Origin: Actinomycetota bacterium
Lineage (GTDB): Bacteria; Actinomycetota; CADDZG01; WHSQ01
Assembly: GCA_009377815.1 (NCBI GenBank)
Contig: WHTI01000006.1
Coordinates: forward strand, 1 to 54,246
Length of the DNA stretch: 54,246 bases
Reading direction: 5' to 3'
Positions 1 to 54,246 of the stretch are shown here, piece by piece. The number at the start of each line of letters is the position of its first letter. Position 1 is the first letter of the stretch. The notes below the pieces were generated by a model that was not told where the DNA came from, ran no database searches, and worked only from the letters and a program-made list of their open reading frames with translations. The translations under genes and the position numbers were made by a program.

Positions 1-1128
1 ATCCTCACCGCGGCCGGTCGGGCCCCCGGATTGATCGGCACGATCCAGACGAGGGTGGGGGATCACGTGAGTCCCGGCATCCGCACGACCCCGGAGTCGC
101 TCGACCTGCAGAAGCTCTTGGCGGAGATGCGCGCCGCCGGTGCCGACTCGATCGCGATGGAGGTGACATCGCACGCTCTCGCCCTGGAACGGGTCGAAGG
201 GATCACGTTCGTGTCGGCGTCGTTCACGAACCTGTCCCAGGACCACCTCGACTTCCACCAGGACATGGAGGACTACTTCGAGGCCAAGGCCCGACTATTC
301 ACGCCCGACCATCTGATCTCGGGCGCGACCAACCTCGACGATCCTTACGGACGCCGGCTGATGGAGGTCTCGGAGGTCCCCTGCATCGGTTTCGGGTTCG
401 CGCGGGATGCTCAGGTCCGGGCTGAGAACGTGACCCTCGGGCAGCGGGGGAGCGACTTCATCATCGTCATCGAGGACGTGCACGGGATCACCGAGAAGAT
501 CCCCGTGGCCACCGGGCTGGTCGGTTCCTTCAACGTTTCCAACTGTCTCGCGGCCGCGGCTACCGCCCTGCTCGCGGGGATCGAGCCCGACGCGATCGGC
601 CGGGGTTTGCAGTCCCTGGACGCGATCCCGGGACGATTCGAGTCGATCGACATGGGGCAGCCGTTCGGCGTGGTGGTCGACTACGCACACACCCCGGATT
701 CTCTTGACAACGTCCTGCGAGCGGCCCGAGGCTTGGTTCGTGACGGCGGCCGCGTGATCGTCGCGTTCGGTTGCGGAGGAGATCGCGATCGGCGCAAGCG
801 TCCTCTGATGGGGATCGCCGCCGCCCGCCTCGCCGACTACGTCGTGGTGACATCAGACAACCCGCGCAGCGAAGAGCCGACGGCGATCCTGGAAGAGATC
901 CTCGAGGGAGTGGACGCGGGGCGAGCCGGCGGCGCCGACGCGGTATTCGTGGACCGGAGAGAGGCGATCGTCCACGTCCTCGGTGAGGCGAAGGACGGGG
1001 ACGTTGTCGTCATCGCCGGCAAGGGTCACGAGACCGGTCAGCAGTTCGCCGATGTGACGATCCCGTTCGACGACCGTGAGGTCGCTCGAGAGGTTCTCGT
1101 CGAGCTCGGACGGGGGGCCGGCGGATGA
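1..1128 (+). CDS. murE: MurE, UDP-MurNAc-L-Ala-D-Glu:meso-DAP ligase (5' truncated by window edge)
   Basis: Cytoplasmic ATP-dependent ligase that adds the third stem-peptide residue of peptidoglycan. The reading frame is open from base 1, so about 375 residues are visible; the N-terminal domain and the P-loop lie upstream of the window. Seen: a central domain with YFEAKARLF, whose Lys is the carbamylated lysine of Mur ligases, then the C-terminal domain with DNPRSEEP (DNPR at 856-867). DNPR is the family signature for meso-diaminopimelate rather than L-lysine. The stop overlaps the mraY start as ATGA. In most bacteria murF sits between these two genes; here it does not. Identity is secure. 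Confidence 0.96.
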   Translation: MLTAAGRAPGLIGTIQTRVGDHVSPGIRTTPESLDLQKLLAEMRAAGADSIAMEVTSHALALERVEGITFVSASFTNLSQDHLDFHQDMEDYFEAKARLFTPDHLISGATNLDDPYGRRLMEVSEVPCIGFGFARDAQVRAENVTLGQRGSDFIIVIEDVHGITEKIPVATGLVGSFNVSNCLAAAATALLAGIEPDAIGRGLQSLDAIPGRFESIDMGQPFGVVVDYAHTPDSLDNVLRAARGLVRDGGRVIVAFGCGGDRDRRKRPLMGIAAARLADYVVVTSDNPRSEEPTAILEEILEGVDAGRAGGADAVFVDRREAIVHVLGEAKDGDVVVIAGKGHETGQQFADVTIPFDDREVAREVLVELGRGAGG

Positions 1129-2165
1129 TCAGCATCCTCATCGCCGGGATGGTCGGCCTCGCCGTATCGCTGTTCCTCACCCCGGTGGCGATCAAGCGGT
1201 TCCGGGCCTGGGGATGGGGTCAGACGATCCGGGAAGAGGGTCCGAAGGCTCACTACGAGAAGAGCGGTACGCCCACCATGGGCGGACTCGTGATCCTCGC
1301 GGCCACAGTCCTGGGGTATCTCCTCGGACATATCGGTCGCGACCCGGTTCCGTTCCGCGACAGTGGACTCGTCGCCCTGGGAGCAACGATCGCGTTCGGG
1401 ATCCTTGGATTCGTCGACGACTTCATCAAGGTTCGCAAGGCTCGCAACCTCGGCCTGAGGAGCAGGGCGAAGTTCATCGGTCAGGCGATCATCGCCGTGA
1501 TCCTCGCGTTCCTCGCCTCGAGCGTGGTCGATGTCGGGACCGATGTCTCGTTCTTCCGCTCGACCGCGATCGATCTCGGGATCTTCTTCTATGTCTGGGT
1601 GTTCATCCTGGTTGCAGGGTCGTCGAACGGAGTGAATCTCACCGACGGTCTCGACGGACTTGCCGTAGGTGCGTCTGCTCAGGTGCTTGGGGCATTCATC
1701 GTGATCGCGTTCTGGCAGTTCCGGCACCCGAAGTTCTACGACATCGGAGTCACAGGGTCCGATCCGCTCGACCTCGCGATCCTTGCGGCCGCGATGTTTG
1801 GCGCGTGCGCCGGTTTCCTGTGGTGGAACACCGCGCCGGCGAAGATCTTCATGGGGGACACAGGCTCGTTGATGCTTGGTGGAGCGATGGCGACGTTCGC
1901 GATCCTCCTCAACACTCAACTCCTGCTGCTGTTGCTCGGAGGCATCTTCGCGGTCGAAACCTTGTCGGTGATGATGCAGGTCCTCTTCTACAAGACCCGG
2001 AAACGACGAGTGTTCCTGATGGCGCCGATCCATCATCACTTCGAGGTCGGGGGGTGGCCCGAGATCACGGTGATCGTGAGGTTCTGGATCCTCTCCGGCC
2101 TGTCGGTCGGGTTCGGCCTCGGGCTCTTCTACGCCGACTTCCTCGGGAAGGGGGGTCTGCCATGA
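1125..2165 (+). CDS. mraY: MraY, phospho-MurNAc-pentapeptide translocase
   Basis: Polytopic membrane enzyme that transfers phospho-MurNAc-pentapeptide from UDP to undecaprenyl phosphate, making lipid I. The 346-residue protein has the usual length and about ten hydrophobic segments. The Mg-binding aspartates are visible in GFVDDF and NLTDGLDGLA, with AKIFMGDTGSL and the PIHHHFE loop following. The ATG overlaps the murE stop (ATGA) and the stop overlaps the murD start (ATGA), so translation is probably coupled through the cluster. Confidence 0.97.
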   Translation: MISILIAGMVGLAVSLFLTPVAIKRFRAWGWGQTIREEGPKAHYEKSGTPTMGGLVILAATVLGYLLGHIGRDPVPFRDSGLVALGATIAFGILGFVDDFIKVRKARNLGLRSRAKFIGQAIIAVILAFLASSVVDVGTDVSFFRSTAIDLGIFFYVWVFILVAGSSNGVNLTDGLDGLAVGASAQVLGAFIVIAFWQFRHPKFYDIGVTGSDPLDLAILAAAMFGACAGFLWWNTAPAKIFMGDTGSLMLGGAMATFAILLNTQLLLLLLGGIFAVETLSVMMQVLFYKTRKRRVFLMAPIHHHFEVGGWPEITVIVRFWILSGLSVGFGLGLFYADFLGKGGLP

Positions 2166-3517
2166 GCGCGTCCGCTTTTGAGGGCAGGACTGCGCTCGTG
2201 GTCGGTCTCGGCGTGAGTGGGTACGCCGCCGCCGAGACCCTCCTCGAGAAGGGGGCGGTCGTGCGAGTCACCGAAGCCGGGAACACTCCCGAGATCGAGA
2301 CCCGGGCGGAGGCGCTGCGCGCGAAGGGAATCGAGGTCGAGACCGGCGGGCACGATCTCAACGGGATCGATTGCGATCTCGCGATCGTCAGCCCCGGCAT
2401 CCCCACGTCGTCCACGATCATCGCGGCGCTCGTGGACTCGGGGGTAGAAGTTATCGGAGAGATCGAGCTTGCCTACCGGCTGGCCGATTGCGATCTCCTC
2501 GCCGTGACCGGCACCAACGGCAAGACCACAACGACCGCTCTCCTCGCGGCGATGCTCGCAGAAGGCGGGATCACGTCGATGGCTGCCGGCAACATCGGTA
2601 CGCCCGCTCTTGAGGCGATCAGGAAGATCCCTCGGGGAGGCGCGATCGCGCTCGAGGTCTCGAGTTTCCAGCTCTCGACGATCACGAGCTTCCGTCCGGT
2701 GGTCGCCGTGGTGCTCAACGTCGCCGAAGATCACACCGACTGGCACGGTTCTTTCGATGCGTACGCAGCCGACAAGGCGCGCATCACCGAGAACCAACTA
2801 GCCGACGACGTGTTCCTTCCTAACGCGGAGGATGCGGTCGCCTGGAGCATGTCGAAGTCGACCGAAGCATCGGTGGTTCCGTTCTCCGCGACGCGCTCAC
2901 TGGAGGACGGCATCGGTATCTCCGCCGGTCGGATCCTGTGGAAGGGGCAAGAGATCTTCTCGGCTGAGGACACCGCGTTGAGCGGCGTCGCCGGACTCGA
3001 GGACTCGATCGCTGCCGCCGGTGCCGCGCTCGAATACGGGGTCGATCCTCGATCCGTGACGCGCGCCATCAAGGGGTTCCAACCGCTGGCCCACCGCCTC
3101 GAGGTGGTCGCGGAACTCGACGGGATCACGTTCATCAATGACTCGAAGGCCACCAACCCTCATGCGACGTTGACCGCGGTGCGGGGACTGGAAGATGTCG
3201 TGCTGATCGCCGGGGGCCGGGCGAAGGGGATCGATCTTTCGCCCCTGAAGCAGACCGTTCCCCCCGTGAGCGCGGTGATCGCGATGGGCGAGGCGGCAGC
3301 AGAGGTCGAACGCGCCTTCTCTCCGATCGTTCCGGTCGAGCGTGCGGCGTCGATGGACCAGGCCGTTCGCGCGGCGCGTTCGCACGCGGTCCGTGGGGGA
3401 GTAGTGCTCCTGTCCCCGGGGTGCGCAAGCCTCGATATGTACGCCAACTATGCCGCCCGAGGGGTCGCGTTCACCGAGGCGGTCAAGGACCTGATGACGA
3501 GATCGGAGGAGGACTGA
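2162..3517 (+). CDS. murD: MurD, UDP-MurNAc-L-alanine:D-glutamate ligase
   Basis: Cytoplasmic ligase adding D-glutamate to UDP-MurNAc-L-Ala. The protein is 451 residues. An N-terminal Rossmann-like domain starts VVGLGVSG, the P-loop GTNGKTTTT lies at residues 117-125, the central domain has the VLNVAEDHTDWHG segment, and the C-terminal domain carries NDSKATNPHA. The open frame extends far upstream, but ATG 2162 overlaps the mraY stop and gives the normal N-terminus MSASAFEG. The stop TGA shares its last base with the ftsW ATG. Confidence 0.97.
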   Translation: MSASAFEGRTALVVGLGVSGYAAAETLLEKGAVVRVTEAGNTPEIETRAEALRAKGIEVETGGHDLNGIDCDLAIVSPGIPTSSTIIAALVDSGVEVIGEIELAYRLADCDLLAVTGTNGKTTTTALLAAMLAEGGITSMAAGNIGTPALEAIRKIPRGGAIALEVSSFQLSTITSFRPVVAVVLNVAEDHTDWHGSFDAYAADKARITENQLADDVFLPNAEDAVAWSMSKSTEASVVPFSATRSLEDGIGISAGRILWKGQEIFSAEDTALSGVAGLEDSIAAAGAALEYGVDPRSVTRAIKGFQPLAHRLEVVAELDGITFINDSKATNPHATLTAVRGLEDVVLIAGGRAKGIDLSPLKQTVPPVSAVIAMGEAAAEVERAFSPIVPVERAASMDQAVRAARSHAVRGGVVLLSPGCASLDMYANYAARGVAFTEAVKDLMTRSEED

Positions 3518-4737
3518 TGGCGAGTCACTCGAGCGCCGTTGCACGTCGATCCGCCTCGCGGTCTAAGACTCGCGAGGCGGGGGTGGCCGGAACCCTAAGA
3601 CCCGGTCATCCCGCGGTCCTAGTGGCCGCCACCACCGGCGCGCTGGTGCTCATCGGCCTACTCATGATCCTGTCGGCCAGCTCGGTTGAGTCGTTCGCGA
3701 CCTACGGAACCTCCTTCGTGTACTTCAAGAAGCAGCTCATCTGGGCGGGGGCAGGCATCCTCGGCTTCGTGGTTTTTGCGTTCGTCGACTACCGCCGGTG
3801 GCGGAACCTCGGCTACCTAGCGTTCGCCGTGACCTTGATCCTGCTGCTGGCCGTGATCATTCCCGGTGTCGGCGTCACGGTCGGGGGGAGCGCTCGCTGG
3901 CTCGCATTCGGGCCGCTGCAGTTCCAGCCCTCCGAGCTGGCGAAGCTTGCGCTGATCCTGTTCCTCGCCGACGTCTTCTCCCGCAAACGCGAGGAGTTGT
4001 TCGACACCTTCGCCCACACCATGATGCCGTTGATCCCGGCGCTGGGGATCCTGGGCCTGTTCATCATGAAGCAGCCGGACCTCGGCACCGCGATGATCCT
4101 CGGCCTGATCGGGATCGGCATGGTGTTCATCGCCGGCGGCCCGGTCCGGTACATAGCGCCGACGTTGGCGGTCGGGGGACTCCTGGCCACCGCACTTGCG
4201 CTCGCGGAGCCCTACCGGAGGGCGCGCGTGCTGACCTTCCTCCACCCGTTCCGCGATCCGTTCAACACCGGGATGCAGACCGTGCAGTCGCTGATCGCGG
4301 TGGGCTCCGGTGGCTGGTTTGGGGTGGGGCTGGGAGCGAGCCGCCAGAAGTGGTCGCGCATCCCGAACGCCCACACCGACTTCATCTTTGCGATCTTCGC
4401 CGAGGAGACGGGACTGTTCGGCTCAGTTCTGATGATCGGCCTGTTTGCGTTCCTCGCCTACCTCGGCGTGCGTACGGCTCACAAGGCCCCGGATCGATAC
4501 GGATTGCTGGTCGCATCGGGGATCACGATGTGGCTGGCGCTGCAGGCTGTGATCAACATAGGAGCAGTGACCGCCTCGCTTCCGATCACCGGCGTTCCGC
4601 TCCCGCTGGTTTCGTTCGGTGGGACCTCTCTTCTGATCTCTTTGATAGCGATGGGGATCCTCACCAACATCGCCTACCAGGGCGCCACCCCCACGACGTC
4701 ACGGGGGACACCGACGCGATCCAAGAGGCGCCGGTGA
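3517..4737 (+). CDS. ftsW: FtsW, SEDS-family septal peptidoglycan polymerase
   Basis: SEDS glycosyltransferase that polymerises lipid II at the septum with its partner class B PBP, which is not in this window. The 406-residue protein has a basic cytoplasmic N-terminus (residues 1-40, rich in Ser/Arg/Lys) and about ten membrane segments. The family signature PNAHTDFIFAIFAEETG and the upstream GASRQKWSRIP loop are present, as is FQPSELAKLAL. ATG 3517 overlaps the murD stop (TGATG). The position between murD and murG favours FtsW over RodA. Confidence 0.95.
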   Translation: MASHSSAVARRSASRSKTREAGVAGTLRPGHPAVLVAATTGALVLIGLLMILSASSVESFATYGTSFVYFKKQLIWAGAGILGFVVFAFVDYRRWRNLGYLAFAVTLILLLAVIIPGVGVTVGGSARWLAFGPLQFQPSELAKLALILFLADVFSRKREELFDTFAHTMMPLIPALGILGLFIMKQPDLGTAMILGLIGIGMVFIAGGPVRYIAPTLAVGGLLATALALAEPYRRARVLTFLHPFRDPFNTGMQTVQSLIAVGSGGWFGVGLGASRQKWSRIPNAHTDFIFAIFAEETGLFGSVLMIGLFAFLAYLGVRTAHKAPDRYGLLVASGITMWLALQAVINIGAVTASLPITGVPLPLVSFGGTSLLISLIAMGILTNIAYQGATPTTSRGTPTRSKRRR

Positions 4738-5837
4738 GGATCGTGATCGCCGGAGGGGGGACCGCCGGTCACGTGAATCCGGCGGTCGCGGTAGCCGACG
4801 CCCTCAGGGGCCACGATGTCTCCTTCATCGGCACGCGCGCGGGGGCCGAGGCTCGCCTCGTTCCCGACGCGGGCTATCGGCTCGAACCGGTCGAGGTTGC
4901 GGGCTTTGACCGCGGACGACCACTGTCGATCCTTCCGGCCGGTTTGCGTGCCCTGGGCGCGGTGAGGGCCTCCCGTCGCATCCTCAAGGCCGCCGCTCCG
5001 GACGTCGTGCTCGGCGTCGGGGGTTACGTGAGCCTCCCCGCATGTCTCGCCGCAAGATCGCGGCGCATCCCTATCGTCATCCACGAGCAGAACATCGTCC
5101 TCGGTCTCGCCAACAAGATGTGCAGGAGATCCGCTGAGGCCGTAGCGGTGTCGTTCGAAGCGACCCTCGCGGAGGCCGGCCCCAAGGGTCGATTCACCGG
5201 GAATCCGGTCGCCAAGGCGTTCGCCGAAGCCGATCTCGGGAGTGAACGCGCGCGCGCGCTCGAGACCTACTCGCTCGAGGACGGGCGTCGGACCCTGCTC
5301 GTCTTCGGCGGGAGTCAGGGAGCGCTACGGATCAACGATGCTGCCGCGGGGCTCGCGGCGCTCTGGAAGGACCGCTCAGATCTCCAGGTGCTGCACATCA
5401 CCGGGGCGGCGCACGGAACCTCGGTACGGGCGGCGGTTGGTGACGACACCGGTGCCCTGATCTATCGCCAGGTCGATTTCGTCGACCGCATGGTGAGCGC
5501 CTACGCGGTTGCCGACCTCGCGCTGTGCCGGGGCGGTGCGACCACGGTGGCAGAACTCGGAGTGACCGGTGTTCCGGCCCTCATCGTTCCGTATCCGTAT
5601 CACCGGGACCGGCAGCAGGAGCGCCACGGGAATGTGCTGGCCGAGGCGGGGGCCGCGATCGTCGTGGCCGACGCCGACGTCACCGCAGGGAAGATCGATG
5701 AGCTCGCCGGAGGCCTTCTGGCCGACCCCGACCGCCTTGCCGCGATGGGTGCGGCCGCTCGCACGATGGGGGTCCCCGATGCCGCGGATCGTCTGGCGCG
5801 GGTAGTCGAGGAGGCGGCCCGTGAGCGGCTTCGATAG
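4734..5837 (+). CDS. murG: MurG, lipid II-forming GlcNAc transferase
   Basis: Peripheral membrane glycosyltransferase (GT28) converting lipid I to lipid II with UDP-GlcNAc. It starts at GTG 4734, overlapping the ftsW stop (GTGA), and is 367 residues long. Seen: the first glycine-rich loop AGGGTAGHVNPA at residues 6-17, GVGGYVSLP, HEQN, the second loop FGGSQGALRIND and the acceptor/donor region CRGGATTVAEL. The 3' end overlaps murC by 17 bp. Confidence 0.97.
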   Translation: MRIVIAGGGTAGHVNPAVAVADALRGHDVSFIGTRAGAEARLVPDAGYRLEPVEVAGFDRGRPLSILPAGLRALGAVRASRRILKAAAPDVVLGVGGYVSLPACLAARSRRIPIVIHEQNIVLGLANKMCRRSAEAVAVSFEATLAEAGPKGRFTGNPVAKAFAEADLGSERARALETYSLEDGRRTLLVFGGSQGALRINDAAAGLAALWKDRSDLQVLHITGAAHGTSVRAAVGDDTGALIYRQVDFVDRMVSAYAVADLALCRGGATTVAELGVTGVPALIVPYPYHRDRQQERHGNVLAEAGAAIVVADADVTAGKIDELAGGLLADPDRLAAMGAAARTMGVPDAADRLARVVEEAARERLR

Positions 5838-7197
5838 CGGGCGGGTTCACTTCGTGGGGATCGGCGGCGCCGGCATGTCGGCCATCGCTAAGGTCCTCCT
5901 CGAGAGAGGGATCGAGGTTTCGGGCTCCGATCTCAAGCGATCCAAGGCGATCGGCGTGCTCGAGGCGACCGGTGCGGTCGTGTCGATCGGTCACGACGCC
6001 GGGGCCGTTGCGGGGGCCGGACTGGTCGTTATCTCCTCCGCCATCCCCGAGACCAACCCGGAGGTCATAGCGGCCCGTGACGCCGGGATCGAGGTCATCG
6101 CGCGCGGACGGGCTCTCGCTCTCATCCTGGAGGGGTCCGAACCGGTCATCGTCGCCGGTACGCACGGGAAGACGACGACCACTTCGATGATCGTCTCGCT
6201 CCTACGTTCCGCGGAGATCGACCCGACCTACCTGATCGGTGGAGGGCTGAACGACTCCGGCACCAACGCGCGTCACGGCTCGGGATCGCTGTCGGTCGCC
6301 GAGTCTGACGAGAGCGACGGCTCCTTCCTTCTCCTCAAGCCGCATGTCGCGGTCGTTACCAATGTCGAAGCCGATCACCTGGATCATTGGGGATCGTTCG
6401 AGAAGATCGTCGACGCCTTCGACCGTTGGTTGTCGCAGGTCGACCCGGATGGAACCATCTGCGTTCCGTCGGGGAACGAGCACTTGATCACGGTGGCGCG
6501 CTCTACCGGTCGCCGCGTGCTGACCTTCGGCGATGAAGGAGACGTCGCGGCTACCAACGTTTCGTTCGACGTTCCCGGAGCGAGCTTCGATGTGACCTCA
6601 GAGGGCGAGACCCGATCCGTCGTCCTGAAGGTCAGGGGTGCGCAGATCGTGTACAACGCGCTGGCGGCGGCGTCCGCTTGTCTGGCGACCGGGATGTCGC
6701 TGGAGAGTGTCGCCCGCGGGCTGGAGGGCTATCGCGGGGTCGAGCGGCGCTTCCAGAAGCGTGGTGAGGCCGCCGGCGTCATCGTGATCGACGACTACGC
6801 TCACCATCCGACCGAGATCAAGGCGGTGCTCGCTGCATCCCGGCCGGGACCGTGGCGGCGGGTCATCGCCCTCTTCCAGCCACACCGCTACTCCCGCACC
6901 CAGTCGTTCTTCGAAGAGTTCGGCCGGTCGTTCTCGGGAGCCGATCGCATCGTGATCACCGACATCTATGGAGCCGGTGAGGCGCCGCGTCCCGGTGTCA
7001 CCGGGAAGCTCGTGTCCGACTCGATCGCGGGGAACCTGCCGGGCCGCTCGATCGCGTATCTCCCACATCGGAACGAGGTTCTCGACTACCTCGCCGTCAA
7101 CCTCCGTCCCGGAGACATGGTGCTGACGCTGGGAGCGGGCGACGTCACCGCGTACGGCGACGAGCTCCTCGGTCGCCTGAGGGAGGCAAAGGCATGA
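5821..7197 (+). CDS. murC: MurC, UDP-MurNAc:L-alanine ligase
   Basis: First Mur ligase, adding L-alanine to UDP-MurNAc in the cytoplasm. It starts at GTG 5821, inside the end of murG, and is 458 residues. Seen: N-terminal FVGIGGAGMSAIA, P-loop GTHGKTTTTSM, SDESDGSF, NVEADHLDHWG, the FQPHRYSRT segment and the DIYGAGEAPRPG loop typical of MurC. The stop overlaps an ATG that opens a 19-codon frame leading to murB. Confidence 0.97.
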   Translation: MSGFDSGRVHFVGIGGAGMSAIAKVLLERGIEVSGSDLKRSKAIGVLEATGAVVSIGHDAGAVAGAGLVVISSAIPETNPEVIAARDAGIEVIARGRALALILEGSEPVIVAGTHGKTTTTSMIVSLLRSAEIDPTYLIGGGLNDSGTNARHGSGSLSVAESDESDGSFLLLKPHVAVVTNVEADHLDHWGSFEKIVDAFDRWLSQVDPDGTICVPSGNEHLITVARSTGRRVLTFGDEGDVAATNVSFDVPGASFDVTSEGETRSVVLKVRGAQIVYNALAAASACLATGMSLESVARGLEGYRGVERRFQKRGEAAGVIVIDDYAHHPTEIKAVLAASRPGPWRRVIALFQPHRYSRTQSFFEEFGRSFSGADRIVITDIYGAGEAPRPGVTGKLVSDSIAGNLPGRSIAYLPHRNEVLDYLAVNLRPGDMVLTLGAGDVTAYGDELLGRLREAKA

Positions 7198-7260
7198 GCG
7201 AGTCGGTGCACGCCCGCATGACCCGCAAGCCCGTCGCTCGGGGGACAGCATGAGCGAGTC
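7192..7260 (+). repeat. 69-bp intergenic cassette, copy 1 (murC-murB)
   Basis: The stretch begins and ends with GCATGAGCGAGTC. It resembles 44419-44486 between livG and livF: about 49 of 69 aligned positions match by eye with one gap, including both ends and a central GCACG. In both places the first half overlaps the stop of the upstream gene and the last half is the start of the downstream gene (MSES in both proteins). Confidence 0.5.
7194..7253 (+). CDS. Possible 19-codon coupling ORF between murC and murB
   Basis: An ATG overlapping the murC stop opens the frame MSESVHARMTRKPVARGTA, whose TGA overlaps the murB ATG, again as ATGA. It could carry ribosomes across the 52-base gap between murC and murB. 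Its first bases are a copy of the murB start: the 13-mer GCATGAGCGAGTC occurs at 7192-7204 and 7248-7260. It may be a by-product of that small duplication rather than a real peptide; no product or function is known to me. Confidence 0.35.
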   Translation: MSESVHARMTRKPVARGTA

Positions 7261-8194
7261 CGACCTCAGGGCCTGCCTCGCCGAGTACTTCGGCGCTCGG
7301 CTGCAGAGCGACGTCGTACTTGCCCCGCTTACCACCTATCGGATCGGGGGCCCCGCCGCCCTCTACCTCGAGCCTGCCTCGGAGGACGACCTCGTCGCGC
7401 TCGCGCGGTGCCTGCGGGACTTCGGTGAGGGCGTCCCCGTGCTCACCTTGGGGCGCGGCTCCAACATCGTGATCTCGGACCAGGGGTGGCCCGGACTTCT
7501 GATACGGCTGGAGTCGAAGGCGTTCTCGTTCGTGCGCCCGGGCGAGCCGCCGACATCCCTCGTCACGGGCGCCGCGTCCTCGCTCCCGGTCGTGGCTAAC
7601 TGGGCGGCCCGCAGAGGACTGTCCGGGGTCGAGTTCATGATCGCGATCCCCGGCTCGGTTGGGGGAGCGGTGCGGATGAACGCCGGCGCTCACGGCGGAG
7701 CTACGTCCGACCACCTCGTCACCGTGAAGGTGCTGGATCTGGAGGCGGCGGAGATAGGGGAGCGCAAGGCGTCCGAGCTCGAGCTCTCCTACCGTCACTC
7801 GAACCTCACCGAGAACTCAGTGGTCATCGAGGCGGCCTTCGAGCTCGTTCCCGAAGAGCCGGCCGAGGTCAAGGCGCGGCTCGACGGCTTCCGGAAGCAC
7901 CGTGCGGAGACGCAACCCCCGGCGGTCCAGAACGCCGGGAGCACGTTCAAGAACCCCCCGGGGGACTTCGCCGGGCGTCTCGTCGAAGCGGCCGGTCTCA
8001 AGGGCTTCCGGGTCGGGGGCGTCGCCGTGTCCGAGCTCCATGCCAACTTCTTCGTCTCGGACGCTTCCGCCACCGCGCAGGATGTCTACGACCTCGTCCA
8101 TGAGGTCGCCCGGAGAGTCAAGGACGCCTCCGGGATCGAACTCGAACCCGAGGTCCGGTTCGCCGGGGACTTCAACACCGGGAGCGTCTCGTGA
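7250..8194 (+). CDS. murB: MurB, UDP-N-acetylenolpyruvoylglucosamine reductase
   Basis: FAD/NADPH enzyme that reduces the enolpyruvyl group to give UDP-MurNAc, the substrate of MurC next door. The 314-residue protein has the FAD-binding segment LTLGRGSNIVISD, IPGSVGGAVRMNAGAHGG, the catalytic serine in NAGSTFKNP and the C-terminal glutamate in LEPEVRF. The short form without the extra lobe of E. coli MurB fits a type II enzyme. The stop overlaps the ftsQ start (GTGA). Confidence 0.96.
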   Translation: MSESDLRACLAEYFGARLQSDVVLAPLTTYRIGGPAALYLEPASEDDLVALARCLRDFGEGVPVLTLGRGSNIVISDQGWPGLLIRLESKAFSFVRPGEPPTSLVTGAASSLPVVANWAARRGLSGVEFMIAIPGSVGGAVRMNAGAHGGATSDHLVTVKVLDLEAAEIGERKASELELSYRHSNLTENSVVIEAAFELVPEEPAEVKARLDGFRKHRAETQPPAVQNAGSTFKNPPGDFAGRLVEAAGLKGFRVGGVAVSELHANFFVSDASATAQDVYDLVHEVARRVKDASGIELEPEVRFAGDFNTGSVS

Positions 8195-8985
8195 CGGCCA
8201 AGACGACCAAGAGCGCTCCTCGTCGAGTGGCCACCGATCCACGCATCAGCCGGCGCCGGCGTGCGGTCAGCCGTTCTCGTCGCAAGCGCATCCTGATCCG
8301 TCTGGCGATCGTCGCCGCGCTCGGGGGTCTCGTGTGGGTCGCGTTCTTCTCGCCGGTCCTCCTGGTCCGCGACATCGAGGTCGTGGGATCCGAGCACATG
8401 ACCCCGGATGAGGTCGCCGCGGCCGCCGCGATCGGAGCCGATCAGAACCTGCTCCTGCTCGCGACCGAGGGCGTCGAATCCCGGGTCGAATCGCTCCCGT
8501 GGGTCGCGGACGCTTCGGTCGAACGCATGCTTCCGGGCTCGATCCGGATCCGGATCGAGGAGCGCACCCCGGCGATGATCCTGTCGCTCGGCGCCGCTCG
8601 CTGGACGATCGATGCCACCGGTCACGTGCTGACCTCGGGCAAGGCGGCCCGAGGACTCCCGGTGTTCGCCAACCCACAGCTCGAGGAGGTCGAGCCGGGT
8701 AAGGCACTGTCAACCCCGGAGAGCACCGGCGCCCTGAGCGCGTGGCGCTCGCTCCCCGAAGAACTCCGCGATCAGGTGACGACCCTGTTCGCCCCCACCG
8801 TCGAGCGGGTGTCGTTCGCCCTCGCCGACGGGACTCTGATCCGCTACGGTGCCGCCGAAGACCTCGAGGCCAAGAACGAGGTCCTGACCACGATCATCGA
8901 GCGCCTCGCCGGCGAGGGGACCACGGTGGAGTACATCGACGTACGGGTGCCGACCGCTCCCGCCCTGGGGCCCGAACGACACTGA
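8191..8985 (+). CDS. ftsQ: FtsQ/DivIB cell division protein
   Basis: Bitopic divisome protein that scaffolds FtsB/FtsL and the septal synthases. It starts at GTG 8191, overlapping the murB stop. The 264 residues show a strongly basic cytoplasmic tail (residues 1-32), one membrane helix (about 34-55), and a POTRA domain starting at VRDIEVVGSEHMTPDEV, followed by LPWVADASVERMLPGSIRIRIEERTP, written here as the typical FtsQ pattern rather than an exact alignment. This ends the tightly coupled mur-fts run; 165 bp separate it from ftsZ. Confidence 0.92.
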   Translation: MTAKTTKSAPRRVATDPRISRRRRAVSRSRRKRILIRLAIVAALGGLVWVAFFSPVLLVRDIEVVGSEHMTPDEVAAAAAIGADQNLLLLATEGVESRVESLPWVADASVERMLPGSIRIRIEERTPAMILSLGAARWTIDATGHVLTSGKAARGLPVFANPQLEEVEPGKALSTPESTGALSAWRSLPEELRDQVTTLFAPTVERVSFALADGTLIRYGAAEDLEAKNEVLTTIIERLAGEGTTVEYIDVRVPTAPALGPERH

Positions 8986-8998
8986 GACGCGCGACCGC

Positions 8999-9027
8999 TT
9001 GACGAGCGCGCGCGTGAGGTCTATATT
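8999..9027 (+). promoter_or_regulatory. Candidate ftsZ promoter (TTGACG-17-TATATT)
   Basis: A -35-like TTGACG (8999-9004) and a -10-like TATATT (9022-9027) are separated by 17 bases, close to the vegetative sigma consensus. The site lies in the only sizeable gap of the dcw cluster, directly before ftsZ, and would give an mRNA leader of about 115 bases. Inferred from sequence only. Confidence 0.55.
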
Positions 9028-9080
9028 CCTCAACCGTCACTACAGGTTGACATAACTATAAGCCTCTACCTGAGGTTGAG
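9028..9080. promoter_or_regulatory. Interrupted inverted repeat in the ftsZ leader
   Basis: CCTCAACC at 9028-9035 is mirrored by GGTTGAG at 9074-9080, and GGTTGA also occurs at 9045-9050 within GGTTGACATAACTATAAG. The repeat begins right behind the predicted -10 box, so it would lie at the transcription start and in the early leader. It could bind a regulator or fold in the mRNA; which one is not shown by the sequence. Confidence 0.35.
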
Positions 9081-9150
9081 TCAGGAGGAACACGCCTGAT
9101 GCGGCCCCGGGTACCGATATCGAGGCGGACAGGAAGAGGAGGGACGAGAC

Positions 9151-10275
9151 GTGGCGACAGGACCACAGAACTACCTCGCCGTTATCAAAGTCGTGGGGAT
9201 CGGCGGAGGCGGCGTGAATGCCGTTAACCGGATGATCGAAGTCGGCCTCAAGGGGGTCGAGTTCATCGCGGTGAACACCGACGCCCAGGCACTGTTGATG
9301 TCGGATGCCGACGTCAAACTCGACATCGGCCGCGAGCTCACCCGTGGGCTGGGGGCCGGAGCCAACCCCGAGATCGGACGTCAAGCAGCCGAGGAACACC
9401 GTGAAGAGATCGAGGAGATGCTCAAGGGCTCCGACATGATCTTCATCACCGCCGGCAAGGGCGGCGGCACCGGCACCGGTGGCGCTCCCGTGGTCGCCGA
9501 GATCGCCAAGTCGCTCGGCGCTCTGACGATCGGTGTGGTTACCCGTCCGTTCGCGTTCGAGGGGCGTCAGCGTTCCCAGAAGGCGGAGATGGGCATCGCC
9601 GCGCTGAAGGAGAAGGTCGACACCCTCATCGTTATCCCGAACGATCGTCTGCTCGACGTCGGGACCGAGACGACCTCGGTGCTCGAGGCGTTCCGGATGG
9701 CCGACGAGGTTCTCCTCCAGGGTGTCCAGGGCATCACCGATCTCATCACGACCCCCGGGCTGATCAACCTCGACTTCGCCGACGTCAAGACCGTCATGAC
9801 GGATGCCGGATCGTCCCTCATGGGCATCGGGCAGGCGCGCGGTGACGGACGAGCGGAGAACGCGGCTCGCTCGGCGATCTCGTCTCCTCTGCTCGAGGCG
9901 TCGATCGACGGCGCTCGCGGAGTGCTGTTGAACATCGCCGGTGGTTCCGACCTCGGCCTCTTTGAAGTCAACGAGGCTGCGAACGTGGTCACCAAGGCGG
10001 CGCACCCCGACGCGAACATCATCTTCGGAGCGGTCGTGGACGACACCCTCGGAGACGAGGTCCGTGTCACGGTCATCGCGGCCGGCTTCGACCGCTGGGG
10101 ACAGCGCGATGCCGAGGAGATCGTTCGTCCCGACGAGGAGATCTTCTCGATGTCCTCGGGTGAGGACGACTCGTTGTTCGGCGGAGAGATCTCCAAAGAG
10201 CAGCGGGAGGCCGAGCGGATCGTGTTCGACGCCGACGAGGACCTCGACGTCCCCTCGTTCCTGAGGAACGAGTAG
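9151..10275 (+). CDS. ftsZ: FtsZ, tubulin-like division GTPase
   Basis: Forms the cytokinetic ring. It starts at GTG 9151 behind the purine-rich site AGGAAGAGGAGGG; 374 residues. Seen: [17 protein letters not shown] at the N-terminus, the tubulin signature [10 protein letters not shown] (within residues 105-120), the T7 loop [11 protein letters not shown], and a C-terminal linker ending in [11 protein letters not shown], which contains the conserved tail that docks FtsZ-binding partners such as SepF. No ftsA precedes it, as usual in actinobacteria where SepF tethers FtsZ to the membrane. Confidence 0.98.
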
Positions 10276-10299
10276 CCAACACCCTGGGAGACTGTGGGG

Positions 10300-11034
10300 A
10301 TGGATATCACCCCCACCTTGACGCACCGGACCGTCCGGGGCATCGACGTGCTGAGCGACGATGCCGCGGGCGAGCTGGGCGTTCATGTCGCGTTCGTCGG
10401 CCGTGAGGGAGGCGTCAGCGCCGACCCCTACCGGTCCTTGAACCTCGCGCTGAGTAGCGAAGACGACCCCGTGAGGGTGACCGAAAACCGGAGGACCGCC
10501 TCGGCCGCGCTCGGCTTCGACCCGGGGTCGCTCGTCCTGGTCCGTCAGGTGCACGGCGGCCGTGTCCTGGAGGTGCCCGAAGGTGCAGGTGGGGTCATCG
10601 GGGATGCGGACGGGATGGTCGCTCGGGGGCCTGAGGTGGTCCTCGCGGTGATGACCGCTGATTGCGCTCCCGTCATCGTCGCCGGCTCGAAGGGCGTGGC
10701 GCTGCTGCATGCCGGTTGGCGGGGCATCGTCGGTGGCGTGGTCGAGCGCGGTCTCCAACTGGTGGGCGAGCCGTGGGCCGGATGGGTCGGACCTTCGATC
10801 CACTCATGCTGCTACGAGGTCGGCCCCGAAGTGGTCTCCGCGTGGACCAAACGGGATCTGCCGGTGCCGGGGGAGTCATGCGTCGATCCGGGAGCCGCCG
10901 CGGCTCACATCCTCGAGCGTGCCGGCGTCCCCGCATACGCCTCCCCCGTCTGCACCCATCACGATCAGGGCTACTTCTCCTACCGGCGTGACGGCGTCAC
11001 CGGCCGGCAGGGGGCCTTCGCATGGCTGGGCTGA
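10300..11034 (+). CDS. pgeF: PgeF/YfiH-family multicopper-oxidase-like protein (purine nucleoside phosphorylase family)
   Basis: Member of the YfiH/LACC1 family; characterised members act on purine nucleosides and, in E. coli, help remove a peptidoglycan-editing error. About 244 residues with the family motifs RQVHGG, TADCAPV, LHAGWRGIVGG and CCYEVGPEV, and a C-terminal THHDQGYFSYRRDG. Two starts are possible: GTG 10294 or ATG 10300. I prefer 10300 because GGGAG at 10286-10290 is then nine bases away. It sits directly downstream of ftsZ, its conserved place in actinobacteria. Confidence 0.88.
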   Translation: MDITPTLTHRTVRGIDVLSDDAAGELGVHVAFVGREGGVSADPYRSLNLALSSEDDPVRVTENRRTASAALGFDPGSLVLVRQVHGGRVLEVPEGAGGVIGDADGMVARGPEVVLAVMTADCAPVIVAGSKGVALLHAGWRGIVGGVVERGLQLVGEPWAGWVGPSIHSCCYEVGPEVVSAWTKRDLPVPGESCVDPGAAAAHILERAGVPAYASPVCTHHDQGYFSYRRDGVTGRQGAFAWLG

Positions 11035-11732
11035 CCTCCGGGGGATCGCTCGAGGAACGCTTGGCCACGGTGCGCGCTCGGATCGCGGCGGCCGCCGCAC
11101 GCGGCGGACGGTCTCCCGAGGACGTCACCCTCGTCGCCGTGACCAAGGCCCATCCGGTCGACGTCGTGCTCGATGCTGTGGCGGCCGGGGCCGTCGATCT
11201 CGGGGAGAACCGCGCTCAGGAGCTTCGCGACAAGGCGATGGTCGCCGGCCGGGACGAGATCAGGTGGCACTTCATCGGCCACCTCCAGACGAACAAAGTG
11301 CGCCTGGTGGTCGGGACCGCGGTCCTCATCCATTCGGTCGACACCTTCGGGCTCGCCGAGGCGATCGGGCGGCGGGCGCGGCATCTAGGGACCCCCCAGG
11401 AGCTGCTGATTCAGGTCGATCTCGCCGCGGAGGCCAGCAAGGCGGGGGTCGCACCGACCAGGGCGGTCTCCCTTGCTAAGGAGGTGGCCGGCATCGACGG
11501 CGTTGTGGTGAAGGGCCTGATGACGATCCCTCCGATCCCCGCCGCCCCGGAAGACTCCCGGCCCTACTTCCAGCAACTCGCCGAGCTGTCCGAGGATCTG
11601 CGAGAGGCCGTTCCGGGGGCCGGTGAGCTTTCGATGGGGATGACGCGCGATTTCGAAGTGGCCATCGAGGAAGGAGCCACGATCGTGCGTGTGGGCGAGG
11701 CGATCTTCGGTCCCCGTCCCACCGCCCCCTGA
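11022..11732 (+). CDS. YggS/PLPBP family pyridoxal-phosphate homeostasis protein
   Basis: Small single-domain PLP-binding TIM-barrel protein thought to buffer PLP and amino-acid/keto-acid balance. The 236 residues contain the lysine segment LVAVTKAHPVD that forms the Schiff base, DLGENRAQEL, WHFIGHLQTNK, and the phosphate-binding SMGMTRDFEVAIEEGAT. ATG 11022 lies inside the end of pgeF (13-bp overlap). The place between ftsZ and sepF is typical. A racemase role is unlikely because the second domain is missing. Confidence 0.93.
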   Translation: MAGLTSGGSLEERLATVRARIAAAAARGGRSPEDVTLVAVTKAHPVDVVLDAVAAGAVDLGENRAQELRDKAMVAGRDEIRWHFIGHLQTNKVRLVVGTAVLIHSVDTFGLAEAIGRRARHLGTPQELLIQVDLAAEASKAGVAPTRAVSLAKEVAGIDGVVVKGLMTIPPIPAAPEDSRPYFQQLAELSEDLREAVPGAGELSMGMTRDFEVAIEEGATIVRVGEAIFGPRPTAP

Positions 11733-11783
11733 GGATTCCCCTCACGGGCGGGCGAATGACGTGGTCCAGAGCACGTATGCGGC

Positions 11784-11789
11784 TATCCT
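11784..11789 (+). promoter_or_regulatory. -10-like TATCCT for leaderless sepF
   Basis: TATCCT ends seven bases before the sepF ATG at 11797, the distance at which transcription would begin on or next to the A of ATG. No Shine-Dalgarno sequence precedes the ATG. No convincing -35 box is seen. Confidence 0.5.
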
Positions 11790-11796
11790 GAGCAGC

Positions 11797-12342
11797 ATGG
11801 CCGGACTTTGGAGAAGGACCCTCGTGTACCTCGGTCTCATGGAGGACGACGAGTTCGAGGAATACGCATACGACGACTTCTCGCGCGAGCACGAGGACGC
11901 GTTCGGTGAGGCAGGGGATCATCGCCACGACGCCCGCCATGCGGAACCGCGCCGGGGGGCGGCTCGCCACGGCGCCCGCCGGGGGCCGGAGGGCGATCTG
12001 CGTGGCGACGCGGTGGTTCGACCGATGCCCACCCCGATGCATGCCGGGGCGGCGGCTGGCACCCCGCGTTTCCATCTCGTGATGCCCAGTTCGTTCAACG
12101 ACGCTCAGGAACTCGGCGACAAGTTCCGTGAGGGGTACTCCGTGCTGATGAATCTCCAGGCGATCGACCCCGAGCTCGCCCGCCGACTGGTCGACTTCGC
12201 CAGCGGTCTCGCCTACGGGCTCGCCGGATCGATGCAGCCGGTTGCCGAGAAGGTCTTCCTGATCACACCCGCCGGTGTCACCGTCTCTGCCGAGGAGCGG
12301 CGGCGCTTCCTCGAAGAGCGCGGTTTCTTCAACCAGGCATAA
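11797..12342 (+). CDS. sepF: SepF, FtsZ membrane anchor
   Basis: SepF tethers FtsZ filaments to the membrane by an N-terminal amphipathic helix. ATG 11797 is chosen because it starts the helix MAGLWRRTLVYLGLMEDDE and sits seven bases after TATCCT; the frame is open further upstream but that part overlaps the previous gene. The 181-residue protein has the anchor helix (1-14), an acidic then basic linker rich in His/Arg (15-85), and the folded SepF domain from about 88 to the end, with VMPSSFNDAQELGDKF and VFLITPAGV. Confidence 0.94.
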   Translation: MAGLWRRTLVYLGLMEDDEFEEYAYDDFSREHEDAFGEAGDHRHDARHAEPRRGAARHGARRGPEGDLRGDAVVRPMPTPMHAGAAAGTPRFHLVMPSSFNDAQELGDKFREGYSVLMNLQAIDPELARRLVDFASGLAYGLAGSMQPVAEKVFLITPAGVTVSAEERRRFLEERGFFNQA

Positions 12343-12351
12343 GGCGGACCC

Positions 12352-12603
12352 GTGGAACTGATCTGTTATCTCCTATTCCTCTACAACATCATTCTGATCG
12401 TGCGCGTGATCTTCTCGTGGGTGGAGGCATTCCAGGGGCGCATCCCCGACGGCATCAGACCGGTCTACGGGTTCGTGTACTCGCTGACCGAGCCGCCGCT
12501 CAGGATCCTGCGCCGATACGTTCCTCCGGCCGGCATGTTCGATACGTCTTTCCTTGTGCTGATCCTCATCATCATCGTTCTGCAACGGGTGGTCTGCGCC
12601 TAA
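12352..12603 (+). CDS. YggT-family small membrane protein
   Basis: An 83-residue protein starting at GTG 12352, ten bases after sepF. It has two hydrophobic helices (about residues 3-23 and 61-82) with the family pattern of RVIFSWVEAF and VYSLTEPPLRILRRYVPP between them. YggT genes stand between sepF and divIVA in many Gram-positive bacteria; a role in envelope or osmotic function is suggested, but the biochemical role is unknown. Confidence 0.9.
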   Translation: MELICYLLFLYNIILIVRVIFSWVEAFQGRIPDGIRPVYGFVYSLTEPPLRILRRYVPPAGMFDTSFLVLILIIIVLQRVVCA

Positions 12604-12633
12604 GCATTTCCGGCTCCTAGAACCTATGGATGG

Positions 12634-12639
12634 GATACT
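12634..12639 (+). promoter_or_regulatory. -10-like GATACT for a nearly leaderless divIVA
   Basis: GATACT ends eight bases before the divIVA ATG at 12648 and there is no Shine-Dalgarno site. The first base differs from consensus, so this is weaker than the other cases in the window. Confidence 0.3.
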
Positions 12640-12647
12640 TCGACCTT

Positions 12648-13235
12648 ATGGAACTGAGCGCGCGGGCGATCCAAGAGAAGCGCTTTCACGATTCGTGGCG
12701 CGGCTACAACCAGGCGGAGGTCGATGAGTTCCTCGACCTCGTCGCCGAGTCGTTCGACCGGGCGCAGCGCGAGCTGCAGTCGCTGGGCGAGCGGATCCGG
12801 ATGCTCGATCTCGAGATTCAGGAACGCCGCGAATCGGAGGAGATGCTGAAGCGAACCCTGATGACCGCGCAGCGGGCGGCCGAGGACGCGATCTCACGCG
12901 CGAAGGCGAAGGCTCAGGAGTTGATGGCCGAAGCCGACGCGCGCGCGAAGAAGGCCGAGGCCGAGGCGCGCGATCGTTCCAAGGAGATGGAGGGGCGGAT
13001 CGACGGCCTGCGTCAATTCGAGCGCGATGCAAAGACGCGTCTGAGGACGTTCTTCCAACAGCAGCTCAAGGCACTCGATGCCCTCACCGAGGTCCGGCCC
13101 CCGCGTCTGACCGGTGGGGGACAGCGTCCTCCCGCGTCGTCGGAGCGCGCGGCAACGCCCCGCGAGCGTGACGCGCGGATGTCGCGCGGCGAGGGAGCAC
13201 CCGACTCGACCGGCGCGACCTTCCGCCCCCGTTAA
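12648..13235 (+). CDS. divIVA: DivIVA/Wag31 polar growth and division scaffold
   Basis: Coiled-coil protein that binds curved membrane and directs polar growth and septum placement; Wag31 is the actinobacterial name. The 195-residue protein starts with the DivIVA N-terminal lipid-binding domain ([22 protein letters not shown], residues 11-32), then a long coiled coil (about 35-155, heptads rich in Ala/Glu/Lys/Arg), then a disordered tail rich in Pro/Arg/Ser. ATG 12648 is preferred to an in-frame ATG six codons earlier because the family begins MELSARAI-like. Confidence 0.92.
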
Positions 13236-13237
13236 CC

Positions 13238-13588
13238 GTGACGCTGATGATCGCCTTCGCGATGCTGTTGATCCTTGGATCCGCAGTGTCGCTCGGCTTC
13301 GGCTGGGTGGTCGCGAACGAGTCGCTGATCTATGCGTCCATCGCGGCCACGAGCGTCGCGGCGCTCCTCCTGGCGGTCGCTTACTACCTCAGCATCCGGG
13401 CGGCCCGGGCACCGGTGGACATCGAGGCCCTGGTCGTCGACGACGCCGAACCCGAGCCGGAACCCGAGCCGGAACCCGAGCCGGAACCCGAGCCGGAACC
13501 CGAGCCGGAACCCGAGCCGGAACCCGAGCCGGAACCCGAGCCGGAACCCGAGCCGGGCCCAGACGAGGACGAGCCGCCTCCGGGTTGA
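13238..13588 (+). CDS. Small membrane protein with a Glu-Pro repeat tail, unknown function
   Basis: Starts at GTG 13238, right after the divIVA stop, and is 116 residues long. Residues 1-25 and 29-52 form two hydrophobic helices; residues 66-106 are an uninterrupted Pro-Glu alternation coded by a perfect 12-bp DNA repeat, followed by an acidic, proline-rich end. A Pro-Glu tail makes a stiff, acidic, extended arm, as in TonB-like or surface spacers. I do not recognise a family. The place after divIVA suggests an envelope role, but that is inference. Confidence 0.7.
13451..13556 (+). repeat. 12-bp perfect tandem repeat (CCCGAGCCGGAA), almost nine copies
   Basis: Eight identical 12-base units run from 13451 to 13546, followed by a ninth that departs only at its end. 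Each unit codes Pro-Glu-Pro-Glu. Identity includes synonymous positions, so the array arose by recent slippage or unequal exchange and is probably length-variable. Confidence 0.97.
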
Positions 13589-13644
13589 GCGGATTGCGCA
13601 TCTTGCCTATTCACCGGCCCCCGTGGGTGCCCGAAACTCAGGGC

Positions 13645-14001
13645 ATGCCTAAGCGAGGGTCCGAGGGCGTGAAGGTGCTGCTGGTCGACGACGATCGTTC
13701 GATCCGTAGCCTCCTGAGCATCGCCCTCTCGGTCGAGGACGGCATCGGTGAGGTCCGTGAGGCTGCCGATGGCACCGACGCGCTCCGGGTCCTCGACGAT
13801 TTTCACCCCGATGTGATCCTGCTGGACTACTGGATGCCGAGGATGGACGGAGCCAAGGTCGCCCCGCTGATGCGGGCGAAGCAGCCCGGGGTGCGGATCG
13901 TCGCCTTCTCCGGGGTCCTCGAGGAGCGTCCGGCCTGGGCCGACGCGTACTACACGAAGGGGAGCCTGCCCGACCTCGGCCAGATCCTGCTCGACGCCTA
14001 G
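13645..14001 (+). CDS. Stand-alone response-regulator receiver domain
   Basis: A 118-residue CheY-like protein with no output domain. Acidic pocket D15-D17 (VDDDRS), phospho-acceptor D61 (VILLDYWMPRMDG), Ser89 at the switch position usually held by Thr/Ser, and conserved K105 (YYTKGS). ATG 13645 is taken as the start; GTG 13669, just before KVLLVDD, is an alternative. No histidine kinase is nearby. Its stop overlaps the ileS stop on the other strand through a shared CTAG. Confidence 0.85.
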   Translation: MPKRGSEGVKVLLVDDDRSIRSLLSIALSVEDGIGEVREAADGTDALRVLDDFHPDVILLDYWMPRMDGAKVAPLMRAKQPGVRIVAFSGVLEERPAWADAYYTKGSLPDLGQILLDA

Positions 14002-17000
14002 AGCTTCTTCAGCGCCACCGTGAGGGTCCGGCCTTCGACCTCGACGGCCGCGGAGGGAAGACCATCGGCCGCGGCCCCGAAGGTGACCTCTGAGGCAAGC
14101 ACTTCACTCCCGATGAACTCCGCATGGGGCTCGAGCATCTTCTGGGTGACGTCGTCGGCCGCGAGCCATAGTTGGATGCGATCCTCGACCGCGAGGCCGC
14201 TCGCCTTCCTGAGGTCCTGAACGCCGCGAACGGTTTCGCGCGCGATGCCTTCCGCGATCAGTTCGTCGGACAACTCGATGTCGAGTGCGACGCCGTAGTG
14301 ACTGTCCTGTGCGATCGAGAATCCCTCGCGCCCTTCGACGCGCACGTCGACCTCGTCTCGCGTGAGCCTGACTTTGCTGCCGCCGACCTCGATCTCGGCC
14401 CCGCCGGCATCTTCCAGATGCAACACGAATGAATGTGCGTCGACCGAGGCCAGGGCCGCGGCGACCTCCTTGACCTGCGCGCCGAAGCGCGGGCCGAGGG
14501 CTTTGAAGTTCGGCTTGATCGTGTAGGACACGAGATCTTCGAGACCACTGGCGATCTCGATCGATCTGACGTTGAGTTCTTCACTCATGACGTCTTCGAG
14601 GCCCCTCAGATCGGCGATCTCAGCCTGTGGAAGCACCACGAGGGCGCGGCTCAGCGGCTGGCGCACCCGGACTTTGGCGTCGGTGCGCGCCGAACGTCCC
14701 AGGGCAACGAGCTTTCGCACCAGGGCCATGCGCCGACGCAGGGTGTCGTCACGCCGGGCGTCGTCGGGGGCCGGCCAGTCGGCGAGATGTACCGAGTCCG
14801 GACCGTCGACCGGCGTCGTTAGGTTGGTGAAGATCTCGTCGGTGATGAACGGGGTGAACGGCGCCGATAGCCGGGACACGCCTTCGAGACATTCCCAGAG
14901 GGTGAGGAACGCGCTGTCCTTGTCGGCGTCGGCCCCCGCGCGCCAGAAGCGGCGGCGCGACCGGCGCACGTACCAGTTCGAGAGGTCGTCGACGAATCGT
15001 TCGAGCCGGCGGCCGCCGGTCGTCGCATCGAAGTCGTCGAGCGCCGCGGTCATGATGCGGATCGTGTCGTCGAGTTCCGCGAGGATCCAGCGGTCGAGCT
15101 CGGGACGGTCGACCGGCGCGGTGTCGACCTTTGATGGGTCGAAGCCGTCGAGGTTCGCGTAGGTAACCCAGAACGAGTACGTGTTCCACAACGTGAGCAG
15201 GTGCTTCCGCAGGGATTCGGCGACCGTTTCCTTGGAGGTGCGGCGCGCCGCCCACGGGGACCCGGACGTGATGAGGAACCACCGCAAAGCGTCGGCGCCC
15301 TGCTCGTCGAGCACGACCCAGGGGTCGAGGACGTTGCCGAGCGACTTCGACATCTTCCGCCCGTCGGCGTCGACGATGTGACCCAGGCACACCACGTTCT
15401 TGAACGAGTTGCGTCCCTCGATCAGGGTCGACACCGCCAGCAGCGAGTAGAACCACCCGCGCGTCTGATCGATGGCCTCGGAGATGAAATCCGCCGGGAA
15501 CTTCTCTTCGAAGAGGTCCTCGTTCTCGAACGGGTAATGCCATTGCGCGAACGGCATCGATCCCGAGTCGAACCAGGCATCGATGACCGCCTTGACGCGT
15601 GTCGAGGTCTTGCCGCATTCGGGACACGGGAACGTGATTGAGTCGATGTGCGGACGATGTGGGTCGATGTCGGAGAGATCGCGTCCGGTCAACTCCGAAA
15701 GCTCGGCGAACGAACCGATGCAGTGCACGTGCTCGTCGGCGCAGCGCCAGACCGGGAGCGGAGTGCCCCAGTACCGGTCGCGGGACAGTGACCAGTCGAC
15801 GTTGTTGGCGAGCCAGTCTCCGAAGCGGCCGTGCTTGATCGTCGGCGGTTGCCAGTTCGTGTCTTCGTTCGATGCCTGAAGCTGATCCCGGATCTGCGAC
15901 GTGCGCACGTACCAGTCCTTGCGTGCGTAATAGATGAGTGGCGTCCCGCACCGCCAGCAGTGGGGGTAGGCGTGTTTGTAGATCTCCGACGCCCACAGAA
16001 CGCCGCTTGACTCGAGGTCGGCGAGCACTTTCTTGTCGGCGTCCTTGAACCACATGCCGGTGAAATCACCGCCGTTCGGTGCGACGTGACCCGATGCATC
16101 GATGATCTGGACGATCGGGAGGTCGTAGGTCTTGGCGATGGTCATGTCGTCCTCGCCGTAGGGAGCGATGTGGACGATGCCGGTCCCGTCTTCGGTCGAG
16201 ACGAAGTCGCCGGGTCGCACCCGGTGCGCAGCTTCTCCCGTGGGAACGAACGGGAACGGTGGGGTGTAGAGGGCGTCGACGAGATCGCTCCCCGGCATCT
16301 CCGAGACGATCTCGGCGCCCTCGCCGAGCAGCGCGGCGACGCGTTCCTTGGCAACGATCACGTGGGTGCCCGGCTTCTTCGGGTCGACCGCCTTCACGTA
16401 GGTGATGTCCGGACCTACCGCAGCGGCCATATTGGCTAGGAGTGTCCACGGGGTCGTCGTCCACGCCAGCAGCGAGGTCTCGGGGTCGTCCGCGAGCGGG
16501 AAGCGCACGTACACCGAGGGATCGGTGACATCCCGGTAGGCTCCCGGTTGATGCTGTTCGTGGTTCGACAGCGCGGTCTCGCAGCGAGGGCAGTAGGGAA
16601 CGACCCGGAAGTCCTCCTCGAGCAGACCCTTGTCCCAGATCTGCCTCAGGATCCACCAGACGGACTCGACATACTCGGATGACATCGTCCAGTACGCATC
16701 GTCGAGGTCCACCCAGAACCCGATGCGCTCGGTGAGTTTGGCCCAGTCGCCGACGTACCGCTTGACCGATTCCCGGCAGCGCCGGGTGAACTCCTCGATC
16801 CCGACTTTCTCCTCTATCTCGCTCTTCTGGGTGATCCCGAGTTCCTTCTCGACCTCGATCTCGACCGGGAGGCCGTGACAATCCCAGCCGCCCTTGCGGT
16901 AGACGTAGTGGCCGCGCATCGTCTGGAAGCGGCAGAAGAAGTCCTTGAACGTGCGGGCCTCGACGTGATGGATGCCGGGCTTGCCGTTGGCCGTCGGAGG

Positions 17001-17150
17001 ACCCTCGTAGAAGACCCACTCGGGCGCGCCCTCTCGGGCCGCGAGCGAGCGCTTGTAGATGTCGTTCGCCGCCCAGGACTCCATGATCCCGGTCTCGAGG
17101 TCAGGGAACGAAACATGTGCGGCGACATCCCGGTAGAGATCTTCAGACAT
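13998..17150 (-). CDS. ileS: IleS, isoleucyl-tRNA synthetase (long, eukaryote-like type)
   Basis: Class I synthetase charging tRNA-Ile. The 1050 residues show the HIGH-type motif in PPTANGKPGIHH (near 51-62), a large CP1 editing domain with WTTTPWTLLANMA, the KMSKS motif DGRKMSKSLGN near residue 600, and the anticodon-binding domain and long C-terminus. The GIHH form and the length match the eukaryote-like IleS clade found in actinobacteria, whose members tend to resist mupirocin. On the minus strand TACCCT lies seven bases before the ATG with no Shine-Dalgarno, so the mRNA is probably leaderless and has no T-box. Confidence 0.97.
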   Translation of the reverse strand: MSEDLYRDVAAHVSFPDLETGIMESWAANDIYKRSLAAREGAPEWVFYEGPPTANGKPGIHHVEARTFKDFFCRFQTMRGHYVYRKGGWDCHGLPVEIEVEKELGITQKSEIEEKVGIEEFTRRCRESVKRYVGDWAKLTERIGFWVDLDDAYWTMSSEYVESVWWILRQIWDKGLLEEDFRVVPYCPRCETALSNHEQHQPGAYRDVTDPSVYVRFPLADDPETSLLAWTTTPWTLLANMAAAVGPDITYVKAVDPKKPGTHVIVAKERVAALLGEGAEIVSEMPGSDLVDALYTPPFPFVPTGEAAHRVRPGDFVSTEDGTGIVHIAPYGEDDMTIAKTYDLPIVQIIDASGHVAPNGGDFTGMWFKDADKKVLADLESSGVLWASEIYKHAYPHCWRCGTPLIYYARKDWYVRTSQIRDQLQASNEDTNWQPPTIKHGRFGDWLANNVDWSLSRDRYWGTPLPVWRCADEHVHCIGSFAELSELTGRDLSDIDPHRPHIDSITFPCPECGKTSTRVKAVIDAWFDSGSMPFAQWHYPFENEDLFEEKFPADFISEAIDQTRGWFYSLLAVSTLIEGRNSFKNVVCLGHIVDADGRKMSKSLGNVLDPWVVLDEQGADALRWFLITSGSPWAARRTSKETVAESLRKHLLTLWNTYSFWVTYANLDGFDPSKVDTAPVDRPELDRWILAELDDTIRIMTAALDDFDATTGGRRLERFVDDLSNWYVRRSRRRFWRAGADADKDSAFLTLWECLEGVSRLSAPFTPFITDEIFTNLTTPVDGPDSVHLADWPAPDDARRDDTLRRRMALVRKLVALGRSARTDAKVRVRQPLSRALVVLPQAEIADLRGLEDVMSEELNVRSIEIASGLEDLVSYTIKPNFKALGPRFGAQVKEVAAALASVDAHSFVLHLEDAGGAEIEVGGSKVRLTRDEVDVRVEGREGFSIAQDSHYGVALDIELSDELIAEGIARETVRGVQDLRKASGLAVEDRIQLWLAADDVTQKMLEPHAEFIGSEVLASEVTFGAAADGLPSAAVEVEGRTLTVALKKL

Positions 17151-17157
17151 GTCGCAA

Positions 17158-17163
17158 AGGGTA
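17158..17163 (-). promoter_or_regulatory. -10-like TACCCT for leaderless ileS
   Basis: Read on the minus strand, TACCCT is followed by TTGCGAC and then the ileS ATG (17148-17150). That spacing places transcription start at the ATG. The whole gap to the divergent gene at 17210 is 59 bp. Confidence 0.5.
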
Positions 17164-17209
17164 GCCTCTGCGAGGAGGGATCAAGGCGGTCTTACCGCAA
17201 GGAGCAAGC

Positions 17210-17950
17210 GTGGCGCGAGGTCAGCGAGGGATCGTCTTCGAGTGCGAGGGCTCGAAACTGGTCGGGACCATCTTCACCACGGCCGACTCACCGGCTCCCA
17301 CCGCGATCCTCCTCCACGGCATCCCCGGGATCGAGAAGAACCACGATCTCGCTCACGCGCTGAGGGATGCGGGCCTCAACGCGGTCGTCTTCCACTACCG
17401 CGGGTGCTGGGGAAGCGACGGGGACTACCGGATCGATGGGGTCCCTACCGACGTAACGGCGTGTCTCGACTTCCTGTCCTCGGGGGCCTGTCCCGAGGTC
17501 GACACCGAGCGGCTCTTCCTGATCGGTCACAGCCTCGGCGGCTGGGCCGCGCTGTCGACAGGGAGCGACTCACGGGTGCGAGGCGTCGTCGCGATCTCTG
17601 CGGTCGTCGATCCCTCCCGCGTGGAGGTGACCGAGGAGGATGCTTTGGCGTACGTCTCGCCGTGGCTCCGCGGCGTGACGCCCGAGGAGTTCGTCCGTCA
17701 GTGGTCGGGAGCGCGGCCGGCAACCGCGGCCGCCGCTCAACTCTCCAAGCCACTTCTGGTCATCCACGGCGGCAACGACTCACTGATCCCCGTTGATCAA
17801 GCCCGGCTCGCGTTCGACGCGGCGCGCGACCCCAAGGCCCTCGAGATCTATCCCGATGCCGATCACGCGTTCATCGACTCGAGACCTTGGCTCATCGGAC
17901 TCGTGGTGGGGTGGGTCGGGGAGCGGGTCGCCGGGACGAAGGGGTCATGA
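17210..17950 (+). CDS. Alpha/beta-hydrolase (serine hydrolase/peptidase-like)
   Basis: Starts at GTG 17210 behind AAGGAG six bases upstream; 246 residues. Seen: the oxyanion-side segment ILLHGIPGIEKN, nucleophile elbow GHSLGGW with Ser108, acid residue in HGGNDSLIP and catalytic His in PDADHAF near residue 222. The fold and order match dienelactone-hydrolase/acyl-peptidase-like esterases of actinobacteria; the substrate is unknown. It overlaps the DUF167 gene as ATGA and is transcribed away from ileS. Confidence 0.85.
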   Translation: MARGQRGIVFECEGSKLVGTIFTTADSPAPTAILLHGIPGIEKNHDLAHALRDAGLNAVVFHYRGCWGSDGDYRIDGVPTDVTACLDFLSSGACPEVDTERLFLIGHSLGGWAALSTGSDSRVRGVVAISAVVDPSRVEVTEEDALAYVSPWLRGVTPEEFVRQWSGARPATAAAAQLSKPLLVIHGGNDSLIPVDQARLAFDAARDPKALEIYPDADHAFIDSRPWLIGLVVGWVGERVAGTKGS

Positions 17951-18252
17951 CCACCCCCGGGTACCTGAGCCCCGACGGCGACTCCTGCATCCTCGAGGTC
18001 TACCTGCAGCCCCGGTCGTCGTCCGATGCGGTCGTGGGTCTCCATGGGACCGCTCTGAAGATCAGGATCACCGCCCCGCCGGTCGACGACCGGGCCAACC
18101 GGGCCCTCGAGTCCTTTGTGGCCGGCCTGCTTGCGGTCCCGAAAGGCCGCGTTGCGGTCGTCGGTGGGCACTCGAGCCGCCGCAAACGGCTGAGGATCGA
18201 GGGGCTCGGAGTCGCCGTTGCAGCACGGGTTCTGGACGTCCCCGGCTCCTGA
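17947..18252 (+). CDS. DUF167/YggU family protein
   Basis: Compact 101-residue protein with the DUF167 pattern: [35 protein letters not shown], and the ending segment [14 protein letters not shown]. Members have a small alpha/beta fold and no settled function. ATG 17947 overlaps the hydrolase stop (ATGA). In other bacteria the family is often next to yggT; here it is about 5 kb away. Confidence 0.85.
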
Positions 18253-18289
18253 TAGGCGGGGCCGGTAAGGATTCCCGGTCCCGATGTGC

Positions 18290-18295
18290 TATCTT
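18290..18295 (+). promoter_or_regulatory. -10-like TATCTT before the DksA-like gene
   Basis: TATCTT ends nine bases before ATG 18305, giving an expected leader of only a few bases. No Shine-Dalgarno site is present. Confidence 0.45.
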
Positions 18296-18304
18296 CCGCC
18301 GCCA

Positions 18305-18615
18305 ATGACCCCGGCCAAGAAGAAGACCTCGAAGAAGACCACGGCCCGCAAGAAAGCCACGTCCCGGAGCGGACCGAGCAAGAAGGCCGCGACCAAGAAG
18401 ACGACCGCCAAGAAGACGACGGCGAAGAAGGCGTCTCCCAAGAAGGCCGCGACCAAGAAGACGACCGCACGCAAGGCAACCACCAAGAAGGCTCCCGCTA
18501 AGAAGAAGACGACGGCCAAGAAGCCAGCGGCCAAGAAGACGACCGCCAAGAAGACGACCGCGAGGAAGACGAGCGCCAAGAAGCCGGCGGCCAAGAAGAC
18601 CGCTCCGAAGAAGCC
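18305..18615 (+). repeat. Degenerate AAGAAG-rich repeat tract coding the lysine tail
   Basis: Variants of AAGAAGACGACCGCC and AAGAAGGCC recur throughout this stretch, producing the KKTTAKK protein repeats. Units differ by substitutions and length, unlike the perfect repeat at 13451, so this array is older or under coding selection. Confidence 0.8.
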
Positions 18616-19054
18616 ATCGGCGATGGCGATGAAGCTCAACCGCCCTCCCAAGAAGCCCGCGCACAGGACGCGCCCCGCCAAGTTCGACAAGAAGATGCTC
18701 AAGGAGATCCGGGCGACGCTGGAGGACGAGAGAGCGGGGCTCCAGCGACAGCAGGAGGAGCTCGACTCGGCCGCTTTCCAGGACACCCAGAGCGAAGCCT
18801 CCGGTGAGGTCGGTATGGACCAGGACTTCGCCGACGCCGGCACCGCGACGTTTGACCGCGAGCGGGACTTCTCGATCCGCAACAACATCCAGGATCTCGT
18901 CGAGCAGATGACGCGGGCGATCGCTCGGATCGACGAGGGCGTTTACGGAACGTGTGAACGATGCGGGAGGCCGATCGATGCGGCTCGCCTCAGGGCCCTT
19001 CCCCATGCCCTGCTATGCCTGGACTGCAAGCGGCGCGAGGAGCGGGAGCGCTGA
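18305..19054 (+). CDS. DksA/TraR-type zinc-finger protein with histone-H1-like lysine-rich N-terminus
   Basis: A 249-residue two-part protein. Residues 1-105 are a low-complexity Lys/Ala/Thr tract of KKTTAKK-type repeats like the tails of H1-like bacterial DNA-binding proteins. From about 120 onward comes a DksA/TraR-like helical region with an acidic coiled-coil tip (DQDFADAG) and a four-cysteine zinc finger (C217, C220, C238, C241; CERC...CLDC). DksA relatives bind the RNA polymerase secondary channel; the basic tail could add nucleic-acid contact. It precedes lspA, as in other actinobacteria. The underlying DNA is repetitive. Confidence 0.85.
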
Positions 19055-19095
19055 CCGACGCCCCGGTAAGTCCGGCGGAAGGGCACCATCTAGAA

Positions 19096-19569
19096 GTGGA
19101 CTCCGAACGAACCTCCGGCATCTACCGGCGCATGTTGCTGACGGCGCTGATCGTCATCGTCTTCGACCAGGTGACGAAGTCACTCGCACTCAACGCTCTC
19201 GAGGATGGGCCGATCGACGTGATCGAAGGCGTCCTGACCCTGCGCTTGACGTTCAACCCGGGGGGCGCCTTCGGCATCCTCCAGGGCATCCCCGAGTTCT
19301 TCCTCGTGGCCACTGTGTTGGTGGTGGTCCTCGTTCTCTTCTGGGCGCGCAAGCTGACCGAGATGTCGTGGACGATCCCCCTCGGGCTCGTCCTTGGTGG
19401 AGGCGTCGGAAACGTGATCGACCGGGTCGTGCGCGATACCGACGGCCGCGTCGTTGACTTCGTCGACCTCCATGTGTGGCCGGTCTTCAACGTGGCCGAC
19501 TCATGCATCGTTCTCGGAGTGTTGGTCTTGATCTTCATGAGCGCTCGCACCCCCAAGTCGCCCCGCTAG
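19096..19569 (+). CDS. lspA: LspA, lipoprotein signal peptidase II
   Basis: Membrane aspartyl protease that cleaves prolipoproteins before the lipidated cysteine; at least four lipoproteins in this window would need it. GTG 19096 gives 157 residues with four hydrophobic helices, the usual length; ATG 19132 is a shorter alternative. Catalytic aspartates are D109 (GNVIDR) and D135 (FNVADS), with the NPGGAFG loop between helices. It is followed without a gap by rluD. Confidence 0.95.
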   Translation: MDSERTSGIYRRMLLTALIVIVFDQVTKSLALNALEDGPIDVIEGVLTLRLTFNPGGAFGILQGIPEFFLVATVLVVVLVLFWARKLTEMSWTIPLGLVLGGGVGNVIDRVVRDTDGRVVDFVDLHVWPVFNVADSCIVLGVLVLIFMSARTPKSPR

Positions 19570-20487
19570 ATGCTCAACTTCGCGGCGCGATCAGAGGAGG
19601 TGGGGGAGCGCGTCGACGTCGTCCTCGCGAAACGCGCGGGCGTGACGCGCACCCTCGCTCAACGCGCGCTCAAGGACGGCGAGGTCACCGTCTCCGGAAA
19701 GATGGTCCGCCCGAGCTACCGGCTCGAGGGCGGCGACCGTATCGAGGGCGAGGTTCCGGAGCCTGTCTTCGAGCGACCCGAGGGCGAAGACATCCCGGTG
19801 GCGATCCGGTACGAGGACGATGACGTCCTCGTGGTCTCGAAGCCGCCGGGCATCGTGACGCACCCGGGTCGGGGGCACGAGGCCGGAACCCTGGTGAACG
19901 CATTGCTCGGGCTCGGGATGAAGCTCTCGGGGGAGGAGTCGATCCGCCCGGGGATCGTCCACCGCCTCGACAAGGACACCTCCGGACTTCTGGTGGTGGC
20001 CAAGACCGACGCCGCGGCCGAGTCGCTCATCGCTGCGATCAAGGGGCGGTCGGTCGAGCGCCGCTACCTGGCCCTCGTCCGTGGTGCCCCGTCGGCATCG
20101 TCGGGAACGATCGAGGCACCAGTTGGGCGGCACCCCGTCCGTCGCCGCCAGATGGCGGTCGTCTCCGGAGGCAAGCCCTCGGTCACGCATTACCGGGTCC
20201 TCGGCAGGACCGAGGAGGTCACCCTCCTCGAGGTCTCCCTCGAGACCGGCCGCACCCACCAGATCCGCGTCCACCTCGCCCACCTCGGCCTCCCGGTCCT
20301 CGGCGACGCAACCTACGGGGGCCGGTCCGAGCTCTCTGCCCGCCTCGGAATCCCCCGGACCTTCCTCCATGCCCACCACCTAGCCTTCCCCCAACCGACC
20401 ACCGGAGCCAGGATCGAAGTAACCGACCCCCTACCCGAAGACCTAGCCACCCCCCTAGCCCCCCTGAACCTCCCCCTCCCCGAATGA
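19570..20487 (+). CDS. rluD: RluD-family 23S rRNA pseudouridine synthase
   Basis: Isomerises uridines in 23S rRNA helix 69 (RluD) or a related site. The 305 residues contain an N-terminal S4 RNA-binding domain (about 12-70, LAQRALKDGEVTVSGK) and the catalytic domain with HRLDKDTSGLLVVAKT holding the essential Asp. The start directly follows the lspA stop. The last 30 or so codons are pyrimidine-rich and use CTA four times, a codon hardly seen elsewhere here; this tail adjoins the inverted-repeat unit. Confidence 0.93.
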   Translation: MLNFAARSEEVGERVDVVLAKRAGVTRTLAQRALKDGEVTVSGKMVRPSYRLEGGDRIEGEVPEPVFERPEGEDIPVAIRYEDDDVLVVSKPPGIVTHPGRGHEAGTLVNALLGLGMKLSGEESIRPGIVHRLDKDTSGLLVVAKTDAAAESLIAAIKGRSVERRYLALVRGAPSASSGTIEAPVGRHPVRRRQMAVVSGGKPSVTHYRVLGRTEEVTLLEVSLETGRTHQIRVHLAHLGLPVLGDATYGGRSELSARLGIPRTFLHAHHLAFPQPTTGARIEVTDPLPEDLATPLAPLNLPLPE

Positions 20488-20497
20488 ACCCCTTGCA

Positions 20498-20551
20498 CGT
20501 TTTGAACGTGTCAGGGGCTCAGTAAGCAAGCTCAGGGCTGAACAGAACGGG
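20498..20551 (+). repeat. Left arm of a 54-bp inverted repeat
   Basis: The reverse complement of this stretch matches 21542-21595 at 49 of 54 positions with no gap. At its outer end CACGTT and AACGTG (20496-20510) form a small palindrome around TTG. The two arms enclose a single gene. Confidence 0.93.
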
Positions 20552-20556
20552 TTTTG

Positions 20557-20580
20557 GGTCCACATCGGCCGGTGTGGTCC
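20557..20580. repeat. 24-bp quasi-palindrome before the DUF559 gene
   Basis: The halves GGTCCACATCGG and CCGGTGTGGTCC are reverse complements at 10 of 12 positions. It lies between the left inverted-repeat arm and the gene start. A related perfect palindrome, TGTGGTCCACA, occurs at 21639-21649 beyond the right arm. It could be an operator or a nuclease recognition site. Confidence 0.5.
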
Positions 20581-20622
20581 CGGCCATAGGCGTCGACGCA
20601 GCCAGGTGGTGGGATCGGTTCT

Positions 20623-21561
20623 ATGAATCCCCGGGAGGCCTCCTGTCTTGCGATCGCCGAGGAACAGTACGGGGTTCTGACCACGACTCAGGCTCGTGAG
20701 GCAGGACTAAGCAAAGGGGCGATCAGACGCCGGATCCTCGATGGCAGTTGGGAGCTCGTCTGTCCCAAGGTCATCCGCGTCGGCGGTGCTCCCGACGGCT
20801 GGAGGCATCGGGTGATGGCCGCGTGTCTCGCCGTCCCGCACTCCGTGGTGTCGCATCGCACGGCCGCGGTGCTCCATGGTCTGGAGGGGTTCCGGGCGCG
20901 GGAGGTCGAGCTGCTCACCACCGGTAGGTGGGTCCCCACGGTTCCGATCGCGACCGTGCGGACAACGCGTTACCTCCCTGATGAAGACGTCGCCGGCGTT
21001 GATGGGATCCCAGCTACCGTCCCCGCGCGCACCCTCTTGGACCTGGGATCGGTCTGCAATCTTCCGGTCGTTCGCCGAGCCATCCAGGATGCGATCGGCC
21101 GGCGGATCGTGACGTTCGGTCAGCTCGATGACATGCTGACTCGGGCGGGGAGAAAGGGACGCCCGGGGACCGCGGCTTTCAGAACGATCCTGTCATCGGT
21201 CGAAGTCGACCGTCCTCAAACGGAGAGTGGTTTGGAAGAGGTCTGCCTCCAGATCATACGCGGCGCAGGTTTCCCCGATCCGGTTCGGCAGCACCCGATC
21301 GTGATTGACGGAAGCCGGAAGCGACTCGACCTCTCCTACCCCAAGAAGATGATCGCTATAGAGGCCGACGGGTTCGAGTTCCATTCGTCCCTCGTGGACT
21401 TCCTCCGAGACCGAGCGAGGCAGAACGCGCTGGTTGCCCTGGGCTGGCGGGTTCTCCGCTTCACCTCAGCCGACGCCAAGCGCCCCAACCGATTCCTGGC
21501 CGATCTAGCGGAGCTGACGTCGTCCCAAGACGGACCCTTTCCCCGTTCTGTTCAGCTCTGA
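20623..21561 (+). CDS. AbiEi-like N-terminal domain plus DUF559 nuclease-like domain protein
   Basis: A 312-residue protein. Residues 8-45 form a winged-helix-like region (TTQAREAGLSKGAIRRRI) of the AbiEi antitoxin type, followed by a conserved middle part (VVSHRTAAVLHGLEG, ARTLLDLG). Residues 220-300 match DUF559, a PD-(D/E)XK/Vsr-like fold, with candidate acidic residues in DLSYP and IAIEADG and the ending DRARQNALVALGWRVLRF. Such proteins are common in actinobacteria and their role is unknown. No AbiEii toxin partner is adjacent. Its last codons and stop lie inside the right inverted-repeat arm. Confidence 0.8.
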   Translation: MNPREASCLAIAEEQYGVLTTTQAREAGLSKGAIRRRILDGSWELVCPKVIRVGGAPDGWRHRVMAACLAVPHSVVSHRTAAVLHGLEGFRAREVELLTTGRWVPTVPIATVRTTRYLPDEDVAGVDGIPATVPARTLLDLGSVCNLPVVRRAIQDAIGRRIVTFGQLDDMLTRAGRKGRPGTAAFRTILSSVEVDRPQTESGLEEVCLQIIRGAGFPDPVRQHPIVIDGSRKRLDLSYPKKMIAIEADGFEFHSSLVDFLRDRARQNALVALGWRVLRFTSADAKRPNRFLADLAELTSSQDGPFPRSVQL

Positions 21562-21595
21562 GCTTGCTTGCCGGGCCCGTGACACGTTCAAAACG
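21542..21595 (+). repeat. Right arm of the 54-bp inverted repeat
   Basis: It pairs with 20498-20551. The arm codes the last six codons and the stop of the DUF559 gene, then continues into the gap before dnaE. Confidence 0.93.
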
Positions 21596-21845
21596 GGAAA
21601 TGGGCTTGTCTCGGGAGGAGTCAACAGGTTGTGGGGCTTGTGGTCCACAGGGGGGTCGAGGGAGGGTGGCGCCGGGGGGCCGGGGAGACTTTCGGGTCCT
21701 TGACGGGCGCGAAATCGCAGGTCAGCAACCCTTGCTTGAAAAGTGGGTGGCGGGAGTATTAGGTAAAGCACATCGATGTAATTTACAGCCCGGGCAGCCG
21801 GAACGGATCTCGAGTCCAGGGGAACAGTATGAGCGGGTCTACAGC
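21596..21845 (+). other. Gap between the inverted-repeat unit and dnaE
   Basis: This 250-bp stretch has no gene that I can support. It holds the palindrome TGTGGTCCACA (21639-21649) and a weak promoter-like pair, TTGAAA (21736-21741) with TTAGGT 17 bases on, that could serve dnaE. It has more A+T from 21735 to 21785 than its surroundings. Confidence 0.4.
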
Positions 21846-24800
21846 GTGAGCTTCGTCCATCTCCATGCCCACTCGGAGTACTCGATGCTGGACGGGGCCA
21901 GCCGGATCGGCGAGATGTTCGAGGCCGCGGCCAAGTACGACATGCCCGCCTGCGCGATCACCGACCACGGCGTCATGTACGGGGTCCTCGAGTTCTACAA
22001 GACCGGGAAGAAGACCGGGGTCAAGCCGATCCTCGGGATGGAGGGCTATCTCTTCGGGGGCAACAAGGGCGAGAAGCCGTCGCAGCGCGAGAACACCGAC
22101 CGGACCTTCCACCTGACGCTTCTGGCCTCGAACCAGATCGGCTACAAGAACCTCATCAAGATCAGCTCGAACGCGTGGCTCGAGGGTTTCCACTACCAGC
22201 CGCGTACCGACTGGGAACTGATCGAGGAGTACTCCGAGGGCATCATCTGTCTGTCCGGCTGTCTCTCGGCCGAGATCCCCAAGCGCATCGTCGCCGGCGA
22301 CCTCGCCGGAGCTCGGCGCAAGGCACAGGACTACAAGGATGTCTTCGGCGATCGCTTCTACCTCGAGCTCCAGGATCACGGGATCCGCGAGCAGAAACCG
22401 CTCAACGACGAGCTGGTGAAGATCGGTGAGGAGCTCGGCATCCAGTGGGTCGCGACCAACGACTCCCACTACACGCACAAGGATGACGCTCCCGGTCACG
22501 AGGTTCTGCTGTGCATCAACACGGGCTCGGAGCTCAGTGATCCGAACCGTTTCAAGTTCGACTCCGACGAGTTCTATCTCAAGCGTCCCGACGAGATGGC
22601 CCGCAAGTTCGAGCGGTGGCCCGGCGCGTGCGAAACGAGCCTCGAGATCGCGGAGCGATGCAACGTCGACATCAGTCTCGGCAACGCACTGCTCCCGCGC
22701 TACGAGGTCCCGCAGGGCGAGACACTCGAATCGCATCTGCGCACACTCGTGTTCGACGGGTTGGACAGGCGCTACGAAGAGATGACCCCGGAGGTCACCA
22801 AGCGCGCCGAGTACGAGCTCAAGACCATCGGTGACATGCAGTACGACGGCTACTTCCTCGTCGTCCAGGACTTCGTCAACTGGGCGAAGAACCAGGGGAT
22901 CCGCGTTGGACCGGGACGTGGGAGCGCCGCCGGCTCGGTAGTGACGTACGCACTCGGTATCACCGAACTCGATCCCATCCGCTACAACCTCATGTTCGAG
23001 CGTTTCCTGAACCCCGAACGCATCCAGATGCCGGACATCGACATCGACTTCGACGACCGCCGGCGCGGCGACGTGATCCGCTACGTGCAGGAGAAGTACG
23101 GCGAGGACCACGTCGCGCAGATCGTCACCTACGGCACCATCAAGGGGAAGCAGGCGATCAAGGACGCCGCGCGGGTCCTCGGGTTCCCCTACGTCGAGGG
23201 CGACAAGCTCACCAAGATGTACCCGCCGCTCGACCAAGGCCGTGACCACGGACTCCGCAAGGCGCTCGAGTCCTCGGCCGAGCTGTCGTCGGCGTACAAG
23301 TCCGGGGGAGCAGCGACCGAGATCATCAACACCGCACTCCAGGTCGAGAACCTGAAGCGTTCGGCCGGCATCCACGCCGCGGCCGTCGTGATCGGGCCCG
23401 ATCCGCTGGTCGAGCACCTGCCCCTGAGGCGCGGTGACCACGGCGAGATCGTCACGCAATTCGATATGGGGGGCGTCGATGAACTCGGCCTTCTGAAGAT
23501 GGACTTCCTCGGCCTCCGCAACCTCTCGGTGATCGAACTCACGCTCGACTACATCCGGGCGAACAAGGACGAAGAGGCCGATATCGACCACCTCGACCTC
23601 GAGGACTCCAAGGTCTACGAGATGCTGTGCCGCGGCGACTCCGACGGCGTCTTCCAGCTCGAATCCGACGGCATGCGGCGGGTCTTGGTCCAACTCAAGC
23701 CGGACCGCTTCGAGCAGATCATGGCCCTCATCGCCCTCTACCGGCCGGGTCCGATGGCCGAGATCCCCAAGTACCTCGCGCGCAAGCACGACTCCTCGAA
23801 GGTCACCTACCTGCACCCGCAACTCGAGGCCATCACCGAGGAGACCTACGGGGTACTCGTGTACCAGGAGCAGATCGTGCAGATGCTGCAGATCCTCGCC
23901 GGTTACACGCCCGGTCAAGCCGACATGGTCCGTAAGGCGATCGGTAAGAAGAACCGGAAGATCATGGCCGAGGAGGAACCACGGTTCATCGAAGGATGCG
24001 CGACCTCAGGGATGAGCGAGCCGGATGCGAAGGCGCTCTGGAACCTGATCCAGCCGTTCGCCGACTACTCCTTCAACCGAGCGCACTCGGCTTGCTACGC
24101 CTACGTCGCGTACCAGACCGCGTGGCTCAAGGCGCACTACCCGGTTGAGTACATGGCCGCGCTGTTGACCTCGGTCAAAGACCGCAAGGACGACAAGCCC
24201 AAGTACCTGTCGATGGCACGCCGCATGGGTATCGAGGTCACCCTGCCCGACGTGAACACCTCAGACATGGACTTCACCCCGGTCGACGAGCGGGTCGCCT
24301 TCGGCCTCTCTGCCGTGCGCGGTGTGGGGGAGGGGGTCGTCGAGAAGATCGTCGAGGCGCGCAAGGCGAAGGGTGACTTCGAGTCGTTCCACGACTTCTG
24401 CCGCAAGGTCGACCCGGTGTGCCTCAATCGTAAGACGCTCGAGTCTCTCATCAAGGCCGGAGCGTTCGAGTCCTTGAACCATTCGCGCAAGGGATTGATG
24501 GACGCGTTCGAGTCGCTTCGTGCCGAGATCCTCGAGCGGCGCGAGAAAGAGGACGCGGGACAGTTCTCACTGTGGGGTGGCGTCGACGCAGGCGACGGAT
24601 CCAAGCGCGTCGATCAGGCGATCCCTCTTGGCGAGTTCCCGAAGGAACTCCTCCTGCAGTACGAGAAGGAGATGCTCGGCGTGTTCGTGTCCGACCATCC
24701 TCTGCTGGGGGTCGAGGGATTGCTCGGCCGCATGACCGACGGCCCGATCAGCTCGCTCGAAACGCGCACCCAGGGCGATAACTGCACGATCGGCGGTCTC

Positions 24801-25304
24801 GTGGCGATCCTGCAGAAGCGCGTCACGCGCAAGGGCGAAGTCATGATGATCCTGACGCTCGAGGACCTCTCGGGTGCTCAGGTCGAGGTCCTTTGTTTCC
24901 CCCGGACGGTTGAGAGGTACGGCATGTACCTCAAGCCCGACGCGATCCTCTTGATCCAGGGACGTATCGACCGGGACGCCCGCGATGACTCGGTGAAGAT
25001 GGTGGCGATGGAGATCCGCGAGCCCAAACTCGGGGACAACCTTCCACTCGAGATCTACTTCGGTCTTGATGAGTGCACGCCGAAGCTCATCGATCAACTG
25101 AAGGACATCCTTTCGGGCCACTCCGGGAGCTCGCAGGTCTACCTGCATCTCATCAGCCGGGCGAAGACGACGACCCTGCGGCTTGCCAGCGAGTACTGGG
25201 TGGATCAGACCAACGGACTCCACGCGGAGCTCAAGGCTCACTTCGGTCCCGACGTGCTCTTCCCGCCCAAGGGTCACCCGACGGGGCAGCAGGCGACCGG
25301 CTAG
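21846..25304 (+). CDS. dnaE: DnaE1, DNA polymerase III alpha subunit
   Basis: Replicative DNA polymerase. GTG 21846 is chosen since it gives the family N-terminus SFVHLHAHSEYSMLDGA; the frame is open upstream but that part has no similarity to the family. The 1152 residues include the PHP domain (1-280, metal-binding HLHAHSEYS), the polymerase core with PDIDIDFDDRRRGDV near residue 395 and GPGRGSAAGS before it, the helix-hairpin-helix region (SAVRGVGEGVVEKIV), and the OB domain (CTIGGLVAILQKRVTRKG). The length and domain order are those of DnaE1, not the mutasome DnaE2. No clear Shine-Dalgarno is visible. Confidence 0.97.
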   Translation: MSFVHLHAHSEYSMLDGASRIGEMFEAAAKYDMPACAITDHGVMYGVLEFYKTGKKTGVKPILGMEGYLFGGNKGEKPSQRENTDRTFHLTLLASNQIGYKNLIKISSNAWLEGFHYQPRTDWELIEEYSEGIICLSGCLSAEIPKRIVAGDLAGARRKAQDYKDVFGDRFYLELQDHGIREQKPLNDELVKIGEELGIQWVATNDSHYTHKDDAPGHEVLLCINTGSELSDPNRFKFDSDEFYLKRPDEMARKFERWPGACETSLEIAERCNVDISLGNALLPRYEVPQGETLESHLRTLVFDGLDRRYEEMTPEVTKRAEYELKTIGDMQYDGYFLVVQDFVNWAKNQGIRVGPGRGSAAGSVVTYALGITELDPIRYNLMFERFLNPERIQMPDIDIDFDDRRRGDVIRYVQEKYGEDHVAQIVTYGTIKGKQAIKDAARVLGFPYVEGDKLTKMYPPLDQGRDHGLRKALESSAELSSAYKSGGAATEIINTALQVENLKRSAGIHAAAVVIGPDPLVEHLPLRRGDHGEIVTQFDMGGVDELGLLKMDFLGLRNLSVIELTLDYIRANKDEEADIDHLDLEDSKVYEMLCRGDSDGVFQLESDGMRRVLVQLKPDRFEQIMALIALYRPGPMAEIPKYLARKHDSSKVTYLHPQLEAITEETYGVLVYQEQIVQMLQILAGYTPGQADMVRKAIGKKNRKIMAEEEPRFIEGCATSGMSEPDAKALWNLIQPFADYSFNRAHSACYAYVAYQTAWLKAHYPVEYMAALLTSVKDRKDDKPKYLSMARRMGIEVTLPDVNTSDMDFTPVDERVAFGLSAVRGVGEGVVEKIVEARKAKGDFESFHDFCRKVDPVCLNRKTLESLIKAGAFESLNHSRKGLMDAFESLRAEILERREKEDAGQFSLWGGVDAGDGSKRVDQAIPLGEFPKELLLQYEKEMLGVFVSDHPLLGVEGLLGRMTDGPISSLETRTQGDNCTIGGLVAILQKRVTRKGEVMMILTLEDLSGAQVEVLCFPRTVERYGMYLKPDAILLIQGRIDRDARDDSVKMVAMEIREPKLGDNLPLEIYFGLDECTPKLIDQLKDILSGHSGSSQVYLHLISRAKTTTLRLASEYWVDQTNGLHAELKAHFGPDVLFPPKGHPTGQQATG

Positions 25305-25975
25305 ACCCCGAACCCCTGGAGGAAGGCCGTCAGCTCCTTCGCTTCGACCGGCCGCCCGTGCCCGAAACAGATCAACGACGGTCCCAGTTCGGCGAGCTTG
25401 CGAGCCGATGCGCGGTTCAACTCGGGATCGACGGTGAAGAGATCCGGAGGGAACTGCAATCCGCGCCGGCCGGTGAACGGGTTCAGATTGAAGATGACGT
25501 CCCCGGCTATCAGCACGCCATCTCGTTCGCGGAAGAACGAGATGTGTCCCGGACTGTGCCCCGGGGTTTCGATCACCCGGAAGCCACTCACCTCGCTCCC
25601 GTCGCGTAGAGAGCGCGCCACGGGATGTCCGGCTCCGGCCCACAGCTTCGCGGACACCGTCGACGACCAGCTCGGGGGCACCAGTGAGCGGATGTCTCCG
25701 GCCTCGATCGCGGCCTTCTCGAACTCCCCGCACATCAAAGGGAGGTCGAGCGCGCTGCACACCTTGTGGGCAGAGCCCTGGTGATCCGCATGCCCATGGG
25801 TCAGGGCCAGCGCGCTGAGGGACCTCCCGGCAACGGCCTTCAGGATCCTGCGGCGGGCGTAGCGGGTCCCCGCGTCCACCAGCACATCGCCCATGAGATA
25901 GACGTTGAACGCGTTTCGCGGCCTGCCCTTGAGCAGGTGTAATCCAGGGGCGATCTCCTTCACGCCGGGCATCAT
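25301..25975 (-). CDS. Metallo-beta-lactamase-fold hydrolase
   Basis: A 224-residue MBL-fold protein, probably glyoxalase-II-like or lactonase-like. Metal ligands are visible: H60, H62, D64, H65 in THGHADHQG, the next His in ETPGHSPGH, Asp in AGDVIF and a final His in CFGHGRP. The substrate is unknown. It ends tail-to-tail with dnaE through a shared CTAG, and only 40 bp separate its start from the divergent zinc-ribbon gene. An ATG ATG pair begins it. Confidence 0.88.
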   Translation of the reverse strand: MMPGVKEIAPGLHLLKGRPRNAFNVYLMGDVLVDAGTRYARRRILKAVAGRSLSALALTHGHADHQGSAHKVCSALDLPLMCGEFEKAAIEAGDIRSLVPPSWSSTVSAKLWAGAGHPVARSLRDGSEVSGFRVIETPGHSPGHISFFRERDGVLIAGDVIFNLNPFTGRRGLQFPPDLFTVDPELNRASARKLAELGPSLICFGHGRPVEAKELTAFLQGFGV

Positions 25976-26003
25976 GCCACCGGAATCGCGGAGCGCTGAC
26001 GGT

Positions 26004-26009
26004 TATCGT
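26004..26009 (+). promoter_or_regulatory. -10-like TATCGT for the leaderless zinc-ribbon gene
   Basis: TATCGT ends six bases before ATG 26016 and there is no Shine-Dalgarno site. It lies in the 40-bp gap shared with the divergent MBL-fold gene. Confidence 0.45.
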
Positions 26010-26015
26010 CGCGGG

Positions 26016-26258
26016 ATGCCCTGTTTCAAGTGCGGCGCGGTCCAGACCGACCCTCGCAAGGGCGGCCCCTCACCCTGGGCCCGTGGCGTCGTCGGCGACG
26101 AGCAGATCCTCCTTTGCCCCGAGTGTCAGGCTGTCGATCCGACCTGGACCGAGCAGCTGCGGGTCTGCGAGGCGTGCGGCGGCACCCGCTTGCAGATCAT
26201 CATGGGATCGATCGTGTGCCGCGCGTGCGGGCACGATCAAACCGTGCGGAGCGACTGA
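26016..26258 (+). CDS. Small double zinc-ribbon protein
   Basis: An 80-residue protein with four CXXC knuckles (CFKC, CPEC, CEAC, CRAC), enough for two zinc ribbons. Nothing catalytic is visible; such proteins usually bind nucleic acid or a protein partner. The start follows TATCGT at leaderless distance. It ends 28 bp before hisD. I do not recognise a named family. Confidence 0.75.
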   Translation: MPCFKCGAVQTDPRKGGPSPWARGVVGDEQILLCPECQAVDPTWTEQLRVCEACGGTRLQIIMGSIVCRACGHDQTVRSD

Positions 26259-26274
26259 CGTCCGGCTTTCGCTT

Positions 26275-26280
26275 TACGCT
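26275..26280 (+). promoter_or_regulatory. -10-like TACGCT for leaderless hisD
   Basis: TACGCT ends six bases before the hisD ATG at 26287, with no Shine-Dalgarno. It would start the histidine operon transcript at the first codon, leaving no room for a leader peptide or attenuator. Confidence 0.45.
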
Positions 26281-26286
26281 TCGTCG

Positions 26287-27579
26287 ATGCTGGAGATCAT
26301 CGACGGTCGCGCACAGAGCACGCCGGTCCACATCCTGAGGCCTCGGCCCCACGGGGGCCTCGCGCAGCCCGAGGACACCGTCCGGGGGATCGTCGAGGAT
26401 GTCCGCGACCACGGCGACAGCGCCCTGATCTCTTTCACCGAGCGATTCGATAAGGCGCACCTCACCCCCGATCGCCTCAGAGTCACTCCCGAGGAGATCG
26501 CTCGTAGCCGGTCCCTCGTGCGCCCCGAGTTGATCGATGCCCTCGAGGTCACCGCCGAGAAGCTGCGCTCGACCTGCGCGCGCCAGGTGACTACGGACTG
26601 GTTCGACGAGCGCGCCGACGAGTTCGTGGGGGAGGTCGTCAGACCCCTCAGCCGGGTCGGCATCTACGTCCCCGGGGGGCGGGCGACGTATCCCTCGAGC
26701 GTGGTGATGGGCGCGGTTCCGGCCCAGGTCGCCGGGGTCGAGGGGATCGCGGTGTGCTCCCCACCCGGAGCAGGCGGTGACATCCCGGAGGCGACCCTGG
26801 CCGCGTGTTCGGTGGTCGGGATCGAAGAGGTCTATCGCATGGGAGGAGCGCAGGGGATCGCTGCGCTCGCCTACGGGACCGCGAGCGTCCGACCGGTCCA
26901 GAAGATCGTCGGCCCCGGGAACATCTACGTGACGCTCGCGAAGCGCAGGGTCTCGGGCTGGGTCGGTGTCGACACCGATGCCGGACCGACCGAAGTGGCG
27001 ATCGTCGCCGGTGAGGGAGCCCGGGCTCGAGAAGTAGCGGCCGACCTCGTCGCGCAGGCGGAACACGGTCCCCTCGGCACCCACGTACTGATCACCTGGC
27101 TCCCGGAGCTGGTCGAAGAGGTGATCGAAGCCCTCGACGGGGAGGTGATGCACCATCCCCGCGCCGATGAGGTTGAGAATGCACTGATCGAGGGGGGACG
27201 CGCGGTGATCGTCTCCGACCTCGAGCACGCCTTGGCGACGGCGGACGCATTCGCCCCCGAGCACCTTGAGTTGGTCTTCGAGGGAGCGAGAGCTGCGGTC
27301 GACCGGATCCACAACGCGGGCTCGATCTTCGTCGGGCACTACTCGCCGGTGCCGGTAGGGGACTACGTCGGCGGGACGAACCACGTGCTCCCGAGTGGCG
27401 GCGCGGCCCGCTGGTCGTCGGGGCTCAGCGTTCGGGATTTCGTGCGACACATCTATGTCTCCGGCTTCGAACGGAGCGCGCTCGAGCGACTTGCTCCGCA
27501 CATCGAGGCCCTGTCGGAGGCGGAGGGACTGCCGGCGCACGGCCGATCGGTCGACCTTCGTTTCGAGGACGACCGATGA
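26287..27579 (+). CDS. hisD: HisD, histidinol dehydrogenase
   Basis: Catalyses the last two steps of histidine synthesis, oxidising L-histidinol to L-histidine with NAD and zinc. The 430-residue protein has VYVPGGRATYPSS-like segment (GIYVPGGRATYPSS), GPGNIYVTLAKR, DAGPTEVAIVA and the zinc/active-site stretch QAEHGPLG, plus the C-terminal SVRDFVRHIYV. ATG 26287 fits both the family N-terminus and the -10 box. It opens hisDCBHAF, each gene overlapping the next. Confidence 0.97.
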   Translation: MLEIIDGRAQSTPVHILRPRPHGGLAQPEDTVRGIVEDVRDHGDSALISFTERFDKAHLTPDRLRVTPEEIARSRSLVRPELIDALEVTAEKLRSTCARQVTTDWFDERADEFVGEVVRPLSRVGIYVPGGRATYPSSVVMGAVPAQVAGVEGIAVCSPPGAGGDIPEATLAACSVVGIEEVYRMGGAQGIAALAYGTASVRPVQKIVGPGNIYVTLAKRRVSGWVGVDTDAGPTEVAIVAGEGARAREVAADLVAQAEHGPLGTHVLITWLPELVEEVIEALDGEVMHHPRADEVENALIEGGRAVIVSDLEHALATADAFAPEHLELVFEGARAAVDRIHNAGSIFVGHYSPVPVGDYVGGTNHVLPSGGAARWSSGLSVRDFVRHIYVSGFERSALERLAPHIEALSEAEGLPAHGRSVDLRFEDDR

Positions 27580-28670
27580 GCGATCGTCCGCTCGGCGCCC
27601 GCGGGGATCTCGCCGATCTCGCTCCCTACATCTCGCCGCAACTGCCGGCCAAGGTTCGGCTCAACACGAACGAGTCCCCGTATCCGCCGCCGAAGGAGCT
27701 GGTGGACGAGGTCGCCGAGGCTCTGCGCTCGGAGGCCCTCAACCGGTACCCGGACCGTGATGCCAACGCGCTCGTCGACGGCCTAGCGGCGCGCACCGGA
27801 TGGTCTCGGGAAGGACTGTGGATCGCCAACGGAAGCAACGAGGTGCTCCTCCACCTGTTCCTCGCGTTCGGGGGCCCGGAGCGGACCTGCCTCACCTTCG
27901 AGCCCACCTACAGCCTCTTCTCGAACATCGCCCGGATCGCCGGAACGCAGGTTGCGGCCGGGGCCCGGGGGCCGACCTGGGAAGTCCCGGACGACACCGC
28001 TCAGGAGGCGCTGGACCGGCACGACCCGGACATCGTCGTGTTCTGTTCGCCCAACAACCCGACCGGGGCGATCGAGTCGGCGTCCGCGATCGAGATCGCG
28101 CTTCAGCGCGCTCCGATGGTCGTCGTGGACGAGGCATATATCGAGTTCGCGCGCCGGGGCTCGAGCTTCAGACCGATGCTCGAGGCGCACCGGAACCTGG
28201 TGATCGTCAATACGTTCTCGAAGGCCTGGAGCCTTGCCGGCGCTCGCCTCGGCTACCTCATGGCGACGCCCTGGGTCATCGAAGAGCTCCTCCGAGTGCG
28301 GCTCCCGTACCACCTGTCGACCTTCACGCAGCTGGCGGGGGTCGCCGCCCTGGGACACGAGGATGCCGGAGCCGAGCGCGTCGCCGCCATCGCCGCGGAG
28401 CGCGACCGCATCGCCGCCGAACTGGGGGAGATGGGCCTCGATGTCTATCCCAGCCAGGCGAACTTCGTGCTGTTCGAGACGGGCGATCGCACGCAACCCG
28501 ATCCGGAGCGCACGCGTGCGATATGGCAAGGCCTCTTGGACCGCGGGGTCCTCGTGCGGCACTACCCTTCATCTCCTGTGCTGGCCTCCACCCTGCGGGT
28601 GACCGCGGGCCTTCCGGAGGAGACGGACGCGTTCCTGGAGGCACTTAGGACAACCCTGGAGGAGATGTGA
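27576..28670 (+). CDS. hisC: HisC, histidinol-phosphate aminotransferase
   Basis: PLP-dependent class II aminotransferase making L-histidinol phosphate. The 364 residues include LNTNESPYPPP, the SPNNPTG motif, DEAYIEF and the PLP-binding lysine in NTFSKAWSLAGARLGY. ATG 27576 overlaps the hisD stop (ATGA), and its stop overlaps the hisB GTG. Confidence 0.96.
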   Translation: MSDRPLGARGDLADLAPYISPQLPAKVRLNTNESPYPPPKELVDEVAEALRSEALNRYPDRDANALVDGLAARTGWSREGLWIANGSNEVLLHLFLAFGGPERTCLTFEPTYSLFSNIARIAGTQVAAGARGPTWEVPDDTAQEALDRHDPDIVVFCSPNNPTGAIESASAIEIALQRAPMVVVDEAYIEFARRGSSFRPMLEAHRNLVIVNTFSKAWSLAGARLGYLMATPWVIEELLRVRLPYHLSTFTQLAGVAALGHEDAGAERVAAIAAERDRIAAELGEMGLDVYPSQANFVLFETGDRTQPDPERTRAIWQGLLDRGVLVRHYPSSPVLASTLRVTAGLPEETDAFLEALRTTLEEM

Positions 28671-29254
28671 GCCGGACCGCCGAGGTGAAACGCAAGACCA
28701 GCGAGACGGACGTCAACGTCGCGCTCAACCTCGATGGCGGAGACGTTTCCGCGACGACCGGGGTCCCGTTCTTCGACCACATGCTCGAGCAGGTAGGCCG
28801 CCACGGTCGTCTGGGCCTTGAGGTGACGGCCAAGGGCGATCTTGAGATCGATGCGCACCACACGGTCGAGGATGTCGGCATCGCGCTCGGGGAGGCCCTT
28901 ACCGAAGCGCTCGGAGACAAGAGAGGTATCCGTCGCTACGGCGACGCGGTGGTGCCGATGGAGGAATCACTTGCAGGGGTCGCCCTCGACATCTCCGGTC
29001 GTCCCCTGCTCGTCTTCGACGCCGACATCACGGCCGAGATGATCGGGCAGTACGAGACGCCGCTGACCGAGGAGTTCCTCATGGCCCTGACGCGCAGCGG
29101 CGGATTGACTTTGCACGTCCGGCTCCTGGCCTCGGGCAACGCTCACCACTCCGTCGAGGCGATCTTCAAGGCGCTGGCCGTGGCCCTTGGCACCGCGACC
29201 TCGATCGACCCGCGGGCGCCGGAGGTCGTGCCGTCCACGAAGGGCAGCCTGTGA
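28667..29254 (+). CDS. hisB: HisB, imidazoleglycerol-phosphate dehydratase
   Basis: Mn-dependent dehydratase giving imidazole-acetol phosphate. The 195-residue monofunctional enzyme starts at GTG 28667 and shows the metal-binding repeats FFDHMLEQVGRH and IDAHHTVEDVGIALGEA, and again SGNAHHSVEAIFKA near the end. No histidinol-phosphatase domain is fused, unlike E. coli HisB. Confidence 0.96.
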   Translation: MSRTAEVKRKTSETDVNVALNLDGGDVSATTGVPFFDHMLEQVGRHGRLGLEVTAKGDLEIDAHHTVEDVGIALGEALTEALGDKRGIRRYGDAVVPMEESLAGVALDISGRPLLVFDADITAEMIGQYETPLTEEFLMALTRSGGLTLHVRLLASGNAHHSVEAIFKALAVALGTATSIDPRAPEVVPSTKGSL

Positions 29255-29826
29255 TGAAGGTTGCGGTCATGGACCACTCGATGGGCAACCTGCGAAGCGT
29301 TGCCAAGGCGCTCGAGGCTGCGGGGGCGTCGGTCGTCGTGTCGGCCGACCCGAACGAGATCTCTCGCTGCGAGGGACTGTGCGTGCCGGGTCAGGGGATC
29401 TTCGGACGTTGCATGACCGCGCTCGGCAAGGACGGACTCGGCGAGCTGGTGTCCGGGTGGGTCGAGGCGGAGCGTCCGTACCTCGGGATCTGCCTCGGGA
29501 TGCAGATCCTGTTCGATTACGGGGGCGAGTCCGAAGTTGCTGGCCTCGGCCTCCTCGGGGGCGAGGTCACGCGCCTGGAGGGGGAGGTGCCCATCCCTCA
29601 CATAGGATGGAACGAAGTGGAGGCAGATTCTTCTTCCATCTATTACTACTTCGATCACTCGTTCGTTCCTCGACCCACCAACGAAGGTGTGGTTACCGGG
29701 TGGTGTGAACACGGGGAGCGCTTCGCCGCCTCCATCTCGAGCGGGTCGGTGACGGCGACCCAGTTCCATCCGGAGAAGAGCGGAGACGACGGCATCGAAT
29801 TGTTGAAAGGTTGGGTGGGCGGTTGA
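29254..29826 (+). CDS. hisH: HisH, glutamine amidotransferase subunit of IGP synthase
   Basis: Supplies ammonia to HisF. The 190-residue class I amidotransferase has the nucleophile Cys80 in YLGICLGMQILF and the catalytic His-Glu pair in QFHPEKS. ATG 29254 shares a base with the hisB stop (TGATG); GTG 29251 is a possible alternative. PGQGIFGRCM replaces the more usual PGVGAF-type loop, a small difference. Confidence 0.93.
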   Translation: MKVAVMDHSMGNLRSVAKALEAAGASVVVSADPNEISRCEGLCVPGQGIFGRCMTALGKDGLGELVSGWVEAERPYLGICLGMQILFDYGGESEVAGLGLLGGEVTRLEGEVPIPHIGWNEVEADSSSIYYYFDHSFVPRPTNEGVVTGWCEHGERFAASISSGSVTATQFHPEKSGDDGIELLKGWVGG

Positions 29827-30593
29827 GTTTCACGGTGTACCCCGCGGTCGACATCTCCGCGGGGAAGTGCGTTCGTCTCCTACAGGGGAAATTCGGGACC
29901 GAGACGATCTATTCGGACGACCCTGTCAAGGTCGCCCTCGGATTCGCGAAGGCCGGCGCCCGCTGGTTGCACATCGTCGATCTCGACGGCGCCAAGACGG
30001 GCAATCCGATCAACCGCGAGCTGGTCCTCGATGTCGTGCGCCTCGCATCGTGCCCGGTTCAGGCCGGTGGGGGACTGAGGTCGATCGACGACGTCACCGA
30101 GGTCCTCGCGGCGGGTGCCAACCGGGCCGTGCTCGGGACCATCGCGCTCGAGGATGAACAAGAGATGCGCGATGTGTGCAAGCGCTTCGGTGACCGGATC
30201 GCCGTATCGCTCGATGCCCGCGGCGGGCACCTGACGAGTCACGGCTGGACGGTCGGGACGGGGATCCCGTTGCTCGAAGCGGTCGAACAGTTCGAACGTG
30301 CCGGGGTATCGATGTTCATCTACACCGATGTCAGCCGCGATGGGACGATGACCGGGGCCGACATCGAGGGGCTTCGGAAGCTCGCCGCCGCGACCACACT
30401 GCCGGTGATCGCATCCGGCGGGATCAACAGCATCGAGGACCTCAAGGGGGTCGCTCGTCTCCACTCCGAGGGAGTGGCTGGAGCGATCGTGGGCCGGGCC
30501 TTCTACGAGGGCAAGTTCACCGTAGGCGAGGCGATGTTCGCCAGCGATCAGGTAGTTGCGGGACGGGACGAGCCTCCACTCGTCGAGAGCTGA
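29823..30593 (+). CDS. hisA: HisA/PriA phosphoribosyl isomerase
   Basis: Beta/alpha-barrel isomerase converting ProFAR to PRFAR. TTG 29823 is the chosen start because it overlaps the hisH stop (TTGA) and gives the N-terminus [21 protein letters not shown] 29811 is an alternative. The 256 residues contain catalytic Asp near the N-terminus (PAVDI) and a second one in [10 protein letters not shown], plus the phosphate site [11 protein letters not shown]. In many actinobacteria this gene product (PriA) also replaces TrpF; no trpF is present in the trp cluster here, which fits, but the sequence alone does not prove it. Confidence 0.93.
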
Positions 30594-31384
30594 TGGCGCT
30601 CGCCAAGCGCATCGTCCCCTGTCTCGATGTGGACAAGGGGCGAGTGGTGAAGGGCGTGCGCTTCGTCGATATCAAGGACGCCGGCGATCCCGTCGAGCTG
30701 GCGGCCAGGTACGACTGTGAGGGTGCCGACGAGATCGTCTTCCTCGACATCACCGCGAGCCACGAGGGACGCGACCTGATCCTCGACGTCGCTCGTCGAA
30801 CGGCCGAGAGCGTCTTCATCCCGTTGACGATCGGCGGAGGGGTTCGAACGGTCGAGGATGTCTCGACCCTCCTGCGCGCCGGCGCCGACAAGGTCGCGAT
30901 GAACACCGCCGCGGTGCTCCGCCCCGGCTTGATCACCGAGGCCGCCGACGAGTTCGGCATCCAGGCGATCGTCGTCGCCGTCGACGCTCGCGAACGGTCT
31001 GACAGTGGTGGATGGGAGGTGCTCGTCGAGGGGGGCCGGAAGGAAACTGGGCTCGATGCGGTTGAGTGGGCCACGAAAGCGGCCGAGCTTGGCGCCGGAG
31101 AGATCCTGTTGACCTCGATGGATCGTGACGGGACGACCGACAACTACGACCTCGAGCTGACCCGAGCGGTCGCCGAAGCGGTCCCGGTCCCGGTGATCGC
31201 CTCGGGCGGAGCGGGGGAGCCCTCGCACCTAGCCGACGCCGTCGATCCCGCCCTCGGGGGAGCCGAAGCCGCCTTGGCCGCGTCGGTGTTTCACTTCGGA
31301 GCCTTTTCGGTACTTGATGCCAAGCGGGCTCTCTTGGAGCGTGGCCTGCCCGTTAGGATTCCGCACCCACGACGGGAAAGTTGA
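30593..31384 (+). CDS. hisF: HisF, cyclase subunit of imidazole glycerol phosphate synthase
   Basis: Closes the imidazole ring using ammonia from HisH. The 263 residues show [19 protein letters not shown] with the first catalytic Asp, [11 protein letters not shown], and [16 protein letters not shown] with the second Asp, then [14 protein letters not shown] 30593 overlaps the hisA stop (TGATG). Confidence 0.97.
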
Positions 31385-31390
31385 GGGCTC

Positions 31391-32530
31391 ATGACGACCT
31401 ATCTACTGTTCGACGACGCGATCCGCAGCTACGAGCTTCGCCACGAGATCACCGAACCGATCGGTGATCCGATCCTGTTCCTCGACACCGGGGATAAGCG
31501 GATCGTGGTCGGGAGCGTGCTCGAGGCCTCCATCTTCGAGAAGCGTGAAGATGTCGATGAGTTCCTCAACTGGGAGACGTTCGGCTATCGAGACCTCGTT
31601 AAAGACGACTCCGTGGCGACCGAGGACCTCATGTCCGAGTTGGTCGGCCGGACGCTCGACAAACTCGGCATCACCAAGGTGTCGGTGCCGCCCACCTTCA
31701 GGCTCAACGTCGCCGACTACCTCAGGATCCGCGGCCTAGACATCGTGGTCGACGGCGAGGGGTGGGACCTGCGCCGCCGCCGCAAGAACCCCACCGAGCT
31801 CGAGGGCATCGAGCGAGCCCAACGTGCGACGGAGAACGCGATGCTGACCGCGGCCAGGATGCTGCGGGAGGCCGAGCCGACTTCGGACGGGCTCCTTCGT
31901 TTCAGTGGCGAGATCCTGACCGCCGGGCTGATCCGAGAGGCGATGCAGGCCGAGTTGCTGCCGCAGGGCGCCGAGTCTGAGGAGATCCTCGTGCAGTCCG
32001 GCGATGCCTGCCTCGCCGGACACGACATCGGTCACGGGCCCATCTTCCCGAACCAGTCGTGCATCGTCGACTGCTTCCCTAAGGACCGGCGCTCGGGTGC
32101 TTACACGGACATGACGCGCACGTTCGTCCCGGGGACCCCGTCGGACGAACTGAAGAACCTGCACGCCCACGTCAGTAAGGCATTGAAGATCGCCTTCGAT
32201 GCGATCCGCCCGGGAGCGAGCGACGCCCATCACCAGGTCGTCGAGTACTTCCACTCGAACGGGTTCCCAACCTTCGCTCACCACACCGGTGAAGGACCGC
32301 TGTCCGAGGGTTTCTTCCATTCGCTCGGACACGGTGTGGGTCTCGAGGTTCACGAGCGCCCCTACATGGGACAGCGACCGGACGAGTTCATGGAGGGAGA
32401 CGTCGTCGCGGTCGAGCCCGGGCTCTATTTCCCCGGCGTCGGTGGCGTGCGCCTCGAAGACACTGTCGTGGTTACGGCGAACGGCGTCGAGCGTTTCACC
32501 GATCCGTTCACCTACGATCTGACTCCGTGA
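31391..32530 (+). CDS. M24-family metallopeptidase (Xaa-Pro aminopeptidase-like)
   Basis: A 379-residue pita-bread peptidase. The N-terminal half (1-150) is the variable creatinase-like domain. Metal ligands are visible as Asp in CIVDCFPKD and YTDMTRTFV, His in [17 protein letters not shown], Glu in VAVEPGLYF and Glu in VRLEDTVVV. It lies within the his cluster between hisF and hisI (GTGA overlap with hisI), where a housekeeping role in peptide turnover is likely; a special link to histidine synthesis is not known. A weak GAGG precedes the ATG. Confidence 0.88.
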
Positions 32531-32853
32531 CTACCCTCCCCGAGATCAGCTACGACGAACGCGGTCTGGCGCCGGCGATCGTCCAGGACGCCGCGACCGG
32601 AGAGGTTCTCATGCTCGCGTGGGTGAACGAAGAGGCCCTTAAGCGGACGATCGAATCCGGGACCACGTGGTTCTGGAGCCGATCGCGGGGCGAGTTCTGG
32701 AACAAAGGCGCGACGTCGGGGAACCTGCAACACGTGGTCGAGGTGCGCTACGACTGCGACGCGGACACGCTTCTGTATCGCGTGACGCCCGACGGACCTG
32801 CATGTCACACGGGAGAGAGGTCCTGCTTCTATCGGACGGCGCTCGGGCCGTGA
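32527..32853 (+). CDS. hisI: HisI, phosphoribosyl-AMP cyclohydrolase
   Basis: Zinc/magnesium enzyme opening the purine ring of PR-AMP. The 108-residue single-domain form has [35 protein letters not shown], the metal-binding Asp/Cys cluster [10 protein letters not shown], and the C-terminal [11 protein letters not shown]. HisE is not fused and not in the window; hisG is also absent. GTG 32527 overlaps the peptidase stop. Confidence 0.96.
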
Positions 32854-34358
32854 TGCGTCCGAAGCCGGACCGGGCGGCCTTCGAGAGCCTGGCCGGAAGC
32901 TACCCGATCGTCCCGGTGTGGAAGGAGGTCCTGGCCGACTTCCAGACGCCGGTCGCGGCGTTCATGCGGCTCGACCCCCAACCGAACGGATTCCTCCTCG
33001 AGAGTGTCGAGGGAGGCGAGCGCTGGGCGCGGTACTCGTTCCTCGGGGGCGATGCCTTCGCGGTCGTGAAGGCTCAGGGAGGTGTGGTCTCGGTCGAGGG
33101 TGACCCGCCGGTTCATCCCGAGGACGGAGAGGCGCCACTTGCGTACGTGAAGCGGCTGCTCCAGGCCAGCAGGGCGCCTACGATCGAAGGGCTCCCTCCG
33201 CTGCACGGCGGGGCGGTCGGGTTCCTCGGTTACGACTGCGTGAGGGAGCTGGAGCACCTGCCGGATGCGCCCGAGGACGATCTCGGCCTTCCCGATCTCG
33301 CCCTGCTCCTCACCCGCACCCTTGTCGTGTTCGATCATCTGATGCAGAAAGCGTTCGTCATCGCCAACGTGCGCTCGGCAGGAGACCTCGGTGCGGCCTA
33401 TGACGACGCCGACCGGCGGTGTGACGAAGTGATCGCCAAGCTGCAGGCGCCGTTGGGGGCGGCTAGGACCGACATCTCTTTTGACGTCACCCCTGAGTTC
33501 ACCTCCTCTGTCGATGACGTCGAGTACGCCCGCTGGGTCGACATCTGCAAGGAGCACATCTTCGCGGGCGACATCTTCCAGGCGGTTCCGTCACGCCGGT
33601 TCGAGACCCCGATGACCGCGTCGTCGTTCTCCGCGTACCGCGTCCTGCGAACGATCAACCCGAGTCCCTATATGTACTTCCTGCGATTCGGTGCGAGTGA
33701 TGAACACGCGGCCTTCGATATCGCAGGGTCCTCGCCCGAGCCTCTCGTGCGCGTCACCGGAGACCTCGTTCTGTCGCGGCCGATCGCGGGGACCCGAGCC
33801 CGAGGTGCGACCGCCGAGGAGGACGATGTGCTGGAGCAGGAACTCCTCGCTGACGAGAAGGAGAGAGCAGAGCACGTGATGCTCGTCGACCTGGCGCGTA
33901 ACGACGTCGGCCGGGTGTCTCGTTACGGAAGCGTGTCGGTCGACGAGCTGATGGTCATCGAGCGCTACTCGCACGTCATGCACATCGTGTCGTCGGTCAG
34001 CGGACGTCTGGCGGAAGGACACTCGGCGTTCGATGCTCTTACCGCGTCGTTCCCGGCCGGAACCGTGTCGGGCGCGCCCAAGGTCCGGGCGATGGAGGTC
34101 ATCGATTCCCTCGAACGAACGCGGCGAGGCCCCTATGCAGGGGTCGTCGGCTATTTCGACTTCTCGGGGAACGTCGATACCTGCATCACGATCAGGACCA
34201 TCGTCGCGACCGGCGGGATGGCCTACGTCCAGGCCGGCGCCGGGGTCGTGGCCGATTCGATCCCTCAGATGGAAGCGGAGGAGACGAGACGCAAGGCCGA
34301 GGCCTTGATCCGGGCCATCGCGGGTGCCGAGGCGCTGGAGCGAGACCTGCACCGATGA
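32853..34358 (+). CDS. trpE: TrpE, anthranilate synthase component I
   Basis: Converts chorismate to anthranilate with ammonia from TrpG, which is not in the window. The 501-residue protein has the tryptophan feedback-site region near LLESVEGGERWARYSFLGG and the chorismate-binding domain with RPIAGTRARG, HVMLVDLARNDVGRV and FPAGTVSGAPKVRAME. ATG 32853 shares its A with the hisI stop; GTG 32850 would add one residue. This overlap places trp genes in the same transcript as his genes. Confidence 0.95.
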   Translation: MRPKPDRAAFESLAGSYPIVPVWKEVLADFQTPVAAFMRLDPQPNGFLLESVEGGERWARYSFLGGDAFAVVKAQGGVVSVEGDPPVHPEDGEAPLAYVKRLLQASRAPTIEGLPPLHGGAVGFLGYDCVRELEHLPDAPEDDLGLPDLALLLTRTLVVFDHLMQKAFVIANVRSAGDLGAAYDDADRRCDEVIAKLQAPLGAARTDISFDVTPEFTSSVDDVEYARWVDICKEHIFAGDIFQAVPSRRFETPMTASSFSAYRVLRTINPSPYMYFLRFGASDEHAAFDIAGSSPEPLVRVTGDLVLSRPIAGTRARGATAEEDDVLEQELLADEKERAEHVMLVDLARNDVGRVSRYGSVSVDELMVIERYSHVMHIVSSVSGRLAEGHSAFDALTASFPAGTVSGAPKVRAMEVIDSLERTRRGPYAGVVGYFDFSGNVDTCITIRTIVATGGMAYVQAGAGVVADSIPQMEAEETRRKAEALIRAIAGAEALERDLHR

Positions 34359-35116
34359 TCCGTTCCGGTGTCGTCGCCTTCGCGGTGGCCGGGTTCTTGC
34401 TCGGCGCGTGTTCGTCGGGGGACGCGATCCCGGAGGTCGAGGCGACCGGCCCCCCGGCGATCCGAGCCGATGTCGTCGCGAACCACGCCGAGCAGTTCGA
34501 CACCGATGTCCCGGTCCGCCCGGCTGGCTCGCAGGAAGAACTTGCCGCAGCCACGTACATCAGCGGACATCTCCAGCTGGCCGGCTACGTCGTCTTCCTG
34601 GACGGAGTACCCGTGCGCGATCTCGTGCGCTCCACCAACGTCGTCGCACGAGCCCCGTCGGGCGAAGCGCCGCGCGTGGTGGTCCTGGTGCCCTACGACA
34701 CCTCCGAGGAGTTCGAGACCGATGGTTCGGCCCTTGGATTGTTCCTCGAGCTCGCGCGAGCCCTGAGGGTGGCTCGAGGCGGGCACGACGTGTCGTTCAT
34801 CGCCCTGGGAGCCGAGCACGCCGACATCGGGAAAGGCAACCTCGGGTCGCGGCGAGCGGCGCAAGGCTTGCTCGACGACGATCATCATCCGCTGGTGATC
34901 TCGTTGGGATGGATCGCCGACGGAGTCTGCGGTGAGATCGATGGCGATCTTCCCGGAGTCGCCATTCCGGTTGAGTACAGCTGCGACCCTCTTCCGGAGA
35001 CTCCCAACCAACCGGATGTGTTCGCCGAAGCCGGATTCGAGCACGTCACGATCTCGGGCGATCCTGCGGTAGTCGGCAACATCTTGCTCGACTTCCTGGC
35101 GTCCGGGTCCGATTAG
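34355..35116 (+). CDS. Lipoprotein related to M28 peptidases, probably inactive
   Basis: A 253-residue protein with a lipoprotein signal peptide (LLGAC, Cys19). The rest follows the M28 plan: RPAGSQEELAAATYISGHLQLAGY, a VVLVPYDT strand, DGSALGLFLELARAL and FIALGAEHADIGKGNLGSR. The first zinc ligand (His of the usual HYD) is replaced by Pro-Tyr-Asp, and the Glu-Glu pair is Glu-His, so two-zinc catalysis seems lost. It sits inside the trp cluster (ATGA overlap with trpE), where Mycobacterium has an unrelated trp-associated membrane gene. Confidence 0.7.
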   Translation: MIRSGVVAFAVAGFLLGACSSGDAIPEVEATGPPAIRADVVANHAEQFDTDVPVRPAGSQEELAAATYISGHLQLAGYVVFLDGVPVRDLVRSTNVVARAPSGEAPRVVVLVPYDTSEEFETDGSALGLFLELARALRVARGGHDVSFIALGAEHADIGKGNLGSRRAAQGLLDDDHHPLVISLGWIADGVCGEIDGDLPGVAIPVEYSCDPLPETPNQPDVFAEAGFEHVTISGDPAVVGNILLDFLASGSD

Positions 35117-35119
35117 TCT
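35114..35119 (+). promoter_or_regulatory. -10-like TAGTCT for leaderless trpC
   Basis: TAGTCT overlaps the stop of the preceding gene and ends six bases before ATG 35126; no Shine-Dalgarno is present. It suggests a second, internal transcript for trpCBA. Confidence 0.45.
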
Positions 35120-35125
35120 CGGGTG

Positions 35126-35899
35126 ATGTCCTTCCTCGAAGACATCCTGAACTCGACCCGCGGTCGGATCGACGAACTCGAAGAGCGCGTTACCGAGGAT
35201 GCGCTCGAGGAGCGGATCGCGGCGCTGCCCGCTCCCCGGGGCTTCGCGGCAGCACTGGATACCCCCGGCGTGGCGGTGATCGCCGAGATCAAGCGGACCT
35301 CGCCCTCGGCAGGAGACCTCGATCGCAACCTCAACGCGGGCGAGATGGCCCGTGCTTACGCCGATGGGGGAGCCGCGGCGATCTCGGTCCTGACCGAGCC
35401 GGATCACTTCAACGGATCCCGGGAAGACCTCGAGGCGGCCCTTACCGTCGGCGTCCCCGTCCTCCGCAAGGACTTCATCATCGACGAGCTCCAGGTGCTC
35501 GAGTCGCGCGCCTGGGGGGCCGATGCCGTGCTCCTCATCGTGCGCTGCGTCGGCGACCGCCTCGACATCCTGCTCGGCGCGACCCGTGCGTTGGGAATGG
35601 ACGCCCTAGTCGAGGTCTTCGACGAGCGCGATCTCGAGGTTGCGCTCGGATGCGGAGCCACGGTCATCGGGGTCAACCACCGCGACCTCGAGACCTTCGA
35701 GGTCGATCCCGACCGCACTGCCAAGCTGGCTCCCCAGGTCCCCAACGACGTGCTCCTCGTGGGTCTGTCGGGCGTGAAGGAGCCGGAAGACGTCGTCGCC
35801 CTTGGATCGATCGGGGCGCGCGCCGTCCTCGTCGGCGAGGCGCTCGTGACCGCGGATGACCCGGCGGCCGAACTGCGGCGTTTGAGAGGTTCCTCGTGA
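35126..35899 (+). CDS. trpC: TrpC, indole-3-glycerol-phosphate synthase
   Basis: Beta/alpha-barrel enzyme closing the indole ring. The 257 residues show the catalytic and phosphate-site motifs [34 protein letters not shown] and [15 protein letters not shown] 35126 is preferred to GTG 35123 because of the -10 box spacing. Its stop overlaps trpB as GTGA. No PRAI (TrpF) domain is fused. Confidence 0.96.
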
Positions 35900-37074
35900 T
35901 CCCCAAGGTCGACAAGCTCGGGCGCTACGGCGAGTTCGGCGGTCGCTACGTCCCGGAGGCGCTGATGGGTGCGCTCGGGGAGCTCGAGACCGCATGGACC
36001 GATGCATGGGCCGAGGGGGGATTCCGAACCGAGCTGAACGATCTCCTCGCCGCAGTTGTGGGTCGTCCGACCCCGCTCTACGACGCCAAGCGGTTGTCCG
36101 AGAGGGTGGGGGCGAGGGTGCTCCTTAAGCGAGAGGACCTGGCGCACTCGGGCGCTCACAAGATCAACAACACCGTTGGTCAGGTCCTGCTCGCGAAGCG
36201 GATGGGTAAGACGAGGATCATCGCGGAGACGGGGGCCGGTCAGCACGGTGTCGCTACCGCGACCGCGGCCGCCTACTTCGGACTCCCGTGCGTCGTCTTC
36301 ATGGGCGCGGTCGATGTCGAACGCCAGCACCTCAACGTCGTCCGGATGGAACTCCTCGGCGCGCAGGTGATCCCGGTGACCGCCGGTTCGTCGACCTTGA
36401 AGGACGCGGTCAACGAGGCCCTGCGCGATTGGGTCACCAACGTCGAAGACACGCACTACGTCCTCGGCTCGGTGGTCGGGCCGCATCCGTACCCGGAGAT
36501 CGTGGCCAGCCTGCAGGAGGTGATCGGCGAAGAAGCCCGCCGCCAGTGCCTGCAGATGATCGGCGAACTCCCCGACGAGGTCGTCGCCTGCGTCGGGGGA
36601 GGCTCGAACGCCATCGGGTTGTTCCGTGGGTTCTACGACGACGACGAGGTCCGGTTGGTCGGCATCGAGGCAGGGGGAGAGGGCGGCGGCGGTCCTCATG
36701 GAGCCTCGATCACCAAGGGAACCCCCGGGGTTCTACACGGAGCCCGAAGCCTCCTCCTCCAGGATGACGACGGCCTCATCGCCCACGCGCATTCGATCTC
36801 GGCCGGGCTCGACTATCCCGGTGTCGGACCCGAACACGCCGCGCTCGCCCACTCCGGGCGTGCGACCTATGAGTCCGCCACCGACGCCGAAGCCCTCGAT
36901 GCGTTCGGAGTGCTGGCGGAGACCGAGGGGATCATCCCGGCGCTCGAACCGGCCCACGCGATCGCCTACCTGTTGAGATCGAAACCCAAAGGCAATATTT
37001 TGCTCGGGCTCTCGGGGCGCGGGGACAAGGACGTCGAAACGGTCGCCGCGGCTCTCCTCAGGGCCAAGCAGTGA
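35896..37074 (+). CDS. trpB: TrpB, tryptophan synthase beta chain
   Basis: PLP enzyme joining indole and serine. It starts at GTG 35896 and is 392 residues, the standard TrpB1 length. Seen: [10 protein letters not shown], the PLP lysine in [23 protein letters not shown], the phosphate loop VGGGSNAIG and the C-terminal [10 protein letters not shown]. It overlaps trpA (GTGA). Confidence 0.98.
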
Positions 37075-37838
37075 CGGCACTACTCGAGCATCTCGAGTCG
37101 GTGCGCTCGGCCGGCCGCAAGATCTTCGTTCCGTATCTGATGGCGGGCGTCCCCGACCGGGACACGTTCACCGCTCTCCTGGCGTGTGAGGAGGCCGACG
37201 CGATCGAGGTCGGGCTCCCGTTCTCCGACCCGCTGATGGACGGTCCGGTGATCGCGGCCGCGGGGGAGCGTGCGATCGCCGATGGCATCGGCCCGCTCGA
37301 TGCCATCGATCTCGTAGGAGCGGCCCCCAAAGGTGGCCCCCTCAGACTCGCGATGACCTACTACAACCCGATCCACCGCCTCGGTGAGGAGGAGTTCTGC
37401 CGTCGCCTCGCCGACGCCGGTATCAGTGGACTCATCGTCCCGGATCTTCCTGTCGAGGAGTCGGACTCCCTGATGGAACATGCCGGTACCCACGGTCTCG
37501 CGTGGGTACCTCTCGTTGCCCCCACTTCGTCGGCCGAGCGCGTAAAGAAGATCGCCGCGACCGCGACCGGATTCGTCTATGCCGTTTCGACCATGGGAGT
37601 AACCGGGGTCCGCGAGTCTCTGTCCGAGCGTTCGTCGCGCGTCGTCGAGGCATGTCGCGTCGCGACCGACCTGCCGGTGCTGGTGGGCATCGGCGTTTCG
37701 ACGCCCGAGCAGGCGTTCGAGGCCGCGTCCACCGCCGACGGTGTCGTCATCGGCAGCGCGACCGTCAAGCGCGCGATGGAAGAGGGTCGCGCCGCGGTGG
37801 AGACGTTCTTCAAGGAGATCCGCGCCGCCCTCGGGTGA
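37071..37838 (+). CDS. trpA: TrpA, tryptophan synthase alpha chain
   Basis: Cleaves indole-3-glycerol phosphate and channels indole to TrpB. It starts at GTG 37071; 255 residues. The catalytic Glu and Asp are in [16 protein letters not shown], and the phosphate-binding region includes [12 protein letters not shown]. It is the last gene of the his-trp run and is followed by a hairpin. Confidence 0.97.
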
Positions 37839-37841
37839 TTC

Positions 37842-37878
37842 GCCCTATTTCGCCCGGTTAGGGAGCCTCGAAATAGGC
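37842..37878 (+). terminator. Hairpin after trpA, possible terminator
   Basis: GCCCTATTTCG (37842-37852) pairs with CGAAATAGGC (37869-37878) with one bulged C; the loop is 16 bases. No U-tract follows (ACTCTTACG). The place, four bases after the trpA stop, fits a transcript end. Confidence 0.5.
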
Positions 37879-38123
37879 ACTCTTACGCATGTATCCGGCC
37901 CGATATCCGGGTCGATATCCCTGAGTAAGGACAGGATTCCTTAAGGGGAGGGATAGCCATGCGCCAGATCCGGATCCAGAAAAAGGGAACCCGCAGCAAA
38001 TAGTTTCGCCGGCTCGAACCCGGCCTGAACCGAGCCCGTCACCGGGCCGGGGACTCGATGCCCAATCAGGCACCCGCGGATCCAGAAGCGATCCGCCTAG
38101 GCGGGATCGCAGAACAGGATGAG
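37879..38123. other. Structured intergenic region between trpA and tRNA-Leu
   Basis: No full-length gene is supported here. Seen: a 12-base-spaced direct repeat of CGATATCC (near 37899-37919), several hairpins (GCCGG...CCGGC near 38009, CCCG/CGGG near 38036, GCGGATC/GATCCGC near 38082-38100), and one 14-codon frame with a strong Shine-Dalgarno. It may code a small RNA or be a worn-out gene remnant. Confidence 0.4.
37959..38003 (+). CDS. Possible 14-codon microORF with strong Shine-Dalgarno
   Basis: AAGGGGAGGG (37943-37952) lies six bases before ATG 37959, one of the best ribosome sites in the window. The frame codes MRQIRIQKKGTRSK, a basic peptide, and stops at TAG 38001-38003. No homologue is known to me. 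It could be a leader peptide, a small basic protein or chance. Confidence 0.3.
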   Translation: MRQIRIQKKGTRSK

Positions 38124-38206
38124 TGCCCCGGGTGGGATTTGAACCCACACGCCCTTTCGGACAATGGATTTTGAATCCATCACGTATTCCGTTCCGTCAC
38201 CGGGGC
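38124..38206 (-). tRNA. tRNA-Leu (anticodon CAA)
   Basis: On the minus strand GCCCCGG (38200-38206) pairs with CCGGGGC (38125-38131) as the acceptor stem, and the discriminator is A (38124). The anticodon loop TTCAAAA (38169-38175) gives CAA, reading UUG. A long variable arm with TGTCCGAAAGGGCGT is the class II tRNA feature expected of leucine, and the T-arm GTGGGTTCAAATCCCAC is intact. CCA is not encoded. Confidence 0.96.
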
Positions 38207-38214
38207 TCGACGCA

Positions 38215-38243
38215 ACACTAGTACTTGTGGCCAACGACCTTAA
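38215..38243 (-). promoter_or_regulatory. Candidate tRNA-Leu promoter
   Basis: On the minus strand TTAAGG (38238-38243) and TAGTGT (38215-38220) are 17 bases apart and the -10 ends eight bases before the mature tRNA. Weak match to consensus. Confidence 0.35.
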
Positions 38244-38307
38244 CGAGTTTCGCAACCTCACTGAGCTGCCCTAGCGGCTAATCGCTCGGTTCCGTAGCGA
38301 GTCCACC

Positions 38308-38313
38308 TATACT
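38308..38313 (+). promoter_or_regulatory. -10 box TATACT before the coiled-coil gene
   Basis: TATACT is a near-consensus -10 and ends ten bases before ATG 38324. The expected leader is about three bases; there is no Shine-Dalgarno. Confidence 0.5.
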
Positions 38314-38323
38314 TTCTCGTCCA

Positions 38324-38602
38324 ATGCACCTTCAGAAGAGCCTGACCCAGTTGCGTGAGCGCCTGGCCCGAGCGCGGGACGAATTGCGCATCGTGGAGGA
38401 GCAGATCCTGTTCCAGATGGACGTCCTCGAGGAGGCCAAGACGCGCATGCTGGTCTCCGAAACGCCGATCGCCGACCGTGAGTTCCGGATCGCGAGGGAC
38501 GATTACGAGCGCCTCGTCTCCCAGCGGTCCACGATGAACTCGGAGATCACCGACCTCCAGAAGGAGCAGGACCGCCTGCTCGACCGGATGTTGAGCGCCT
38601 GA
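38324..38602 (+). CDS. Small coiled-coil protein upstream of pdtaR
   Basis: A 92-residue protein predicted to be almost entirely helical. Heptad-like spacing of Leu/Ile/Val/Met runs through residues 4-35 and 55-90, with a break at ETPIADREFRI. No cysteine, membrane segment or catalytic motif. It overlaps the ANTAR regulator gene as TGATG, so the two are co-expressed and may interact. Unrecognised family. Confidence 0.75.
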   Translation: MHLQKSLTQLRERLARARDELRIVEEQILFQMDVLEEAKTRMLVSETPIADREFRIARDDYERLVSQRSTMNSEITDLQKEQDRLLDRMLSA

Positions 38603-39219
38603 TGGCCGACACGTCAGCCGCCCCCACGCCTCGGTCGCTGGACGCCCCGCGCGTGCTCATCGCCGAGGACGAGGCGATCATCCGCCTCGACCTCAAGGAG
38701 ATGCTCGAGGAGGAGGGTTTCGAGGTCGTCGGCGAAGCCGCGGACGGCGATGCCGCGATGAGACTGGCGGCCGAGCGCACTCCCGATCTCGTCATCATGG
38801 ACATCAAGATGCCCGGGACCGATGGACTCACGGCGGCCGAGAGCATCGTTTCGGATGATCTCGCCGCGGTATTGATCCTGACTGCGTTCTCGCAGAAGGA
38901 CCTCGTCAAGAGGGCCGCAGAGGCCGGCGCCATGGGCTACCTGGTCAAGCCGTTCCAGAAGTCGGACCTCCTGCCGGCGATCGAGATCGCCCTGGCTCGT
39001 CACCAGCAGATGTCTTCGGTGAAGGCCGAGAGTGAATCTCTCGAGAAGCAGCTCGAGACCCGTAAGCTCGTCGATCGAGCCAAGGGCCGGCTGATCGACT
39101 CGGAGGGGATGTCGGAGGCCGACGCCTTCAGACACATCCAGAAGCGGGCGATGAACGAGCGGATCTCGATGGCGCAAGTGGCCACCGACATCCTTGAGGG
39201 GCCGATCGAGCCCGGCTAA
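38602..39219 (+). CDS. pdtaR: PdtaR-like response regulator with ANTAR RNA-binding output domain
   Basis: A 205-residue cytosolic regulator. The receiver domain (about 16-132) has AEDEAIIR, phospho-acceptor D67 in VIMDIKMPG, and the conserved Lys in YLVKPFQ. A helical linker leads to the ANTAR domain (about 150-200) with KLVDRAKGRLIDSEGMSEADAF and ERISMAQVATDI, split here as two motifs. ANTAR domains bind dual-hexaloop RNAs and stop termination. The cognate PdtaS kinase is not in the window. Confidence 0.92.
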   Translation: MADTSAAPTPRSLDAPRVLIAEDEAIIRLDLKEMLEEEGFEVVGEAADGDAAMRLAAERTPDLVIMDIKMPGTDGLTAAESIVSDDLAAVLILTAFSQKDLVKRAAEAGAMGYLVKPFQKSDLLPAIEIALARHQQMSSVKAESESLEKQLETRKLVDRAKGRLIDSEGMSEADAFRHIQKRAMNERISMAQVATDILEGPIEPG

Positions 39220-39306
39220 CAGACTCGGTTCGACCGATTCGCCCCTTCTCTACTACCTGTGTCGTTGGTCTGGTGCACAAAGGGTGACCTCTTTTCCCCT
39301 AGATGG

Positions 39307-39334
39307 TGGACAAGCCCCCTTGGCTCGATAGACT
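39307..39334 (+). promoter_or_regulatory. Candidate promoter of the branched-chain ABC operon (TGGACA-16-TAGACT)
   Basis: TGGACA (39307-39312) and TAGACT (39329-39334) are 16 bases apart, about 90 bases before the first gene. The rest of the 212-bp gap after pdtaR holds a small hairpin (CCCG/CGGG near 39364-39375) and the Shine-Dalgarno AAGGGGG at 39419-39425. Confidence 0.45.
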
Positions 39335-39431
39335 GAGCGCCGATTTCCGCTTGATAAGTCCCATCCCGGATACGGGTGGCGGCGGCGAGTGGAACGGGGT
39401 CCGTAAGTTGGCAGAAGTAAGGGGGAAATGA

Positions 39432-40676
39432 ATGAGGAAGCCGAAATGGTTTTCTTTGGTAGCACTGCTTTTCGTTCTCAGCTTGGTCGCGGCGGCTTGT
39501 GCCGATGACGACGATGGCGACGGCGGCAACGGCGAGGGTGCGGCCGCAACCTGTGACGCCGATGAGTTCGGCTGTGTAGAGGTCGCCGACGGCGACGCGA
39601 TCCAGCTCGGCACGTTGCTCGTGATCACGGGCGAGAACGCCAGCCTCGGTCTCGACAGCCAGTATGGCTCGCAGATCGCAGTAGACATGTACGGCGAAGT
39701 TGCAGGACACAGCGTCGAGCTCGTCAACGAGGACGACGGTTGTGCGCCCGAGGGTGGTACCAGCGGTGCTCGTAACCTGGTCTCTAATGAGCAGGTGGTA
39801 GCGGTCATCGGCACGAGTTGTTCGAGCGCGGGTGAGCCTGCCGCGCAGATCACCTCCGACGCCGGTGTCGTGATGGTTTCGCCGTCCAATACGGCGCCAT
39901 CGCTGACCGACCCGGCGACGCACCAGCCGTTCTACCTCCGTACCGCGCACAACGACAAGATCCAGGGTGCCGCGATGGCCCAGTTCGTGGGCGAGGAGCT
40001 CGGTCTCACGACCGCAGCGACGATCCACGATGGCTCTCCGTACGCGGAGCAGCTGCAGGCGGTCTTCGCGGACACCTTCACCGGTGAGTACGGCGGCGAG
40101 ATCACCGGTACCGAGGCGATCACCGTGGGTGACACCGACATGAGCGGTGCCCTGACAAGTGTCGCGGCCGCCAGCCCTGAGTTCCTCTACTTCCCGGTGT
40201 TCGTCGCCGAGGGTGGCCTCCTGGCCGCCCAGGGACGTGAAACCGCGGGTCTTGAGGACACTCTGTTCGGCGGTGCCGACGGAATGCTGACCCAGGACTG
40301 GGTCGACGCGGCGGGTGCCGCCAACGCAGAGGGCACCTATCTCTCGGGTCCGGACCTTGCATTCGGTGGTGACTTCTACGAGGCGGAGTTCCTTCCTGCC
40401 TACGAGGACGCCTACGGCGAGCCGTCGTCGGTGTTCCACGCGCACGCCTTCGATGCGGCCACGATGGTGCTCGACGCCATCGCCGAGGTCGGCATCGAGG
40501 AGGATGGTTCGCTGTTCATCCCGAGGACCGCTCTGAAGGACGCGCTGTTCGCCACGACCGATTACGAGGGCATCACCGGCATCCTGACCTGCGACGAGAA
40601 CGGCGACTGCAACCCGGGCGCCACCATCTCTGTCAGCGAGGTCGTTGACGGCGCTTTCGAGCGCATCTGGCCGTAA
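39432..40676 (+). CDS. Branched-chain-amino-acid-type ABC substrate-binding lipoprotein
   Basis: A 414-residue LivK-like periplasmic-binding-protein-type I receptor anchored to the membrane. The signal peptide ends in the lipobox LVAAAC (Cys23), followed by an Asp/Gly-rich linker (24-40). The ligand-binding fold begins at IQLGTLLVITGENASLGLDS; VVAVIGTSCSSAGEPAAQI and VSPSNTAPSLTD are the typical ligand-loop segments. ATG 39432 has AAGGGGG seven bases upstream. The ligand could be a branched-chain amino acid, another amino acid or an amide. Confidence 0.92.
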   Translation: MRKPKWFSLVALLFVLSLVAAACADDDDGDGGNGEGAAATCDADEFGCVEVADGDAIQLGTLLVITGENASLGLDSQYGSQIAVDMYGEVAGHSVELVNEDDGCAPEGGTSGARNLVSNEQVVAVIGTSCSSAGEPAAQITSDAGVVMVSPSNTAPSLTDPATHQPFYLRTAHNDKIQGAAMAQFVGEELGLTTAATIHDGSPYAEQLQAVFADTFTGEYGGEITGTEAITVGDTDMSGALTSVAAASPEFLYFPVFVAEGGLLAAQGRETAGLEDTLFGGADGMLTQDWVDAAGAANAEGTYLSGPDLAFGGDFYEAEFLPAYEDAYGEPSSVFHAHAFDAATMVLDAIAEVGIEEDGSLFIPRTALKDALFATTDYEGITGILTCDENGDCNPGATISVSEVVDGAFERIWP

Positions 40677-40703
40677 AGAAACGCTGAAGCACTGAGCTGC
40701 ATC

Positions 40704-40731
40704 GGCGGGAGTCCCACGAGGGACTCCCGCC
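40704..40731 (+). terminator. Perfect 12-bp hairpin between the SBP gene and livH
   Basis: GGCGGGAGTCCC and GGGACTCCCGCC pair perfectly around the loop ACGA. No U-run follows. It probably protects the 3' end of the SBP message or attenuates read-through, so that more binding protein than permease is made. Confidence 0.75.
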
Positions 40732-40813
40732 TGCGGCCCGGTTCGCCCGGGTCGCTTCTCGGAACCTGCACGGCCCGTCGGCTGCTATGAACACCTCTGG
40801 GGAAGGATGATGC

Positions 40814-41872
40814 ATGCGGTTGGCCCTACCTGAGCGCTGGTCCGTTCAGAGGATCGTCCAGATCCTGCTGGCTGCGCTTCTGTTATTCGTCATCTTCAAG
40901 GGCGCGTCGGCAACCCTCTCCGAGGGAAAGTTCACGGCGGCCGCATGGAAATCCCTGATCGTCACCGGGCTGGCGCTTGGAGGCCTGTACGCGCTGATCG
41001 CGATGGGCTACACGCTCGTCTACGGCATCCTCTTCATCATCAACTTCGCCCACGGGGAAGTGTTCATGTCCGGGGCACTCTCGACCTTCTTCGTCGCGCG
41101 AGCCCTGAACGACTCCGGGTTCCTGAACGATCAGCCGGTCCTCTCGATCGGCATCCTCCTGCTGTTCTCCATGCTGGTGTCGACGACGATCGCGGTCCTG
41201 CTGGAGAGGATCGCGTACCGTCCTCTCCGCGGATCTCCGCGACTGGTCCCGCTGATCACGGCGATCGGAGCTTCGCTCTTCCTCCAGAACACGTTCCGTG
41301 GGATGTTCGGCGCGAAGGTGCGCGCCTACCCCCAGATCGAACTGCTCAAAGGAACCGTGGACATCTTCGGATTCGTAGTCGGCAAGTCCCAGTTACTCGT
41401 CATCGCCGGTGCCGCCCTGCTGGTCGTGGGCCTTTTCTTCTTCATCGATCGGACCAAGACCGGTAGGGCGATGCGCGCGGTGGGCGAGGACAAAGAGATC
41501 GCGTCGCTCATGGGGATCGACGTGGACCGGGTCATCGTGACCACCTTCGCGATCGGCGGGATGCTCGCCGGGGCGGCCGGCGTCCTTTGGGCGATCAACT
41601 TCAAACAGGTCGACTTCTTCATGGGATTCGTGCCCGGCATCAAAGCGTTCACCGCCGCGGTCCTGGGCGGGATCGGTAACGTCGTGGGGGCGGCTCTCGG
41701 TGGCTTGATCCTGGGTCTCCTCGAAGCGGTTGCGCCGGCCTTGCTGCTCACCGGTTACGACGTCCCGTCCCCGAACCAGTTGAAGGACGTCATCGCGTTC
41801 TCGGTCCTGGTGTTTGTGCTGATCTTTAAGCCCGGTGGGATCCTGGGTTCCGACGAGCCGGAGAAGGTCTGA
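40814..41872 (+). CDS. livH: LivH-type ABC permease
   Basis: A 352-residue permease of the branched-chain amino-acid (HAAT) transporter type, with about eight membrane helices. Motifs: GLALGGLYALIAMGYTLVYG at the start of the core, NFAHGEVFMSGAL, RAVGEDKEIASLMGIDVDRV (the ATPase-coupling loop) and GIGNVVGAALGG. GGAAGGA lies eight bases before ATG 40814. It pairs with LivM downstream. Confidence 0.94.
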   Translation: MRLALPERWSVQRIVQILLAALLLFVIFKGASATLSEGKFTAAAWKSLIVTGLALGGLYALIAMGYTLVYGILFIINFAHGEVFMSGALSTFFVARALNDSGFLNDQPVLSIGILLLFSMLVSTTIAVLLERIAYRPLRGSPRLVPLITAIGASLFLQNTFRGMFGAKVRAYPQIELLKGTVDIFGFVVGKSQLLVIAGAALLVVGLFFFIDRTKTGRAMRAVGEDKEIASLMGIDVDRVIVTTFAIGGMLAGAAGVLWAINFKQVDFFMGFVPGIKAFTAAVLGGIGNVVGAALGGLILGLLEAVAPALLLTGYDVPSPNQLKDVIAFSVLVFVLIFKPGGILGSDEPEKV

Positions 41873-41873
41873 T

Positions 41874-43625
41874 ATGGCTGTGACAGAGGTGAAACAGCGC
41901 TCCCCTAGGCAGCTTGCGACCAAGTTCGGCTTGATCGCCGGGATCGCCTCGATCTACTTCCCGGTGGTCGGGATCACCGAACGTTTCAATGACCGAACCA
42001 TCGTCGATGGGGTCCTTCAACTGGGCAACGCGATCTTCTTCGTGATCGCTCTGGCGGCCGGTTACATCGTTGCCAAGCCCCGCCCCCTCCCGGGCGAAGA
42101 GCCCGAGCCTCCGGGCCCCAATGCTCTGCTCTACGGCGCGCTCGCGTCAGCCATCGCCGGTCTCATGACCGGTCTCTTCGTCCTTCTCGCCGATAGCGTG
42201 AATCTCCGGCCGGTGCTGATCAGCGTCACCGGCGGGCTCATCGAAAGACTGTCGTACGGAGGGAGCGCTGCTTCGGCGGTGCTGATCATGATCATGGGAG
42301 GCGCCGCTCTCGGGGCCCTGGGAGCAGGTCTTCAGCTGATCTCAACGAAGCTCAGACGTCCAGTGGTTATCGCACTGGGAACGGCGCTGCTCATCAGCTT
42401 GACCGAGCCGCTCCTCAACGCCATCTTGCGCGAGGTGCTCTCCCAGATGGGGCTGAAGAACAACACCTCATGGCTCTATGAGGGCGGGGGCCTGTCCGTT
42501 ACCGGGGCGATCCTCGTCCTGATTCTCACCTTCGCCGGGATGTCCTGGTGGACGACCCGTGGCTCGGGCGTGAAAGCCGCCTATAAGCAGCGCCCCGAGC
42601 AGCAACGCAAGATGATCAAGGGAGGTGCACTCCTGCTGGCGGGCTTGTTCCTCGTTTACCTCCCACAGATCCTTACCTCGTTCCTCGCCGAGATCCTCGG
42701 GACCGTCGGCCTGTACATCCTCCTCGGGCTCGGTCTCAACATCGTTGTCGGGTACGCCGGGTTGCTCGACCTTGGTTACGTCGCGTTCCTGGCCGTGGGT
42801 GGCTACTCGACGGCACTGTTCGTTTCGGAGAGGTCTTCTCTCGGGTGGGCTCTGCCGTACTGGCAGGTCGTGCCGCTCACGATCATCATCGCAACCGTGA
42901 TCGGCGTCATGATCGGGGCGCCGGTGCTGCGGCTTCGGGGCGACTATCTGGCGATCGTGACCCTGGGCTTCGGTGAGATAGCGCGCGTCATCGTCTTATC
43001 CGACTGGGCGGCGCCGACCCTCGGGGGAGCGCAGGGGATCCTAGGCATCACCGCTCCCGAGGTCTTCGGGGTCGACCTCCGGGACCCGCAGAACCTCTAC
43101 TACGCGATCCTCGCTTGCGTAGCCATCGTGGCGTTCATCTCCTGGCGATTGTCGAGATCACGGGTGGGCCGCGCGTGGAACGCCATGCGCGAGGACGAAC
43201 AGGTGGCCGAAGCGATGGGAGTAAGCATCATCGGTTACAAGCTGCTCGCGTTCGGTACCGGCGCCGCACTCGGGTCGCTCTCGGGGATGTTCTTCGCCAT
43301 CAAGCTCGGCTCGGTCTTCCCATCGAGCTTCAACATCCTGGTGTCTATCAATGTGCTCGCCCTGATCATCCTGGGCGGGATGGGCAGCATCCCCGGTGTC
43401 ATCGTCGGCTCGTTCGTCCTCGTCGGCCTACCCGAGCTCTTGCGAGAGTTCGGAGAGTTCAGACTGCTCATCTTCGGCACCGTGCTCGTCTCACTCATGC
43501 TCCTCAAGCCCGAGGGCCTGATCCCGAGCAGACGCCGGCAGGCGGAGTTGCATATCGAAGAGGTCGAGGAAGAACTGTTCGAGAAACGGGCCGATTCCGA
43601 TGGCCCCGAACCCGCGGTCACATGA
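41874..43625 (+). CDS. livM: LivM-type ABC permease with long N-terminal membrane extension
   Basis: A 583-residue permease. The LivM core begins near residue 250 (VGLYILLGLGLNIVVGYAGLLDLGYVAF) with the coupling loop NAMREDEQVAEAMGV and GGMGSIPGVIVGS. The first 245 residues are extra: several hydrophobic helices separated by a Pro/Glu-rich loop (PRPLPGEEPEPPGPN), not part of standard LivM (about 300-430 residues). ATG 41874 comes one base after the livH stop. Confidence 0.9.
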   Translation: MAVTEVKQRSPRQLATKFGLIAGIASIYFPVVGITERFNDRTIVDGVLQLGNAIFFVIALAAGYIVAKPRPLPGEEPEPPGPNALLYGALASAIAGLMTGLFVLLADSVNLRPVLISVTGGLIERLSYGGSAASAVLIMIMGGAALGALGAGLQLISTKLRRPVVIALGTALLISLTEPLLNAILREVLSQMGLKNNTSWLYEGGGLSVTGAILVLILTFAGMSWWTTRGSGVKAAYKQRPEQQRKMIKGGALLLAGLFLVYLPQILTSFLAEILGTVGLYILLGLGLNIVVGYAGLLDLGYVAFLAVGGYSTALFVSERSSLGWALPYWQVVPLTIIIATVIGVMIGAPVLRLRGDYLAIVTLGFGEIARVIVLSDWAAPTLGGAQGILGITAPEVFGVDLRDPQNLYYAILACVAIVAFISWRLSRSRVGRAWNAMREDEQVAEAMGVSIIGYKLLAFGTGAALGSLSGMFFAIKLGSVFPSSFNILVSINVLALIILGGMGSIPGVIVGSFVLVGLPELLREFGEFRLLIFGTVLVSLMLLKPEGLIPSRRRQAELHIEEVEEELFEKRADSDGPEPAVT

Positions 43626-43640
43626 GGGAGCTGAATACGC

Positions 43641-44423
43641 ATGTCACTGCTTGAGATCAAGGGAATGACCAAGCGTTTCGGTGGTCTCACCGCGGTCGAT
43701 CAGGTCGACTTCCACGTCGACGAGGGGGAGATCGTCGGCGTTATCGGCCCTAACGGCGCGGGCAAGACGACCGTCTTCAACATCGTTACCGGGTTCTACG
43801 ACATAGACGAGGGCGAGATGACCTTCGATGGTGGCAGCCTGATCGGGCTGAAACCCAATCAGGTCACGAAGCGTGGCATCGCGCGGACCTTCCAGGCGAT
43901 CAGGCTGTTCCCCGCGATGACGGTCCTCGAGAACGCCATGGTGGGGCAGCACTGTCGGACCAGGGCGGGATTGGGGGGGGCGATCTTCAAGGGTCCCCGA
44001 ACGATCGCGGAGGAGAAGAAGATCAGAGAAGCCGCCCGCGACGCGCTGGCGTTCTTCGGTAAGAGGTTGTCGCCCGTTGAGAACGAGCTTGCCGGATCCC
44101 TCAGTTACGCCGACCGTCGCCGGCTCGAGATCGCTCGGGCGATGGCGACCGAAGCGAAGCTGCTTCTTCTTGATGAGCCCGCCGCCGGGATGAACCCCGG
44201 CGAGAAGGAAGGGCTGGTCACCCTCATCGGGCGATTGCGCGACGAGAAGGGATATGCCGTAGTTCTGATCGAGCACGACATGCCGGTGGTGAAGGGCGTT
44301 TCCGACCGGGTCACTGCTCTCGACTATGGCAAGAAGATCGCCGAAGGCACGTATGGCGAGGTCGCCAAGAACCCGAGGGTCATCGAGGCCTACCTCGGGG
44401 CCCGCCACGAGGAGACCGCATGA
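43641..44423 (+). CDS. livG: LivG-type ABC ATPase
   Basis: A 260-residue ATP-binding subunit. Walker A GPNGAGKTTVFN at about 36-47, signature region LAGSLSYADRRRLEIARAM (degenerate LSGG, as usual in LivG), Walker B LLLLDEPAAGMNP and the switch His in LIEHDM. The C-terminal YLGARHEE is typical. It follows livM by 15 bases. Confidence 0.95.
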   Translation: MSLLEIKGMTKRFGGLTAVDQVDFHVDEGEIVGVIGPNGAGKTTVFNIVTGFYDIDEGEMTFDGGSLIGLKPNQVTKRGIARTFQAIRLFPAMTVLENAMVGQHCRTRAGLGGAIFKGPRTIAEEKKIREAARDALAFFGKRLSPVENELAGSLSYADRRRLEIARAMATEAKLLLLDEPAAGMNPGEKEGLVTLIGRLRDEKGYAVVLIEHDMPVVKGVSDRVTALDYGKKIAEGTYGEVAKNPRVIEAYLGARHEETA

Positions 44424-44486
44424 GGGAGTCAAAGCACGTCCCTTGCGACGCACGCCCTTCCCGATGGGAGACGGCATGAGTGAGTC
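44419..44486 (+). repeat. 68-bp intergenic cassette, copy 2 (livG-livF)
   Basis: It starts with GCATGAGGGAGTC at the livG stop and ends with GCATGAGTGAGTC at the livF start, and resembles 7192-7260 (about 49 of 69 positions). The part just before livF supplies its ribosome site, GGGAG. Confidence 0.5.
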
Positions 44487-45237
44487 AGTCCAGGCTCCAG
44501 CGACCAATAAACAGACCGGCGAGCCGATCCTCAAGCTCGTGAACGTCGACAGCTACTACGGCCCGATCCGCGCGCTAGAGGGCGTCAACATCGAGGTCTA
44601 CGCCGGCGAGATCGTCTGCCTGTTGGGGTCCAACGCGGCCGGCAAGACCACCACACTCAAGACGATCCTTGGGATGGTCGCGCCGCGCGCCGGCCAGATC
44701 TACCTCCGCGGCAAACGGATCGACGGGAAGAAGACCACCGAGATCGTCGCCCAGAAGGTCACCATGGTGCCGGAGAACCGCCGCTTGTTCACCAGGATGT
44801 CGGTACGCGAGAACCTCGAGATCGGCGCCGAGTTGCGCGACGACAAGGAGGGGATCGAGAAGGACATCCGGCGCGTGCTCGAGATCTTCCCTCGGCTCGC
44901 CGAGCGCATCGGTCAGAAGGCAGGGACCCTGTCCGGGGGGGAGCAGCAGATGCTGGCGATGGGCCGCGCACTGATGGCACGGCCCGAGGTCCTGCTGATG
45001 GACGAGCCGTCGATGGGACTCGCACCGATCCTTGTTGAGCAGGTCTTCGAGACCATCAAGGAGATCAATTCTGAAGGGACAACCGTCTTCCTGGTTGAGC
45101 AGAACGCCCACATGGCTCTCGAGATCGCCGATCGCGCCTACGTGCTCCAGACCGGGAACGTCGTTCTCTCGGACAGCGCCGAGAAGCTGCTGAACGACCC
45201 TAAGATGCAGGAGGCGTACCTCGGCGAAGTGACGTGA
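44476..45237 (+). CDS. livF: LivF-type ABC ATPase
   Basis: Second ATP-binding subunit, 253 residues. Walker A GSNAAGKTTTLK, signature TLSGGEQQMLAMGRALM, Walker B LLMDEPSMGLAP and switch His-containing region VEQNAHMAL (Asn-Ala-His form). ATG 44476 has GGGAG six bases upstream; ATG 44464 is an alternative. The stop overlaps the next gene (GTGA), linking transporter and enzyme genes in one operon. Confidence 0.94.
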   Translation: MSESVQAPATNKQTGEPILKLVNVDSYYGPIRALEGVNIEVYAGEIVCLLGSNAAGKTTTLKTILGMVAPRAGQIYLRGKRIDGKKTTEIVAQKVTMVPENRRLFTRMSVRENLEIGAELRDDKEGIEKDIRRVLEIFPRLAERIGQKAGTLSGGEQQMLAMGRALMARPEVLLMDEPSMGLAPILVEQVFETIKEINSEGTTVFLVEQNAHMALEIADRAYVLQTGNVVLSDSAEKLLNDPKMQEAYLGEVT

Positions 45238-46154
45238 GGTTCGTCTCCTCGGACGAACTGGCGGAGCTTCTCCCGATGGTTCAGGCCGTCGACGCACTGG
45301 AACGGACCTTCGGTTCGACGACCACTGCTGAGGCGCCGCTCCGCTCGCACGTTGAGGTGCCTTCCGGCACGCTCCTGACGATGCCGGCCGCCGGTGACGA
45401 TGGCGTCGGCGTCAAGCTCGTGACGTTGAATCCGACGAACCCGGACAATGGCCTGCCGTTCATCCACGGCGTCTACGTCCTCTTCTCGGCCGCCACGCTC
45501 GAGCCTGAAGCGATCATCGATGGGGGAGCGATCACCGCGCTGCGAACCGCGGCAGTTTCCGGCCTGGCGACGCGACACCTTGCTCGTGAGGATGCATCTC
45601 GGCTGGTGATCTTCGGCGCCGGGACCCAGGGATATTCTCATCTCGACGCGATGCTCGCGGTGCGACCGATAGCGAGCGTGACGGTTGTCTGCCGCTCGGC
45701 GGATCCGGCGGACGAACTCGCGACGAGGGCAAGATCCTTCGGCCTCGAGGCAACCGTCGGCGACCCGGCATCGGTCGGGCACGCCGACATCGTCTGTTGC
45801 TGCACCACGAGCCCGACCCCGGTATTCGACGGGAGCCTGCTCCCGGATGGTTGTCACGTCAACGCGGTCGGCGCCTACACGACCGACACCCGCGAGCTGG
45901 ACGATGCCACCATGTCGCGCGCCAAGATCGTGGTCGAGGAGAGGGGAGCAGCCCTGGCCGAAGCGGGCGACATCGTCATCCCGCTCGAGTCGGGTGCGAT
46001 CGAGGGAGAGAGCGTCGTGGCGGATCTGTTCGAAGTGATCGCCGGCCAGCCGGTCCGGTCCTCGGAGGGCGACGTCACGGTGTTCAAGTCGGTGGGGATC
46101 GCTTTCGAGGATCTCGCGATCGCCCGCGCCGTGGTCGATAAGCTCTCCCCATGA
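45234..46154 (+). CDS. Ornithine cyclodeaminase/mu-crystallin family protein (possible pyrroline-2-carboxylate reductase)
   Basis: A 306-residue NAD(P)-dependent enzyme starting at GTG 45234 inside the livF stop. The Rossmann domain shows LVIFGAGTQGYSHLDAM and VCRS; the family-specific segment GVKLVTLNPTNPDNGLPFIHGVYVLF contains the substrate-binding Lys. Family members include ornithine cyclodeaminase, ketimine reductase and the Delta1-pyrroline-2-carboxylate reductase of hydroxyproline breakdown. With aconitase X close by, the last is the favoured reading, an inference from context. Confidence 0.85.
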   Translation: MRFVSSDELAELLPMVQAVDALERTFGSTTTAEAPLRSHVEVPSGTLLTMPAAGDDGVGVKLVTLNPTNPDNGLPFIHGVYVLFSAATLEPEAIIDGGAITALRTAAVSGLATRHLAREDASRLVIFGAGTQGYSHLDAMLAVRPIASVTVVCRSADPADELATRARSFGLEATVGDPASVGHADIVCCCTTSPTPVFDGSLLPDGCHVNAVGAYTTDTRELDDATMSRAKIVVEERGAALAEAGDIVIPLESGAIEGESVVADLFEVIAGQPVRSSEGDVTVFKSVGIAFEDLAIARAVVDKLSP

Positions 46155-47200
46155 GCGGCCGGGATGTTGTCGTCGTCGGGGCGGGCATCGGCGGCGCGGC
46201 TACGGCTTACTGGCTAACCCGGGCCGGCCGCAAGGTCACCTTGCTGGAGCGCTACGACCTGGGCCACGACAAGGGCTCCAGCCACGGTGCCTCCAGGATC
46301 TTCCGCTTCTCCTACGACGAGACACATTGGGTCGCCGACGCGATGGAGTCCCTCGTCCTGTGGCGGGAGCTGGAGGAGGAGACCGGGGCGACGCTGATCA
46401 CGACCACCGGCGGATTCGACATCGGCCCGAACGTTGAGGCCCATCGGCGCTCGCTGGACGAGTGCGACGCGGTCAGTGAATTGATCGACGCGGCCGAGGC
46501 TCATCGGAGGTTCCCCTTGATCGGGTTCCCCGAGGATCAGCCGATCTTGTTCCAGCCGGATGCCGGGATCTCTCACGCAGATCGCTGCGTGAAGGCGTTC
46601 GTGGATGCGGCCGTTGCGCGGGGTGCGGAGTTCCGACCGAACACTCGGGTGGAGGGGATCGAAGTAGGCGATGACCACGTCACGGTGCGAGCAATGGGGG
46701 AGGAACTCACCGCGGAGTGCGTCGTGGTGAGCGCTGGCGCCTGGGGCAAGAGTCTGCTGGGTGAGATCGGCCTCGAGCTGCCGGTGACCGTGACTCGTGA
46801 GACCGTCGCCTACTTCTCGACCGGTGGAGGCGTTGAGGTTCCCTCGGTCGTCGACTGGACCGGGGATCCGCCGTTCTTCTCTCTGTGGGATCCGGCGACC
46901 GACGGACTCAAGACCGGCTGGCATCACGCCGGCGCGGTGATCGACGACCCCGACGTGCCCGAGCATCCCGAGGAACGCATCATCTCCGGTCTCTCAAGGT
47001 GGGTGGCCGAACGGTTCCCCGGTGCGGATCCTCAGGCCGTCACCGCCGAGACCTGTCTCTACACGACGACCGCCGACGAACGGTTCGTGATCGAGCGGCA
47101 TGGACGCGTGGTCGTGGGGTCGGCATGCAGCGGACACGGCTTCAAGTTCGGGCCGGTCTCCGGCCGAAGGATCGCCGACCTCGCGCTTGAAGTGCTCTAG
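46151..47200 (+). CDS. FAD-dependent amine oxidase, monomeric-sarcosine-oxidase-like
   Basis: A 349-residue flavoprotein of the DAO superfamily. N-terminal dinucleotide motif VVVVGAGIGGAATAYWLTRAG; GSSHGASRIFRFSYDE is the sarcosine/N-methyltryptophan oxidase signature; near the C-terminus ETCLYTTTADE places Cys302 where monomeric sarcosine oxidase has its covalent-flavin cysteine, and SGHGFKFGPVSGR follows. Likely substrates are N-methyl or cyclic amino acids. ATG 46151 overlaps the previous stop (ATGA); the stop shares CTAG with the gene on the other strand. Confidence 0.88.
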   Translation: MSGRDVVVVGAGIGGAATAYWLTRAGRKVTLLERYDLGHDKGSSHGASRIFRFSYDETHWVADAMESLVLWRELEEETGATLITTTGGFDIGPNVEAHRRSLDECDAVSELIDAAEAHRRFPLIGFPEDQPILFQPDAGISHADRCVKAFVDAAVARGAEFRPNTRVEGIEVGDDHVTVRAMGEELTAECVVVSAGAWGKSLLGEIGLELPVTVTRETVAYFSTGGGVEVPSVVDWTGDPPFFSLWDPATDGLKTGWHHAGAVIDDPDVPEHPEERIISGLSRWVAERFPGADPQAVTAETCLYTTTADERFVIERHGRVVVGSACSGHGFKFGPVSGRRIADLALEVL

Positions 47201-47670
47201 CTCCCGTCGTATGCCTTCTGAAGCGCGGCGAGGTCGAGCTTGCCCATCTTGAGCATGGCGGCCATGGCGCGGTTCGCTTTGGCGGTGTCGGGATCACTGA
47301 TCATGTCCTCCAAAGCGACCGGCGTGATCTGCCACGACACACCGTAGCGATCCTTGAGCCAGCCGCAGGGTCCCTCCTCGCCGCCGTCGGACAGCCTCTT
47401 CCAGTACTCGTCGATCTCGGCCTGGGTCTCGCACGGCACGAGCAACGAGATGGCCTCGTTGAACTTGAAGTCCGGTCCGCCATTGAGCGCGGTGAAGCGC
47501 TGGCCGTCCAACTCGAAGTCCACGGTCAGAACCATCCCGGCCTCCCGGGGGCCGGCCTCGAGATAGTGGGTGATGTTGACGATCTTCGAGTTCGGGAAGA
47601 TCGAGATGTAGAAGCCGGCGGCCTCTTCGGACTCGGTGTCGAACCATAAGTTGGTGACGATCTTCTGCAC
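47197..47670 (-). CDS. PhnB/VOC-family protein
   Basis: GTG 47670 is the start because GGAGGT stands five bases before it; the frame is open eight codons further. The 157-residue protein is a PhnB-like VOC fold: VTNLWFDTESEEAAGFYISIF, YWKRLSDGGEEGPCGWLKD, YGVSWQITPVAL and the C-terminal AMLKMGKLDLAAL. Members bind small molecules or are simply annotated as 3-demethylubiquinone methyltransferase-like; no enzyme role can be claimed. Confidence 0.88.
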   Translation of the reverse strand: MQKIVTNLWFDTESEEAAGFYISIFPNSKIVNITHYLEAGPREAGMVLTVDFELDGQRFTALNGGPDFKFNEAISLLVPCETQAEIDEYWKRLSDGGEEGPCGWLKDRYGVSWQITPVALEDMISDPDTAKANRAMAAMLKMGKLDLAALQKAYDGS

Positions 47671-47691
47671 GGTGCTACCTCCTTCGCTGGT

Positions 47692-47733
47692 CAACTACCT
47701 GTTCAGACGTCTTGGCGAAGCGAAAATCATCGG
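47692..47733 (-). pseudogene. Decayed duplicate of the aconitase-X small-subunit tail
   Basis: On the minus strand this stretch codes TDDFRFAKTSEQVVD, close to ADDFRLTPPSDQIVA at the end of the aconitase-X small subunit (48221-48262). The DNA matches at 32 of 42 positions. It stands alone between two genes and is not part of either. Confidence 0.65.
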
Positions 47734-47760
47734 TCGTTCGAGAATTCGCATCAGCCCGAC

Positions 47761-48183
47761 CTATGCCCGCTCGAAGACGAGGTCGAAATCCTTCCTCCAG
47801 GTGCGCCCCTCGTCCTCGGAGGCCTCCCAACGGCCGGCGATGCGATCCTGCTCGATCTCGGCGATGAAACGCTGGTGGAAGTCCGGGTCCTCGCGGCTGA
47901 GGGTCCAATGCTCCCCGTCGAAGTCCATAGCAAAAACGCGACAGACACCGCGATCGTCGTGGTACAGGGCGGTGTAGGCGTCGCGTGAGTCGCTGCGTCC
48001 GATAGCGAGGCTCAGTTCGCCATCCAACTCCGAGCGCACTACGACGAACGCGTCGCCGAGCCACTTGACCGTCGCCGACCCCCGGACTTCGGTGCCGGGC
48101 GGTTCGAGGAACCAGGCGTCAGACAGTGTCAGCGTCCAGTCTCCGACCAGGACGTCAAGCTTCTCTAGCTCCGTGTTGCGCAT
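47761..48183 (-). CDS. DUF1579-like lipocalin-fold protein
   Basis: A 140-residue protein that looks like a small beta-barrel: LDVLVGDWTLTLSDAWF at the start and repeated amphipathic strands (ATVKWLGDAFVVVRSELDG, YTALYHDDRGVCRVFAMDFDGEHW). This resembles DUF1579/THAP4-type domains; no ligand is known. ATG 48183 shares a base with the stop of the upstream gene and GAGGAGG lies five bases before it. It sits between a real and a decayed copy of the aconitase-X tail. Confidence 0.75.
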   Translation of the reverse strand: MRNTELEKLDVLVGDWTLTLSDAWFLEPPGTEVRGSATVKWLGDAFVVVRSELDGELSLAIGRSDSRDAYTALYHDDRGVCRVFAMDFDGEHWTLSREDPDFHQRFIAEIEQDRIAGRWEASEDEGRTWRKDFDLVFERA

Positions 48184-48680
48184 CACTGCCTCCTCAGCCC
48201 GTCGTCTTCTTTGCCGTTCGCGACTATCTGGTCAGACGGCGGCGTGAGGCGGAAATCATCGGCGATCTCTACCGTTCCTTCGGACACGCGCACGGTTGCC
48301 GTCTCACCGCTGGTGAGGCTCCGATAGGTCTCCGGCATGAGCGCCGCCACCGGGATGCGGGTCCCGTAGAGCTCCCGAGCGACGAGGGCCCCGAGGACGA
48401 CGATCGGGTCGACCTCGCCGAGCAGGATGGCGGCCGGCGCCGTTCCCAGCCGGATCGCCTCGGCCAGGACGCTCGAGCTGGAGCTGGAGCCCCGCCCGGA
48501 GGGCATGACGAGGATGGTCTCGGTCAGGTTCGCTCCGTGCTGTGGATGGTGTCCGTCGATCACGAGACCGGAGCGCGGGTCGAAGCCACCCCAGAAGGAC
48601 AGAGGGGCATCGAGTACGACGACCTCGCCGGTCGCCTCGCCCGGGTGGAGACCGCGGTCAGCCCCAGAGCGCGTCGTCAC
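48183..48680 (-). CDS. Aconitase X small (swivel, DUF126) subunit
   Basis: A 165-residue swivel-domain protein. Seen: EVVVLDAPLSFWGGFDPRSGLVID, split in the family as strand-loop-strand, then GHHPQHGANLTETILVMPSGRGSSSSSS, whose serine run (from Ser61) holds the conserved active-site Ser of the family, and LLGEVDPIVVLGALVARELYG. GTG 48680 lies inside the end of the large-subunit gene (23-bp overlap). It works with the next entry as one enzyme; in some bacteria the two are fused. Confidence 0.9.
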   Translation of the reverse strand: MTTRSGADRGLHPGEATGEVVVLDAPLSFWGGFDPRSGLVIDGHHPQHGANLTETILVMPSGRGSSSSSSVLAEAIRLGTAPAAILLGEVDPIVVLGALVARELYGTRIPVAALMPETYRSLTSGETATVRVSEGTVEIADDFRLTPPSDQIVANGKEDDGLRRQ

Positions 48681-49926
48681 GCCACACCCGTCCCTCGATC
48701 GCGGAGCGCACGCACTCCTCTAGACTCCCGAACACGACGTCGACCCCGATGTTCCCCGGCGCGTACCAGGCCCACTTGGCGGAGTTCGTCATCACCGCAC
48801 CTGGCTTCGGTTCCAGGATCGGGGTGATGTACGTGCAGGTATCGACCACCATCCGGGCGCCTGCGGCCTCGAGGTCGGCCAGCCAGCCCCGCCGCTCGAC
48901 CTCGGCGAGAACGTCCCTCCCGGTCGAGACCCAGAGGTCGATCCCGGGCGCGACCGGCCCGTCGAGCAGGGAGATCAGCTCGGCGAACTCGTCGATCGAG
49001 AAGTGCGGCGTACCGATGCTGACCGCGCCGAGCTCCTCGGTCACACCGATCGAACTGAGTTGATCGCGCGCGCGCTTGAGATCTTCTACGGTCACCGAGA
49101 TCGTCCGACTCGGCTCCCGGCCCCCGAAGGCAGCCGCGCGATCGGGGGCCTCCGGCGTGGAGCCGACCGCATGGAACAGCGCGACGGCCCCCGACGAGGC
49201 CGCTCCGGCCCCGAGGGCCTTCAAGCGGTCCTCCGATGCTCCGTGAGGGAGACCGTCGATCACCGGGATCTCGGTACCGGTCGTGGCTCCTCCGACGAGA
49301 TGTCCAAGCACCGGGTAGAGGACCTCGGCGTCGAGGAGTACGCCCGGGACGCCGGTCAGGTCGAACAGCACGGTGCCGCGCCGGTTGGCGTCGAGATGGA
49401 GCCCGGCTTCTGGAACCCGACCGGTGAGTGCGGCGCATATGTCGATGAAGTCGCCGTAGCGGTCGGTCCTCGCGCCGAGCACCGAGTTGGCGAACACGAT
49501 CGCATTCGACTCCGCCCACGCGACGTGCTCCCCCAAAGCCGGTCGCTCCCGGAGTTGATAGGGAGCACACGTCCACGTCGCGCGGCAGCCCATGGCGACG
49601 TACGCATCCATAAGCCTCCGGGCGTGGGCCCGGTCCTCGTCGGAACCCCGGTAGAGATCGGGATGGATGAGATCGAGCGAGGAGACGTTCAGGGTCGTCG
49701 GCACCACCACCCGCCCACCCGCGGCGGCCAGCCTCTCGGCGAAGTCGAGTCCGGCGATCCCGTGGAAGAGGCAGGAGTCGATGTGGGCGCCGGTGACGTC
49801 GATCAGCCGCTGCGCTCCCGAGATCCCGGCCATCTCGACCAGGATCTTCATCGCCAGGGCGGCCGCCTCGCCACGGTCTCCGGCCAGCATCGCTTGGTCG
49901 TCGGCGGTCAGAACGAGGTCGGTCAC
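48658..49926 (-). CDS. Aconitase X catalytic (DUF521) subunit, probable cis-3-hydroxy-L-proline dehydratase
   Basis: A 422-residue protein of the AcnX family. Conserved cysteines are C52 (SCLFHG), C114 and C120 (MGCRATWTC) and C364 (VDTCTYI), available for an iron-sulfur centre or metal. Other segments are RVVVPTTLNVSSLDL, VAWAESNAIVFANSVLGARTDRYGD and the lysine-containing GTPHFSIDEFAEL. Characterised bacterial members dehydrate cis-3-hydroxy-L-proline; archaeal ones act on mevalonate 5-phosphate. The nearby mu-crystallin gene supports the first. Confidence 0.88.
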   Translation of the reverse strand: MTDLVLTADDQAMLAGDRGEAAALAMKILVEMAGISGAQRLIDVTGAHIDSCLFHGIAGLDFAERLAAAGGRVVVPTTLNVSSLDLIHPDLYRGSDEDRAHARRLMDAYVAMGCRATWTCAPYQLRERPALGEHVAWAESNAIVFANSVLGARTDRYGDFIDICAALTGRVPEAGLHLDANRRGTVLFDLTGVPGVLLDAEVLYPVLGHLVGGATTGTEIPVIDGLPHGASEDRLKALGAGAASSGAVALFHAVGSTPEAPDRAAAFGGREPSRTISVTVEDLKRARDQLSSIGVTEELGAVSIGTPHFSIDEFAELISLLDGPVAPGIDLWVSTGRDVLAEVERRGWLADLEAAGARMVVDTCTYITPILEPKPGAVMTNSAKWAWYAPGNIGVDVVFGSLEECVRSAIEGRVWRDDALWG

Positions 49927-50002
49927 GGCGGGGAGTCTACGTTCGGCTCCTGGGGGCGGGTGGCCGCGTTAGTGATAAATCCGGCAAAAGCGAGCAAGCA
50001 CG

Positions 50003-50031
50003 TTGGGAATCGAGGCCCAGGCAGGTAGCAT
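50003..50031 (+). promoter_or_regulatory. Candidate promoter of the polar amino-acid ABC operon (TTGGGA-17-TAGCAT)
   Basis: TTGGGA (50003-50008) and TAGCAT (50026-50031) are 17 bases apart in the 182-bp divergent gap. Downstream a hairpin CGGAGG/CCTCCG (near 50047-50065) lies in the predicted leader before the Shine-Dalgarno GGGGGAGA. Confidence 0.5.
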
Positions 50032-50108
50032 GGCGCAAGTCATGGTCGGAGGGGGTCTCCTCCGGCTATGGTTCAGCAGACCGAGCTACCGCACCAGGGG
50101 GAGAACGC

Positions 50109-50975
50109 ATGATTGGTTCCAAGAAGAGCCGTTGGGTGAAGCTGTTTACCTTGCTGGCGGTGATGCTGATGCTGGCGGCCGCATGCGGTGAGGATCCAAC
50201 TGAAGAAGCGCCGGAAGAGCCGGCGGCCAGCCCCACCGAGGAAGAGGCCCCCGCGTTCACGACCCTCGAGGAAGGCGTCCTTCAGGTGGGTTCCTGCCTC
50301 GACTACCGCCCCTTCGAGTTCGTCAAGGGCGGCGAGGAGATGGGCTTCGACGTCGAGTTGACCGAAGAGATCGCCAGCCGCCTCGGCCTCGAAGTCGAGT
50401 GGATAACGGCGAACTTCGACACGATCTTCACCGCGGTTGCCGCGGGCGACTTTGACATGGTGGCCGCGGCTTCAACGATCACCGAGGAGCGTCTGCAGTC
50501 GGTCGATTTCTCAGATGGATACTTCAACGCTCGACAGGGATTCACCGTCAATGCTGATGAGACTCCGGACATCACCTCAACCGACCAACTCGGTGAGGGC
50601 GATGTGGTTGCAGTTCAGAAAGGCACAACCGGGAAGGCTTGGGCCGAAGAGAACCTGGCTCCGGCGGGTGTCGAGATCCGGACATTCGATGCGGTTTCCG
50701 GCGCCTTCACCGACCTGGAAGCGGGCAACGTCATCGGCGTGATCAACGACGAGGGTTCGTCGATCGCAGAGGCGGCCGAGCGACCGGGGCTGGAGGTCGT
50801 TCAGGCGATCGACACGGACGAGCTATACGGGCTCGCGTTCTCTAAAGACAATCCCGAGCTGACCGCCGCCGTCAATGGAGCCCTGGCCGAAATCATCGCC
50901 GACGGCACCTATGCCGAGATCTTCTCAACATGGTTCCCGGATCTGCCGGTTCCGGACGAGTACCAGGCTTCTTGA
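50109..50975 (+). CDS. Polar amino-acid ABC substrate-binding lipoprotein (SBP_bac_3)
   Basis: A 288-residue receptor of the glutamine/histidine/arginine type. The signal peptide ends at LMLAAAC (Cys26); residues 27-50 are a Glu/Pro-rich linker. The ligand-binding fold includes LQVGSCLDYRPFEFVKGGEEMGFDVEL, written here as its family-type start, then FDMVAAASTITEERLQSVDFSDGY and DVVAVQKGTTGKAWAEE. The Ile/Thr-Glu-Arg loop matches the family's ligand contacts. GGGGGAGA is five bases before ATG 50109. Confidence 0.92.
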   Translation: MIGSKKSRWVKLFTLLAVMLMLAAACGEDPTEEAPEEPAASPTEEEAPAFTTLEEGVLQVGSCLDYRPFEFVKGGEEMGFDVELTEEIASRLGLEVEWITANFDTIFTAVAAGDFDMVAAASTITEERLQSVDFSDGYFNARQGFTVNADETPDITSTDQLGEGDVVAVQKGTTGKAWAEENLAPAGVEIRTFDAVSGAFTDLEAGNVIGVINDEGSSIAEAAERPGLEVVQAIDTDELYGLAFSKDNPELTAAVNGALAEIIADGTYAEIFSTWFPDLPVPDEYQAS

Positions 50976-50981
50976 TCTGAT

Positions 50982-51010
50982 AGGGGCGTCGGGTCATTCC
51001 CGACGCCCCT
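50982..51010 (+). terminator. Perfect 12-bp hairpin between the SBP gene and the permease
   Basis: AGGGGCGTCGGG and CCCGACGCCCCT pair perfectly around TCATT, followed by TCTG with no long U-run. Same placement as the hairpin at 40704 in the branched-chain operon. Confidence 0.75.
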
Positions 51011-51039
51011 TCTGATCAACACCAAAAGAAGGCGACCTC

Positions 51040-52200
51040 TTGCCCAAGGTGACCGACACACTGAAGCGCATCGAAGGCCCTCCAGACACCCGCGGAGGGA
51101 CCGCTCCTGTTCCGCTAGGTGTGTTGATCACAGGTTTCGCGGCGATGGTCACGGTGACCTTGGGGACCCTCGTTACCCAACTGTTGTACGCGTACGGTGG
51201 CGCCGGAGGGATGACACCGGGCTGCGAGGCAGAACTGACGGTCACCATCGGCAAGGAAGAGCAACTCGTCACAGGGGCGCTCGGGGTGTGCAACGTCGTC
51301 CGCGGATTTGTCTCGCCCACCGAAACCGCTTTGCTTTGGCTTGGCGTGATCCTGGGTCTCACCGCGGCCGTCGTCGGGTGGGCAGCCTTCAAGCGCATGC
51401 CCTCGCGCCGGATGCGGAATCAGTGCATCGCAGGCGCAGTCGTGGGGATCCAAGCGATCGCGATCGCGGGAGTCATCTTCTGGTTCCGGTCTGGTGACGT
51501 CTTCGCATTTGCCAGGAACTTCCTGAACTTTGGACTTCTCCAGGATTCGCTCAGTGGTTTCGTCCGCGGGGCCAGGAACACACTGCAGCTGGCCTTGGTC
51601 GGGGAGATGGGCGGCATCATCGTCGGTCTCCTACTCGCAGTACTCGTTATCTCCAAGCATCGAGTCGTGAGGGCGCCGGCGCGCGTGTACATCAACTTCT
51701 TTCGAGGCACGCCCCTCATCTGGCAGCTTTCGTTCTTCTCCTTCGCCTTCTCTCTCGGATTCAATATGAGGCTCGAAGCCTTCGCTCTGGCGACATTCGT
51801 CTTCGTTCTGAACACCGGCGCCTACGCTGCCGAGGTATTTCGGGCCGGCATCGAATCGATCGAGCGCGGGCAGATGGAGGCCGCTCGAAGTCTGGGAATG
51901 TCATACCTGCAGGCGATGCGCTACGCGATCGTCCCTCAAGCCGTCCGACGGGTGATCCCACCGTTGATGAACGAGTTCGTCATCCTGATCAAGGACACGG
52001 CCCTGATCGTCGTGTTGGGATTGTCGGCGGCGCAGCTGGATATCTATGGCTTCGCTCGCCAGGGAGCTGCGGCATCGTTCAACGCGACCTTCTTCACAGC
52101 GTCAGCGCTCGCATATCTCGCGGTGACTTTGCCCCTCATCCGACTCGTGAACTATGTGGAGACTCGCCTCCGGTCAGGGTTAACCGGGAGGGTTGGTTGA
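51040..52200 (+). CDS. Polar amino-acid ABC permease with N-terminal membrane extension
   Basis: A 386-residue HisM/GlnP-type permease. TTG 51040 is chosen, eight bases after AAGAAGG; GTG 51049 is an alternative. The core (about 175-386) has [24 protein letters not shown] and the EAA loop [20 protein letters not shown]. The first 175 residues carry three more hydrophobic helices (about 25-52, 87-108, 125-145) and an outside loop with two cysteines (GCEAEL and GVCNVV) that could form a disulfide. Standard members are about 220 residues. Confidence 0.9.
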
Positions 52201-52943
52201 TGCCGAATCCAGACGGATCGTTGGTCAAGCTGGAGAACATCCATAAATGGTTCGGGCAGAACCATGTCCTCAGAGGGATCGATATGACGGTCCAAGCCAA
52301 GAACGTTGTGGTGATCATCGGGCCGTCTGGATCGGGCAAGTCGACCTTGCTTCGCACGATCAACCTCCTTGAGGAGCCGACTGAAGGACACGTCTTCTTC
52401 GAGGGGAAGGACATCACCGACATTCGCACCGATGTGAATGAGATCCGCACTCACATCGGGATCGTGTTCCAGGCGTTCAACCTGTTTCCGCACATGACCG
52501 CGAAGCAGAACATCACGATCTCACTCCGAAAGGTCCTCGATAGGAGTGAGAAGGAAGCAAACGAGATCGCGATGAGGGAGCTCGAGCACATGGGGCTCCC
52601 GGAGAAGGCCGATGCCTATCCGTCGCAGCTATCCGGTGGACAGCAGCAGCGGATCGCCATCGCCCGTGCCCTCGCCATGCGTCCGAAGCTCATGCTCTTC
52701 GATGAGGTGACCTCCGCCCTCGATCCGGAATTGGTCAAGGAGGTCCTCGACGCGATGTCGCGCCTTGCAGAGGAGGGCATGACGATGGTGATCGTGACTC
52801 ACGAGATGGGCTTCGCCCGCGAGGTCGGGACGAGGCTGATCTTCACCGCCGGGGGCAAGATCGTCGAAGACGGTAAACCGCGCGAGATCTTCGATCATCC
52901 GCAAGACGAACGAACGAGGTCGTTCCTGTCGCATGTCTTGTAG
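52200..52943 (+). CDS. glnQ: GlnQ/HisP-type ABC ATPase
   Basis: A 247-residue ATPase for the polar amino-acid transporter. Walker [14 protein letters not shown]-loop [11 protein letters not shown], signature [16 protein letters not shown], Walker [15 protein letters not shown] and switch His in [13 protein letters not shown] 52200 shares a base with the permease stop (TGATG). Its end overlaps the blue-copper lipoprotein gene by 11 bp; a 14-base palindrome GAACGAGGTCGTTC lies at 52912-52925. Confidence 0.95.
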
Positions 52944-53346
52944 GCGCCTGACGAGGATCAAGCTGTTCTTAGCCGGGACACTGCTTCTAGGAGGGTGCGG
53001 CTCCTCAGACGACGAGCCGGGTGGGGGCCGGACGATCCTCCCGCCGAGCACCGGGCCCTATGTTTCGGTCGCGGTCAACAACCACTTCCACGATGTCCAC
53101 CCGGAAGACGACGTGCAACTCACCGGTGACCGCTCACTTGTTATCAGGAACGAGGGCTCCAACCTTCACAACGTGACGCTCGCGGAGGCGGATATCGATG
53201 TGGACATCGCAACGGGGGAGGAGTTCTCGATCGGACCCCCGCTGACCGACCTGCTCGAGGTCGGCAAGACCTACATCTTCTTCTGCAAGTACCACCCCGA
53301 GGACCGGATGCTCGGGCAGTTCACGGTGACCGAGCCGGCTAACTGA
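52933..53346 (+). CDS. Blue-copper (cupredoxin) lipoprotein
   Basis: A 137-residue secreted lipoprotein (LLGGC, Cys22) with a plastocyanin/azurin-type domain. Type-1 copper ligands are visible: His79 in NLHNVTL, then Cys118, His121 and Met126 in [11 protein letters not shown]. Probably an extracytoplasmic electron carrier; the partner is unknown, though the flavin oxidase upstream is not expected to use it. It overlaps the ATPase gene and converges on the DUF554 gene, overlapping it by eight bases. Confidence 0.85.
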
Positions 53347-54085
53347 CGATCTGCTCGACGATCCCGGCCGCGAGGGGTCCGAGGAACAGGGCCGGGAGCA
53401 GGTTGACCACCCGGATCTGTTTGATCTCGAGCAATCGGAGTGCGATCCCCAGCACCAAGAGGCTCCCGATCGCGCCGAGTTGTGCGATCACCTCCGTCGT
53501 CATCAGTGGTTCGACGAGCGCCGCCGCCAGGGTGACGCCGCCCTGGTAGACGAAGATGATGCCGAGGGACAGGAGCACGCCGACCCCGTAGACGGACGCG
53601 AACCCGAGGGCCGCGAACCCGTCCAGCGCACTCTTGATCGCGAGCAGGCGGATGCTGTCACCGACGCCGTCTTCGATCGCACCCAGGATCGTCAGTGGCC
53701 CGACGCAGAACACCGTCGACGCGATCACGAATCCTTCGACGAAGCTCGAGTGGTCGGGGAGGTGATGGGCGTGAGGGTCCTCTTTTACTCCGAAGCGCTC
53801 CTTGATCCGACCCCCGAAGCGTTCGAGGCGGTCCTCCAGGTTGAGGGCCTCGCCCAGCAGGCCCCCGGCGATGATCGCCCCGATCAGGATGATGAAGCGC
53901 CGTAGCCCGAGGTCGGCGTCGTAGAGCGGCTCCAACCCGGTGATACCGACTGCCAGGGTCACGAGACCGAGGCCCTGCATGATCGTCACGCGCATCCGCT
54001 CGGGCAGGCGGTCGCCCATGAACAGGCCGATGCCTCCGCCGAACGCCACGGTCGCGAGGTTGATCAGGGTTCCGAGGCCCCTCAT
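53339..54085 (-). CDS. DUF554 membrane protein
   Basis: A 248-residue polytopic protein, about seven hydrophobic helices, with the DUF554 pattern: GLGTLINLATVAFGGGIGLFMGDRLPER, GALIAGGLLGEALNLEDRLERFG-type segment (here AIIAGGLLGEALNLEDRL), FVIASTVFCVGPLTILGAIEDG and the C-terminal NLLPALFLGPL. Suggested to be a transporter, function unknown. A His-rich stretch (DPHAHHLPDH) sits in a loop near residue 105. Confidence 0.9.
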   Translation of the reverse strand: MRGLGTLINLATVAFGGGIGLFMGDRLPERMRVTIMQGLGLVTLAVGITGLEPLYDADLGLRRFIILIGAIIAGGLLGEALNLEDRLERFGGRIKERFGVKEDPHAHHLPDHSSFVEGFVIASTVFCVGPLTILGAIEDGVGDSIRLLAIKSALDGFAALGFASVYGVGVLLSLGIIFVYQGGVTLAAALVEPLMTTEVIAQLGAIGSLLVLGIALRLLEIKQIRVVNLLPALFLGPLAAGIVEQIVS

Positions 54086-54102
54086 GGAAGCACCGGGGTC
54101 GT

Positions 54103-54108
54103 TAGGGT
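54103..54108 (+). promoter_or_regulatory. -10-like TAGGGT for the leaderless glycosylase gene
   Basis: TAGGGT ends seven bases before ATG 54116, with no Shine-Dalgarno site, in the 30-bp gap to the divergent DUF554 gene. Confidence 0.45.
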
Positions 54109-54115
54109 CATCGTC

Positions 54116-54246
54116 ATGGCCCGCAACGATGACATAGAAGCGCCCATCCCGGCACCTCTGGTGGCGCCGTCACTGAGCGAGCTATCCGAGATCGTCACCA
54201 CCTGCAGGGCCTGCCCCCGGCTCGTTGAGTGGCGGGAAGAGGTGGC
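54116..54246 (+). CDS. Family-5 uracil-DNA glycosylase, N-terminus only (cut by window end)
   Basis: The last 131 bases open a frame whose residues 26-43 read VTTCRACPRLVEWREEV, the characteristic start of UdgB-type uracil-DNA glycosylases with the first cysteines of their iron-sulfur centre. The enzyme removes uracil from DNA. Only about 43 residues are visible, so the call rests on this motif. Confidence 0.75.
   Translation, partial: MARNDDIEAPIPAPLVAPSLSELSEIVTTCRACPRLVEWREEV

Follow-up and report, generated by a model that had tools for sequence, protein, structure and literature searches.

A nuclease gene enclosed by inverted copies of a dispersed palindrome: a candidate transposase-free mobile element of Actinomycetota

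The window analyzed here, a stretch of 54,246 nucleotides of the genome G000, carries a single AbiEi-DUF559 gene between two arms that sequence alignment identifies as inverted copies of a dispersed palindromic element of approximately 72 bp (family A). The arrangement is like that of REP elements and RAYT enzymes, with an unrelated endonuclease as the enzyme, and we assign a probability of approximately 0.6 to the reading in which this endonuclease mobilizes the palindromes. The association between gene and repeats is far surer than mobilization, and the unit appears to represent a previously undescribed type of mobile DNA, linked to an enzyme and independent of a transposase.

The enclosed unit and its protein

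All inverted, ungapped 54-base pairs across the 54-kb window were scanned at a threshold of at least 42 of 54 matches. Only one pair reached it, namely 20498-20551 and 21542-21595, which are reverse complements at 49 of 54 positions, confirming the arms described in an earlier, sequence-only reading of the window; given this uniqueness, a chance inverted repeat was dropped as an explanation. The repeat search lengthened the arms to 87 nt at 79% (20475-20561 and 21532-21618), and alignment with other copies gave an element of ~72 bp (20489-20560 and 21533-21604) with the approximate sequence GACCCATTTCCCGTTTTGAACGTGTSACGGGCCCGGCAAGCAAGCTCAGAACTGAACAGAACGGGAAATGGGTC, whose ends are inverted relative to each other (CCCATTTCCCGTTTTG and CAGAACGGGAAATGGG). 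The features of the unit are as follows.

20489..20560, plus strand: left family A copy, ~72 bp; core arm 20498-20551, outer left end degenerate
20623..21561, plus strand: AbiEi-DUF559 gene, 312 amino acids; candidate cognate enzyme of the palindromes
20623..21222, plus strand: predicted AbiEi-like winged-helix/DNA-binding part, residues 1-200 (approximate); PADLOC AbiEi at residues 8-178, Foldseek matches 6y8q and 1zel
21226..21522, plus strand: predicted Vsr/EDxHD-like nuclease domain, about residues 202-300; invariant residues, match to 3r3p
21533..21604, minus strand: right inverted copy; core 21542-21595; the gene's final six codons and stop codon lie within this copy

As the same reading had proposed, one gene lies between the arms, and its final six codons and stop fall within the right arm. 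The left copy begins at the stop codon (20485-20487) of an RluD-like gene, and the right copy is the nearest of all copies to the family A consensus. The DNA folding z-scores of the arms were unremarkable (-1.3 and 0.0), and single-strand hairpin stability was dropped as an explanation on that account; a known RNA family was also considered, and no match was found. Elsewhere in the window, an ORF at 18284-19054 on the plus strand has a long Lys/Ala/Thr-rich repeat tail with a 15-nt period and a CxxC zinc-finger-like C terminus, and is possibly a DksA/TraR-type protein with a histone-like tail.

The N-terminal part of the protein matched the PADLOC AbiEi model (9e-28) and scored 22.5 bits against AbiEi_4 (cut-off 25). 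The C-terminal part matched MTES_1575 (3.7e-8) and DUF559 (9.5e-4), each just under the Pfam cut-off, and the DUF559 cut-off was exceeded by the homologues L082, L159, and L029. These matches are in line with the two-part composition first read from the sequence. In the AlphaFold2 model (pLDDT 87.6, pTM 0.64), the N-terminal part was matched by Foldseek to the AbiEi antitoxin 6y8q (E 2e-6) and also to Rv2827c (1zel), and the C-terminal part gave a moderate match to the EDxHD homing endonuclease I-Bth0305I (3r3p, E 3.7e-3, TM 0.72 over the target). The nuclease residues are intact, with E205, D236, E247, H254, and D263 invariant in two alignments (14 and 15 homologues). The protein is therefore predicted to join an AbiEi-like DNA-binding part to a nuclease domain resembling I-Bth0305I. 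AbiEi is reported to bind inverted repeats (PMC7319586), and I-Bth0305I dimerizes on a target of nearly 60 bp (PMC3943268). The neighbors of the gene are RluD and dnaE, and no AbiEii nucleotidyltransferase toxin gene adjoins it. Some actinobacterial genomes hold ten to twenty or so DUF559/AbiEi paralogues.

Palindrome families in the genome and at the RluD-dnaE junction

The arm is not confined to the unit: it occurs at ~13 places in G000, nine of them complete or nearly so and the others halves near contig ends. The family is genome specific, as no match to the arm was found in 100 relatives, including a species of the same genus. By ORF calling, nine copies have their left end at -9 to +14 nt relative to a stop codon that closes a co-directional gene; two others show, by eye, a stop codon either at the left end or some 23 nt ahead of it. 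The right window arm is the only copy that does not follow the stop of a co-directional gene. The other full-length close homologue of the genome (on contig C398, 38% identical to the window protein) has a different palindrome, CCCATTTCCCGCACAAAACC...GGTTTTGTGCGGGAA, in direct orientation on either side; this palindrome is present at ten places in all in G000. As the palindromes around the two genes differ, each gene has a repeat family of its own.

Three family A copies (L093 5936-6081, L097 5768-5913, and L092 5-149, on contigs C147, C189, and C366 of G000) are interrupted by one multi-copy sequence with the gene start MAHGFVPVERDQSLLLPP. We take this insertion-sequence-like unit to resemble IS1182-family transposases. 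Its interruption of palindromes recalls the inverted-repeat-replacing transposition reported for IS1272 (PMC5678879).

Two further observations were made on palindromes of this genus. One copy, at positions 11786-11861 of contig C49 of G000 (L006, L090), consists of a left half and its own reverse complement, forming a near-perfect palindrome with strong folding (z -5.4). Other DUF559 genes or gene fragments (L083, L084, and L101 in G000; L099 in G001) lie near TTCTYATCC...GGATRAGAA-type palindromes, perhaps a third family common to both species of the genus.

The unit is not present in all relatives. Among the 14 family genomes with a readable RluD-dnaE junction, 12 have no DUF559 gene there, and it is present in G000 and G011. 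The G011 protein, the best match to the window protein in the homologue search, is ~45% identical to it. Upstream only, between RluD and the DUF559 gene of G011, lie three direct copies of a 73-bp palindrome (L098 4014-4389), which are 98.6-100% identical to the 73-bp repeat unit and unrelated to the palindrome of the window. Since proteins of ~45% identity occupy the same site with unrelated palindromes, the repeats change as the proteins diverge.

Flanking repeats in other genera and site turnover in Kribbella

The generality of the association was measured by comparing the upstream and downstream flanks of each gene, each up to 250 bp long (matching repeat of at least 30 bits), with 293 genes of 500-1600 bp from the same loci as controls. 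In G000 and its relatives, matching repeats on both sides were found for 20 of 60 AbiEi-DUF559 genes and for 1 of 293 controls (Fisher p=4e-16), indicating that related DUF559 genes do carry flanking repeats. This third is a lower bound for any repeat, because some genes, such as that of G011, have one-sided repeats; two thirds of the tested genes had no matching repeat on both sides. None of 23 DUF222-HNH genes, from another multi-copy actinobacterial nuclease family, had flanking repeats, and the notion that any accessory nuclease gene has them was dropped for that reason. Inverted repeats were commoner in the DUF559 flanks (10/66 versus 6/300 at score 14, p=6e-5). A profile search of the contigs with a 5-row alignment gave 23 loci. 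Repeat sequence varies between genes, orientation may be direct or inverted, and the association recurs in many genera with unrelated repeat sequences. Pairing of the arms in the mRNA, offered earlier as an alternative, found no support and was dropped as a general reason, because flanking repeats in relatives are often direct (L082, L023, L024, L029, and L040).

In the closed genome G038 (one 2.46-Mb contig), the window protein has only one match at E<=0.001, and a 55-bp palindrome is present in 17 copies. The two best-matching copies (412134-412188 and 413166-413219) bracket this sole homologue (gene match 412243-413118), and most copies begin within 30 nt of a gene end. The same pattern was seen in G004, with palindromes on both sides of one AbiEi-DUF559 gene.

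In Kribbella antiqua, Kribbella turkmenica, and Kribbella steppae, orthologous DUF559 genes lie between two GTGCAGATCGACAGGAGGTGT-N-ACACCTCCTGTCGATCTGCAC elements. The pattern of the inner ten bases occurred 8 times in K. antiqua, 20 in K. turkmenica, 41 in K. steppae, and 11 in Kribbella monticola, and the reversed-pattern control gave 0 copies in the same four genomes. Among 38 fully read copies, mirror complementarity was 79% for the outer ten bases, which lay outside the search pattern, compared with 30% for the interior and 29% beyond the element. Spacer length was 62 bp in 23 of the 38, and 60-63, 50-52, or 72 bp in the rest, in steps of approximately one helical turn. The elements are thus constrained in their 20-bp inverted ends and fixed spacing, and their interiors are unconserved.

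Orthologous sites differ among these species. A 106-bp element of K. steppae corresponds to a cleanly empty site in K. turkmenica, and the flank search covered eight further K. steppae sites, of which L215 and L221 were unreadable. Neither sister species had the element at L225, L228, and L231; it was missing from K. antiqua at L216 and from K. turkmenica at L230 and L223. This gives seven Kribbella sites in all with occupied/empty orthologous pairs; site Y, with ragged flanks, was left out of the count. At L226/L241, both species carry an element whose ends are preserved and whose interior has diverged. At L223, the corresponding gap in K. antiqua contains another palindrome, of the type flanking the Kribbella sindirgiensis gene. 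No target-site duplication was evident at the Kribbella sites, where the intergenic flanks have diverged. As presence and absence are compared between species, a given difference may reflect gain or loss; on this comparison, gain is favored only at the three sites where neither sister species has the element. The mobility earlier suggested for the unit is in keeping with the DUF559-free junction in 12 of 14 family genomes, but what is present or absent at orthologous sites is the small palindrome, not the gene unit.

Two other features were noted in Kribbella. The gene end at which K. steppae carries its element is occupied by another palindromic element in L262 (G061:C4:204425-204794), showing that one spot can serve unrelated families. 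Four K. turkmenica copies (L236, L238, L239, and L244, in G062) are located inside a ~300-bp repeat with 91-95% mutual identity, evidently a larger mobile unit.

Interpretation and comparison with known systems

The proposed mechanism is as follows. The AbiEi-like part of a protein dimer would recognize the two inverted halves of an element, whose size (55-106 bp) is close to that of the ~60-bp target bound by dimers of I-Bth0305I, an EDxHD enzyme. The EDxHD/Vsr-like domain would then cut at or near the element, and repair of the break would copy or insert the element elsewhere. Through cutting and repair, the gene may both spread and conserve its own recognition sites, and the flanking copies would be source or master copies. 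Dimer binding, cleavage, and repair-driven spread are the steps that we infer. To our knowledge, no standalone PD-(D/E)XK or EDxHD enzyme moves an element to non-homologous sites. Rpn proteins offer a precedent for nuclease-promoted RecA-independent recombination (PMC5350276).

An unlikely alternative is that the palindromes are sites at which the AbiEi-like domain binds in the service of the host (as operators, nucleoid sites, or 3'-end sites) and that selection maintains them, with the protein as a regulator and dispersal reflecting a regulon, not mobility. The binding of inverted repeats by AbiEi antitoxins (PMC7319586) would suit such a role, and conserved ends with diverged interiors are what bound sites should show. 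However, the copies are placed behind stop codons and not at promoters, sister species have empty sites, and the nuclease residues are invariant.

We consider it improbable that another enzyme, a RAYT or an insertion-sequence transposase, moves the palindromes and that DUF559 genes only land in them or become caught between copies. Interaction of the palindromes with other elements does occur, as the MAHGFVPVERDQSLLLPP unit interrupting three copies in G000 indicates, and some Kribbella elements sit inside the larger ~300-bp repeats. Y1 transposases are the enzymes of REP systems, but Y1_Tnp (PF01797) had no match in six genomes and was positive in 5 of 14 controls, and RAYT-driven REPs were dropped on this result. 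In addition, the two DUF559 genes of G000 each carry their own palindrome family alone, and the association recurs in many genera with unrelated repeats and is not seen around DUF222-HNH genes.

Least probable is a defense or addiction module in which palindromic self sites restrain or guide the nuclease and their spread is a by-product: the defense library includes AbiEi models, related nuclease folds occur in anti-phage proteins (Hhe, a weak match), and Rpn PD-(D/E)XK proteins are described as promoters of RecA-independent recombination (PMC5350276) and as phage-combating toxin-antitoxin systems (PMC10327210), but no AbiEii toxin gene lies beside the window gene, whose neighbors are RluD and dnaE, and repeats on both sides of the gene are left unexplained.

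Mobilization by the AbiEi-DUF559 protein is the preferred reading. There is strong support for the earlier suggestion that a small, unrecognized, transposase-free element is associated with a DUF559 nuclease, with the amendment that the arms are copies of a dispersed palindrome and not merely the ends of the unit. The odds lean slightly toward the broader proposal that Actinomycetota harbor a new superfamily of mobile DNA without transposases, in which AbiEi-EDxHD nucleases recognize, spread, and maintain their own palindromes, one family per paralogue. If true, this would explain the role of many DUF559 genes, provide a second route, besides Y1 transposases, to dispersed palindromes in bacterial genomes, and yield numerous natural pairings of a long-site endonuclease with its target. 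DUF559/AbiEi genes are without an assigned job, and a cognate DNA site for each would make their function directly testable. The literature search found no paper treating AbiEi and DUF559 together, and none tying DUF559 or MTES_1575 to palindromic repeats.

Among known systems, MITEs resemble the present elements in being short and non-coding, in having inverted ends, and in the existence of empty sites, whereas here the linked gene encodes a nuclease, no related transposase was found, and no target duplication was seen in the diverged flanks. Rpn/YhgA proteins (Transposase_31) are also PD-(D/E)XK-type nucleases with proposed RecA-independent DNA insertion; unlike what is proposed here, they are reported to be sequence-non-specific, and the abstract and outline of the study (PMC5350276) are silent on linked palindromes. 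The N-terminal ~200 residues are predicted to fold like the AbiEi of the AbiE type IV toxin-antitoxin system (6y8q, Rv2827c), but here there is no AbiEii gene, a nuclease domain is fused, and the repeats are dispersed in the genome. I-Bth0305I shares the predicted nuclease fold (3r3p), the E-D-x-H-D residues, and a proposed long dimeric target; the window protein differs in its AbiEi-like part, in not being intron encoded, and in having many dispersed palindromes in place of one allelic site. The REP/REPIN-RAYT systems (REPtrons, TnpA_REP) are alike in having extragenic palindromes scattered near the 3' ends of genes, one chromosomal gene with copies at its sides, repeat families specific to each enzyme, and low gene copy number. 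In contrast to these systems, the elements described here reach a greater length (55-106 bp) and, in Kribbella, carry 20-bp inverted ends a fixed distance apart, and the associated enzyme is an AbiEi-EDxHD nuclease instead of a Y1 HUH transposase.
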